A stretch of 46,592 bases of DNA from Saprospiraceae bacterium (GTDB lineage Bacteria; Bacteroidota; Bacteroidia; Chitinophagales; Saprospiraceae), in the NCBI GenBank assembly GCA_022841505.1, contig JALHRK010000007.1, positions 1 through 46,592 of the forward strand, in the 5' to 3' direction. This document shows, piece after piece, positions 1 through 46,592 of this stretch. Under the pieces are notes generated by a model that was not told where the DNA came from, did no database searches, and worked only from the letters and a program-made list of their open reading frames with translations. Position numbers and translations under genes: made by a program. Each line of letters opens with the position of its first letter. The stretch's first letter is position 1.

Positions 1-400
1 TGGACCCGATCCGGATGGCCGGGCGGTCGTTGAAGCTTCGGTAATAGGTTTGAAAAATCAGCCACACGTTTTCCTGTGCAGAAGCGTCAATTGGAGGGGA
101 AATTAACCAGGCATCCTGATCCTGGTTTTGTGGAGTAGTGCAGGTAACATCGGAGTCATAAATCATCCATCCTCCGGATGCCGTGGTTGAATTAATGGAT
201 GCTGTTGCATAGGAACCCTGCGGCCCGGTGGTAGTTCTGCGCCAGGTAGAAGCTGGATGATTGTTGCCAAGCCTTTTCACCGCCGTCCAGTCTGCTGGAA
301 AAGCGCCGTTAAACCCCTCTGAGAAAAAGATATTTTGTGCATGCGTGGGTTGAAACTGCAGTAAAAAACCAACAAGAGCAGGTAAGTAGCGTTTGATCAT
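1..400 (-). CDS. Secreted protein, N-terminal part only (cut by window start)
   Basis: An open frame reads on the minus strand from an ATG at 398-400 to the window edge without a stop. It begins with a typical Sec signal peptide (MIKRYLPALVGFLLQFQPTHAQ) ending in an AxA-like THA-Q site. The mature part starts NIFFSEGFNGAFPADW and includes GGWMIYDSD and DAWLISPPID. This pattern is common in Bacteroidota extracellular proteins with a cleaved-adhesin or MAM-like jelly-roll domain, where 'F.E.F....P.GW' and 'DxWLISPxI' are hallmarks. Such proteins usually end in a T9SS sorting domain, which would lie outside the window. The function beyond an exported, probably adhesive or enzymatic, cell-surface protein cannot be told. 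Confidence 0.75.
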   Translation of the reverse strand, partial: MIKRYLPALVGFLLQFQPTHAQNIFFSEGFNGAFPADWTAVKRLGNNHPASTWRRTTTGPQGSYATASINSTTASGGWMIYDSDVTCTTPQNQDQDAWLISPPIDASAQENVWLIFQTYYRSFNDRPAIRIGS

Positions 401-528
401 AGCTTTAGATTTTTATCCTGATTAGTGTCTGTCTTTATAGACTAATCTACGGTCAATATTATATACGCCAAATAGCAATCAAGCGCTGCCATTGATTTGA
501 TATGGTGCAAAAGACAAGGGGCTTTTGC

Positions 529-1521
529 TTATTGCTTGGCCATAAACGCATAATAAGCTTCAAACAAACTTTTTTTATCCACTGGAACAACACCCGGGTG
601 TTCGCAAACCTGCCCCCCGGCCAGGTTTGCAAGCGCTGCCATGGGTTCCATGTCCATGCCCAGTGCAATACCCAGCGCCGCTACACTAATTACGGTATCG
701 CCTGCGCCACTGACATCGGCAATGTCGCGCGCTTCGGTTGGCAAAATGAACCTGCGGTTGTCGCCATCTAAGAACAGCCCTTTTTCAGAGAGCGTGATCA
801 TGGTGTAGCGATTGCCCAGCCGGTTGCGGACTTCTGCTGCCGCTGTTTGCAGGGAAAGCAGCTCTGGGCTGATCGCCATCGAAGCTTGCGCCCGCATTTC
901 TTTTAAATTGGGTTTAAACAATGTGGCGTGTTTGTAGGCCCAAAAGTTGTGGTATTTGGGATCCACCACGGTCGGAATGTCCCTGCGGAGGGCTTCCAGC
1001 ATGACGTCGTTGATGATTTTTGGCGATAAAACCCCCTTGTTGTAGTCCTGGAAGAGGATCACGTCAATTGCCTGATGGTCAAGTAATTCCAGGATTCGTT
1101 GCAACAGCAATTCGGATTCGCTTTCCGCGAGGTCGCTGGTTTCTTCCTTGTCCACCCGCAGCAGTTGCTGGTTGGAGGCAATGATCCGGGTTTTTACGGT
1201 TGTAATCCGGTTCGGAGAAAAAACGATACCCTGATCCGACAATCCGGCTGGTGGCAACAAATCCCGCAAACGCTCGCTGTCCGGCCCTGCGCCAACCACC
1301 GTACACAACCAGGGCGTAGCACCCAGGGCTTTGATGTTGAGCGCCACATTGGCTGCACCGCCAAGGCGGTCTTCGCTTCGTTGAAAATGCACCACCGGCA
1401 CCGGCGCTTCCGGGGAAATGCGGCTAACCTGCCCCAGCAGGTAGCGGTCTATCATGACATCGCCCAGGACGAGGACGTTCAGGCGTTCAAAGGCAGCAGC
1501 GATGTTTTCGGAATTGCTCAT
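529..1521 (-). CDS. rfaE1: D-glycero-beta-D-manno-heptose-7-phosphate kinase (PfkB/ribokinase family)
   Basis: Cytoplasmic sugar kinase that phosphorylates heptose 7-phosphate at C1 on the way to ADP-heptose for LPS inner core. The PfkB fold is clear: GDVMIDRYL near the N-terminus, the substrate/lid segment RLGGAANVALN, and the C-terminal signature DVSGAGDTV with its catalytic Asp and anion hole. VVDPKYHNF and LFKPNLKEM match HldE/RfaE kinase domains. At about 330 residues it has only the kinase domain; the nucleotidyltransferase half of bifunctional HldE is absent and must be elsewhere. I chose ATG 1521 over a TTG at 1539 because it avoids overlap and leaves 7 bases after the leuS stop. The two genes are probably co-transcribed. 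A related PfkB sugar kinase is possible but less likely. Confidence 0.85.
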   Translation of the reverse strand: MSNSENIAAAFERLNVLVLGDVMIDRYLLGQVSRISPEAPVPVVHFQRSEDRLGGAANVALNIKALGATPWLCTVVGAGPDSERLRDLLPPAGLSDQGIVFSPNRITTVKTRIIASNQQLLRVDKEETSDLAESESELLLQRILELLDHQAIDVILFQDYNKGVLSPKIINDVMLEALRRDIPTVVDPKYHNFWAYKHATLFKPNLKEMRAQASMAISPELLSLQTAAAEVRNRLGNRYTMITLSEKGLFLDGDNRRFILPTEARDIADVSGAGDTVISVAALGIALGMDMEPMAALANLAGGQVCEHPGVVPVDKKSLFEAYYAFMAKQ

Positions 1522-1528
1522 GAATTCA

Positions 1529-4500
1529 TTAAACGACAATATTGATCATCCTTCCCGGAATTACAATGATTTTTTTGATTTCCTGGCCATCGGTCCACTT
1601 TTCTACGGCCGCTTTTGCAGCTGCTTCCAGCGAATCTTTGGCGGCATCGGCAGGCAAGGCGATCGTAACCCTCGTTTTGCCATTGATGGCAATCGGATAG
1701 TTGAACACATCCTCCTGGAGGAAAGATTCATCGCAGACAGGAAACTTGCCACTCGCATGGATGCTCCCTTCATGACCCAGCGCCTGCCACAACTCATCGG
1801 CAACATGCGGCGCAAAAGGCGCAATGAGGACTACCAGCGGTTCCAATACCCCGCGTTTAGAGCACTTCAACTCTCTGAAGTCATTGGTCGCCATCATAAA
1901 CGCGCTCACGCAGGTATTGAAAGACAAGCGTTCAATGTCTTCTGTCACGCGTTTGGTCGTGCGGTGCAGGACCTTCAATTCGTCGCGGTTTGGCGCATCT
2001 TCGGTCACTAAGAAACGGCCTTTGTCGTCGTAAAACATCGCCCAGAATTTGCGCAGGAAGCGGCTTACCCCATCAATGCCTTTGGTGTTCCAGGGTTTGG
2101 CCTGTTCAAGGGGCCCCAGGAACATTTCGTACATCCGGAAGCAATCGGCGCCATATTTTTCTACCACATCATCCGGGTTGACGACATTGAACCAGCGCTT
2201 GGACATTTTCTCAATTTCAAAGCTGCACAGGAATTTCCGTTCTGCGTCAAGTTTGAAGTTGGCTTTTTCAAACTGATTCAGTTTGTGCGCTTTTTCCAAA
2301 TCCAATACATCATCGTCCACAATATTCACATCCACATGCAATGCTGTAAAACATTCGGGGGTGTACTTTTGAGTCAAATCATGAGAAACGAACAAATATT
2401 CATAAACAGGGGTGCCTTCAGATATGATATACGGCTCTTTGCTGGCTGCCGCTTTGCGAATTTTATCAGCAATCACTTCCGGCTGGTTAATATCGGCAAT
2501 CAATTCCTCTATTGTCAAAACCAGCAGGCGTTTCCCATCCGATTTAGCAATCCCTTTTTTCAAGGCAATCTTATCCAGTATTTTAAACGATACCACTTCG
2601 ATTGCCAGGTCATTTGTCGAAAAAGAAAAATCGTAAGTAGTCGTCTCCTGTAAAGTGTTTTGGGCCATTTGAACCGGCTGCATATCAGAAAGCAGCGGCT
2701 GTAACACTTTGATCCACAGGAATTCTTCAAAAAAGCATTCTTTTGCCCTGTAAACCAGGTTTGAACGTCCCTGAATCATCCCTTGATTCACCAGCTTCTT
2801 TGCATATTCCCGTTCCGGCGCCAATCCCAGATCATACAAAAAATGGTTCCAGAACCGGCTATACAACAAATGCCCGACCGCATGCTCTGATCCACCGAGG
2901 TACAAATCTACCTGGCGCCAGTAATTTGCCGCTTCCGGGCTGCAAAATGCATCGTCATTCTGCGAATCCATATAACGGTAAAAATACCAGGAAGAGCCGG
3001 CCCATCCGGGCATGGTGCTCAGTTCGTAGGGATATTTGTTTTGATACAACCAGCCTTCCGCGCGGCCTAAAGGTGGTTCGCCGGTTTCGGTGGGCAGGTA
3101 TTTGTCTACTTGCGGCAGCAACAACGGCAGTTCCGATACTTCGATCAGGTATGGCAGGCCATTTTTCCAATACACCGGCACCGGTTCTCCCCAGTAGCGC
3201 TGGCGACTGAAAACCGCATTGCGCAAGCGGTATTGAATTTTTCCTTTGCCCAGGCCATGTTCCTCCAGCCATGCGATCAATTTGGGGGTTGCTTCGGCAT
3301 AATTCAGACCATTGATGATCCCGGAGTTAATGTAGCGGCCTTCTTTCGTTGCGTCGGCCGCCTCTTCCGTATTTTGTTGCGCATCCAAAATGGGGATGAT
3401 GGGCAAATTGAAATATTTGGCAAAATTCCAGTCGCGTTGATCGCCCGATGGAACGGCCATCACTGCGCCGGTGCCGTAACCTGCCAATACGTAATCAGCA
3501 ATCCACACCGGTACTTTTTTCCCATTCAGAGGATTGATGGCGTAGCTCCCCGTAAAAGCGCCGGTTACCCGCTTTTCTGCCATTCGGTCCACATCCGAGC
3601 GGGATGCCGTCCATTTGATGTATTTTTCAATATCGGCGCGTTGAGCGTCGGTGGTCAGCGCGGCTACATACTCGTGTTCCGGCGCCAGCACCATAAAGGT
3701 TACGCCATAAATCGTATCCACCCGGGTGGTAAAAACTTCGATTGATTTATCGGGGTGGCCATCTACTGCAAACCGCAGGGAAGCGCCCTGAGAGCGTCCG
3801 ATCCAGTTGGTTTGCTGATCCTTGATGGATTCCGGCCAGTCTAAGGTTTTCAGTCCTTCGATCAACCGGTCAGCATAAGCGGTGATGCGCATGGCCCACT
3901 GCTTCATCAGTTTGCGCTCCACCGGGTAGCCGCCCCGTTCTGAAACGCCGTCTTTCACTTCGTCGTTAGAAAGCACGGTTCCCATGGCCGGACACCAGTT
4001 TACGAAAGATTCTTCCGGGAATGTCAACCGGTATTTCAGCAACAGCCTTTGTTGCGCTTGTTCGTCCATGGCATTCCAATCAGCTGCACTGAACCGGGGC
4101 GTATCGTCATCGCATACCGCCCGGATGCCCGCGTTGCCACTTGCGGCAAAATGATCGGTCAGTTGAGCGATTGGCAGGGCTTTGTCTGCATCCTGGTCGT
4201 AATAGTGGTTGAACAATTGCATAAAAATCCACTGCGTCCATTTATAGTACTTAGGATCAGAGGTGCGCACCTCCCTGCTCCAGTCGTAACTCAGACCGAG
4301 GTTGTCCAACTGCTGCCGAAACGTAGCGATATTTTCGTCCGTTGTAATTGCAGGATGTTGTCCAGTACTGATGGCGTATTGTTCAGCCGGCAAGCCAAAA
4401 GAATCATAGCCCATCGGATGCAGCACGTTATAGCCGCTCAGGCGTTTGTACCGCGAAAAAATGTCGGATGCGATGTAGCCCAAGGGATGTCCAACGTGCA

Positions 4501-4639
4501 AACCCGCTCCGGACGGGTAAGGGAACATGTCCAATACGTAGAATTTCGGAGATTCCGAATGATTGGAAACCTGGTAAATGTGATTGTCTTCCCAGTAGCG
4601 CCGCCACTTTTGTTCAATCTCTCGTGGATTGTATTCCAT
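1529..4639 (-). CDS. leuS: Leucyl-tRNA synthetase with an extra domain before KMSKR
   Basis: Class I aminoacyl-tRNA synthetase that charges tRNA-Leu. The HIGH motif reads HVGH (residues 48-51) after PYPSGAGL. The CP1 editing domain shows TTRVDTIYG and GTGAVMAVPSGDQRD, keeping the Asp that binds the misacylated amino group. WAGSSWYFYRYMD and SEHAVGHLLYSRFW belong to the catalytic core. The signature loop is KMSKR (811-815, bases 2195-2209), with Arg in place of the usual final Ser. The C-terminal anticodon-binding region (SFNTCVSAFMMATNDF, PFAPHVADELW) is intact. The protein is 1036 residues, longer than typical bacterial LeuRS (about 800-950). Most of the excess is residues 635-734, inside the leucine-specific region (see separate entry). 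The frame is unbroken, so the enzyme is probably functional. It starts an operon with rfaE1. Confidence 0.97.
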   Translation of the reverse strand: MEYNPREIEQKWRRYWEDNHIYQVSNHSESPKFYVLDMFPYPSGAGLHVGHPLGYIASDIFSRYKRLSGYNVLHPMGYDSFGLPAEQYAISTGQHPAITTDENIATFRQQLDNLGLSYDWSREVRTSDPKYYKWTQWIFMQLFNHYYDQDADKALPIAQLTDHFAASGNAGIRAVCDDDTPRFSAADWNAMDEQAQQRLLLKYRLTFPEESFVNWCPAMGTVLSNDEVKDGVSERGGYPVERKLMKQWAMRITAYADRLIEGLKTLDWPESIKDQQTNWIGRSQGASLRFAVDGHPDKSIEVFTTRVDTIYGVTFMVLAPEHEYVAALTTDAQRADIEKYIKWTASRSDVDRMAEKRVTGAFTGSYAINPLNGKKVPVWIADYVLAGYGTGAVMAVPSGDQRDWNFAKYFNLPIIPILDAQQNTEEAADATKEGRYINSGIINGLNYAEATPKLIAWLEEHGLGKGKIQYRLRNAVFSRQRYWGEPVPVYWKNGLPYLIEVSELPLLLPQVDKYLPTETGEPPLGRAEGWLYQNKYPYELSTMPGWAGSSWYFYRYMDSQNDDAFCSPEAANYWRQVDLYLGGSEHAVGHLLYSRFWNHFLYDLGLAPEREYAKKLVNQGMIQGRSNLVYRAKECFFEEFLWIKVLQPLLSDMQPVQMAQNTLQETTTYDFSFSTNDLAIEVVSFKILDKIALKKGIAKSDGKRLLVLTIEELIADINQPEVIADKIRKAAASKEPYIISEGTPVYEYLFVSHDLTQKYTPECFTALHVDVNIVDDDVLDLEKAHKLNQFEKANFKLDAERKFLCSFEIEKMSKRWFNVVNPDDVVEKYGADCFRMYEMFLGPLEQAKPWNTKGIDGVSRFLRKFWAMFYDDKGRFLVTEDAPNRDELKVLHRTTKRVTEDIERLSFNTCVSAFMMATNDFRELKCSKRGVLEPLVVLIAPFAPHVADELWQALGHEGSIHASGKFPVCDESFLQEDVFNYPIAINGKTRVTIALPADAAKDSLEAAAKAAVEKWTDGQEIKKIIVIPGRMINIVV
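2438..2737 (-). other. In-frame insert in LeuRS, possibly derived from a nuclease-like domain
   Basis: LeuRS residues about 635-734. The flanks match the usual Bacteroidota leucine-specific region (LVNQGMIQGRSNLVYR before, TALHVDVNIVDDDVLD after). In between lies a segment starting ECFFEEFLW and containing YDFSFSTNDLAIEVVSFKIL, then DKIALKKGIAKSDGKRL and LLVLTIEELIADI. The order Asp, beta strand with AIEV, then charged helix and LLVL strand resembles DUF559/PD-(D/E)XK-type folds. The ExK lysine is missing (EVV), so a catalytic role is doubtful. Resemblance is from memory of the fold pattern, not a search. Confidence 0.5.
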
Positions 4640-4770
4640 AGTTGTACTTTGTCAATGGTCTGAACCGTTTTTAACACGGGTAAACAGCTTTTCGTTACCG
4701 CTGTTTTTTTTGAAGCAGCGAAAATAGACAAAATGCGCTACATACCAACGAGAGATTGTTCGCGTTTTCC

Positions 4771-4778
4771 TACTTTTG
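4771..4778 (+). promoter_or_regulatory. Candidate -7 promoter box
   Basis: TACTTTTG fits the Bacteroidota -7 consensus TAnnTTTG, 57 bases before the ATG at 4836. No convincing -33 TTTG was found at the usual distance, so this is a weak call. Confidence 0.4.
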
Positions 4779-4835
4779 TAGGGCATAATCGGTCAAAGGG
4801 CCGTTTCATTTTCAATCATCAACGCTATTACATCT

Positions 4836-5273
4836 ATGAGTAACCTGCTCAAACTCGCTGCATTGCTGGTAATCGGCATTTTGGTTTACAATTACTTCTT
4901 CGGAACCACAGAAGAAAAAGCCCAGTCGAAAGAAATTTTTTCAGAAGCTAAAGACCTGGGCAAAGCAGCCTGGGGATTGCTGAAATCTGAAAAAGAAAAA
5001 TTTGAGGACGGAAAATACGACGAAGCGGTAGACAAAGTAGGCGGGTTGTTTAAAAACCTGAAAACCAAAGCACAGGAAGCTAAAGACTCCGATGCGTTGG
5101 CCGAATTAAGGGAATTGGAAAAACAACGCCTCGAATTGGAAAAACGGTTGGATGCTGTGGATGAATACGACAAATCCAAAGCTGCCGCTAAAGAAAATGA
5201 AGCCATCAAACGCGACTGGGACGATTTGTTGGAGCGCACTGAGGCTTTGATGAAACGAATGGAGGAAAAGTAA
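4836..5273 (+). CDS. Small membrane-anchored coiled-coil protein, function unknown
   Basis: 145 residues. Residues 4-22 (LLKLAALLVIGILVYNYFF) form one hydrophobic helix, a membrane anchor rather than a cleaved signal because no cleavage site follows. The rest is highly charged and Lys/Glu-rich, with heptad-like stretches (ELRELEKQRLELEKRLDAVD and DDLLERTEALMKRMEEK) that predict a coiled coil. The topology is probably N-in with a long helical domain in the periplasm, or the reverse. No family is recognised. It stands alone between the divergent leuS and the M16 peptidase, about 140 bases before the latter. The gap contains a run of CGACTT-type repeats and no clear terminator. Strong compositional coding character and the promoter-like box upstream support a real gene. 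Confidence 0.75.
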   Translation: MSNLLKLAALLVIGILVYNYFFGTTEEKAQSKEIFSEAKDLGKAAWGLLKSEKEKFEDGKYDEAVDKVGGLFKNLKTKAQEAKDSDALAELRELEKQRLELEKRLDAVDEYDKSKAAAKENEAIKRDWDDLLERTEALMKRMEEK

Positions 5274-5412
5274 TAAAGTGCAAAAGGCAAAATACAATTA
5301 TTAAATTGCCGATAGCTGCGGTCGTTTCGACTCGACTTCGACTTCGCTCAGTCTCCAGTTCAACGACTGCACCACACACAATTTTCTGTCAATTTTACAC
5401 CAACAAATAGTT

Positions 5413-8184
5413 ATGCAATTACTACAACCAATTTTCCGACAACTGGCTGCCATTGTGTTGGTTAGCTTGTTGAGCGGGCCGTTTGCCTGGTCTCAAAACA
5501 AAACCATTGCACTGCCTGAAGGCATTGAAAAAGTGGCTTCCGTGGAGGGCATTACAGAATACCGCCTGAAAAACGGGCTCCGGATTTTGCTGTTTCCGGA
5601 TCCTTCCAAATCAACCATTACGGTGAACATTACCTATTTAGTAGGGTCTCGTCATGAGGGGTACGGAGAAACTGGTATGGCCCACCTTTTGGAGCATTTA
5701 GTGTTCAAAGGCACGCCCAAACACCCGAATATTCCGCAGGAATTAACCGAACATGGTGCGCGGCCCAACGGCACAACCTGGTACGACCGCACCAATTATT
5801 ACGAAACGTTTGCCGCCAATGAGGCCAACCTTCGCTGGGCCCTCGATTTGGAAGCTGACCGCATGGTGAATTCCTTCATTGCAAAAAAAGACCTCGACAG
5901 CGAAATGACTGTAGTGCGCAACGAGTATGAGCGCGGCGAAAATTTTCCCGGCAGCATTTTGACCCAACGTGTAACTTCTACCGCTTATTTGTGGCATAAT
6001 TATGGCAAATCTACCATTGGCGCAAAGTCTGATTTAGAAAATGTGCCGATTGAACGCCTTCAGGCTTTTTATAAAAAATATTACCAGCCCGACAACTCCA
6101 TTCTGTTGGTTGGCGGTAAAATTGATGAGCAGAAAACGCTGGAACTGGTCAATGAATATTTCAGCGGAATTCCCCGCCCCGAGCGCTTTCTCTACCCTAC
6201 TTATACTCGTGAACCCGTTCAGGATGGCGAACGTTCGGTGACGTTGCGCCGGGTAGGCGATGTACAGGTGGCTTCCTGTTTTTACCATATTTGCGCTGGC
6301 GCCCATGCTGATTTTGCACCCCTGACTATTTTGTTGGAAGTGTTGACCAGCGAACCGTCCGGGCGATTGTATAAGTCTTTGGTTGAAAGTAAGAAAGCTT
6401 CTTCGCAATATGGTTACGTTTCTTCCTTGAAAGAAGACGGATATGCTTATTTTTCAGCCGAAGTCCTCAAAGAAAAATCGCTGGAAGATGCGTTGTCCGC
6501 TATGACAGAAACTTTGGACCGGCTCGTAGAAGTGCCCATTACACCCGAAGAAATTGAGCGTGCTAAAACAAGGTTGCTGAAGGAATTTGAATTGAGTTTC
6601 AACAACTCTGAGCGTGTGGGATTGCAAATGAGCGAATACCTGGCAAAAGGTGATTGGCGATTGGCTTATCTGTACCGCGACAACCTGGAAAAAGTAACCA
6701 TTGAAGACGTAAAACGGGTAGCCGGGTTCTATTTCAAGCCTTCCAACCGAACAGTGGGCCGGTTTATTCCTGAAGAAATGCCCGACCGGGTTGAAGTTCC
6801 GGAACCGCCAAATGTGGAAGCCCTGGTCAAAAACTACAAAGGCAAACAACCTATCGCGCAAGGTGAGGTATTTGATGCCACGCCGCAAAATATTGAAAGC
6901 CGGACCAAACGCGGCAAATTGGCCGGTGGCCTCAAGTACGCACTGCTTCCAAAAGAAACGCGTGGCGACGTCGTCACTGCACGCATTACCCTGCGCTTCG
7001 GGGATGTGAATAGTCTGAAAAACAAAGCCTCTGCGGCAAGATTTGTTGGCGGGATGCTGGACAAAGGTACCCTGAAACGCGATCGCCAGGGCATTGAGGA
7101 TGAATTTGACCGCCTTAAAGCACGGGTACGCATTTTCGGATCCGCTACAGCTGCTTCTGCGACCATAGAAACGGATCGCAATAACCTGCCCGAAGTCATT
7201 GCATTGGTGAAAGAAATGCTGCAAGCGCCTTCTTTTGACGAAAATGAATTTGAAAAGCTGAAGCAGGAAGAGCTTGCCGGCATTGAACAACAAAAATCAG
7301 AACCAACCGCCCTGGCGCGCAATATTCAAAGCCGGCTGGTTCGCCCTTACCCCAAAGACGATGTGCGCTATACGATGACTTTCGAAGAAGAAACCGCGGC
7401 CATCAAAAACCTTACTTTGGAAGAAGTGAAACAGTTTCACAAAGACTTTTATGGCGCTTCCAATGCAACGGTTTCTGTTGTTGGCGATTTTGATGAACAA
7501 GCGGTTCGAAAAGCGCTGGAAGATAATTTTGGCAAGTGGAAAAGTCCAAAAACTTATACCCGCATTAAAAGCCCGGCCATAGATGTGAAACCGGCAAATG
7601 AAGCGATCAACACACCGGACAAAAGCAATGGCATCTTCCTGGTTTCCCAAAATATGCAGATGCGGAACGACAATCCGGACTATCCGGCGATGGTATTGGG
7701 CAACTACATGATTGGCGGCGGATTCCTCAACTCGCGCCTCGCTGTGCGCATTCGCCAGAAAGAAGGCATCAGTTACAGTGTCGGTTCAGGCTTTAACGCC
7801 AATCCATTGGACGAATCGGCAATATTTAACGCCTCTGCTATCTATGCGCCAGAGAATGTGCAGCGATTAGAGCAGGCATTCAAAGAAGAAATTGACCGCG
7901 TGCTGAAAGACGGGTTCACCCAGGAAGAGATTGATGCAGCCAAGTCGGGCTGGTTGCAGTCGCAGCAAGTGACGCGTTCGCAGGATGGCTCTGTTGCCGG
8001 AACCTTAGAGAACTATTTGTTCATCGAACGCGATTACAATTGGGATGCCGATTTTGAGAAGAAAATTAAGGCGCTCACGCCAGAACAAATTAACTCGGCT
8101 ATGAAAAAGCACATCAAACCGGAGAAATTCGTGATGATCAAAGCCGGGGATTTTGAGAAGGTGAATAAAGTAGGAAAACCATAG
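5413..8184 (+). CDS. M16 family zinc metallopeptidase (pitrilysin-like), exported
   Basis: 923 residues with a Sec signal peptide (about residues 1-27, ending FAWSQ). The inverted zinc motif HLLEH (His91, Glu94, His95) follows GETGMA, and the third zinc ligand is likely Glu171 in VVRNEYERGEN, at the spacing usual for M16. The order is an active N-terminal M16 unit, an M16_C unit (about 190-390), then a second pair from about 510. The second half lacks HxxEH, as is normal in M16B/C fusions, where it forms the clamshell wall; it keeps the GGGFLNSRLAVRIRQKEGISYSVGS signature. The likely role is periplasmic degradation of short peptides or misfolded fragments. It is monocistronic; the gene after it is convergent, with a palindromic repeat between them. 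Confidence 0.92.
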   Translation: MQLLQPIFRQLAAIVLVSLLSGPFAWSQNKTIALPEGIEKVASVEGITEYRLKNGLRILLFPDPSKSTITVNITYLVGSRHEGYGETGMAHLLEHLVFKGTPKHPNIPQELTEHGARPNGTTWYDRTNYYETFAANEANLRWALDLEADRMVNSFIAKKDLDSEMTVVRNEYERGENFPGSILTQRVTSTAYLWHNYGKSTIGAKSDLENVPIERLQAFYKKYYQPDNSILLVGGKIDEQKTLELVNEYFSGIPRPERFLYPTYTREPVQDGERSVTLRRVGDVQVASCFYHICAGAHADFAPLTILLEVLTSEPSGRLYKSLVESKKASSQYGYVSSLKEDGYAYFSAEVLKEKSLEDALSAMTETLDRLVEVPITPEEIERAKTRLLKEFELSFNNSERVGLQMSEYLAKGDWRLAYLYRDNLEKVTIEDVKRVAGFYFKPSNRTVGRFIPEEMPDRVEVPEPPNVEALVKNYKGKQPIAQGEVFDATPQNIESRTKRGKLAGGLKYALLPKETRGDVVTARITLRFGDVNSLKNKASAARFVGGMLDKGTLKRDRQGIEDEFDRLKARVRIFGSATAASATIETDRNNLPEVIALVKEMLQAPSFDENEFEKLKQEELAGIEQQKSEPTALARNIQSRLVRPYPKDDVRYTMTFEEETAAIKNLTLEEVKQFHKDFYGASNATVSVVGDFDEQAVRKALEDNFGKWKSPKTYTRIKSPAIDVKPANEAINTPDKSNGIFLVSQNMQMRNDNPDYPAMVLGNYMIGGGFLNSRLAVRIRQKEGISYSVGSGFNANPLDESAIFNASAIYAPENVQRLEQAFKEEIDRVLKDGFTQEEIDAAKSGWLQSQQVTRSQDGSVAGTLENYLFIERDYNWDADFEKKIKALTPEQINSAMKKHIKPEKFVMIKAGDFEKVNKVGKP

Positions 8185-8185
8185 T

Positions 8186-8412
8186 TCAGTTGGCAGTTTT
8201 CCAGTTGGCAGTTGGCAGGAGGGTTTTGTGGTTCAATCAAGTTCGTTGCAAACCAATTGGATTTGGCAAGCACTTGAATACAAAGTACCAACCCCTCCTC
8301 CAACCTGCCAACTCTACTATTCCCGATTTTTGATAAGTGCTTGACCCCCAAGTATTAAACACTCCTGCCAACTCTAATCCTGCTAACTGCCACCTGAAAA
8401 ACTACCAACTCT
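8186..8412. repeat. Imperfect 35-bp inverted repeat between convergent genes
   Basis: Arms at 8186-8220 and 8378-8412 pair at 29 of 35 positions. Both are built from the unit CAGTTGGCAG, which recurs in decayed form. Inside, CAAGCACTTGA near 8270 faces TAAGTGCTTGA near 8335. The right arm ends on the stop codon of the MOSC gene. It is either a degenerate MITE-like insertion or a large terminator-like fold. No open frame of note lies within. Confidence 0.6.
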
Positions 8413-9217
8413 ATTCCTCAACCACCACCTCCTCTCCTACCCTCACAACACCCGGGGCGCCGTTCAGGCATACATTCATGCCAAAATTGATTTTGTTGCC
8501 AAAACGCCGGTATTTAGCGAGCGTTGCTGAAGGTTCTTTGCCCTGGATCGCGGTTTCCTGATCAATTGTGGGTATCTGACAGCGACCGCAGGGTTTTGTT
8601 CCCCGGAACCGGACGCTGCCGATGGAAAAACTTTTCCATTCGTCTTCTTCATGGGGCGTATTGCCCGAGAACACAAAATTGGGGCGAAAGCGACGAATAC
8701 TCAGCGGCTTTTCAAGTTTGCTGTTCAAATTCGCCATAGAGGGTTCCCCAATGATCAAAAAAGGGTAACCATCCGCAAAACTGACCATATCGCCAGGCAA
8801 TGCATAGTCAGGGCTCACCGGACGAACGCTGTTGTCAGGCATATAAACCAGGTGACAGGGCGCGTTCAAAGCTCCGCGAAACCAGGCATCAGCGGCCTCG
8901 CTTACGTGAAGCGCAGCGCAGGTATCGTCCCAGATCGTAACCGTGCGCGGTTCGCCATAGCTGGCGGGGTCAAGTGGAATGGATAACGGCTCCAGCGGTT
9001 TACTCCGATGCTGGATGACTAAATGCCCTTTTTCAATGGCCGGTTGCAACAGCGCCATTTCAGGAAACTCCCGCTGGGTTAGAAACATTCCCGCAGCATC
9101 GGTAAGCATCCAGCGGCGGTCATATTCAAGGCCACGGGTTTCAGCGGTGGCTTCCTGCAGGGAAATCCCTGCTAAGGACTTGATTGGATAGATGTAAATA
9201 GCAGTTAGTTTCATCAT
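8411..9217 (-). CDS. MOSC domain protein (mARC/YcbX-like molybdenum-cofactor enzyme)
   Basis: 268 residues with an N-terminal MOSC_N beta-barrel (KLTAIYIYPIKSLAGISL, GLEYDRRWMLTDAAGMFLTQRE) and a C-terminal MOSC domain. The KPCGRCQIPTIDQETA segment (Cys210, Cys213) carries the conserved cysteine that ligates molybdenum in sulfurated Moco enzymes of this family. RRFRPNFVFSG is also diagnostic. Relatives reduce N-hydroxylated bases and other N-oxygenated compounds in the cytoplasm. Unlike YcbX there is no C-terminal 2Fe-2S ferredoxin domain, so electrons must come from a separate protein. Its ATG overlaps the stop of the upstream glycosyltransferase by four bases (ATGA), so it is translationally coupled to the glycan operon although the function looks unrelated. 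Confidence 0.88.
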   Translation of the reverse strand: MMKLTAIYIYPIKSLAGISLQEATAETRGLEYDRRWMLTDAAGMFLTQREFPEMALLQPAIEKGHLVIQHRSKPLEPLSIPLDPASYGEPRTVTIWDDTCAALHVSEAADAWFRGALNAPCHLVYMPDNSVRPVSPDYALPGDMVSFADGYPFLIIGEPSMANLNSKLEKPLSIRRFRPNFVFSGNTPHEEDEWKSFSIGSVRFRGTKPCGRCQIPTIDQETAIQGKEPSATLAKYRRFGNKINFGMNVCLNGAPGVVRVGEEVVVEE

Positions 9218-10173
9218 TCATCTTCTTTTAACCAGCGGCCTTTAGCCCGGCTGTTTTCGAGCAATGCCGTATAGATGGTGCCGATTCGCTTAGCAAATTT
9301 TTTAAAAACATCAATCAGCCAGTTTTCGATGTAGTAGTTTCGATCGAAAAGGAGTCTTGGTGTATAGCGCAGTGCATTCACAAAGGAAAGCCCGAATGCG
9401 GTTAATAAAACCAGCATCAAATAAAAGACATTGGTGCTGCCCTGATAAACCAGGATTTTATCGCGCCCCCAGGCAAATGCCGATTTAAAATACCATTCTA
9501 ATTGAAGCTTATGGGGCGTCACCAAATGTAAAATAATCCACTCCGGATCGTAACCAATTTCGATGCCATCGCGGCGCATCCGATATTGTACTTCTGTGTC
9601 TTCGCCATAAGCAATTTTGGTACCTGTCATCCCAAGCGCTGTATTGAAGCCTCCATATTGCTGCAAAAGCGCTTTTTCAAAAGCCATAACGCACCCGCAG
9701 GCTGTTTCTTCAGGCCCAAGTGTTCGAACTGTTTTATAATTGTTGTCAATAACATAGCGATCTTTGAACCATACCGGGCGATCGTATTTATGCCAGGGCC
9801 GGGAATTGCCTCCAAATACTTTGTACCTCCCCTGCTTAAACATCCACAAGGCACGCGATGCAAAATTGGGCGCAGCTTTTGCGTCATCGTCGAGGTAAAC
9901 GATCCACGGGGCAACCGCCGTATCCATACCCGTATTGCGGGCGTAACTCAGACCCTGCCGCCGTTCATTAATCAGGTTGAAATGTGGAAAAAAGCCCGCA
10001 TATTTCATTGCGGTGGCTTCGGTATCATCGTTGCTGTTGTTGTTGACGACCAGTACTTCAAATTCGGTGGCTGGCAAGTCTTGCTTCGTCAACGAATCCA
10101 GGCAATAAGCGAGCCATTCGCAGCGGTTATAGGTGCAAATGATAATTGACAGCGAAGGCATTACATTATTCAT
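9214..10173 (-). CDS. Family 2 glycosyltransferase, membrane-associated
   Basis: GT-A fold transferase. It shows LSIIICTYNRCEWL at the N-terminus, FEVLVVNNNSNDDT, and the metal-binding region WIVYLDDDAKA (DDD/DxD-like). Later, GTKIAYGEDTEVQYRMRRDG matches the acceptor/catalytic ED motif of GT2. A hydrophobic segment near the C-terminus (VFYLMLVLLTAFGLSFV) probably holds it at the inner membrane, where it would add a sugar to a lipid-linked glycan. A longer frame starts at 10275, but ATG 10173 (MNNVMPSLS) fits the family start and gives an 8-base overlap with the flippase gene. Donor and acceptor sugars cannot be told from sequence. Confidence 0.85.
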   Translation of the reverse strand: MNNVMPSLSIIICTYNRCEWLAYCLDSLTKQDLPATEFEVLVVNNNSNDDTEATAMKYAGFFPHFNLINERRQGLSYARNTGMDTAVAPWIVYLDDDAKAAPNFASRALWMFKQGRYKVFGGNSRPWHKYDRPVWFKDRYVIDNNYKTVRTLGPEETACGCVMAFEKALLQQYGGFNTALGMTGTKIAYGEDTEVQYRMRRDGIEIGYDPEWIILHLVTPHKLQLEWYFKSAFAWGRDKILVYQGSTNVFYLMLVLLTAFGLSFVNALRYTPRLLFDRNYYIENWLIDVFKKFAKRIGTIYTALLENSRAKGRWLKEDE

Positions 10174-11659
10174 AATAATTCCGAATTTTTTGGATATAGC
10201 CCTTAACCAGGTTAGACATATCTGGGGAGACATTAAACAAAAGCGCTGCTCCAATATACAAAATTGCAAAAACAAATGATTTTAAGATGAGGTTGGCCAT
10301 TGGATTCAGCACATCGGGAAGGAAATATGCAACGGTGTAACTACCCGCACCAATTGCCAGAATCACCACGGATCCTCTACTGAAAGGCTGCAGGTGCCAA
10401 CGGTAATATATATACGAAAGCTTAAGCAGGTTGAACAAAGTCAAAGCGACCATTGTCGCCAGTGCAGCACCAATTAGCTGAAAATGAGGAATAAGTAAAA
10501 GATTGCAAAAAATATTGAAGCATGCCAGTGCTAAAATTGCATAAAAATTGAATCGAAAATAGGATGAATAACCGATTATCTGTGCATTAACGCCCGTTGC
10601 CAGGTCCATGATTTTGCCAAACCCAAGAAACAGGATGACATATTTCCCAGCCATATACTTTTCACCATTGGGCATAATTTCGAAGAGATTGTCAACCGAA
10701 AGCCAGATGCCTAATAAGATAAAGAGTCCGGCAAGCAATAAGTTTAGTGAGCTTTTCTTATAGATATTTTTAATTTCAGTAATGTTATTATCCTTCCATG
10801 CCTGCGCCAAAACAGGCGAAGCCGCAGTTTCTATAGAACGCCGGGGAATATCTATTGTATCTGCAATAAAAAAACCAATGGAATACGTAGCAACACTTTT
10901 TAAATCAATCATGGTGCCAACCATGAAGGCATCTATCTGCAAGGCTAATGCAGTACTGATGTTTCCAAAAAATCCAAAAATCATATACCCCCCCATGGTT
11001 TTCAAGAGGGGCCTGCGAATAAAATCAGGATTGACCGTCAAAAAAAACAATCTTTCTCGTTTTAAATACAATACAATTAACGCAAGGACAAGTAAATAGG
11101 AAAAAGCCAAGCCCAGCATCAGGTTTGAAAAATTCAGCCATCCGGCAAAAAGGGCCAGACAAAGCGCCCCTGTACATAATTTTATGAATAAGTTATTCAA
11201 TGATTGTGGTACAACCATCCGTTGAAAATTGGACGAATAGCCGCTGAGCACAGAAATAAGTCCCATGCAACAGGTAATCGGAACCAAATAAGGCAGGTAT
11301 TGTACATACTCACCAAAATTAGCCGTGTAAGCTTCCTTAATTATTGGGTAAAAAAAATAGACCAAAATCGAAAACAAGGCCAATCCAGTTGAAGCTGCGC
11401 CTAACAGGAGGGTCAGGAAACCGTTGTGCCCGTTGTGTTCGTTTTTGAAATTCGGAAAAAAGCGAATGGAAATTGAACTAACGCCTAACAAGGCGAAAGG
11501 GAAAAGCATTTGTGCTGTTTGCGTCACAAACTTAAAAATTCCAAATTCATTGCTGGATAATATTTTGGGATAAATAAACAACATATTGACAGCGCCAAGT
11601 ACTACTCCAATGTAGTTAATGATGGTCAAATTGATTCCTTGCCGCTGTATGATCCCCAT
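10166..11659 (-). CDS. Wzx-type polysaccharide/oligosaccharide flippase
   Basis: 497 residues, almost entirely hydrophobic, with about 12-14 predicted membrane helices, fitting the MOP/MATE exporter superfamily (polysaccharide biosynthesis protein). The N-terminal region IYPKILSSNEFGIFKFVTQTAQ matches the 'lgp.efGl..l..' pattern of Wzx proteins, and the mid-protein segment PRRSIETAASPVLAQAWKDN is typical of Bacteroidota relatives. It would flip an undecaprenyl-linked glycan across the inner membrane. Five bases separate it from the licD-like gene upstream, and it overlaps the GT2 gene downstream, so this is one operon. The coding sequence is noticeably richer in A and T than flanking housekeeping genes. 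Confidence 0.85.
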   Translation of the reverse strand: MGIIQRQGINLTIINYIGVVLGAVNMLFIYPKILSSNEFGIFKFVTQTAQMLFPFALLGVSSISIRFFPNFKNEHNGHNGFLTLLLGAASTGLALFSILVYFFYPIIKEAYTANFGEYVQYLPYLVPITCCMGLISVLSGYSSNFQRMVVPQSLNNLFIKLCTGALCLALFAGWLNFSNLMLGLAFSYLLVLALIVLYLKRERLFFLTVNPDFIRRPLLKTMGGYMIFGFFGNISTALALQIDAFMVGTMIDLKSVATYSIGFFIADTIDIPRRSIETAASPVLAQAWKDNNITEIKNIYKKSSLNLLLAGLFILLGIWLSVDNLFEIMPNGEKYMAGKYVILFLGFGKIMDLATGVNAQIIGYSSYFRFNFYAILALACFNIFCNLLLIPHFQLIGAALATMVALTLFNLLKLSYIYYRWHLQPFSRGSVVILAIGAGSYTVAYFLPDVLNPMANLILKSFVFAILYIGAALLFNVSPDMSNLVKGYIQKIRNYYE

Positions 11660-11664
11660 ATTCG

Positions 11665-12693
11665 TTAGCGTCTTTTTAAATGAGCTGCCCTATATCGCCA
11701 CAAGCAGACAAAAAGGCTCAGCTTGCCCGATAGCATAACACCTAATAAATGGCTGAAAATGTTTATGATTCTAAAAAATTTCCTCCGTTTTTTATTCTTA
11801 GACCTGATAGATGAGTGCTTATATTCTATTCTGTAGATATCCCGGATTAACTGTTTGATCGGAGTTACGCTCAGGCTTTCGTTGCTGTAAAATGTTTTAA
11901 AATATGTGGTTTGGTTGGCTAAAGGAGGGGGCTGTATGTAATTATTTCCATACAAAACTTTTAAATAGGCATCTGTGTCATTGGGGGCCGGAAAGAGGGC
12001 GCCTTCAAAATTAACACTTTTCAAAGGATAAACCGTGGCATGGGTGTAGTAATCTCTGGTTTTGTTTACAAATAAATCGTGGCAGGAATACGTCATCAAG
12101 CTATCAGCGTCGAGCATTAAAAGCATATTTTCGCTTAAATACGCTTCAAAATGATCAAAAAAGGTTGTCCTTTTTTCAAAAACATTGTTTTCGCCTGTCA
12201 AAAAAGCATGGTGAGCAGGAAGGATTCGATCAGGATTTTTAGGATTTCCCCGAACAAAAATATGTAGTATTTCATTTAGACTTCTGTCAAAAGCAATACT
12301 TTCCGGGGTGTTCTTTACAAATTTAACCGGAATAATATCTATTTTGACCGGCATCGCCCCATCTACTAAATATGAAGTATTCCCAAAATAATCGCAGACA
12401 TATCTGAAATCTGTTTTATGGAAATACAATAACCTGTCTTCTTTTTTACTGCAATATTCCTCTAATACGATTAAAACTTTCAGGTAGTCATCGTAAGGAA
12501 GACAAACATCCACATCATCGTCCCATGGAATAAAGCCGCCATGACGCACAGCACCAAGTAATGTTCCGCCATCCAGCCAATAGGTAATTTGGTTTGCTTT
12601 GCAAAGGGTATCAAATTCCAATAGAAGCTCCAAACACATTTTTTTGGCAAGGTCTAATGCTTCTACATTTTCAATTCGCTTACCCCAACTCAT
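11665..12693 (-). CDS. LicD family phosphotransferase
   Basis: The LicD signature is clear at residues 38-63: YWLDGGTLLGAVRHGG followed by FIPWDDDVDV. This is a nucleotidyltransferase-fold active site with metal-binding aspartates. LicD and fukutin-related proteins move phosphocholine, ribitol-phosphate or similar groups from a CDP-activated donor onto glycans. The C-terminus is basic with a hydrophobic stretch (FFRIINIFSHLLGVMLSG), perhaps for membrane contact. The ATG overlaps the stop of the nucleotidyltransferase gene by four bases (ATGA), linking the enzyme that probably makes the CDP donor to the one that uses it. The transferred group is not determined by sequence; phosphocholine, phosphoethanolamine and phosphonates are all possible. 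Confidence 0.88.
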   Translation of the reverse strand: MSWGKRIENVEALDLAKKMCLELLLEFDTLCKANQITYWLDGGTLLGAVRHGGFIPWDDDVDVCLPYDDYLKVLIVLEEYCSKKEDRLLYFHKTDFRYVCDYFGNTSYLVDGAMPVKIDIIPVKFVKNTPESIAFDRSLNEILHIFVRGNPKNPDRILPAHHAFLTGENNVFEKRTTFFDHFEAYLSENMLLMLDADSLMTYSCHDLFVNKTRDYYTHATVYPLKSVNFEGALFPAPNDTDAYLKVLYGNNYIQPPPLANQTTYFKTFYSNESLSVTPIKQLIRDIYRIEYKHSSIRSKNKKRRKFFRIINIFSHLLGVMLSGKLSLFVCLWRYRAAHLKRR

Positions 12694-13337
12694 AAATGCC
12701 CTATTTTATTGGATAAATACTCCAAATCTTGTGGCGTATCTATCTCAAAGCACGATATTTCCTGTGATTGTATTGGGAGATAGGGTTCTAATTCCTGATA
12801 AACATACAACCCTTCTTTTCGAATTTTGATATTTGCCAAATAGGCAATACCCGTCCACTCGTAATTGGATATTTTTTCACGACTAAATCCTATGGCTCTG
12901 TTTTCTGAATCCAATAATACATTTACGGCATCCTCTGTATAAGACAAAGTGACCCCAATTAAGTCCTCATCCAATTTTACCTTATCAACAAATTTTTCAT
13001 AGTTCTCCCTGCTGATATACATGTCGCCATCAATATTCAGAAATGGTACTTGTAAGTCATGACTTCCCAAATACAAGCTGTAGGAATTGGTCGTTGACGT
13101 ATAGGCTGGATTGCGAACAAAAACGACATCCTTCCTGATTTTACGAACGCATTCCATTACGAGATCTTCCTTGAATCCTACCACCATCCTGATATTGGGG
13201 ACGTCGTACAAAACGTTTAAGAGGTAGTATATCAGTGGGTGACCGCCAATTTCGACGAGGCATTTGGGCATATCCAAACCCAGGCGGCTCCCCAAACCTG
13301 CTGCACAGATGACTACCGTATCAATTTTCCCTGCCAT
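12690..13337 (-). CDS. NTP transferase, LicC/PntC-like (probable CTP:phospho-alcohol cytidylyltransferase)
   Basis: 215 residues, one nucleotidyltransferase domain. The nucleotide-binding loop AAGLGSRLG is followed by PKCLVEIGGHPLI (Lys25), and LNIDGDMYI carries the metal Asp. Size and motifs match LicC (CTP:phosphocholine cytidylyltransferase) and the cytidylyltransferase half of PntC, rather than the larger glucose-1-phosphate or mannose-1-phosphate enzymes. The coupling with licD supports a CDP-alcohol product. It overlaps the end of the HAD gene by 17 bases, so it is co-translated. A hexose-1-phosphate nucleotidyltransferase role remains possible. Confidence 0.82.
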   Translation of the reverse strand: MAGKIDTVVICAAGLGSRLGLDMPKCLVEIGGHPLIYYLLNVLYDVPNIRMVVGFKEDLVMECVRKIRKDVVFVRNPAYTSTTNSYSLYLGSHDLQVPFLNIDGDMYISRENYEKFVDKVKLDEDLIGVTLSYTEDAVNVLLDSENRAIGFSREKISNYEWTGIAYLANIKIRKEGLYVYQELEPYLPIQSQEISCFEIDTPQDLEYLSNKIGHL

Positions 13338-13947
13338 GTTTTTGCTTTAAAGATTCCAGTAATACCGCCAGGGCTTGTCCGTCATAGCAGACATAATCTG
13401 CGATATTGATTAAAGTTGATACCGGTTCATGTACTCCCCCGTAAGCAATACCAATATCCGCTTGCTCCAGCATCGTGCAATCATTCATCCCGTCTCCTAC
13501 AGCTATGATAATGTCATAAGTGCTTCTAAGTGCATGAATTGCTTCCTGTTTATCAAGTATTTTTTCGATATCAATCAGCTTTTCACCTTCCACTTTTGCG
13601 CGGGAAGAAAAATATGCGCAGCCATATTCTCTACCAATAAATTCATCCACCCAAACATCCAGATTCCCAGTGACGATGAAACAATCTGCCTTGTTTTTTT
13701 GAACAAATTCTTGTAAGGGTTTATTTACGAGAATACTGTTTACGGTATGTTTCACCGTAGGAATTGGAATTGTGGAAAGCAGGCGCACCCGCAATTTGAA
13801 TGACTTACTGAATGTAATTAAACCACGCATCGTTATTTTCGTAAGCAATTCAATCTCCTCATATAAATCAACGTGCTTTGCAATTTGAGGCAAAATTTCT
13901 TCCTCGGTCAAAGTCCCATCCAAATCAAAACAAAAAGCAACCCGCAT
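13321..13947 (-). CDS. HAD-family phosphatase, SerB-like
   Basis: About 208 residues from ATG 13947. Motif I is FDLDGTLTEEE (nucleophile Asp and acid/base Asp), motif II is FIVTGNLDVW, motif III a Lys in ALRSTYD or the nearby loop, and motif IV is VGDGMNDCTML. The cap region (FSKSFKLRVRLLSTIPI) resembles phosphoserine phosphatase and other HAD-IB enzymes. Likely reaction: removal of phosphate from a small phospho-alcohol or phospho-amino compound that feeds the neighbouring nucleotidyltransferase or drains its substrate. An upstream GTG/TTG start (13998) would overlap the methyltransferase; ATG 13947 leaves a one-base gap and puts the DxD motif near the N-terminus as in the family. Confidence 0.82.
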   Translation of the reverse strand: MRVAFCFDLDGTLTEEEILPQIAKHVDLYEEIELLTKITMRGLITFSKSFKLRVRLLSTIPIPTVKHTVNSILVNKPLQEFVQKNKADCFIVTGNLDVWVDEFIGREYGCAYFSSRAKVEGEKLIDIEKILDKQEAIHALRSTYDIIIAVGDGMNDCTMLEQADIGIAYGGVHEPVSTLINIADYVCYDGQALAVLLESLKQKHGREN

Positions 13948-13948
13948 T

Positions 13949-14584
13949 TTAAGCTTTTTTGCATACAAAAATAAAATGACGCGTATCCGGCCATACATTT
14001 AAGGTGTCCGGAAAAATATCATACCGTTCAACATCCGCAAATCCTAAATTCCGCAACATGGCCTCCTCTTTATCTACCTGCCGGTACTCTGCATAATATT
14101 CGGTTTGTAACTCTTCCGAAAAACCGTCTACTATTTTGTCAACTTCCAGGCCACAATGGGTTCGTACAATCAGCAACCCGCCCGGTTTGATCATGCTATA
14201 CATATCCTTATAAATATCGGCCATAACATCCCGTTCAAAACACTGTGCTACGCCAAAGCAAAGCACAGCATCAAATAATTTTCGCATCCTGAATCCGATG
14301 ATCTCGGCATTAATCACCAGCATCTTCTCGTTTTCCACAATAAACCGGGTAAAGCCTTCATACTTTTCTACCGCTGTAATATTTCCGACTTTGTCAATCA
14401 ATTTATTGATGATCAACCCTGATCCACTACCAATATCCAGGACATCATCGTCCGCCTTCAAAAAATTCATCAAGAACGAAATTTCCAAATCTGAAGTATC
14501 AGGACGCTTGTTTTTAGTCTCGGTCGGAGATTGAATCTTTCTGGAAAGACTCTCCCAATACTTTGTACTCTTCGCTTTTTCCAT
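13949..14584 (-). CDS. Class I SAM-dependent methyltransferase
   Basis: First gene of the glycan operon. Motif I is DDDVLDIGSGSG, followed by an acidic residue in NITAVEKYEG at the end of strand 2, then LFDAVLCFGVAQCF (motif IV region) and MIKPGGLLIVRTH (post-motif). It is a small methyltransferase of the Methyltransf_25/11 type acting on a small molecule or sugar. Because it precedes a phosphatase, a LicC-like enzyme and LicD, N-methylation of an ethanolamine-type headgroup or O-methylation of a glycan are both reasonable; neither is shown. ATG 14584 (MEKAKSTKYW) was preferred to a GTG at 14632, since the extra 16 residues look non-conserved. Confidence 0.82.
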   Translation of the reverse strand: MEKAKSTKYWESLSRKIQSPTETKNKRPDTSDLEISFLMNFLKADDDVLDIGSGSGLIINKLIDKVGNITAVEKYEGFTRFIVENEKMLVINAEIIGFRMRKLFDAVLCFGVAQCFERDVMADIYKDMYSMIKPGGLLIVRTHCGLEVDKIVDGFSEELQTEYYAEYRQVDKEEAMLRNLGFADVERYDIFPDTLNVWPDTRHFIFVCKKA

Positions 14585-14780
14585 CGCAATTTGCTCACAT
14601 TTTGCTGGCAAAGGTATAATCTTTATTAACACGGCATCTCCAAAGTAATCATTTTTTGCAACCTGTTCCCTGCTGCAGCGACCAGAGTCCGTTTTATTCG
14701 TTTACTAAGTCAAAACGGGTTTTCACACAGTCAAACCGGCGTTTCGTCAGCCCTCCAGAAATCGTAACACTGGAATAGTT

Positions 14781-14788
14781 TATATTTG
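14781..14788 (+). promoter_or_regulatory. Candidate -7 promoter box for the repeat protein
   Basis: TATATTTG matches TAnnTTTG and lies 50 bases before the ATG at 14839. A clear TTTG at -33 is not seen. Confidence 0.5.
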
Positions 14789-14838
14789 CAAGAGACGAAT
14801 TGCTTTCAACAGTCCCACTCCTGGTCAAAATATTTGCT

Positions 14839-17700
14839 ATGAATTTCAGAAACCGTTGCTTAATTTTTTTCCTACTTGCCGGAGCACTCCAGATAACTTC
14901 TACCCAGTTCCTGAATGGTCAAGACTTGTTAGTGGGCGTCGTCAGTAACAAACTCATGTCCATATCACCTGTTAATGGCACACTTACAGAACTGGCAGAT
15001 TTGTCACCAGCTCTGCAACCACAAATCCGGGGAATCACTTACCATCCAGAAAGGTGCTTGTTTTATTGTTTTATTGATGAATTGACCACGCCCAAGTTGG
15101 TTAGTATCACTTTAGACGGCACGACAAGTCTTATTGGGAACATTACCCTTCCTTCCAATATGGTTACGATTGTCGAGAGCATCAGTTATAATGACGCCGA
15201 CGGCCAAGTCTATCTGTCAGCGAGAATCAACCAGCCAGCAGGGCCCGGCACGTATTTCAGCGCTACTATACTTCAGGTTAATGTTGACAATGCGGTTTGC
15301 AGCCTGGTTGGAAACGTGAATACAGCTGTTACACCAGATATTGATGCGATGGCCCATTACAATGGCGATTTTATTATGAGCGACATCAGCTCAGCTCCGT
15401 TTAGTACCTGGGCTCGCTTTTACCGATTTCCGCCATCGTTCATTGGCTCGGGATCTAATCTCCCTGAGATTTATGCTGTCAACGATTTTCAAACGACTTC
15501 GGACCTTTCGGTTTACCAGGACGAGCTCTATTTCACCGCTAACCGCAGGCTTTACAAGGGAGATCCGGATAATTTCATTCCCGTTTTGGTAGGACAGATG
15601 TACACGGCAGCGGAGTACGGTGGGGCACTGTTGCGCGCTATTGCAACGGTGTCGCCAAGCACCATCGCCAGCATCACATTAGGGCCTGATCTTGAACTTT
15701 GTACAGGAGAAACGGCTACGCTTGAGATTGCACCAATATCGGGCGCTTCGATCATCTGGAGCAATGGCGTTATCGGGCCCGTTAATCCCGTGAGCAGTTC
15801 TGGAACGTATTGGGTTGAGGCATCACAGGGAGCCTGCGCCTCAGTTTCGGATACCGTTGTGGTGAATTTCAACAACGAGCCAATGCCAGTAAATTTAGGG
15901 CCTGATCTTGAACTTTGCAATGGAGAAACGGCTACGTTCCAAATTCCGGAAGAAACCGGGGCTTCCATCCTCTGGAGCAACGGAGCCACCGGGCCGGCCA
16001 TCACCGTAAATAGTTCCGGAACGTATTGGGTGCAGGTAACGCTGGGCACCTGTGCGCCGGTTTTAGATACCGTTGTAGTGAATTTCAACAACGAGCCAAT
16101 GCCGGTAAATTTAGGGCCTGACCTCGAGCTTTGTACCGGAGAAATGGCTACCCTTCAAATTCCGGAAGAAGCTGGGGCTTCCATACTTTGGAGCAACGGC
16201 GCTAGCGGACCCGCCATCACCGTAAATAGTTCCGGAACGTATTGGGTGCAGGTAACGCTGGGCACCTGCGCGCCGGTTTCCGATACCGTGGTTGTCAGCT
16301 TTACACCTGTGCCATTGCCGGTAAGCTTGGGGCCTGATCTTGAACTTTGCAATGGAGAAACGGCGACCCTCCAAATTGTAGAAGAAGCCGGCGCTTCCAT
16401 CCTCTGGAGCAGTGGCTTTACCGGACCGGCCATCACCGTGAATAGTTCCGGAACGTATTGGGTGCAGGTAACGCTGGGAACCTGTGCGCCGGTTTCCGAT
16501 ACCGTTGTGGTGAATTTCAACAACGAGCCAATGCCGGTTAATTTAGGGCCTGACCTCGAGCTTTGTACCGGAGAAACAGCTACCCTTCAAATTCCGGCAG
16601 AAGCTGGGGCTTCCATACTTTGGAGCAACGGCGCCACCGAGTCGGCCATCACCGTAAATAGCTCCGGAACGTATTGGGTGCAGGTAACACTGGGCACCTG
16701 CGCGCCGGTTTCGGATACCGTGGTCGTCAACTTTACACCGGGGCCTATGCCGATAAATCTCGGACCTGATCTTGAACTTTGCAATGGAGAAACGGCTACG
16801 CTTCAAATTCCGGAAGAAACCGAGGCTTCCATCATCTGGAGCAATGGCGCTAGCGGACCCGCCATCACCGTAAATAGTTCCGGATCGTATTGGGTGCAAG
16901 TGACACTGGGCACCTGCGCGCCGGTTTCGGATACCGTTGTGGTGAATTTCAACAACGAGCCAATGCCGGTAAATTTAGAGCCTGATCTTGAGCTTTGTAC
17001 CGGAGAAACAGCTACCCTTCAAATTCCGGCAGAAGCTGGGGCTTCCATACTTTGGAGCAACGGCGCAACCGAGTCGGCCATCACCGTAAATAGCTCCGGA
17101 ACGTATTGGGTGCAAGTAACACTGGGCACCTGTGCGCCGGTTTCGGATACCGTGGTCGTCAACTTTACACCGGGGCCTATGCCGATAAATTTCGGGCCTG
17201 ATCTTGAACTTTGCAATGGCGAAACGGCTACGCTTCAAATTCCGGAAGAAGCCGGGGCTTCCATCCTCTGGAGCAACGGCGCAACCGGACCCGCCATCAC
17301 CGTAAATAGTTCCGGAACGTATTGGGTGCAAGTGACACTGGGCACCTGCGCGCCGGTTTCTGATACCGTTGTGGTGAATTTTTTACAATGCCCGGATTTA
17401 AACTGCACCTACAAATACTTCATTCCCAATGCATTTTCCCCCAATGAAGATGGCATAAATGATAAATTCGAGGTGTATATTAATCCGGCGTCTTGTATGC
17501 TGGAGTCTATTCAGGTGCAAATTTTTGATCGCTGGGGCGAACTTGTCTACAAGGGAAGCAGTTTGTCTGCGTGGGATGGTGTGTTTCGCGGTAAAAAAGC
17601 GCTGAGCGGTGTTTATGTTTACATGATCAATATGGCATTCAACAGAGGAGGAATTACTGAAACTGTATTTGAAAAAGGAGATGTAACCTTAATTAGATAA
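14839..17700 (+). CDS. T9SS-exported protein with eight Ig-like tandem repeats and a CHU_C sorting domain
   Basis: About 953 residues. A signal peptide (MNFRNRCLIFFLLAGALQIT...) is followed by a roughly 260-residue N-terminal region with beta-propeller-like repeats (LLVGVVSNKLMSISPVNGTL, GGALLRAIATV). Residues about 281-849 are eight copies of a 72-residue module, each with LGPDLELC, GETATLQI, ILWSNGA, SSGTYWVQVTLGTC and DTVVVNF; the two cysteines per unit may form a disulfide. This is the PKD/Ig-like module often linked to T9SS cargo. The C-terminus (YFIPNAFSPNEDGINDKFEV, IFDRWGELVYKG, WDGVFRGKKALSGVYVY) is the gliding-motility-associated CHU_C type B sorting signal. The protein is thus secreted and likely anchored outside the cell as an adhesin or stalk. 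ATG 14839 is chosen over an earlier start because the signal peptide begins there. Confidence 0.92.
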   Translation: MNFRNRCLIFFLLAGALQITSTQFLNGQDLLVGVVSNKLMSISPVNGTLTELADLSPALQPQIRGITYHPERCLFYCFIDELTTPKLVSITLDGTTSLIGNITLPSNMVTIVESISYNDADGQVYLSARINQPAGPGTYFSATILQVNVDNAVCSLVGNVNTAVTPDIDAMAHYNGDFIMSDISSAPFSTWARFYRFPPSFIGSGSNLPEIYAVNDFQTTSDLSVYQDELYFTANRRLYKGDPDNFIPVLVGQMYTAAEYGGALLRAIATVSPSTIASITLGPDLELCTGETATLEIAPISGASIIWSNGVIGPVNPVSSSGTYWVEASQGACASVSDTVVVNFNNEPMPVNLGPDLELCNGETATFQIPEETGASILWSNGATGPAITVNSSGTYWVQVTLGTCAPVLDTVVVNFNNEPMPVNLGPDLELCTGEMATLQIPEEAGASILWSNGASGPAITVNSSGTYWVQVTLGTCAPVSDTVVVSFTPVPLPVSLGPDLELCNGETATLQIVEEAGASILWSSGFTGPAITVNSSGTYWVQVTLGTCAPVSDTVVVNFNNEPMPVNLGPDLELCTGETATLQIPAEAGASILWSNGATESAITVNSSGTYWVQVTLGTCAPVSDTVVVNFTPGPMPINLGPDLELCNGETATLQIPEETEASIIWSNGASGPAITVNSSGSYWVQVTLGTCAPVSDTVVVNFNNEPMPVNLEPDLELCTGETATLQIPAEAGASILWSNGATESAITVNSSGTYWVQVTLGTCAPVSDTVVVNFTPGPMPINFGPDLELCNGETATLQIPEEAGASILWSNGATGPAITVNSSGTYWVQVTLGTCAPVSDTVVVNFLQCPDLNCTYKYFIPNAFSPNEDGINDKFEVYINPASCMLESIQVQIFDRWGELVYKGSSLSAWDGVFRGKKALSGVYVYMINMAFNRGGITETVFEKGDVTLIR
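15679..17385 (+). repeat. Eight in-frame 216-bp tandem repeats
   Basis: Units start at 15679, 15895, 16111, 16327, 16543, 16759, 16975 and 17191, every step exactly 216 bases, with no indels. Units 5-6 and 7-8 are near-identical pairs (both odd units carry AEAGASILWSNGATES), which gives a 432-bp higher-order period. Inter-unit linkers alternate between NNEPMPV and TPGPMPI types. The array codes for the Ig-like modules of the surrounding protein. Confidence 0.95.
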
Positions 17701-17708
17701 CATAAAAA

Positions 17709-17744
17709 AACAGGAGACATCCATTTTTTTGGATGTCTCCTGTT
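17709..17744 (-). terminator. Intrinsic terminator between convergent genes
   Basis: A perfect 15-bp stem (AACAGGAGACATCCA / TGGATGTCTCCTGTT) with a short T-rich loop. On the minus strand it is followed directly by seven Ts, so it ends the TonB receptor-DUF5689 operon. It also sits 8 bases after the stop of the plus-strand gene and may help end that transcript. Confidence 0.9.
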
Positions 17745-17769
17745 AAGGGGCGTATGAAGTCACACCTTA

Positions 17770-19782
17770 CTACGGCGTCACATCGCTTGTGTTGCGAATA
17801 ATTACCTGGCCAGCATTGAATTGCGACACAACGGCCACAATTGAAACCGGCCCGGTTGGGACGGATGTCCCAGAAAAAGTGGCCTGTGTACGGGTGAACA
17901 TATCCAGCGTGCCAGTTCCATCATTGAGGCTTTTCGCACCGGAGTAAGTTCCGCCGCCCGTAATGGTCACGTTGATGATCTTTACGAGCGTAGATTCCCA
18001 GGCTTCCAGATTCGCCAGGATCTCGGCGATGGTCGCCTGACGTGGCGTTGGCAAGGTACCAGGGCCAAAAGAAGTTGCATTGGCATTGGGTACATTGTTG
18101 ATCTGGAGCAAGCCATTAAATTCGGAGAGTTCCGCACCGGAAACAATAATCTCAACTTCCTGTCCGAGCGCAATGGTATGTGCAGCAGTAAAGCGAACGG
18201 CGATGCCGCCGCTGGCATCCTGAATAACCATATTGCGGTCAGCCCAGTTAAAATTAGATGCATCGGAGATCACCACACCTTTTACTTTTTTTGCAGCCGG
18301 AACGCTGCTGGCGCCGCCAGCAAATAGGGTGCGAAGTTCACCGAGCGTAATTTCAACGGGGTCGCCACCGCTACCACCGCCGGTCACGTCGCTCAACGAC
18401 CTGATGCTCAATTGTGCATCGTTGAATTGAGAGACAATGGCTACGATGTCCACGTTTCCGGTTGGCAATGCAGCTCCGGAGAACGTCGCCTGAGAGCGGG
18501 TAAAAAGGATAACCGTACCGGTTCCGTCGGAAAGGGTACGCGAGCCGGAATAGGTTGCGCCACCGCTCAGGGTTGCAGCATTTACCTTTACTAAAGTAGA
18601 TTCCCACGCATTCAGGTTGGCGTTAATTTCCGCAACGGTCGCTACACGTGGTGTAGGCAAAGTTCCTGTGCCGGTTGAAGTTGCTGCATTGTTCGGTACA
18701 TTGTTGACCTGAAGCAGGCCATTGAATTCAGACAATTCCTGGCCGTCAACAGAGACTTCCACTTCATCGCCAAGATCGAAGTTGTGGGCTGCTGAAAAGC
18801 GCACGACAATGCCGCCGCTGGCATCCTGCAATACAATGTTTCTGGTATCTGTGTTGACGCCAGTTCTGTCAGAAATGACCACACCTTTGATGGATTTTCC
18901 GGCAGGGCCAGCCGTGGTTCCGGCAGTAAATAGGTTGCGTACATCGTTGATTGGAATGACATCGCCGCCTGGGCCAACGCCGCCGCAGCGGTCGCTGCTC
19001 ATCTGCACGTCGTTCAGGTCGCGGATGTTCAACTGCTTCGTATTGCCGAAAATGCTTACCACTGCAACAATAGAGCCTTTCCCGGTAGGTGTCAGTTCTG
19101 CTGCGAAATCCGCAAAACCGCTTGATCGCAGGATGATGGAATTGCCGTTGCAATCCTCCACGTTCCGGTTGAGCGAAAACTGGGTAACTGCATTGGCATA
19201 AGTCGCACCTGCATCAGCTTGTGCAAACTGCACATCGTTGATCTGGATTAGCGTATTGACCAGGGAATTGTAAAATGTAGTGTTCTGCAATTCTGCCAAC
19301 GTCACCACTTTTGGCGCCACGGTTTGATCCCGCTCAGCGCCAATGACGTGTTCGGGGATCAGCACTTCTTCCAGGGCAGCGTCTACGCTGCCGTTCACCT
19401 GATGCAAGCCGTTGTAGTCGCCGATATAGAGGTTTTTAGCCAGCAGGAATACTTTGCGGCCAACCGGAAAATCGTTGTACAAGCCGGTGGAATTCAGGCG
19501 AATTGCAATACCGCCGGTTTCATCCTGGATGACGATGTTTTTGAAAAAATTGCCCGATTCATCATCGGCAACCACAATACCGTCAACAATCCAGTCTTCG
19601 GTCACTAAATTACTGACACCACCAACAGTGTGCAGCGCTTTTAGCTGTGCAATGGTCGCATTTGCTTCCAGATCAGGCAACTCGCCTACTGGCGGTTCAT
19701 CGAACTCACGGTCTACACAACCCCAGGTGGTGAGCGAAATCAGTAACGCGAACAGCGAAAATCGTTTTAAGAAGAAAGCCAT
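17770..19782 (-). CDS. DUF5689 lipoprotein with repeated OB-like domains
   Basis: 670 residues. A lipoprotein signal peptide ends LTTWGC (Cys22), followed by acidic residues suited to outer-membrane or surface placement. The body has an N-terminal DUF5689 unit (LEANATIAQLKALHT, VDGIVVADDESGNFFKNIVI) and two long near-copies of about 200 residues. Each copy runs through KGVVISD, NIVLQDASGGIVVRF, LGDEVEV, ELSEFNGLLQVNNVPN, PTPRVATVAEI and AWESTLVKV, then FTRSQATFSG and VAIVSQFN. The beta-rich GxV...I.D.tGGI.v.f..GdeV.v.g pattern resembles OB-like folds found beside secreted nucleases. It is translated 30 bases after the TonB receptor, so it probably serves that receptor as a surface-exposed binding lipoprotein. 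Ligand unknown; nucleic acids are a hypothesis. Confidence 0.85.
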   Translation of the reverse strand: MAFFLKRFSLFALLISLTTWGCVDREFDEPPVGELPDLEANATIAQLKALHTVGGVSNLVTEDWIVDGIVVADDESGNFFKNIVIQDETGGIAIRLNSTGLYNDFPVGRKVFLLAKNLYIGDYNGLHQVNGSVDAALEEVLIPEHVIGAERDQTVAPKVVTLAELQNTTFYNSLVNTLIQINDVQFAQADAGATYANAVTQFSLNRNVEDCNGNSIILRSSGFADFAAELTPTGKGSIVAVVSIFGNTKQLNIRDLNDVQMSSDRCGGVGPGGDVIPINDVRNLFTAGTTAGPAGKSIKGVVISDRTGVNTDTRNIVLQDASGGIVVRFSAAHNFDLGDEVEVSVDGQELSEFNGLLQVNNVPNNAATSTGTGTLPTPRVATVAEINANLNAWESTLVKVNAATLSGGATYSGSRTLSDGTGTVILFTRSQATFSGAALPTGNVDIVAIVSQFNDAQLSIRSLSDVTGGGSGGDPVEITLGELRTLFAGGASSVPAAKKVKGVVISDASNFNWADRNMVIQDASGGIAVRFTAAHTIALGQEVEIIVSGAELSEFNGLLQINNVPNANATSFGPGTLPTPRQATIAEILANLEAWESTLVKIINVTITGGGTYSGAKSLNDGTGTLDMFTRTQATFSGTSVPTGPVSIVAVVSQFNAGQVIIRNTSDVTP

Positions 19783-19812
19783 AACAGATGATGTATTTTA
19801 ATTTTTTAAATA

Positions 19813-22620
19813 TCAGATCCGGAAAGCCAAACTCACAAAGTAGTTTCTGCCAAATCCATAAAAATAACGCGGTGGAAACCTGTTGACGTTTTTGCCCTCA
19901 AAATCAAAGCGGTATTGTTCGTAGCCGCCGGTAATAAAGTCTTTTTTATCCAGGATATTGTTCACCCCTACGTTCAGGTAAATGAACAAATTGTTGATTT
20001 TCCAGGATTTACCACCAAAAAAATCCATCGTGAATGCGGATGGCGCTTTTTGCTGATCAATGATCTGTTTCCACAACGGTGAACCGGGTTCTACGACCTC
20101 GTTGGCGTATTCCGGATCATCCACATAGGAAACAGCCTCCGTGGTGCGGCGTTCCGGGAAAAAATCAATCCAACTGTTGTCGAAGTAATTGAAACTCAGG
20201 TTAGCAAACCAAAACCGCTTAGCATTGTAACTTAGTGTGAAAGTCATGGCGGTTTGCGGAGAGCCGGCGACATAGAAATTCTTGATGTAAACTTGTCGTT
20301 TGCCTAATGACGCAGCGTCCTGATCCAGAAAAACTTCCACATCCGGACGGTTGGTATAAATATTCTCTCCAATTGCAGCAACGGCTTTCGCTTTTAACCC
20401 AGTGATGGGTGTGGTAACTTCGGCGGCCAATTCAAGCCCCATGTGTTGGGTGGAGATATTGCTCATGATGTAGTTTACAAAACCGCCGCTTACTCCGCTG
20501 TCATCAACCAGGGCATTGTCTAAGTAAAAACTGCGGATGTTGATCTGGTTGTCAAACTGCGTGAAATATCCGGTCGCTTTAATTTTCAACCCTGGCGAAC
20601 GGAGCAGGTAATTGATTTCCCCTGAAAGGATTTTTTCAAGAACAGCCCCTTCCGCAAAATCGGCGCGGGTACGTGGAGAAAGGTAAGCATTGCGGGTGAA
20701 AGGTGCGCGGGTCAGGTAGGCGCCGTTTAGCACAAGATAATTTCTGCCGTTCAGTTTGTAGGTGACGCCGCCTTTCACGCCGTAATCTATAAAGCTTTGA
20801 ACTTCCGATTTTCCAATGGAATTTTCAAACCTGCCGTTTTGGACGTTTCCTTCGCGCCAGAAACGGGAGTTGTTGGCGTTGGCAGCAGCAAAAAAGTCAA
20901 ATTTGTTGAATTTCCATTCGCCCTGTACCCAGGCGCCTGCCCGGTTGTTGACGATGTCGTAGTTATATCCAAATTTTTCGCCTTCCTGTACAAGTTTGTT
21001 GATCGTGCTGATGTCATTCTGGATAATTTCATTGTCCCCAACGTTACCAAACTCCGCAAATTTGTCAATGTCCAAATAAAAATCACCCCCAAGGAGGTCA
21101 TCCAGTACTTTGAAGTACTTTGTTGTTTGCGATTGGTAGGACAAGCCGGCGGTGAGGGTGAAATTATCGCTGATTGCGCTTCTGAAATTGGAATTGAAAC
21201 TTGCGCGGGTCATGTCAGCCCGGCGTTCCTCCACCACGTACTGCGAGCGTTTTCCAGTTACGCTGTTGCCTTCGATCCCGTCGGCGTCGTTGATGGTTTG
21301 AATGCTGTTGCGGTTTGCTTCGTACATGTGCGCCCAATCAACCTGGCGCAAGTCTTCGTTTTCCCGCAGTAATTGCTCTACGTCGTCGCGTTGGTCGTTT
21401 TCGATGTAGCTCGGCAGGCGGCGATAATAATCCGGTCGGGGATCGCGCGCATTGTACCAGTCGAGCGCCGTGAGCCCGTCGCGTCCGAATTCATAACTAA
21501 TGGCGGTGGTCATCGAAGTTTTGTTCGAAATACTCCAGTCGTGGCGCAGGATCGCTAACGGTTGGTGCGTATTCACCATTTGGCTGTTGCGTTTTTTGCC
21601 GTTCTGATACCCCCAATACGAATTGTAAAAGTTCGTCCCGGCTAAGTCGTACATTTCCTGAACAGAGGAAGTGGAACGCCCGCGAATGATGGGTGCGCCC
21701 AAAGCCGTCAGGTTTAAAGTGTGGCGATCGTTCAGTTTTCGGTCTACCGAAAGGAAGTAGGACCAGGCATCGTAAGAAGTTCCCGGCACATAGCCTTCAT
21801 CCGCCCAGCGACGGGATCCCGAGAGGGTCAAGGCCCATCCGTTTTTCATGCCAGTCGAATAGGTAGCCATTATGCGGTGGCGATACGTTCTGTTGGAAAC
21901 CGCGTAAGAAACGCGCAATTGTTTGCGGTGCGAAGATGCCCGGGTATCAATGCTTACCGCACCGCCTACCCCGCCGAAGGTGTATTCGGTAGGCTGAAGC
22001 CCAATGGAATTGGACCGGCTGCGAACAGCGTCGTTCAAACCACCCCAGGCATTCCAGAAGACAAAACCGTCTTCCTGGTCATTGACCGGGATGTTGTTCA
22101 GGTAAATCAGGTTGTTGTCGGAATCGTAGCCCCTGATGCGAAAACGGGCTGCACTAAAGCCAAAAGCAGCGGTTGAAGCAAAAAGGTCATTGGAGGCGGT
22201 AAGCACCCCGGCAATGTTTTGAGCGCCTTCGCTGCTGCCCTCATCGGAAGAAAGCGTAACGGTGGAGATGACTTCTTCCCCGGAGAGCTGGTCAATTCCT
22301 GCCTGTGCGGCCATACTTATGGCACCCAGGTTAATGTCGCTGGAACTCAGGGTAATCAAGGTATCCAAATTTGCGAAGCCGGGTCGTGAGAAACTCACGA
22401 CAGCATCGCGGGCATCGGAACTGGTAGTAAGGCTGAAAGCGCCGTTGGAGTCGGTGAAAACGCTTGTACGCAACAAACGCACTTCGACACCCGGGACTGC
22501 TTCGCCGGTTTGTCCATCTTTAATACTGCCTTGAATCGTAACAGTTTGAGCCAGAATCAGGGACGGCAAAAAGAAGAATGCAGTGGAGAGAAAAAGGAGT
22601 ACTTTTTTAGAATTAAGCAT
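19813..22620 (-). CDS. TonB-dependent outer-membrane receptor
   Basis: About 935 residues with a signal peptide (ending LPSLILAQT). First comes a carboxypeptidase-regulatory-like domain (VTIQGSIKDGQTGEAVPGVEVRLLRT...NGAFSLTT). The plug domain follows: FSAARFRIRGYDSDNNLIYLNN, DQEDGFVFWNAWGGLND, and TEYTFGGVGGAVSIDTRAS. The 22-strand barrel ends in the Bacteroidota-style RNYFVSLAFRI with a terminal aromatic/hydrophobic pattern. It imports a substrate into the periplasm with TonB energy. No SusD partner is present; instead a DUF5689 lipoprotein follows, so it is not a standard glycan-import pair. ATG 22620 is preferred to TTG 22635. A TACCTTTG -7 box lies 31 bases upstream. Confidence 0.92.
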   Translation of the reverse strand: MLNSKKVLLFLSTAFFFLPSLILAQTVTIQGSIKDGQTGEAVPGVEVRLLRTSVFTDSNGAFSLTTSSDARDAVVSFSRPGFANLDTLITLSSSDINLGAISMAAQAGIDQLSGEEVISTVTLSSDEGSSEGAQNIAGVLTASNDLFASTAAFGFSAARFRIRGYDSDNNLIYLNNIPVNDQEDGFVFWNAWGGLNDAVRSRSNSIGLQPTEYTFGGVGGAVSIDTRASSHRKQLRVSYAVSNRTYRHRIMATYSTGMKNGWALTLSGSRRWADEGYVPGTSYDAWSYFLSVDRKLNDRHTLNLTALGAPIIRGRSTSSVQEMYDLAGTNFYNSYWGYQNGKKRNSQMVNTHQPLAILRHDWSISNKTSMTTAISYEFGRDGLTALDWYNARDPRPDYYRRLPSYIENDQRDDVEQLLRENEDLRQVDWAHMYEANRNSIQTINDADGIEGNSVTGKRSQYVVEERRADMTRASFNSNFRSAISDNFTLTAGLSYQSQTTKYFKVLDDLLGGDFYLDIDKFAEFGNVGDNEIIQNDISTINKLVQEGEKFGYNYDIVNNRAGAWVQGEWKFNKFDFFAAANANNSRFWREGNVQNGRFENSIGKSEVQSFIDYGVKGGVTYKLNGRNYLVLNGAYLTRAPFTRNAYLSPRTRADFAEGAVLEKILSGEINYLLRSPGLKIKATGYFTQFDNQINIRSFYLDNALVDDSGVSGGFVNYIMSNISTQHMGLELAAEVTTPITGLKAKAVAAIGENIYTNRPDVEVFLDQDAASLGKRQVYIKNFYVAGSPQTAMTFTLSYNAKRFWFANLSFNYFDNSWIDFFPERRTTEAVSYVDDPEYANEVVEPGSPLWKQIIDQQKAPSAFTMDFFGGKSWKINNLFIYLNVGVNNILDKKDFITGGYEQYRFDFEGKNVNRFPPRYFYGFGRNYFVSLAFRI

Positions 22621-22650
22621 ACTTTTGAGCTTCAATTAAACAAAGTGATG

Positions 22651-22658
22651 CAAAGGTA
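22651..22658 (-). promoter_or_regulatory. -7 promoter box of the TonB receptor operon
   Basis: TACCTTTG (minus strand, followed by C) is a classic Bacteroidota -7 box, 31 bases upstream of the ATG at 22620. Confidence 0.6.
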
Positions 22659-22774
22659 GCATTTCACTTGAATCGGTCTTTTTTAGATCGGTCAAAATTA
22701 ACGCAAACTTAATTCGCTTTACATATCTGCTGAACAGCATTTGTCGTCCAAGCGTTTTCATCTAATCTACAACC

Positions 22775-23821
22775 ATGAAAAAATCTGTTTTTTTTCTTTT
22801 GCTGCTCATCCTGCCAGCCTTTACCCTGTTTGCTCAAAAAGCGCAACAGTATAAAGTTGGCGCCATCGGATTTTACAATTTGGAGAACCTCTTCGATACC
22901 GAAGATGATCCATTGATCAACGATTCCGAATTTTTGCCTTCCGGCAAAAAAAACTGGACCGAAACCATTTATCAGGAAAAGCAGGGCAATATGGCCCGGG
23001 TCATTTCGGAACTGGGTACAGAACTCAGTCCGGACGGGATTTCGATCCTCGGCGTGGCAGAAATTGAAAACCGAAAGGTACTGGAAGATTTGGTCAAACA
23101 GCCCAAACTCGCTGCACGCAACTACCAGATCATCCATTTTGACTCCCCGGATGAACGCGGCATTGATGTAGGCTTGCTCTATCAGGCCAAGTATTTCAAA
23201 CCTACATCGAGTCAGGCCGTTTTGATGCCTATCTACAACCCGGACGGCAGCACCCGTAAAACCCGCGACATCCTCTTTGTATCGGGCTTATACGACGGGG
23301 AGCCGCTGCATATTTTGGTCAACCACTGGCCTTCCCGCAGTGGCGGGGAAGCAGCCTCTCAGCCCTACCGCAATGCGGCTGCGTTGATTTGCAAAAATAT
23401 TGCGGATTCCCTGATGCAAGCCGATCCGAATGCCAAAATCATCATCATGGGCGACTTGAACGACGACCCCACCAGCCCGAGCGTGAAGAAGATTCTGGCC
23501 GCGAATTTCAAAAAGGAAGACACCAAAAAAGGAGCGCTTTTTAACCCGCTGTACGATTTTTTCAAAAGAGGCATCGGAACGCTGGCCTATCAGGATTCCT
23601 GGAACCTGTTCGACCAGATTATTATTTCCTATGGGTTGATCAACGAAAAAGCCGGGGGATTCCAGTTCTACAATGCCCGGATTTTTAATGAGAACTACCT
23701 GTTTCAAAAATCAGGACAGTACCGGGGCTATCCCCACCGTACTTTTTCAGGCGATACTTATATTGGAGGTTTCAGCGACCATTTGCCTGTCTTTATCTAC
23801 CTTGCGAAACCGATCCAATAA
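22775..23821 (+). CDS. Secreted endonuclease/exonuclease/phosphatase family protein
   Basis: 348 residues with a Sec signal peptide (cleaved near FTLFAQ). The DNase I-like fold is plain: GFYNLENLFDTEDDP (Asn/metal site), ILGVAEIENRKVLEDL with the metal-binding Glu, LVNHWPSRSGGE, IIMGDLNDDPTSPSV with the catalytic Asp/Asn pair, and FSDHLPVFIYL with the Asp-His pair. All catalytic positions are kept. Substrates in this family are DNA, RNA or phosphate mono/diesters; the export signal means it works in the periplasm or outside. It is divergent from the TonB receptor/DUF5689 operon with 154 bases between start codons, which suggests a shared role. A helicase gene follows 12 bases later. Confidence 0.9.
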   Translation: MKKSVFFLLLLILPAFTLFAQKAQQYKVGAIGFYNLENLFDTEDDPLINDSEFLPSGKKNWTETIYQEKQGNMARVISELGTELSPDGISILGVAEIENRKVLEDLVKQPKLAARNYQIIHFDSPDERGIDVGLLYQAKYFKPTSSQAVLMPIYNPDGSTRKTRDILFVSGLYDGEPLHILVNHWPSRSGGEAASQPYRNAAALICKNIADSLMQADPNAKIIIMGDLNDDPTSPSVKKILAANFKKEDTKKGALFNPLYDFFKRGIGTLAYQDSWNLFDQIIISYGLINEKAGGFQFYNARIFNENYLFQKSGQYRGYPHRTFSGDTYIGGFSDHLPVFIYLAKPIQ

Positions 23822-23833
23822 CCTGAAATATCT

Positions 23834-25135
23834 GTGGGACTTGATAAAACGCCATTGGAACTAAACGACGATTTTCGTCTTGCCCTCGACATGATCGAGA
23901 AGCAGGGGCGGAATTTGTTCATTACTGGCAAGGCGGGTACCGGCAAGTCCACTTTGTTGCAATTATTCAGGAGTACCACCCGGAAAAAAACGGTTGTCCT
24001 GGCGCCTACGGGCGTTGCAGCCCTTAATGTGCAAGGGCAAACGATCCATTCATTTTTTGGGTTTCCGGCCAAGCCACTCGACCGTCGCGACATCAAAAAG
24101 CGGTTCAATCGCAAGCTCTATCAGAACATTGAAGTGTTGGTGATTGACGAAATTTCGATGGTACGTGCCGACCTGCTCGACAATATTGACTATTTTCTCA
24201 GGGTAAACCGGGAAAGTCCGTTGCCGTTTGGCGGCGTACAGGTGGTTTTTTTTGGCGATTTGTTTCAGTTGCCGCCCGTGGTGTCCTCTGAAACCGAGAT
24301 GATGTTCCTGCAAACGCGCTATGAATCGCCTTATTTTTTTTCTTCATCCGTCATCCGGTCGGAAATCGAACTGGAGATGTTTGAGCTGCAAAAGGTTTAC
24401 CGGCAGGAGAACAAATATTTTTTGAAACTCTTAGACGCCATCCGCCTGAACCGGGTGGACGAGGACGACCTGGAGGAATTGAATAAGCGCTACATTCCCG
24501 GGTTTACTTCCGCAGATTATTACATCACCCTCTCGGCGCGCAATGCCCGGGTGGATGCGATTAATCTGACGGAGCTTGCGCGTATTCCCCTTCCATCCGC
24601 TACATACGCTGCGCGCGTTACTGGTAGTTTCAACCCCACCCTCTACCCTGCTGAACCGAGCCTTAATTTAAAGCTCAATGCGCAGGTGATGTTTACAAAA
24701 AATGACCTCCAGCGCCGGTTTGTGAATGGCACAATTGGCAAAATTGTCAAGCTGGAAGCCGAAACCGTGACGGTTCTGGTAGAAGAAGGGGAACAGCGGC
24801 GCTACATTGAAACCGAACGCGTGGACTGGGAGGTCTTGCAATACAAAGTTCATCCGGAGGATCAAACCCGCATCGAAACGGAAGTAGTTGGCACGTTTAA
24901 TCAACTACCCCTGCGGTTGGCCTGGGCAGTTACCATCCATAAGTCTCAGGGAAAAACTTTTGACCGGTTGATCGTGGATTTGGATAAAGGCGCCTTTGAA
25001 AACGGGCAGACGTATGTTGCACTCAGCAGGTGCAGAACACTTGATGGCATCGTGCTTCGGCATCCGCTTCGTTATCAGGATATTATGACTGATGAGCGGG
25101 TCGTGGAATTTTACGAACGGCAACTTTACAAATAG
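23834..25135 (+). CDS. PIF1-like ATP-dependent DNA helicase
   Basis: 433 residues. Walker A is ITGKAGTGKSTLLQLF, followed by VVLAPTGVAALNVQGQTIHSFF (PIF1 motif Ia region), Walker B VLVIDEISMVRADLLD, GDLFQLPPV (motif III), and a C-terminal UvrD_C_2-like segment WAVTIHKSQGKTFDRLIVDL plus VALSRCRTLDGI. The enzyme moves 5'-3' on DNA and acts in replication fork, recombination or R-loop upkeep. The start is a GTG at 23834: it is the first possible start after an in-frame TAA and gives the usual 20-30 residues before Walker A. It follows the nuclease gene by 12 bases and is likely co-transcribed, although one protein is exported and the other cytoplasmic. Confidence 0.9.
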   Translation: MGLDKTPLELNDDFRLALDMIEKQGRNLFITGKAGTGKSTLLQLFRSTTRKKTVVLAPTGVAALNVQGQTIHSFFGFPAKPLDRRDIKKRFNRKLYQNIEVLVIDEISMVRADLLDNIDYFLRVNRESPLPFGGVQVVFFGDLFQLPPVVSSETEMMFLQTRYESPYFFSSSVIRSEIELEMFELQKVYRQENKYFLKLLDAIRLNRVDEDDLEELNKRYIPGFTSADYYITLSARNARVDAINLTELARIPLPSATYAARVTGSFNPTLYPAEPSLNLKLNAQVMFTKNDLQRRFVNGTIGKIVKLEAETVTVLVEEGEQRRYIETERVDWEVLQYKVHPEDQTRIETEVVGTFNQLPLRLAWAVTIHKSQGKTFDRLIVDLDKGAFENGQTYVALSRCRTLDGIVLRHPLRYQDIMTDERVVEFYERQLYK

Positions 25136-25256
25136 AAAGGGCAAACGTTGATTTTTTTGACAATATTTTTGCCCGCCTGCTTGGTAGAGATGCGCTTAGT
25201 GCCTTTATTTGTAGGATAGGAAATTTTTCACAGCAAGCGAAAAACAGGATCTGATT

Positions 25257-25388
25257 ATGGCAAAATCTAAAAGGAAGCTGATTGCGAATAAGCGCCAGCA
25301 GGAAAGTGCAAAAAAAGCGATGTACGTCATCATTGGGGTGACCATTGCGCTGATCTTACTCGTCTATTTTGTTTATATGAGTGGGTAA
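25257..25388 (+). CDS. 43-residue single-pass membrane peptide
   Basis: ATG at 25257, TAA at 25386-25388. The peptide has a strongly basic N-terminus (MAKSKRKLIANKRQQESAKK) followed by one hydrophobic helix (YVIIGVTIALILLVYFVY) and a short MSG tail, a positive-inside N-in single-span design. An AGGA-like Shine-Dalgarno lies about 7 bases before the ATG, and an intrinsic terminator sits 35 bases after the stop. Both argue for a real gene. No known family is recognised. The gap after the helicase is 121 bases. Confidence 0.65.
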   Translation: MAKSKRKLIANKRQQESAKKAMYVIIGVTIALILLVYFVYMSG

Positions 25389-25422
25389 CTGCTCGCGGAA
25401 ATCCTTGCTTTTTTTCACACCT

Positions 25423-25460
25423 AAAATCCAGCCGGCCCCAGTTGCCGACTGGATTTTTTT
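25423..25460 (+). terminator. Intrinsic terminator
   Basis: AAATCCAGCCGGC (25424-25436) pairs with GCCGACTGGATTT (25444-25456) with a single mismatch, followed by a run of Ts. It ends the helicase/small peptide transcript. Confidence 0.85.
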
Positions 25461-25890
25461 ATCTTCAGAACCTCCTTGTTTTTTGCTTTTGAGGATAAAA
25501 GCTCCAAAAAAGGCTAAAATTGAGTACTGTGATTCAGAATCATATTTGGCTATATATTGAATCTATTCCTGTAAAATTGTTCATTTGAAATAAATTGCCG
25601 AATTATTCATCTTATCTCATTTCGATAAAAAAAAGTGGGTTTTTGATGATACCAACTTTATCAATGCGGCATAATTTTACACAGTCCTACCAAATAATGT
25701 TGCCACAAATCATAGATTGCAAACAATCGTTTTGCGTAATTCGATTCATTCCAATAAAGGAAATGTTCCGCAATTGCGCCACGCTCCCCTAGCGGAGAAT
25801 TTGCCAAATTTTTGCCTGTAAAATTATTCGTGCCGGGCTTGCTGCTGCAAGCCGGACTGGATGGTCTATTTTTTAACTAAACATAACATC
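25461..25890 (+). promoter_or_regulatory. Long untranslated region upstream of the ammonium transporter
   Basis: About 430 bases without a convincing gene; a 65-codon open frame at 25595-25792 shows no protein-like character. Near the gene is a hairpin (CCGGGCTTGC at 25833-25842 against GCAAGCCGG at 25847-25855, one bulge) 36 bases before the chosen ATG. A sigma-54 or nitrogen-control site was looked for and not found with confidence. Confidence 0.35.
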
Positions 25891-27282
25891 ATGAAAAAAA
25901 TCACACTCAAACAAGCTGTTCCGTTTTCACTGCTGAGTCTTGTAGCAGTGATTGCGATCTTTGCTCCAAACCTTCCAAGTTATACCGACGACGGCAAATA
26001 CAATGCTGCCGACATTGCCTGGATCATTGTAGCAACGGCACTTGTTTTTTTGATGACACCCGGGCTTGCCTTTTTTTATGGAGGCATGGTGCATCGGAAA
26101 AACGTGATTTCCACAATGATCAAAAGTGTAGTGGCTGCCGGTGTAGTCAGTGTCCTTTGGATTGCGGTCGGCTTTAGCTTAGCCTTTGGAGAAAGTATCG
26201 GCGGGGTAATCGGCAATCCGATGACCTTCCTGTTTTTTAAAGATGTGACCTCCGGGGCTCCCTGGAGCCTGGCGCCAACCATTCCCCTTGCGCTGTTTGC
26301 TTTATTCCAGCTTATGTTTGCCATCATTACGCCAGGACTGGTTGTGGGCGCTGTTGCCGAGCGGATCCGCTTCAGATCCTACACCCTTTTTATTGTCTTG
26401 TTCAGCCTTTTGGTGTACGCGCCATTGGCCCACTGGACCTGGCACCCGGAAGGCTTTTTGTTCAAATTGGGCGTACTTGATTTTGCCGGAGGAACCGTTG
26501 TACATATTTCGGCAGGATGCGCAGCGCTTATGGGCGCCTTAGCATTAAAGCGCCGGATCGTTCACCTCGACAATCAGGAGATTCCGCCAGCGAATATTCC
26601 TTATGTTCTGATCGGAACTGGACTGCTCTGGTTTGGCTGGTTTGGATTCAATGCTGGATCCGCTTTGGGTGCGAATGGATTGGCGGTGTCCGCTTTTGCC
26701 ACCACCAATACTGCCGCAGCGGCTGCCGGTTTGTCGTGGATGTTTTTTGATGTGCTGAAAGGCAAAAAACCTTCCGTGCTGGGTTTCTGTATCGGCGCAG
26801 TGGTTGGCCTGGTTGCCATCACCCCGGGAGCAGGCTTTGTTTCTATTCCCGCCAGTATTTTTATAGGCGTTGCGTCGGCTGTGATTTCCAATATTGCAGT
26901 CTACTACAAGTCGAAGCTAAAATTGGACGATACGCTGGACGTATTCCCATGTCATGGCATCGGCGGCATGGCGGGTATGCTGTTTACCGGGATTTTTGCC
27001 ACCACCACCGTAAATAGTGCTGGCGCTGAAGGGCTTTTCTACGGCAACTACGCTTTCTTTCTCAAACAAGTAATGGGATTGGTGATCGCTGCAGGTTACA
27101 GCACGATTGTTTCATTCCTCATTTTTAAACTCATCAACTGGATCGAACCGATGCGCGTCAGTTCCGAAGATGAAGAAATCGGATTGGACGCTTCCCAACA
27201 CGACGAAAAATACGTGCAGGGAACACTCCTGGTGCCGCAGTCCAACGGCAAACTCGCAGAAGTTCCGGCTTATGCTGATTAA
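25891..27282 (+). CDS. amt: Ammonium transporter (Amt/Rh family)
   Basis: Inner-membrane ammonium channel, about 463 residues. An N-terminal hydrophobic segment (FSLLSLVAVIAIFAP) acts as signal or first helix. It is followed by the Amt core: TPGLAFFYGGMVHRKNVIST, AHWTWHPEGF with conserved Trp/His residues, DFAGGTVVHISAGCAALMGA (first pore His), FNAGSALGANGLA, and DVFPCHGIGGMAGMLFTGIFA (second pore His). The cytoplasmic C-terminus (SSEDEEIGLDASQHDEKYVQG) matches the regulatory tail that contacts PII proteins. No glnB/glnK is adjacent. The alternative ATG 25861 would add 10 residues; MKKITLKQ at 25891 has a better signal-like start. A porin follows across a strong hairpin. Confidence 0.96.
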   Translation: MKKITLKQAVPFSLLSLVAVIAIFAPNLPSYTDDGKYNAADIAWIIVATALVFLMTPGLAFFYGGMVHRKNVISTMIKSVVAAGVVSVLWIAVGFSLAFGESIGGVIGNPMTFLFFKDVTSGAPWSLAPTIPLALFALFQLMFAIITPGLVVGAVAERIRFRSYTLFIVLFSLLVYAPLAHWTWHPEGFLFKLGVLDFAGGTVVHISAGCAALMGALALKRRIVHLDNQEIPPANIPYVLIGTGLLWFGWFGFNAGSALGANGLAVSAFATTNTAAAAAGLSWMFFDVLKGKKPSVLGFCIGAVVGLVAITPGAGFVSIPASIFIGVASAVISNIAVYYKSKLKLDDTLDVFPCHGIGGMAGMLFTGIFATTTVNSAGAEGLFYGNYAFFLKQVMGLVIAAGYSTIVSFLIFKLINWIEPMRVSSEDEEIGLDASQHDEKYVQGTLLVPQSNGKLAEVPAYAD

Positions 27283-27290
27283 CTAATAAA

Positions 27291-27337
27291 AGGTACGGCC
27301 TTCTTTCGGTTTCTGGTACAAACCGATGGCCGTACCT
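27291..27337 (+). promoter_or_regulatory. Strong hairpin between amt and the porin
   Basis: AGGTACGGCC (27291-27300) pairs perfectly with GGCCGTACCT (27328-27337). Inside, CGGTTT faces AAACCG, so the whole 47 bases fold into one long stem. It lacks a T-run, so it is more likely an RNA-processing/stability element or a leaky terminator that sets the ratio of the two products. Confidence 0.7.
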
Positions 27338-27366
27338 ATCATTTCACTTCCATAAAATGATTGACA

Positions 27367-28458
27367 ATGTTACAAAAAATCTTTGCAACAGGCCTGGCAT
27401 TTTTTTGCCTGTCCACTGCAACACAAGCTCAGGAAGCTGCTCCCGCAGCGGACACAACCACGGCAGCCACTGCGCCAGCCCTTGTATTTTCTGGTTCCGC
27501 AGACGCCTATTACCGCTATGATTTCGGGGAAATGGCTGCGAATAACAAAACCAGTTTTACCAACTCGCACAACTCTTTTGAACTGGGTATGATTTCCCTG
27601 AAAGCGGAGCATTCCATCGGAAAAGTAGGGATGGTCGCCGATGTCGGATTCGGTAAACGCGCCGAAGATTTTTCTTACGCCGACGACAAAACACGATTCA
27701 TTATCAAACAATTATACCTTTCTTATGCCTTTAAAAACGGGTTGAAAATCACCGCAGGAAGTTGGGCAACCCATGTTGGCTATGAATTAGTGGATGCTTA
27801 TGCCAACCGGAACTACAGCATGTCTTATATGTTTTCGTACGGCCCGTTTTTTCATACGGGCATCAAGGCAGAAAAAACATTTGGCAAAACCGGGCTTATG
27901 CTGGGTATTGCCAATCCGACTGACCTGAAATCTACGACCCTGAGCAATAAATACATCATCGGCCAGGTCAGCACCGCAACAAAAGATGATGCTTTGAAAG
28001 CTTATCTGAATTATCAGGGCGGCAAACCAACCGATTCTGTGTTGGTGAACCAGTTGGATCTGGTCGTTTTGGCAGCATTAGGCGGCAAATTCAGTTTGGG
28101 CGCCAACGGCACCATTTCCAATGTACAGTTCAAAACCGGGTCGGAGGGGGATTTCGGCGATGGCCTCCAGTGGTTTGGCGCAGCACTTTATCTCAATGCA
28201 GACCTTAGCGAACACTTTTGGCTGACCCTCAGAACGGAGTATTTTGACGACGCCAAACAACTCAACGTTTTTGGCGCAGCGCCCGCAGGCGGGAATGTCC
28301 TGGCTGCCACCTTGTCGGCTAATTTTAAAGTAGAGGGCCTGACGGTCATCCCGGAAATCCGCTTCGAAAAAGCTTCGGAGCAAATTTTCCTCAATACACC
28401 CGATAAGCCTACCGATACCAGCACCAGTTTGCTGGTGGCTGCGGTGTATAAGTTTTAG
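27367..28458 (+). CDS. Outer-membrane beta-barrel porin (BBP2/OmpL-like)
   Basis: 363 residues from ATG 27367. A signal peptide ends LSTATQAQE. A low-complexity Ala/Thr linker (AAPAADTTTAATAPA) is followed by alternating amphipathic strands: SADAYYRYDFGEM, NSFELGMISLKAEHSIGKVGMVADVGFG, FIIKQLYLSYAFKNGLKITAGSW, and a C-terminal TSTSLLVAAVYKF ending in Phe as barrel proteins do. It fits the 'putative beta-barrel porin-2' group of about 350-400 residues. The position directly after amt suggests that it lets ammonium or another nitrogen source cross the outer membrane. A terminator follows. Confidence 0.85.
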   Translation: MLQKIFATGLAFFCLSTATQAQEAAPAADTTTAATAPALVFSGSADAYYRYDFGEMAANNKTSFTNSHNSFELGMISLKAEHSIGKVGMVADVGFGKRAEDFSYADDKTRFIIKQLYLSYAFKNGLKITAGSWATHVGYELVDAYANRNYSMSYMFSYGPFFHTGIKAEKTFGKTGLMLGIANPTDLKSTTLSNKYIIGQVSTATKDDALKAYLNYQGGKPTDSVLVNQLDLVVLAALGGKFSLGANGTISNVQFKTGSEGDFGDGLQWFGAALYLNADLSEHFWLTLRTEYFDDAKQLNVFGAAPAGGNVLAATLSANFKVEGLTVIPEIRFEKASEQIFLNTPDKPTDTSTSLLVAAVYKF

Positions 28459-28487
28459 ACATTTTGAAGGAAAACAGATATTTGTTG

Positions 28488-28520
28488 ATGCTTGCCAGTT
28501 CAGCCTGGCAAGCATTTTTT
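28488..28520 (+). terminator. Intrinsic terminator after the porin
   Basis: ATGCTTGCCAG (28488-28498) pairs perfectly with CTGGCAAGCAT (28504-28514), followed by six Ts. It ends the amt-porin transcript and abuts the convergent cryptochrome stop. Confidence 0.92.
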
Positions 28521-29958
28521 AATGTTCCCACTTTTCCATTTCCACCATCGTTTCCGGATAATCGGCGCCTAATTTAACGTGGTGTAAATCCTGTTCGGCA
28601 AAAGAAAGGGTGTCAGGCCGGTGAATTTTTTCAAGCGGGACGTTTATCAGTTCGGGCAGCCAATGCTTGACATACGCGCCTTTTGGGTCATAGCGGCGCG
28701 CCTGGGTCAGGATGTTGAAATATCGGTTTTCACGCGGGTCGCTGCCAACGCCGGCTATATAATTCCAGTTGCCCCAGTTGCTGCAGGGGTCATAATCAAT
28801 GAGCATGGATTCAAAATATTCAGCCCCCATTTGCCAGTTCACAAACAAGTCTTTTACCAAAAAACTAGCCACGTTTTGCCTGCCCCGGTTCGACATAAAT
28901 CCCGTGAGCTTGAGCTCCCGCATGTTGGCATCAATAAACGGAACCCCCGTAAAGCCGTCTACCCATTTTTGTAACAGGCGTTTGTCGTTGCGCCAGCGCG
29001 GGGAAACCTCGCCTGAAGTTCCACCTTTCAGGAAGATTTTATTGCCGTGCTTTTTGCCCATAAAGCGGAAAAAATCGCGCCAGAGCAATTCAAAAAACAT
29101 CCAATACGTAGATTCATTTGCGCCGTGGGTCAGCTCAAACTTCCTAAGTTCGTAATAAATAGTTTTAGGAGACAAACAGCCCTGCGCCAACCACGGGGAA
29201 AACTTGGACGAATAATCGCCGCCAAGGAGTTCGTTGCGGGTTTCTTTGTACGTTTTTACGAGCTGGCTGTCCCCAAAATAATACTGTAGCCGTTCAAGTG
29301 CAGCTGTTTCTCCCCCTTTGAATTGAATTGCACTTCGCGGGTCGCTTTCAATGGGCTCATGGCCAAAATCAGAAATGGAGGGAATATCGCCAGCTGTTAT
29401 CGGAATCCCCAATTTGGCTAAAGGCTTTTCAGGGGCCGGTAATGGCTCCCGGATCGGCACGATACGTTCCACTTCTTTTCGGAACTGCGTAAAAGTATCC
29501 GGCGTATGGGTTACCGGAAAGGGCAAATCAGCGGTATAATACAACATTTTGCCCCTTGAATAACGAACCTCCTGACCAATTGACCATAGATTCTGCTCCA
29601 GTAAATCCTGTACGGTCACTTCTTCCCGGGTCCGTTCCCGGTTACAAAACACCCAACTTGTTTTCAGTTCTTTTGCCAATTCAAAAATGACAGTTTCCGG
29701 TTTACCGACCCGTACAATTAAATCGCTCCCAAGTTTTCTCAGGGATTGCCGCAAGTCGTACACAGCTTCGATGATGAACTGAGCGCGGTATTTTCCGGTT
29801 TTCGCAAAACCAAAACGGGTTGTGCCCGAAAATACGCGTTCGTCGAAAACGTATACCATGGCCACCTCTTCTGCACTTGCCAGCGCATCAGACAACGCCT
29901 CGTTGTCGTGTAGCCTTAAATCTTGTCTGAACCAAACTATAGCGCGCCGCTTATGCAT
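28519..29958 (-). CDS. DASH-family cryptochrome/photolyase
   Basis: 479 residues. The N-terminal alpha/beta antenna-binding domain starts RRAIVWFRQDLRLHDNEALS; the TFTQFRKEVE segment is typical of the DASH group. The C-terminal helical FAD-binding domain shows KETRNELLGGDYSSKFSPWLAQGCLSPKTIYYEL, FFELLWRDFFRFM, MRELKLTGFMSNRGRQNVASFL (a photolyase signature), MLIDYDPCSNWGNWNYIAGVGSDPREN and YFNILTQARRYDPKGAYVKHWLPEL. DASH enzymes repair cyclobutane pyrimidine dimers, mostly in single-stranded DNA, using blue light and an FAD/MTHF pair. It lies 127 bases after the GH13-like gene on the same strand, so it might be co-transcribed, though function differs. Confidence 0.93.
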   Translation of the reverse strand: MHKRRAIVWFRQDLRLHDNEALSDALASAEEVAMVYVFDERVFSGTTRFGFAKTGKYRAQFIIEAVYDLRQSLRKLGSDLIVRVGKPETVIFELAKELKTSWVFCNRERTREEVTVQDLLEQNLWSIGQEVRYSRGKMLYYTADLPFPVTHTPDTFTQFRKEVERIVPIREPLPAPEKPLAKLGIPITAGDIPSISDFGHEPIESDPRSAIQFKGGETAALERLQYYFGDSQLVKTYKETRNELLGGDYSSKFSPWLAQGCLSPKTIYYELRKFELTHGANESTYWMFFELLWRDFFRFMGKKHGNKIFLKGGTSGEVSPRWRNDKRLLQKWVDGFTGVPFIDANMRELKLTGFMSNRGRQNVASFLVKDLFVNWQMGAEYFESMLIDYDPCSNWGNWNYIAGVGSDPRENRYFNILTQARRYDPKGAYVKHWLPELINVPLEKIHRPDTLSFAEQDLHHVKLGADYPETMVEMEKWEH

Positions 29959-30085
29959 GTTGCTTCTTTATTTATACCTCGTGCCGTTAGGCGATCCTTT
30001 GGCCTCACTTTTGAAAATATTCAGTGTAACAACAGCAAACGACTTTGGTTTTTATTTTGACCGTGGAAAACAGGGACTTGCGGCA

Positions 30086-32107
30086 TTAATTGTCCTCAAT
30101 TTGCAGGATCAGCGCCTCTCCGGCTGCAAGTTGTTCGATTTGTAGCAAGCCATCCTGAAAGATCAATTTTGTCAGGTAATTTCTTTCATTTTCCAGCGCC
30201 GAAAAAATGACCCGAAACTTCGCGCCGGGTGCAGTTGAACAAGGGATTTTGACCCTTTGAGCAGCTTGTTGCAGGTTGGAATTGACCACGAAAACATAGG
30301 CGCCCTGATCCTGATGCGTCCAGGCTATGACCTGCCGGGCAGCCGTTGCATCGGGCGGGGTCAGCCAGGAAAGGGAACTGGAAAGGCTGGGCAACAAACG
30401 TTCAGCTTCATTTCGGATGCGGTTCAGGCGCTGGAACAAGGTCAGGTTATTTCCAAAAACATAGGGCCCTTGCGTACGTTTTGGCCCGTCTTCCATGCGG
30501 AAAACATACAGTTTGGTGTAGTGTTCATTGGGCGCCGGTTCGGGATGCGGATCCCTGCATTCAAACCCAAGCGCCATATAGCTAGGCATGTCGGTCAGAA
30601 AAAGTCCCATAAAAAAACGGGCCTCATTCCCGGCCTGATAAAACTTGTCGAACCGCGGATCGTCCTTATCCCCCGTCATCAGGGTAAAGCAGGGTGCGAA
30701 GCCCCGCGTGTGCAACAAATCGAGGTAAAACCGGAAATTTTGAAGAAAATCGGGTTCGCCTAATACCATAGATTGCAAATCGCCAAGCGTGGCATCAGCT
30801 TCCGAAAGATCAAGATGGTCTTCTTCGCTGCCGTAGGCCATCGTTCCGGGCGGCGCGAGGAAGGTTTCGGCAAAATAAGCAAACCAGGGCTTTTCCTCCC
30901 TTACCTTTCTAAGTACGGCACGATGGATGTCATAATATTCGTCCGCGACTTCAGGCACGCCTTCCGGTCGCATTTGCACATGTGACATGTCCCCCCGCAT
31001 AAAATCGAAATGGTAGATCCGTTGCACGGCAGCGTATTGGTTGCACACGTATTCCCAGACCTCGATTTGCGGGCGCTCAAAATCGAATTCCCAATCGCGG
31101 TTGTCGTTTTTATTTTCGTACAGTTTATACTGGGTTAACGGACCAAATACCCTCGACATCGGGCCGGGGTTGATGATGCGGTAATCCAGCCAGGCGTCAT
31201 CAGCTATCGTCTTTGCCGACGCTTCGTCAATATCCACTTCCAGGCCCCGGTAAGGTGGCCCCATGGTTGCAGGCACAGGTTCCAGGCCCTGCTTGTGTAG
31301 GTACTGGATGAATACGGACCTGCGTTCATTGCGGGCAAAATCGTTGTTTTGATCGCCAAACAGGAGAAGGCATCGGGTTGCTTCAGGCAGTTTAAAGAAC
31401 GCCTGGGCATTCGCAGGCAAAATAGCTCCGGAGTGAGCCGGGCCAAGTTCCTGTAAACATTGATAAATATACTCTTCAACGCGTTTATAAAGTTGTGCGC
31501 TGTGATCGTTGATCTTCGCTCCTTTTCGTTGCATCCACTCAAAAAAAGCCGGATTGGCGAGTACAATTTCTGAATAGCGGTCGGTGTGCGGTATGACGTC
31601 CATGCCCACCACACGGCCCAGAGCATGCAGCAGGTTAACCGTTACTTTGAGTTGTTTTTCAACGCTGTCCAATTCCGGCAGAGCATCGGCCAATTCCTGG
31701 CTGAAAAACTCCCGGTTGATGTGCCAACTCGCCATACCGTAAAGGCTGGCTACGACTCCGGGTTCCCAGATAGGAAGCAAATGAACCGCTTGCTGGCAGG
31801 CAGGAACGGTGAACAGATAATTGACTAAATTCCAGAAATTCCCGATGGTGCGAACGTTTATCCCCACCATATTGGCCGTACGCAGCCAGTTTCCATCGTT
31901 CAGGTGTTCAATTGGAGAAGGCTGCGTATATACCGGGTTGATCACTTTTTCAAACAGGTCAGCGCCTAACTTTTGCTTTAACACGGCCAATGTCGTGGCT
32001 ACAGGCAGGCAGATGGCAGCTGCCGGCGTTAGGTTTTCAAGGTATGAGCTTTTTCCGTTGAGATAGGCATCTAATCCGGTCAGGTCTGAATAGGCGGTTG
32101 CGTTCAT
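30086..32107 (-). CDS. GH13-like (alpha-amylase superfamily) protein of unusual type
   Basis: 673 residues with no signal peptide, so cytoplasmic. A (beta/alpha)8 barrel of amylase type is suggested by four motifs in order: GMDVIPHTDRYSE (168-180, region I), HFDFMRGDMSHVQ with Arg371, Asp373 and His376 (region II, RxDxxH as in GlgE-like enzymes), FAETFLAPPG with Glu414 (region III), and LMTGDKDDPR with Asp480/482 (region IV). The C-terminal 90 residues look like a beta-sandwich (AYVFVVNSNLQQAAQRVKIP, LQIEQLAAGEALILQIEDN). The ATG overlaps the stop of the upstream GT4 gene (ATGA, 32104-32107), so the two proteins are made together. Substrate unknown; an alpha-glucan or maltosyl-type transfer is one option. 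The family is not one I can name with certainty. Confidence 0.7.
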   Translation of the reverse strand: MNATAYSDLTGLDAYLNGKSSYLENLTPAAAICLPVATTLAVLKQKLGADLFEKVINPVYTQPSPIEHLNDGNWLRTANMVGINVRTIGNFWNLVNYLFTVPACQQAVHLLPIWEPGVVASLYGMASWHINREFFSQELADALPELDSVEKQLKVTVNLLHALGRVVGMDVIPHTDRYSEIVLANPAFFEWMQRKGAKINDHSAQLYKRVEEYIYQCLQELGPAHSGAILPANAQAFFKLPEATRCLLLFGDQNNDFARNERRSVFIQYLHKQGLEPVPATMGPPYRGLEVDIDEASAKTIADDAWLDYRIINPGPMSRVFGPLTQYKLYENKNDNRDWEFDFERPQIEVWEYVCNQYAAVQRIYHFDFMRGDMSHVQMRPEGVPEVADEYYDIHRAVLRKVREEKPWFAYFAETFLAPPGTMAYGSEEDHLDLSEADATLGDLQSMVLGEPDFLQNFRFYLDLLHTRGFAPCFTLMTGDKDDPRFDKFYQAGNEARFFMGLFLTDMPSYMALGFECRDPHPEPAPNEHYTKLYVFRMEDGPKRTQGPYVFGNNLTLFQRLNRIRNEAERLLPSLSSSLSWLTPPDATAARQVIAWTHQDQGAYVFVVNSNLQQAAQRVKIPCSTAPGAKFRVIFSALENERNYLTKLIFQDGLLQIEQLAAGEALILQIEDN

Positions 32108-33243
32108 GCTTTTTGCAATATGGGTAACAGGGCTTTGATGGCATTGTCGCGGTAATAATAAGCATAAAATTCCGGCGGCGTGGATTGATTATCGGATGCT
32201 AAGCGCTGCAGGACAGCTTCGGCAAAAGCAGGCGTGTCGTGGTCGGCCACCACCACGAGTTGTTCGCCACAAACTTGCTTTTGAATGCCAAACGCGCCAC
32301 TTTCGGTTGAAACAACGGTTTTGCCCAATGCGATGGCTTCCAGAACTTTTGTTTTCACACCAGCTCCTTTGACAATAGGGTTGAGCACCAGGTCTGCCGC
32401 CAGGACATATTGGTCAATATCTTCCACAAAGCCCAAATAGTCCAGGTTATATTGGCGGAAAGCCTCTAATTTATTGTATTCCGCCGGCAGGCCACCGCCA
32501 CAGATCATAATGCGATAATCCTGAGTCATTTGTGATTTCAGCAAAGGCGCCAGTTCCTGAGCGATGAACAAGACGGCTTCGAGGTTAGGCAGGTAGTTTT
32601 GCGAGCCAAAAAAGAGGATCCAGCGTTCTGTTTCTTTAAACCCATGGCTGGCGGCTACCCCCCGCCGGGCTGTTTGGCGCTCCTGCTCAGTTGGGGGAGC
32701 ATTACGTTCTACGCCATAAGGTACATCCAAACATTTTTGTGGGTCAAGCCCAAATTCGGCAACCGCTGCCACCCGTTCTTCTGCAGAAATGAAAAGTACC
32801 TGTTTGGCAATGCGGTAAACAAACCACTCCACCGCCCAAACGATGCGCCACCACCATTTATTCATGCTTTGAAAGCGCCGGTATTCAATATTATGCGCGT
32901 ATACCAGCAGCGAAATGCCCAACAAGGCAAGAACCGGCAACAGCAATGGCGCGATAAAGGGCTGTTGGACAATGCAATGCCGAACCCGTGCTGCTTTTAG
33001 AATACGAAAACAACGCCAGGCAGCCAACGGGCTGAAATATTTGATTACGCTTTCGCGAAAAGCGAATTTTAGCTGAAACGCGTAAACGCTGCGGGCATTC
33101 GTGAAACTGGAAATGCAAATCGTCGGCACTTCACTGCTCAATGCTTCGCAAAGACCATAACCGGCCTGGTGCCCGCCGTTTTTGGGGGGCAAAAAAACAT
33201 AAGGAATAACGACTGCCGTCACCGGCGAAGCATTTGAATGCAA
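32104..33243 (-). CDS. Family 4 glycosyltransferase
   Basis: 379 residues, two Rossmann halves of the GT-B fold. The N-terminal half has PPKNGGHQAGYGLCEALSS (acceptor-side glycine loop) and a hydrophobic helix (FIAPLLLPVLALLGISLLVYAH). The C-terminal half has RWILFFGSQNYLPNLEAVLF and NYNLDYLGFVEDIDQYV-like strands, then GAGVKTKVLEAIALGKTVVSTESGAFGI, the donor-binding EAxALGKPVV motif. No ATG is available: the frame opens after a TAA with TTG 33243, and a GTG at 33222 is the alternative. The stop overlaps the ATG of the GH13-like gene. A role in an intracellular or lipid-linked glycan is likely; the sugars are unknown. Confidence 0.85.
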   Translation of the reverse strand: MHSNASPVTAVVIPYVFLPPKNGGHQAGYGLCEALSSEVPTICISSFTNARSVYAFQLKFAFRESVIKYFSPLAAWRCFRILKAARVRHCIVQQPFIAPLLLPVLALLGISLLVYAHNIEYRRFQSMNKWWWRIVWAVEWFVYRIAKQVLFISAEERVAAVAEFGLDPQKCLDVPYGVERNAPPTEQERQTARRGVAASHGFKETERWILFFGSQNYLPNLEAVLFIAQELAPLLKSQMTQDYRIMICGGGLPAEYNKLEAFRQYNLDYLGFVEDIDQYVLAADLVLNPIVKGAGVKTKVLEAIALGKTVVSTESGAFGIQKQVCGEQLVVVADHDTPAFAEAVLQRLASDNQSTPPEFYAYYYRDNAIKALLPILQKA

Positions 33244-33294
33244 AGTTTGGGTGTTTTAGGGGGTAAAGATAAGGGGAGTTGTTTAAAAAGAGGC

Positions 33295-33385
33295 AAAAGG
33301 CAAGGGGCAAGGGGCAAAACTTGTCCTGTATAGCGGGGTTGGTGACTTCTCTGTTTGCAAATTTGCCCCTTGCAACTTGCCTTTT
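33295..33385. repeat. 24-bp inverted repeat of the GGCAAGGGGCAA type
   Basis: AAAAGGCAAGGGGCAAGGGG (with CAAA following; arm 33295-33318) pairs with the arm 33362-33385 at 22 of 24 positions. The loop is 43 bases. It lies one base after the GH3 stop on the minus strand and could end that transcript. The GGCAAGGGGCAA unit is of a kind often dispersed in Bacteroidota intergenic DNA. Confidence 0.7.
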
Positions 33386-33386
33386 C

Positions 33387-35258
33387 TTAATAGCTCAGCC
33401 CAAAGCCAAACTTGTACAACGGGTCCTTTGAATCGTAAGGCATATCCTCCTTTTGGTTGCGAACCGCTTCCATCGAGGAGGGCAATTCAAAAGGTAATTT
33501 ACCCTGTGGTTGGGCTTTGCCGAAAACTACATCCAGCAAAGCGGCATCGCTGGCGCCGTAGTTGGCCAAAAGTCCCTTTGCTGCCATGCTGATTTCGGGA
33601 ATAACCGCCGGGCGGTCAAGGTAAATGTCCACAATCGTTGGAACGGTCTTCAGCAATTGCAGGATGTCTTCTTTTTCTTTGCCTTTAAAATCTAAGTCGC
33701 CGTGGTGGAATCCTTTTGCAATTGGATTATTAGTTTCCACCGGATACCAGGGCGCATTCAAGCGCAGGATGGCAAAATCCGCTTCTTCCGGTTTTTCTAC
33801 AACCGTTCCGTATTGGGCAGCCACCTTGGCGTCTATGTTTTTGACGTAAATTTTATGCTTTCCTGTCGCTAATGGCAAGGCGCCTGCTTCATTTTTTAGC
33901 AAAGTAAACGAACGGCGCTGGGCCAGTTCACCAGCTTTTTTGAATTGCTGATTGCTAAGCACTTGATCAGCTGCGGCCAAATCAACATAAGGATTGTCGA
34001 ACAGCCCCAACTGAAATTTCTGACGCAACAAGCGGCGAACCGATTGGTCAATACGCGCTTCAGACAGCTTGCCTTTTTTGACTAAACTCAACACATGCTC
34101 GACACAACTTTCGCCTCCAAATTGGTCTACCCCGGCTTCGATGGCCTTCAAAACGCGTTCTTCTTCACTCAATTTTTCAACGCCCCAAGCCCGGGCAGGC
34201 CAGGTAACCGGCCCCATTTTTGTATCTGTGATGAGGCCCCAATCGGTACAAACGACACCATCGTATTTGTATTTATCCCGGAGCAGACCAGTAATCATTT
34301 CTTTGTTGAATGAAAAACCGACGTCTTCCCCAGATTGTCCCATCGGCACCCCATAATAAGGCATAATGGCCGCCGTGCTGACTTCAAAAGCCGACTCAAA
34401 GGGAATCAGGTGGTAGTTGAAATTGCTGCCGGGATAAATTTGTCCTTTGTGGAATTCAAAATGCGGATCAAGTCCTTCTTTTTGGGGGCCGCCGCCGGAA
34501 AAGTGCTTGGTCATGCAGGCGACACTGCTCGGCCCAAGTTTTTTACCCTGATAACCCAGAACGTAGGCCCGGGTCAGGCGGGCGGAAAGTTTGGCATCTT
34601 CTCCAAATGTGCCGCTCACCCTTGCCCAGCGGGGCTCTGTGGCAAGGTCGGCCATCGGGTGCAGCGCTTCGTGGATGCCCACTGCGCGGTATTCCTGTCG
34701 GGCGATGTTGGCGTGTTCCTGCATCAGTTTTTCGTCCCCAATGGCCGCAAATCCCAATTGCTCAGGCCACTGTGAAAACCCGTCAGATGCCATGGAAAAA
34801 ATATTGTTACTGAAGTAGTGTCGTGGATCAGAAGCAATCGTAATCGGAATACCGAGCCGCGTTTTTTCTTCTGCGTATTTTTGAATATTATTTTGCCATT
34901 TGGCAAAAGTCCGGACCGTTGGGATTTGCCAAATATTGAAATGCGTCATTTTTTTATTGTCAATCCATTCGGTTGCAGGCGGCATGCGCATCATAGAGCT
35001 GGCAGCCGGCGCCAGTGAACCATCTTCGTTGATGAAGGTCCCGTTGATAAACAACATCCCGGCTTTTTCTTCCAGCGTCATTTTAGCCAGTACGTCTTCT
35101 ACCCTTTTTTCAATGGGTTGTTTTTTGTCTTCGTAGACATCCAGTTTGCCGTTTTTATTCAAATCGCGGTAAGCAGGCGGGGTAATCCAAGATGGGATGG
35201 AAGCTGCTGCGGCCAGGAAAACCAACGGCACAGCAATAGAAGTCAAACGAATTTTCAT
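33387..35258 (-). CDS. Glycoside hydrolase family 3 (beta-glycosidase type), exported
   Basis: About 623 residues, with a signal peptide (MKIRLTSIAVPLVFLAAAAS) at ATG 35258. After PPAYRDLNKNGKLDVYEDKK, an EF-hand-like Ca site common in this subgroup, comes the GH3 (beta/alpha)8 domain: KMTLEEKAGMLF, GIPITIASDPRH, CMTKHFSGGG (the conserved KHF) and YDGVVCTDWGL with nucleophile Asp339. The alpha/beta sandwich follows (RRSFTLLKNEAGALPLA). The C-terminal Fn3 domain found in long GH3 enzymes is absent, so it is a two-domain form. It probably cleaves beta-glucosides, beta-xylosides or related oligosaccharides in the periplasm. It is divergent from a Nudix-type regulator, with a candidate operator over its promoter. 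Confidence 0.93.
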   Translation of the reverse strand: MKIRLTSIAVPLVFLAAAASIPSWITPPAYRDLNKNGKLDVYEDKKQPIEKRVEDVLAKMTLEEKAGMLFINGTFINEDGSLAPAASSMMRMPPATEWIDNKKMTHFNIWQIPTVRTFAKWQNNIQKYAEEKTRLGIPITIASDPRHYFSNNIFSMASDGFSQWPEQLGFAAIGDEKLMQEHANIARQEYRAVGIHEALHPMADLATEPRWARVSGTFGEDAKLSARLTRAYVLGYQGKKLGPSSVACMTKHFSGGGPQKEGLDPHFEFHKGQIYPGSNFNYHLIPFESAFEVSTAAIMPYYGVPMGQSGEDVGFSFNKEMITGLLRDKYKYDGVVCTDWGLITDTKMGPVTWPARAWGVEKLSEEERVLKAIEAGVDQFGGESCVEHVLSLVKKGKLSEARIDQSVRRLLRQKFQLGLFDNPYVDLAAADQVLSNQQFKKAGELAQRRSFTLLKNEAGALPLATGKHKIYVKNIDAKVAAQYGTVVEKPEEADFAILRLNAPWYPVETNNPIAKGFHHGDLDFKGKEKEDILQLLKTVPTIVDIYLDRPAVIPEISMAAKGLLANYGASDAALLDVVFGKAQPQGKLPFELPSSMEAVRNQKEDMPYDSKDPLYKFGFGLSY

Positions 35259-35284
35259 GGCAGACAATGTTTAAGTTATATCAA

Positions 35285-35301
35285 TGTGTAAACAATACAC
35301 A
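35285..35301. promoter_or_regulatory. Candidate operator palindrome upstream of the GH3 gene
   Basis: TGTGTA-AACAA-TACACA, perfect 6-bp arms with a 5-base spacer. It lies 27-43 bases before the GH3 ATG and overlaps the start of the -7 box, where a bound repressor would block RNA polymerase. The divergent Nudix-type regulator is the natural candidate ligand-sensing protein; binding is inferred. Confidence 0.5.
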
Positions 35302-35307
35302 AAGGTA
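35300..35307 (-). promoter_or_regulatory. -7 promoter box of the GH3 gene
   Basis: Minus-strand TACCTTTG fits TAnnTTTG. A CTTG at 35331-35328, 20 bases upstream, is a fair -33 element. The box lies 42 bases before the ATG at 35258. Confidence 0.6.
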
Positions 35308-35457
35308 TATTCCTTTTTCTTTACACGCAAGACCTCCTTAACCCTAAAATTTTGATTTTTTCCGTTTGTGCTTCATCAGCCACTACCGCATAGCAAATAG
35401 TTTATCCATCTGTTTAACAGTTGTGAATGAGTGAAAAAAAGTTCCCATTTTTGCGGT

Positions 35458-36231
35458 ATGGAACAAAAGATACAAGCCAAAAACTTAGATGAGCAAAGAT
35501 TTGGGCGGGTTTTGCCGCACGTTTCCGTGGATTGTGTGATTTTCGGGTTCCACGAAAATCAGTTGCGGGTTTTGTTGTTGCGGCTTCGCAGCATTCAGGA
35601 ATGGAGTTTGCCGGGCGGCCGCCTTTTTCCTGATGAATCCTTGGACGATGCAGCACACCGCGTACTCAAAGAGCGGACAGGGCTGCAAAACATTTTCCTG
35701 AAGCAGTTCTATGCCTTCGGAGACCGCCACCGTATGGACAATACTGATTTTCACGGTATACTTGCAAAACAGGGCATTCAGTTAGACCCTTCTCACGTAT
35801 TGTTCGACCGAACAATTTCGGTGGGCTATTACGCCTTGGTCGAATTTTCGCAGGTAACTCCCGGATTAGACATACTCACGGAGGAATGGCGTTGGTGGGA
35901 TGTGCGGGAAGCGCCGGTGATGTTGTTTGACCACAACGAAATTATGTCTGCGGCGCTCAAAACGCTCCGCAGACAACTCCGCTATGACCCTGTCGGGCTG
36001 AACCTGTTGCCGGAAAAATTCACCATGCCGGAACTCCAAAAACTGTACGAAACCATCTTGGGAAAAACGCTGGATCGCCGCAATTTTCAAAAGCGGCTAC
36101 TCGGCTACGGCATTCTCAAACGCCTGGAGGAACGCCGATTAGGCGGCGCCCACAAGTCGCCTTACCTGTATTGTTTTGACCGGGAACAGTATTTCAAAGC
36201 ACTGGAATCTGGCCTGGAACACGAGTGGTAG
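35458..36231 (+). CDS. Nudix-fold transcriptional regulator (NrtR/AraR-like)
   Basis: 257 residues from ATG 35458. An N-terminal Nudix domain (HVSVDCVIFGFHENQLRVLL, WSLPGGRLFPDESLDDAAHR) is joined to a C-terminal winged helix (MPELQKLYETILGKTLDRRN FQKRLLGYGILKRLEE, HKSPYLYCFDREQYFKAL). The Nudix box reads GRLFPDES...RVLKERTGL: the REUxEE glutamates are replaced (RVLKER), so hydrolysis is probably lost. This matches NrtR-type regulators, in which the Nudix domain senses a sugar or ADP-ribose; Bacteroides AraR belongs to the same group. It is divergent from the GH3 gene (199 bases between start codons) and convergent with carbonic anhydrase. Probably controls GH3 and related sugar genes. Confidence 0.85.
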   Translation: MEQKIQAKNLDEQRFGRVLPHVSVDCVIFGFHENQLRVLLLRLRSIQEWSLPGGRLFPDESLDDAAHRVLKERTGLQNIFLKQFYAFGDRHRMDNTDFHGILAKQGIQLDPSHVLFDRTISVGYYALVEFSQVTPGLDILTEEWRWWDVREAPVMLFDHNEIMSAALKTLRRQLRYDPVGLNLLPEKFTMPELQKLYETILGKTLDRRNFQKRLLGYGILKRLEERRLGGAHKSPYLYCFDREQYFKALESGLEHEW

Positions 36232-36235
36232 GCAA

Positions 36236-36865
36236 TCAGTCAATTCTGTAGATTTCCATAATGCCTCTCAAAATAGCCGGAAAATCAATATTCAGGTCAA
36301 TCAGTTTTCCTGTCCTCACATCGAATACCCAGCCATGAACGGTTAATCCACGCTCTTTGTATGCCCTTTGCACTGCCGCTGTTTTGATGAGGTTGACGCA
36401 TTGCTCCTGCACGTTCAACTCCACAAGCCGGTCGTATCTTTTGCTTTCATCTTCAATTGCATTCAATTCATTTTTGTGCAAACGATAAACGTCCCGGATG
36501 TTCCGGAGCCAGGGATTAAGGATGCCGAGGTCTCCCGACTGCATCGCCGCTTTGACGCCCCCACAGGCATAGTGGCCACACACGATGATCTGCTTAACTT
36601 TCAGGTGGTTGACGGCGTAGTTCAATACCGACATGACGTTCAGGTCAATGCTGATCACCATGTTCGCGATGTTCCTGTGGATGAAAACTTCGCCCGGCTT
36701 CACGCCCATCAGGTCTTCGGCAGTCACCCGGCTATCTGAGCAGCCGATGTAAAGATATTCAGGTTGTTGCCCTTTTGATAAATCTTCAAAATAGGTAGGA
36801 GAAATAGCAAGCTTGCTGGCAATCCACTTTTCGTTGTTCTCGAAAATTTTGCTGAAATCGGCCAT
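36236..36865 (-). CDS. can: Beta-class carbonic anhydrase
   Basis: 209 residues. The zinc site is Cys42, Asp44, Arg46 (YIGCSDSRVTAED), His98 and Cys101 (VCGHYACGGVKAAM). GEVFIHRNIANMV is a family signature. The enzyme interconverts CO2 and bicarbonate in the cytoplasm and supplies bicarbonate for carboxylases. The C-terminus has the usual VHGWVFDVRTGKLIDL segment. Four bases separate it from the stop of the regulator gene; a TAATTTTG -7 box lies about 60 bases upstream of its ATG. Confidence 0.96.
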   Translation of the reverse strand: MADFSKIFENNEKWIASKLAISPTYFEDLSKGQQPEYLYIGCSDSRVTAEDLMGVKPGEVFIHRNIANMVISIDLNVMSVLNYAVNHLKVKQIIVCGHYACGGVKAAMQSGDLGILNPWLRNIRDVYRLHKNELNAIEDESKRYDRLVELNVQEQCVNLIKTAAVQRAYKERGLTVHGWVFDVRTGKLIDLNIDFPAILRGIMEIYRID

Positions 36866-36924
36866 AATCTGGTCAATATTTAGTGGTCCTGTGAGTAATA
36901 GATCGTAATACTTTCGTTAGGGTT

Positions 36925-36932
36925 CAAAATTA
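36925..36932 (-). promoter_or_regulatory. Candidate -7 box for carbonic anhydrase
   Basis: Minus-strand TAATTTTG matches TAnnTTTG, about 60 bases before the ATG at 36865. No -33 element was found at the right distance. Confidence 0.4.
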
Positions 36933-36964
36933 AAAACTGTTCATGATGAAGGTAGATATTTTTC

Positions 36965-36972
36965 TAAATTTG
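36965..36972 (+). promoter_or_regulatory. Candidate -7 box for the GMC dehydrogenase operon
   Basis: TAAATTTG matches TAnnTTTG, 25 bases before the ATG at 36998. Together with the minus-strand box at 36925-36932 it suggests a divergent promoter. Confidence 0.45.
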
Positions 36973-36997
36973 TCGAAATACACGGAAATTACGACCG

Positions 36998-38731
36998 ATG
37001 GCAACAGATACGATTAACACCAACATCAACACGCGGGGCGCTGCGCAGCACACTTATGATGCCATCGTCATTGGTTCGGGGATTTCCGGGGGGTGGGCGG
37101 CGAAAGAACTGTGTGAAAAAGGGTTTAAAACTTTGGTCCTGGAGCGTGGCCGCAACATCGAACACGTCAAAGACTACCCCACAATGCTCAAAGCGCCCTG
37201 GGATTTTGAGCATCGGGGGCGTATGCCCAATGCTTTTCTGAAAGAAAATCCACTCATCAGCAAAGCAGCTGGATTTGGTGAAGATACGGCGCATTTTTTC
37301 ATACAGGACAAAGACCATCCCTACGTTCAGGAAAAGCCTTTCGACTGGATCCGGGGCTACCAGGTTGGCGGAAAGTCTCTCACCTGGGGGCGTGCCTGCC
37401 AACGCTGGAGCAATTATGAGTTTGAAGCGCCAGCCCGGTTTGGTTATGGCGCCGACTGGCCAATCCGCTATGCCGACGTGGCGCCCTGGTACGCGCATGT
37501 AGAAAAATTCATTGGAGTTTGCGGCAATAACGACGGCATAGAAGCCATGCCCGACGGCGAGTTTTTACCCCCTTTCGAGCTGAATTGCGTGGAGCGCCAC
37601 CTCAAGCAAAGCTTTATCAAACATTATAAAAACCGGCATCTGGTGCAAGGGCGATGGGCGCACATCTCACAACCCAACGACATTCATGAGCAACAAGGCC
37701 GCGGGCGCTGCCAGTCCCGAAACCTTTGTATGCGGGGATGCCCGTATGGCGCTTATTTCAGCTCGGTCTCCTCTACCCTGCCCTGGGCGGCAAAAACCGG
37801 CAACCTGACCATCCGCCCGTTCTCTGTCGTCCACTCCATCATTTACGACGAGCAAAAAAATAAAGCGACGGGCGTTCGCGTGATTGATACCAATACCCGG
37901 GAGGTCACAGAATATTTAGCGCGCATAATTTTTGTGAACGCCTCGGCACTGAACAGCAACCTGATTCTGTTGAATTCAACCAGCAACCGTTTTCCCAACG
38001 GACTGGGCAACGACAGCGGTTTGCTCGGTACCCATATTGGGTTTCACCTCTACCGCGGCTTTGTCAACGCTTTCATCGAAGGTTATGAAGACAAATATTA
38101 CTATGTGCGCAATCCTGTGGAGTGCATTGTGGCCAATTACCGCAACTTAGGCAAGCAGGAAACCGACTACGTGGGGGGCTTTACCACTTTTTCCGGCGCT
38201 TCCCGTGTGCGGGGTGCCGTAAAACCGGAAGATCCCCAGATTGGCGCCACTTTTAAGGAAGCCATGAGTGAACCGGGCAGGTGGGAGGTGTACATGTACA
38301 TGCAGGGGGAAACGATTATGAAGCAAAGCAACCATGTGCGCCTGAGCAAAGCCGAAAAGGACCAGTGGGGCATTCCATTGCTGGTCACGTCGGTGGGCTA
38401 CGACGACAACGACGAAAAAATGGTGAAAGATTTCCTGAACCAAAGCTGCGAAATGCTGGAAAAAGCAGGTGGTACCATCCTGAACCGCATTGACAACCAA
38501 CAACCGCCAGGCTTGGACATCCACGAAATGGGCGGTGCACGCATGGGTGCGGATCCCAAAACCTCCCTGCTCAACGAATGGAACCAGTTGCACCATTGCA
38601 AAAATGTCTTTGTCACCGATGGCGCCTGCATGACCAGCACGGGAAACCAAAGTCCTTCAATCTTGTACATGGCCCTGACTGCGCGTGCTGTCAATTACGC
38701 CGCCCAAGAGGCTCAAAAAGGCAATTTGTGA
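36998..38731 (+). CDS. GMC-family FAD dehydrogenase (large subunit)
   Basis: 577 residues. The FAD-binding start is YDAIVIGSGISGGWAAKELCEKGFKTLVLERG. GYQVGGKSLTWGRACQRWS is the GMC signature 1 region. Near the C-terminus, GLDIHEMGGARMG and GACMTSTGNQSPSILYMALTARA carry the conserved His and Asn of the active site. CQSRNLCMRGCPYGAYF is a Cys-rich motif also seen in gluconate and glucoside dehydrogenases. The protein has no signal peptide; the next gene encodes a Tat-signal small subunit, and the pair is probably co-exported folded with FAD. The stop and the next start overlap as TGATG. Relatives oxidise sugar hydroxyls (for example at C3 of glycosides) in the periplasm, passing electrons to a cytochrome not found here. 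Confidence 0.9.
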   Translation: MATDTINTNINTRGAAQHTYDAIVIGSGISGGWAAKELCEKGFKTLVLERGRNIEHVKDYPTMLKAPWDFEHRGRMPNAFLKENPLISKAAGFGEDTAHFFIQDKDHPYVQEKPFDWIRGYQVGGKSLTWGRACQRWSNYEFEAPARFGYGADWPIRYADVAPWYAHVEKFIGVCGNNDGIEAMPDGEFLPPFELNCVERHLKQSFIKHYKNRHLVQGRWAHISQPNDIHEQQGRGRCQSRNLCMRGCPYGAYFSSVSSTLPWAAKTGNLTIRPFSVVHSIIYDEQKNKATGVRVIDTNTREVTEYLARIIFVNASALNSNLILLNSTSNRFPNGLGNDSGLLGTHIGFHLYRGFVNAFIEGYEDKYYYVRNPVECIVANYRNLGKQETDYVGGFTTFSGASRVRGAVKPEDPQIGATFKEAMSEPGRWEVYMYMQGETIMKQSNHVRLSKAEKDQWGIPLLVTSVGYDDNDEKMVKDFLNQSCEMLEKAGGTILNRIDNQQPPGLDIHEMGGARMGADPKTSLLNEWNQLHHCKNVFVTDGACMTSTGNQSPSILYMALTARAVNYAAQEAQKGNL

Positions 38732-39294
38732 TGAACAGAAGAGACGCACTAACTGCCACTGCGGCCTTGCTGGGTGGCGCCATCATCGGCGGACAGGCTT
38801 TCCTGAGCGGCTGCATCGCCGAAAAAACTGAAACAGGGCTTTTCAGTGAAGCAGATCTGGCTTTTTTGGACGAAGTTGGGGAAACCATTCTACCCACGAC
38901 CGAAAAGTCGCCCGGCGCTAAAGCCGCCAAAATCGGCACTTTTATGAAAACCATCGTCACAGATTGCTATGATGATGCAGAACAGGCGATCTTTTTGGCC
39001 GGTATGGGCAAATTGAAGGACTTGAGTTTGAAGCAATATCAACGCTCTTTTATGCAGCTTAACGCTGATGAAAAAACAAAGTTGGTCACTTCGCTGGACC
39101 AGGAAGCGACGAGTTACAGCAAAAATAAACCGGAAACCGAGCCGGAACACTATTTTTCCATGATCAAGCAACTGACGCTTTGGGGCTTTTTTACTTCCGA
39201 GCCAGGTGCTACCGAAGCGTTGCGCTTTGTGCCCGTTCCCGGAAGGTATGAAGGTTGTGTTGATTATGTAGCGGGTGATCCAGCTTGGGCCTGA
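38731..39294 (+). CDS. Gluconate 2-dehydrogenase subunit 3-like protein (Tat-exported small subunit)
   Basis: 187 residues. A Tat-type signal begins MNRRDALTATAALLGGAIIG and ends near FLSGC, a possible lipobox. The mature part has FSEADLAFLDEVGETILPTTEKSPGAKAA, GTFMKTIVTDCYD, FFTSEPGATEALRFVPVPG and YEGC, all hallmarks of the gluconate_2-dh3 family. These proteins bind the GMC large subunit and carry it through Tat. The ATG overlaps the GMC stop by one base (TGATG), so production is stoichiometric. A nested-hairpin repeat follows the stop by six bases. Confidence 0.92.
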   Translation: MNRRDALTATAALLGGAIIGGQAFLSGCIAEKTETGLFSEADLAFLDEVGETILPTTEKSPGAKAAKIGTFMKTIVTDCYDDAEQAIFLAGMGKLKDLSLKQYQRSFMQLNADEKTKLVTSLDQEATSYSKNKPETEPEHYFSMIKQLTLWGFFTSEPGATEALRFVPVPGRYEGCVDYVAGDPAWA

Positions 39295-39300
39295 ATCTTC

Positions 39301-39408
39301 GATTGTAAAGCTCGATAGCTGCGTTATGCTCGGCTCAAAAATCGTCATTTACGTGAGTAAACTCCGGTTTTTGGGCCTTCGCAAGCCTTGCTCTCGAGCT
39401 TTACAATC
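39301..39408. repeat. 108-bp nested hairpin element (MITE/REP-like)
   Basis: Perfect 15-bp ends GATTGTAAAGCTCGA (39301-39315) and its reverse complement (39394-39408). A second stem pairs GGCTCAAAAA (39332-39341) with TTTTTGGGCC (39368-39377), 9 of 10. The apex is TTTAC-GTGA-GTAAA (39348-39361). The three stems are co-axial, giving one long hairpin. It separates the dehydrogenase pair from the Gfo/Idh gene. Confidence 0.85.
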
Positions 39409-39452
39409 CAAGATGGGTATCAAACTCTATTCCTCATTCAAAACAGAAAGCC

Positions 39453-40541
39453 GTGCAAAAAGTAAAAGTAGCCATCCTCGGCGCAGGATTCATCAGCGAC
39501 ATCCATTTGGAAAGCTACCACCGTTTTGTACCAGAAGCAGAAATCGTGGCGGTTTATACGCGCGATCTGGCCAAAGCCGAAGCATTTGCTAAAAAATATA
39601 ACATCCCGCAGTGGTACGATGATCTGGACGTGATAATTGAGCAGTCGGGCTGCGAGGTGGTGGATATTTGCCTGCCCAATTTTCTGCACGCAACGGCAAC
39701 GCTCAAAGCAGCCAAAGCGGGGAAACACATTATTATTGAAAAACCGCTATCGGTCACGCTGGAGGAAGCCGACGAAATGATTGCTGCCTGTCAGGTTGCG
39801 GGGGTAAAACTCATGTATGCCGAAGAACTTTGCTTTGCGCCAAAATACGAACGCGCCCGTCATTTGGTAAAAGAGGGCGCAGTGGGTGAAATGTACCTGC
39901 TTAAACAATCTGAAAAGCACTCCGGACCGCACAGCGACTGGTTTTATGACGTGAACCAATCCGGTGGCGGCGTACTCATGGATATGGGCTGCCATGGCAT
40001 TGCCTGGTTTCGCTGGATGTTGGACAATAATCCCGTCAAAAGCGTTTACGCCAGTATGGCAACCGTTTTGCACAAAAACAGAACGAAAGGCGAAGACAAC
40101 TCTGTGCTGATCCTCGAATTTGAAAATGGGGTGACGGGCGTGGTAGAAAACAGTTGGGCTAAACATGGGGGGATGGACGACCGCAGTGAAATCCACGGCA
40201 CGGAAGGGGTAATTTACGCCGACCTGTTTATGGGAAACGCAGCTTTGGCTTACAGCAAAAACGGTTATGGGTACGCGATGGAAAAAGCGGATACAACAAG
40301 TGGCTGGAGTTTTCCGGTGTTTGAAGAAGCATTCAACCAGGGTTACCCACACGAATTGAAGCACTTTATTGAGTGTGTGTTGAACGATACCACCCCGTTG
40401 GTCACTGGCGAAGATGGCCGGGCGGTGCTGGAAATCATCTATGCTGCCTATGCCTCAGCGGGCAAAGGCGCCAAAGTGGAATTGCCTTTCAGGCCCCGGG
40501 TGGCCAAGCCCATTGATCTATGGCTTGGTTCTGGAAAATAA
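39453..40541 (+). CDS. Gfo/Idh/MocA family NAD(P)-dependent oxidoreductase
   Basis: 362 residues starting at GTG 39453 (QKVKVAILGAGFISDIHLESY, Rossmann dinucleotide loop GAGFIS). IIIEKPLSVTLEEADEMI contains the conserved EKP. The C-terminal sheet has GGGVLMDMGCHGIAWFRWML with the catalytic His region, and an alpha/beta domain ending in AYASAGKGAKVELPF. These enzymes oxidise or reduce hydroxyl or keto groups of sugars, inositols and their derivatives in the cytoplasm. Following a periplasmic GMC dehydrogenase, it may act on a ketosugar from that step. No Shine-Dalgarno was seen, and no in-frame ATG lies close to the GTG. Confidence 0.9.
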   Translation: MQKVKVAILGAGFISDIHLESYHRFVPEAEIVAVYTRDLAKAEAFAKKYNIPQWYDDLDVIIEQSGCEVVDICLPNFLHATATLKAAKAGKHIIIEKPLSVTLEEADEMIAACQVAGVKLMYAEELCFAPKYERARHLVKEGAVGEMYLLKQSEKHSGPHSDWFYDVNQSGGGVLMDMGCHGIAWFRWMLDNNPVKSVYASMATVLHKNRTKGEDNSVLILEFENGVTGVVENSWAKHGGMDDRSEIHGTEGVIYADLFMGNAALAYSKNGYGYAMEKADTTSGWSFPVFEEAFNQGYPHELKHFIECVLNDTTPLVTGEDGRAVLEIIYAAYASAGKGAKVELPFRPRVAKPIDLWLGSGK

Positions 40542-40553
40542 GCGGGTTGTACT

Positions 40554-40890
40554 GCCGAACTGGAGTTCGGCGCTACAGGGGCTGCCGAACTCCAGTTCGG
40601 CAGCCCCGGCAAAATAGCATTTCCTGGTTTTACGCCGAACTGGAGTTCGTCGCTACAGGTACCGCCGAACTCCAGTTCGGCAGCTCGGGCAAAATAGCAT
40701 TTCCTCGTTTTGCGCCGAACTGGAGTTCGTCGCTACAGGTACCGCCGAACTCCAGTTCGGCAGCTCGGGCAAAATAGCATTTCCTCGTTTTGCGCTGAAC
40801 TGGAGTTCGGCGCTACAGGTACTGCCAAACTCCAGTTCGGCAGCCATGGCAAAATGGCGTTTCACGTGCCACGCCGAACAGCGTTCGGCG
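40554..40890. repeat. 80-bp tandem array of double palindromes
   Basis: Units start at 40554, 40634, 40714 and 40794 (80, 80, 80 and 79 bases), with a decayed fifth at 40873. Each unit has GCCGAACTGGAGTTCGGC and, after a short loop, GCCGAACTCCAGTTCGGC. Each is close to self-palindromic and the two are reverse complements of each other. A spacer AAAATAGCATTTCCT follows. Units 2 and 3 are identical over 80 bases. The array fills the gap between the convergent Gfo/Idh and nagB genes and may also act as a terminator. Confidence 0.92.
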
Positions 40891-40908
40891 GTACGCTGCC
40901 GCTACCAG

Positions 40909-41652
40909 TTATGCTTTTCGACTCGAATCCTGCAATTGCGCCGCCGCTACTGCATCCAAAAAAAACAAACTATTGGGGTGTTGTTGCAACACGCTGGCAG
41001 GAACTGATTCAGAAACCGGTTGTTCAATCGCCGCCTGAATGATGTCGGTTTTGCGGGCGCCATTGGCCATCAGGATGACAGTTCGGGCATCCATGATTTG
41101 CCGGATGCCTAAAGTAAAGCCTTTTTCCAACACGGTTTCGCCCTGGAAATATTTTTGCGCGGTCGCCCTCGTCTCTGGGGCCAGCTCGGCAACGTGTGCT
41201 GAGCGATCGAAAGAAACCCCGGGTTCATTAAAACCAATATGCCCGTTGACCCCGATGCCAACCAACAAAAAATCAATGCCGCCCAATTCGGATAAATGGG
41301 CATCCATACGGGTGCAAACGTCCTGCAAATCCGTAGCCATTCCGTCAAATAAATGAATTTGCCTGGGTTCAACCTGGAGTGGCTGGAACAAATGCCGGTG
41401 CAAAAAATAGTGGCAACTGCCGGGATTGGAAGGCGGAATGCCCACCCACTCGTCTAAAGCGACAAAGCGGATGCCCGAAATGTCAATTCGTTGCATTTTC
41501 GCCTGCCGGACAAACTCTGCATAGGCGCCCAAAGGAGTTTCTCCGGTTGCTAAGCAAAGCACTGCATCCGGTTTTTCAAGGACTACCCGCATAATTTCAC
41601 GCGCAGTGTTGGTCGAGAGCCGGCGGTAATCTTCATAAATTCTGGTGATCAT
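40909..41652 (-). CDS. nagB: Glucosamine-6-phosphate deaminase
   Basis: About 247 residues from ATG 41652 (MITRIYEDYRRLS). The family motifs are CLATGETPLGAY, VALDEWVG with the catalytic Asp, GIGVNGHIGFNEPG with the catalytic His and Glu, and LGIRQIMDARTVILMANG. It turns glucosamine 6-phosphate into fructose 6-phosphate and ammonium in amino-sugar breakdown. The common C-terminal allosteric extension is absent. A TTG at 41688 would add 12 residues; it was rejected because the family starts near MITRI. No nagA or transporter lies nearby. Confidence 0.92.
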   Translation of the reverse strand: MITRIYEDYRRLSTNTAREIMRVVLEKPDAVLCLATGETPLGAYAEFVRQAKMQRIDISGIRFVALDEWVGIPPSNPGSCHYFLHRHLFQPLQVEPRQIHLFDGMATDLQDVCTRMDAHLSELGGIDFLLVGIGVNGHIGFNEPGVSFDRSAHVAELAPETRATAQKYFQGETVLEKGFTLGIRQIMDARTVILMANGARKTDIIQAAIEQPVSESVPASVLQQHPNSLFFLDAVAAAQLQDSSRKA

Positions 41653-41745
41653 AATGGGTTCGCGTAATTTTCCTCCAACATACACCAATCTTTGGGATTT
41701 TTAAGAATTATATTTGTGCCATGCACCTTCATGTTTGTGTAATTT

Positions 41746-41861
41746 TTTTACCACATAGTTCACAATAGGTGGTTTCACATAGACCACATAGGAGCTACGT
41801 AAACTCTTTATAGACCACATAATTGCTATGTGATTTATGCGAAAGGTTCTATGTGGTAAAA
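41746..41861. repeat. 116-bp element with perfect 13-bp inverted ends
   Basis: TTTTACCACATAG (41746-41758) is the perfect reverse complement of 41849-41861. ACCACATA recurs inside near 41784 and 41813, and TATGTG near 41827. It lies between the nagB start and the DHFR-like gene. A plus-strand TATATTTG (41709-41716) upstream of it could drive the next gene. It is MITE-like; no coding content. Confidence 0.75.
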
Positions 41862-41881
41862 CCCTAATAAAAAATAAACCA

Positions 41882-42403
41882 ATGCGCAAAATCATTTTGA
41901 ACTTAGCCGTCAGCCTGGACGGCTACATCGAAGGCCCGAACGGCGAATACGACTGGTGTTTCACCGACCAGGATTATGGCATGTCGGATTTTTTCAAAAA
42001 GATAGACGCTGTTTTTTTTGGCCGTAAGTCTTACGAAATGTCTCTGGGTGTTGAAAATGCAGACAATTCCTGGATGCCACCGGTGACTACCTACGTCTTT
42101 TCAAATTCCCTCCAAACCGTCAAATCCGATGCCATTTTGGTTTCCGGCGATCTCAAAACAGCCGTGGAGCGCATCAAAGGCGAACCGGGAAAAGACATCT
42201 GGCTGTTTGGCGGCGCAGAACTTACTGCTTCGTTGCTCCGGGAGAACTTAGTGGATGAATTCATGCTTTCGATACATCCAATTTTGTTGGGTAGCGGGAA
42301 GTTGCTTTTTGGAAACCTTCCAAACCGGGTGCAGCTCAAACTTGCCGACACCAAAACTTATGACAGCGGTTTGGTGACGTTGACATATGTATTGAAGGAA
42401 TAA
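41882..42403 (+). CDS. Dihydrofolate reductase family protein (RibD C-terminal-like)
   Basis: 173 residues from ATG 41882. MRKIILNLAVSLDGYIEGPNG, AVFFGRKSYEM, DIWLFGGAELTASLL and EFMLSIHPILLGSGKLLFG match the RibD_C/YwjB-like group of DHFR-fold reductases, which use NAD(P)H on pyrimidine or pterin-like substrates. True DHFR motifs (for example the Asp/Glu of the folate site in standard FolA) are not conserved, so FolA is unlikely. The start at 41882 was chosen over 41837 because the family begins MRKI and the earlier start lies within the repeat. The stop is one base from the convergent gene at 42405. Confidence 0.9.
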   Translation: MRKIILNLAVSLDGYIEGPNGEYDWCFTDQDYGMSDFFKKIDAVFFGRKSYEMSLGVENADNSWMPPVTTYVFSNSLQTVKSDAILVSGDLKTAVERIKGEPGKDIWLFGGAELTASLLRENLVDEFMLSIHPILLGSGKLLFGNLPNRVQLKLADTKTYDSGLVTLTYVLKE

Positions 42404-42404
42404 T

Positions 42405-43841
42405 TCAATACAAGGACAACAGCCATTCGCGTTCTGCCAGATACTCCGTTTGCGTAATCTCCTTTTTGAGTTTACCCCGCTCCGTGGCGCTCCTCCTGGC
42501 AGGAACAATCATTTTTTTCATAAACCGCACAAAATTCCGGTACATTTCCCGGTGGTAGCCGCCTTCCCGATGGCGGCGCAGGTAGATGTCGAAGCTGTCC
42601 AACAACGATTCGAGCGCCTGGAGCTCGCCCTGTTCGTAGTACATGCGCACCATCATGCGGCGGGCGTCGAAATTTTCGAGCATTTCGCGCAATTCCACGT
42701 GCCGCAGGAGTTCCAGCGCTGCATCGTATTCCTGTTTTCGGAAATAATAGGTGGCTAAGTTGTAGCGGTAAATGTTTTCCCGGTCTTTTGGCGACAGAAA
42801 AGATTGAAATTCCTGGAGGTAGCTGAACGCCCAGTCCCACTCTCCTACCCCGACTGCGATATTCATGACGTTGCGGTAGGTCGTTTTAGAAAGGTATCCG
42901 TTTTCGAGAAATACCCGCCGCTCCAGCCCGCTCCGGTACAAATCAAAAGCCTCCCGCATGTATTTTTTATCGGCGGCGTTGATCCTTCGGATGCAAACAT
43001 TCAGCGCCAGAATATACAGGTCGCGCAGATCGGGGTTCGGAAAGACTTCGCCATTTTTAGCAAGGAGTGCTTTTAAACGCAGAAAGTGCGCTTCATTTTC
43101 CGGTTCTGCAAGGGCAACATAACTGGCGTGCCAGGTTTCAACCGCGGCGTTGTCCCGAAAAACGCCTTCCTCCACCAAACGCAAAGTTTCAGGCAGGTAA
43201 GGAATAATGGCCGAAACATTCGACATGGACTTTTGTGCCAGCAGGGAACAGCCTTGTCGGAAAGAATTGACGGCCACAAAAACGCCGAAAGCCCGGTTCA
43301 TTGCTTCCACATTATCTACCCCGCTGCGGTGTTTTTGTCTGCCGAGTTCCCAGACTTCCTGTTCCAATGCAAACTGATAAAAATAGTAGCCATCGTGGCG
43401 AAAAGCGGATTGAGCGAGCGCAGATTTTGAGCGCTCCAATTCCTTTTCCCAAAATTCATTGGCGCCCAGTTTTTTCAGCGCATAACACAGGTGCAGGTTC
43501 ACATTTGATGGTTCATTGTTCCATTCCTGCCAGGCCAAACAATTGCGGATCACTTCGAGCAGGTAGGCCATCAGGTGGCGCATTTTGCCGTCGTCGTAGG
43601 CAATGGATTTTTTTGGGCTTCCCGCAAATACTGATTCAAAGGCAGCTTCTTTGGTGAAACCATCCGCCTTTTTACGTCCGGGTTTTGCAGGGCTTTCAGA
43701 TGCCTGCTTTTCTATAAAATCCAGTAAACGAGTCACTTCTTCCCGTTGGTTGAACAAAGGCGAACGCACGGCTTTGGCGATGAGGCGACGTTGGGCATCG
43801 GGTAGGGTTTGCCAAACTTTGACGATGGTTGCGCTTTTCAT
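42405..43841 (-). CDS. Helical-repeat protein of unknown function
   Basis: 478 residues, no signal peptide or membrane segment. The sequence is almost all amphipathic helices, TPR-like in the second half: WAFSYLQEFQSFLSPKDREN, NLATYYFRKQEYDAALELLRHVE and MYYEQGELQALESLLDSFDIYLRRHR. The N-terminal 60 residues (VWQTLPDAQRRLIAKAVRSPLFNQREEVTRLLDF) look like a short helical bundle. The C-terminal 40 are basic. It is not recognised; a cytoplasmic protein-binding scaffold is likely. It is convergent with the DHFR-like gene and divergent from the large T9SS cargo gene, sharing a 170-base AT-rich gap with it. Confidence 0.7.
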   Translation of the reverse strand: MKSATIVKVWQTLPDAQRRLIAKAVRSPLFNQREEVTRLLDFIEKQASESPAKPGRKKADGFTKEAAFESVFAGSPKKSIAYDDGKMRHLMAYLLEVIRNCLAWQEWNNEPSNVNLHLCYALKKLGANEFWEKELERSKSALAQSAFRHDGYYFYQFALEQEVWELGRQKHRSGVDNVEAMNRAFGVFVAVNSFRQGCSLLAQKSMSNVSAIIPYLPETLRLVEEGVFRDNAAVETWHASYVALAEPENEAHFLRLKALLAKNGEVFPNPDLRDLYILALNVCIRRINAADKKYMREAFDLYRSGLERRVFLENGYLSKTTYRNVMNIAVGVGEWDWAFSYLQEFQSFLSPKDRENIYRYNLATYYFRKQEYDAALELLRHVELREMLENFDARRMMVRMYYEQGELQALESLLDSFDIYLRRHREGGYHREMYRNFVRFMKKMIVPARRSATERGKLKKEITQTEYLAEREWLLSLY

Positions 43842-44012
43842 GTTGCGATAATTTGCACAATTATCATTATAACTAATTATAAAACAATGTTTTTGATAAA
43901 AAAAATATTAAATTATTGTGACAAACAAGAAAAAATGTCTTTTGCAAGCACCAGAACAACGCCCATCTTTGAAGAAAAATAATTAAATCTACCACCACAA
44001 AATAAATGAGCT

Positions 44013-46592
44013 ATGAAAAGATTCTTCTTTACCCTGCTTGGCTTTTTGCTTTACGCGGTTGATATTGAGGCGCAGTCCTGCCTCCCGGAAGGAATCCGGT
44101 TCACTCATCAGTCTCAAGTTGACAGCTTTCCCATAACCTATGCGGGATGTCATGAGGTATTAGGAGATGTTAATATTGACACGACAGACATTACCAACCT
44201 TGATAGTCTGTATCTAATAACTCATATACACGGAAGCCTTAGTATAAGAACAAATGAAGACCTTCGTTCCTTTCAGGGGCTGCATAATCTCCAGGTGGTA
44301 AACGGGAGCGTTGTTATAGTAGATAATCACAATAACCAGTTGACAAGTTTAGCAGGCTTTGACAACCTCACGCTTGTAGGAGGGAGACTGGAAATCAACT
44401 ACAACGTCAACATCAACACCTTGAGCAATTTGGCGAGCCTGACCACCATACAGGGGGATACCAACAATAAAGGATTACAAATCTTTGGGCTACATGGAAT
44501 ACAAAATTTAGAAGGACTTGAAAACCTTACCGAAATTGGTGGAGGGTTGGCAGTTGTACATTGTCAAAATGTGACAAGCCTGGAAGCTTTAGGGCCAATT
44601 ACCTCCATCGGTGGCGACCTGGATATCAGAGGCACGGGAATCTCCAATTTTTCCGGCCTCGAGCAATTAACTCATGTGGGTGGAGCATTGCTAATTGGTT
44701 ACAATTACGAACTGACTAACCTTGATGCCCTAAGCCAATTGACTGAAATAAACGGGAGCATGTATATCGAAGAAAACTTTGCATTGACTTCGATATCAGG
44801 TTTGGAAAATATTACCTCGCCAATTCTTCATGCCCGCATAGAGAAAAATTCATTGCTGACCTATTGTGCTATTGCTCCACTCTGCAACGCGCTTTCCGGG
44901 CCGGGCGAAGAGATCTTTATTTTTGAAAACAATGCTGAAGGTTGCAATACCCAGGAGGAGGTGGAGTCTGAATGTACCGGCCAGCCAATAAAAGTAATTG
45001 TTTTGGTGGATACCGATGGAGATTGTCAACAAGACCCGGTTAACCTGCCTTTTAGTGAGATGCAGGTGCATTTTGACAGTGATGCTTCTGCTTTGACCCG
45101 ATCAACAGACGCGAACGGGGTTGTTTATTTCACCCGGGTGGATTCTAATGATTTTTCCCTTTATCTTCCTCAAACACCTTCAGAACACTGGGAGGCATGC
45201 TTTGACACACTGACCTTAGATCCTACGAATCTGGAAGATACAATCTTTGCTACTATTTTGCTTTCTCCCTCGAGTTTTTGCCCTGAATTATCTACAGAAT
45301 TGGGATTGCCTCCTGCTTTTAGAGGATGTCTGATCAATTCCAATATTCAGGTACAAATTCAAAATGTTGGTACAATCACTGCAGAGAATATTCAGGCAGC
45401 TGTTGTATTGCCTTCATCCGCAATCGAACTGATCAGTTCATCGGTTCCAATTTTGATGCAAAATGGCGACACCATATTTTTCTCTGTCAGCAATTTGGCG
45501 TTTTTTGAATCCACCTCAATAGACTTGGTTGTAAAAACGCGGTGCGATACCTTTTTACTTGGCCAAACACTCTGTGTAGAAGCATTCGCATATCCGGAAA
45601 ATGCCTGCCCTTCCGGAATTGAGAGCTTTTCTGAAATACGCCTCTATTCGCAATGCCTTGACGATGAAACTGTCCGCTTTACAATCCAGAATGTCGGTAA
45701 TGCACCGACGCAAGGAATGCATGAATACGTCATCATCGAAGATGAAGTGGTTTTGATGACAGACGATTTCGATCTGGAGCCTATGGAAACCAGGATCATA
45801 GATGTGCCTGCGACTGGCGCTACCTATCGTATGGAAGCTACCCGTTTTCCGGATGGCACCCAGACCGCAGTCGCGTTGGAAAATTGCGGGGGATTGACTC
45901 CGGGGCTTATTACTGCTTATTGGTTGGATGAAGGGCTGGAAAACCATGATTTCGATTGCCGGGAGGTTGTGTTGGCCTACGACCCTAACCAAAAAACGGC
46001 CATTCCCAAAGGCATTAGCGAAGAACATTTGCTTTCCGCAAACCGAACGTTGCAATACACCATTGAATTCCAAAATACAGGTACAGATACGGCTTTTCGG
46101 GTGCTGTTGACAGATGTGCTTTCCCCTTACCTTGATGTTGCGACTTTCCGGCCCGGTTCGGCTTCGCATGATTACACCTGGGAGATAAAAGATAATAACA
46201 AATTGAAAGTGCTCTTTTTTCCGATTGCGCTGCCGGATAGTAATCAGAATCTAGCTGGCTCCCAAGGCTTTTTTACCTTCAACATTGACCAGGTTCAGGA
46301 TCTGCCAGATGGCACGGTCATTGAAAACACGGCAAATATTGTATTCGATTACAACCCACCCATTGTGACCAATACTGTATTCCATACTATTGGCGAATTG
46401 TTGGTCATCATTGATGACTCGGAGCACGAAACTGATCCTGTCTGGACGGTATTTGCCAATCCGGTCAGCACCACGGCAACCTTTCGGACAAAAAAAGTGA
46501 TCGCCGGTGAAAAACGCTTTGAACTATTCGATTCATCCGGCAGGCTGGTTAGAACCCATCGCTTTGAAGGCCAGGAATTTTTGTTCGAGCGC
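44013..46592 (+). CDS. Large T9SS cargo protein with receptor-L-like repeats (3' end cut by window)
   Basis: About 860 residues are visible and the frame is open to the window end. A signal peptide (MKRFFFTLLGFLLYAVDIEAQ) is followed by leucine-rich, receptor-L-domain-like repeats over residues about 60-290: LTSLAGFDNLTLVGGRLEI, ISNFSGLEQLTHVGGALLIG, LTNLDALSQLTEINGSMYI. Next come beta-rich, DUF11-like modules (VIVLVDTDGDCQQDPV, YTIEFQNTGTDTAFRVLLTD, NTANIVFDYNPPIVTNTV). The last visible part (WTVFANPVSTTATFRTKK, FELFDSSGRLVRT) matches the start of a type A T9SS sorting domain. The protein is thus exported to the cell surface or medium, with a likely role in adhesion. The cut leaves only the last residues of the sorting domain outside. 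Confidence 0.88.
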   Translation, partial: MKRFFFTLLGFLLYAVDIEAQSCLPEGIRFTHQSQVDSFPITYAGCHEVLGDVNIDTTDITNLDSLYLITHIHGSLSIRTNEDLRSFQGLHNLQVVNGSVVIVDNHNNQLTSLAGFDNLTLVGGRLEINYNVNINTLSNLASLTTIQGDTNNKGLQIFGLHGIQNLEGLENLTEIGGGLAVVHCQNVTSLEALGPITSIGGDLDIRGTGISNFSGLEQLTHVGGALLIGYNYELTNLDALSQLTEINGSMYIEENFALTSISGLENITSPILHARIEKNSLLTYCAIAPLCNALSGPGEEIFIFENNAEGCNTQEEVESECTGQPIKVIVLVDTDGDCQQDPVNLPFSEMQVHFDSDASALTRSTDANGVVYFTRVDSNDFSLYLPQTPSEHWEACFDTLTLDPTNLEDTIFATILLSPSSFCPELSTELGLPPAFRGCLINSNIQVQIQNVGTITAENIQAAVVLPSSAIELISSSVPILMQNGDTIFFSVSNLAFFESTSIDLVVKTRCDTFLLGQTLCVEAFAYPENACPSGIESFSEIRLYSQCLDDETVRFTIQNVGNAPTQGMHEYVIIEDEVVLMTDDFDLEPMETRIIDVPATGATYRMEATRFPDGTQTAVALENCGGLTPGLITAYWLDEGLENHDFDCREVVLAYDPNQKTAIPKGISEEHLLSANRTLQYTIEFQNTGTDTAFRVLLTDVLSPYLDVATFRPGSASHDYTWEIKDNNKLKVLFFPIALPDSNQNLAGSQGFFTFNIDQVQDLPDGTVIENTANIVFDYNPPIVTNTVFHTIGELLVIIDDSEHETDPVWTVFANPVSTTATFRTKKVIAGEKRFELFDSSGRLVRTHRFEGQEFLFER

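Follow-up and report, generated by a model that had tools for sequence, protein, structure and literature searches.

A conserved TonB-type receptor, DUF5689 lipoprotein and putative nuclease as a candidate port for DNA capture and import at the surface of Bacteroidota

The gene trio and its flanks

The analysed window is a stretch of 46,592 nucleotides from a Saprospiraceae bacterium (contig JALHRK010000007.1). ORF calls and Pfam placed three genes side by side in this window: a TonB-type receptor, a DUF5689 lipoprotein and a divergent secreted enzyme of the Exo_endo_phos_3 family (Table 1). The lipoprotein gene lies downstream of the receptor gene on the same strand, after a gap of 30 bp. Gene order and export signals were as the original prediction had stated, with a signal peptide on each of the three proteins. 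The same holds for the 154 bases between the divergent starts, counted from the receptor ATG to the enzyme ATG. An alternative TTG start proposed by the ORF caller would move the beginning of the receptor from 22620 to 22635.

Table 1. Positions of the trio and of neighbouring features in the window.
Feature	Position	Strand	Remarks
TonB-type outer-membrane receptor	19813-22620	minus	935 aa from ATG; signal peptide, CarboxypepD_reg-like domain, plug, barrel
DUF5689 lipoprotein	17770-19782	minus	670 aa; three repeats; Pfam DUF5689 E 2e-130 over three stretches
DUF5689 repeat 1	19006-19665	minus	PF18942, 231 bits
DUF5689 repeat 2	18385-18960	minus	PF18942, 116.9 bits
DUF5689 repeat 3	17779-18354	minus	PF18942, 108.4 bits; predicted tandem OB fold
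Secreted Exo_endo_phos_3 (DNase I/EEP-fold) enzyme	22775-23821	plus	348 aa; cleavable signal peptide
Divergent intergenic region	22621-22774		154 bp between receptor and enzyme
TAATTTTG (TAnnTTTG)	22693-22700	minus	promoter-like element in the divergent intergenic region
Terminator hairpin	17709-17744		15-bp perfect stem with T runs; separates the lipoprotein gene from the convergent T9SS-protein gene
PIF1-like SF1 helicase	23834-25135	plus	Pfam; starts 12 bp 3' of the nuclease

In the case of the receptor, the Plug domain (PF07715) passed its Pfam cut-off (27 bits, cut-off 23.9) and the CarboxypepD_reg match stayed slightly below its own (31.9 bits, cut-off 32.3). A TonB-box-like segment, EEVISTVTL, was read by eye and is poorly conserved. 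The signal peptide of the lipoprotein ends in LTTWGC-VDREFDEPP, with an acidic stretch following the lipobox cysteine (CVDREFDEPP), and this lipobox pattern is common to its relatives. Residues 9-277 additionally match the NCBIfam model NF052645, with a score under the model cut-off. According to Pfam the lipoprotein matches DUF5689 only and no SusD-family domain is present in the trio, in agreement with the claim that a DUF5689 lipoprotein occupies the place of SusD.

The enzyme shows a full-length Pfam match to Exo_endo_phos_3 (PF19580), a member of the EEP superfamily (E 1.6e-124). Its active site is intact in the alignment (N35, E98, H184, D227, N229, D335, H336), and none of the corresponding EEP catalytic motifs (Asn, Glu, His, Asp-x-Asn, Asp-His) varies among 29 relatives, Riemerella included. 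The catalytic motifs originally reported for this DNase I-fold protein are all present. Profile matches to EEP enzymes were weak and confined to nocturnin and one EEP protein; no close solved structure was found in PDB and profile searches. Single-sequence PDB searches gave no match for any of the three proteins.

On the lipoprotein side, the receptor and lipoprotein pair ends in the terminator hairpin, which is strong by its predicted RNA fold (-25.6 kcal/mol, z -9.6). Next to it, at 14800-17700 and convergent with the trio, lies a gene for a protein with T9SS type B sorting in which a repeat (GPDLELCxGExATLQI) recurs about eight times in near-identical form. Elsewhere in the window, ORFs 30086-32107 (673 aa) and 42405-43841 (478 aa) had zero Pfam matches. 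The divergent gap contains the TAnnTTTG element, which we take to be of the Bacteroidota -7 promoter type, and GTTAATTTTG-like words are enriched across 55 receptor-enzyme intergenic regions. A dedicated operator in this gap was considered and rejected, as the standard promoter-like element alone stood out.

On the enzyme side, the helicase gene is probably co-transcribed with that of the nuclease. The two adjoin on the same strand in 10 loci including the window (gaps -20 to 67) and lie 1-2 kb apart in two further loci. The helicase is a lineage-specific neighbour and not a core part of the trio. In relatives it often overlaps the nuclease stop codon by 4 bp. A cytoplasmic helicase beside a secreted nuclease might have a role in processing incoming DNA.

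A predicted tandem OB fold in an acidic lipoprotein

To describe the fold of DUF5689, repeat 3 was used (AF2, pLDDT 85.5, pTM 0.79), because AF2 confidence was low on repeat 1 (pLDDT 48). The top PDB matches of the repeat 3 model in Foldseek were Teb1 AB (E 2e-7), HIN-200 dsDNA sensors and RPA70. Its N-terminal half superposes on OB domains with a VIA Z of about 11. The C-terminal half resembles OB folds in the weaker repeat 1 model, from which the corresponding superposition was taken (Z 7-8). Over the whole domain TM-scores were only 0.3-0.4, which means that the two OB domains are arranged differently with respect to each other than in solved pairs. Sequence profiles gave weak OB hints only, namely to RPA (E 0.4-0.8) and tRNA_anti-codon. 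The original prediction had called DUF5689 OB-like, and structure comparison with AF2, Foldseek and VIA points the same way, DUF5689 being predicted to consist of tandem OB folds.

In predicted fold and in the order of the two OB domains, DUF5689 thus resembles the tandem-OB binders Teb1, HIN-200 and RPA70. Unlike these, it is extracellular and acidic, and sequence homology is limited to the weak RPA matches. The OB domains of tRNA synthetases score as high as nucleic-acid OB domains in the comparison of the N-terminal half, and therefore the fold leaves the ligand unfixed; OB folds bind proteins, sugars or RNA as well. The isoelectric point of the lipoprotein is 4.46 in the window, with a median of 4.38 (n=68) and a value of 5.29 in Riemerella. 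This strong acidity is unlike most DNA-binding proteins and counts against simple DNA binding.

Conservation of the trio and its counterpart in Riemerella

To follow the neighbourhood through the phylum, the genome of the window and those of 60 relatives (61 in total) were searched separately for the receptor, for DUF5689 and for the EEP enzyme. The NCBIfam lipoprotein model was additionally run against a phylum-wide sample, after which the gene neighbourhoods were retrieved. Using profiles built from the nearest set, we compared 69 loci with orthologous receptors (type A) from many families. In 65 of these loci the lipoprotein gene follows the receptor gene immediately, on its strand and after no more than 119 bp, and in 55 the EEP enzyme is divergent and at most 400 bp from the receptor; both hold in 52/69. 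Since loci were picked via receptor or DUF5689 matches, the enzyme frequency is independent of the choice of loci and the DUF5689 count partly is not. The trio neighbourhood is conserved far beyond chance, in line with the original prediction of a single three-gene module. No DUF5689 was found in viral contigs.

Several variants could be identified. Two loci (L145 and L146) have enzyme and receptor adjacent and co-oriented rather than divergent, and in about a fifth of the 69 loci the enzyme is not linked to the receptor. Type B loci (L049-L055, L057) combine a paralogous receptor with a T9SS-sorted PLD-family enzyme, which has two HKD motifs and a DUF5689 domain at its N-terminus, and with a T9SS lamin-tail protein. 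PLD enzymes adjoin the type A loci L074 and L079 too. The presence of two unrelated phosphodiesterase families beside receptors of a single family suggests nucleic acid as the common substrate. DUF5017 proteins also occur beside the receptor, next to DUF5689 or replacing it (L047:1260-3635, three stretches; L048:6526-8514).

In the literature, DUF5689 appears in a transposon screen for natural transformation of R. anatipestifer (PMC8459023). There, the receptor-like RA0C_RS04915 and RA0C_RS04920, which contains DUF5689 plus DUF5017, form one operon, and markerless deletion of either gene abolishes transformation (PMC8459023). With both mutants, as with comEC and dprA, transformation drops under the detection limit, whereas the loss is partial for most envelope genes; the authors already proposed that RS04920 binds DNA, which passes via RS04915 (PMC8459023). 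In addition, tonBA and tonBB mutants of R. anatipestifer transform poorly, and tonBA does so without an iron defect, an effect that according to the authors possibly runs via nutrients (PMC8383284). No follow-up on RS04915 was found among the papers searched.

We located the R. anatipestifer locus in strain CCUG25054 from the published comEC primer, then the receptor and then the region. Its order is comEC, a 145 aa protein, a 542 aa protein, the EEP enzyme, the receptor and the DUF5689(+DUF5017) lipoprotein. Riemerella thus carries the same trio as the window, with the lipoprotein directly downstream and the divergent EEP enzyme upstream. As this order matches the RS04895-RS04920 numbering, the enzyme would correspond to RS04910, the numbering being that of a different strain. 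The window receptor and the R. anatipestifer receptor share 34% identity over 15-939 (E 4e-134). In a tree of 80 receptors, RS04915 falls inside the clade of the window and the paralogue clade is separate (99-100 SH-aLRT). At the sequence level, this placement confirms the window receptor as orthologous to RA0C_RS04915, and the window lipoprotein is the counterpart of RA0C_RS04920, differing from it in its three DUF5689 repeats and in the lack of DUF5017. The receptor tree broadly follows family codes, suggesting vertical descent. For the original prediction, a link of the receptor's clade to some other ligand would have been a refutation; the outcome speaks for nucleic acid, as the Riemerella orthologue is essential for transformation.

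In contrast to the Riemerella trio, no comEC was seen beside the trio of the window, and a partial comEC lies on another contig. All receptor-positive genomes tested have comEC, as do 23/26 genomes without the receptor. Because comEC is nearly as common without the receptor, it is too widespread to discriminate, and we rejected its co-occurrence as support for a role of the trio; it lends little support to a DNA port. A 646-aa gene near a Chryseobacterium-like trio was considered as ComEC and rejected, as this gene is Rho.

A candidate port for DNA and competing explanations

In its architecture, the trio shares with SusC/SusD and PusC/PusD a TonB-type receptor with an N-terminal carboxypeptidase-like domain and a lipoprotein from the next gene. 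It differs from SusC/SusD in that the lipoprotein is a DUF5689 protein of predicted tandem-OB fold without a SusD match, and in that a putative nuclease replaces the glycanase or phosphatase. With a probability of roughly two in three, we interpret the trio as a TonB-powered port on the surface of Bacteroidota that captures and imports DNA and is able to feed ComEC. The lipoprotein would cap the receptor at the cell surface, as SusD does on SusC, and grip extracellular DNA. The secreted EEP enzyme would nick or shorten this DNA, making ends or short pieces available, and the receptor would carry it across the outer membrane. Periplasmic DNA could then go to ComEC for natural transformation or to degradation for nutrients. 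Direct DNA binding, transit of DNA through the receptor, direct TonB coupling, and the substrate of the enzyme with its role in DNA preparation are steps that we infer. A wider version is tentative: DNA itself would be the TonB-driven substrate, and receptor and tandem-OB lipoprotein would be a Bacteroidota-wide outer-membrane transformation channel in the role held elsewhere by type IV pili and secretins, for which interchangeable secreted EEP or PLD nucleases would prepare the DNA.

In the window's organism the trio could also serve nutrition only, digesting nucleic acid or phosphate esters and importing (oligo)nucleotides for P, N or C, so that transformation in Riemerella would be a by-product. 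Secreted EEP or PLD phosphodiesterases adjoin the receptor, the arrangement of receptor, lipoprotein and enzyme is similar to nutrient systems, and F. johnsoniae, which has the pair, failed to transform in one test (PMC7965970). The genome of this organism, recognised from a gldH primer, has the receptor at 1.32 Mb of 6.097 Mb and no EEP enzyme adjacent to the receptor-lipoprotein pair. Its EEP gene and the pair (L168; G614:C1:1393148) are about 70 kb apart, and in a further genome (G228) this distance is about 49 kb. Under Pi starvation, F. johnsoniae induces other TonB receptors and other nucleases (PMC8115612); judged by locus numbers, the position of its receptor does not fit the induced ones. 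The candidate identities of the receptor with Pi-induced Fjoh_3841 and of the nuclease with Fjoh_0074 were likewise rejected, as positions do not fit. Against a nutritional purpose, moreover, no conserved phosphatase or phosphate-transporter neighbour was found among the compared receptor loci, and losing either Riemerella gene abolishes transformation instead of just lowering it. We consider scavenging alone unlikely, and DNA import tied to transformation more likely than phosphate scavenging. For the original prediction this means that its binding, cutting and import of extracellular nucleic acid is still the best reading; the phosphate-scavenging purpose is less well supported, and the experimental link to transformation had been missed.

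Doubts of a different kind concern how directly the proteins act on DNA. Receptor and lipoprotein might import another nutrient or build an envelope needed for competence, with DNA entering otherwise, e.g. through type IV pilus parts. Such an indirect role would agree with the acidity of the lipoproteins, with the dependence of Riemerella transformation on iron, peptone and phosphate (PMC8383284) and with the other envelope genes that reduce it (PMC8459023). It agrees poorly with the complete, comEC-like phenotype of both mutants, and OB folds and adjacent nucleases point to nucleic acid; we regard it as quite improbable. The least probable explanation concerns the enzyme, which could be an unrelated neighbour, e.g. 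a lipid or nucleotide phosphatase, kept near the receptor by vertical descent alone. It sits on a separate strand, is unlinked in the fifth of loci mentioned above and was not recovered in the Riemerella screen, a point that also counts against the DNA port. However, the linkage is kept in 55/69 loci across deep splits while flanking genes change, and L145 and L146 retain the enzyme beside the receptor even on the same strand.

The DNA port remains our preferred interpretation, and two of its three parts, receptor and lipoprotein, are already published for Riemerella. New here are the nuclease partner, the OB fold, the phylogenetic breadth and the nuclease-swapped variants. Bacteroidota are abundant in soil, water and guts. 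The earlier Riemerella lead on how their DNA uptake passes the outer membrane had a narrow distribution and included neither a lipoprotein fold nor a nuclease; the pair now gains a third conserved partner, a predicted fold of DNA-binding type, an occurrence in many families and variants in which the nuclease is of another kind. Altogether, this turns a one-species screen into a testable model of gene transfer for the whole phylum.
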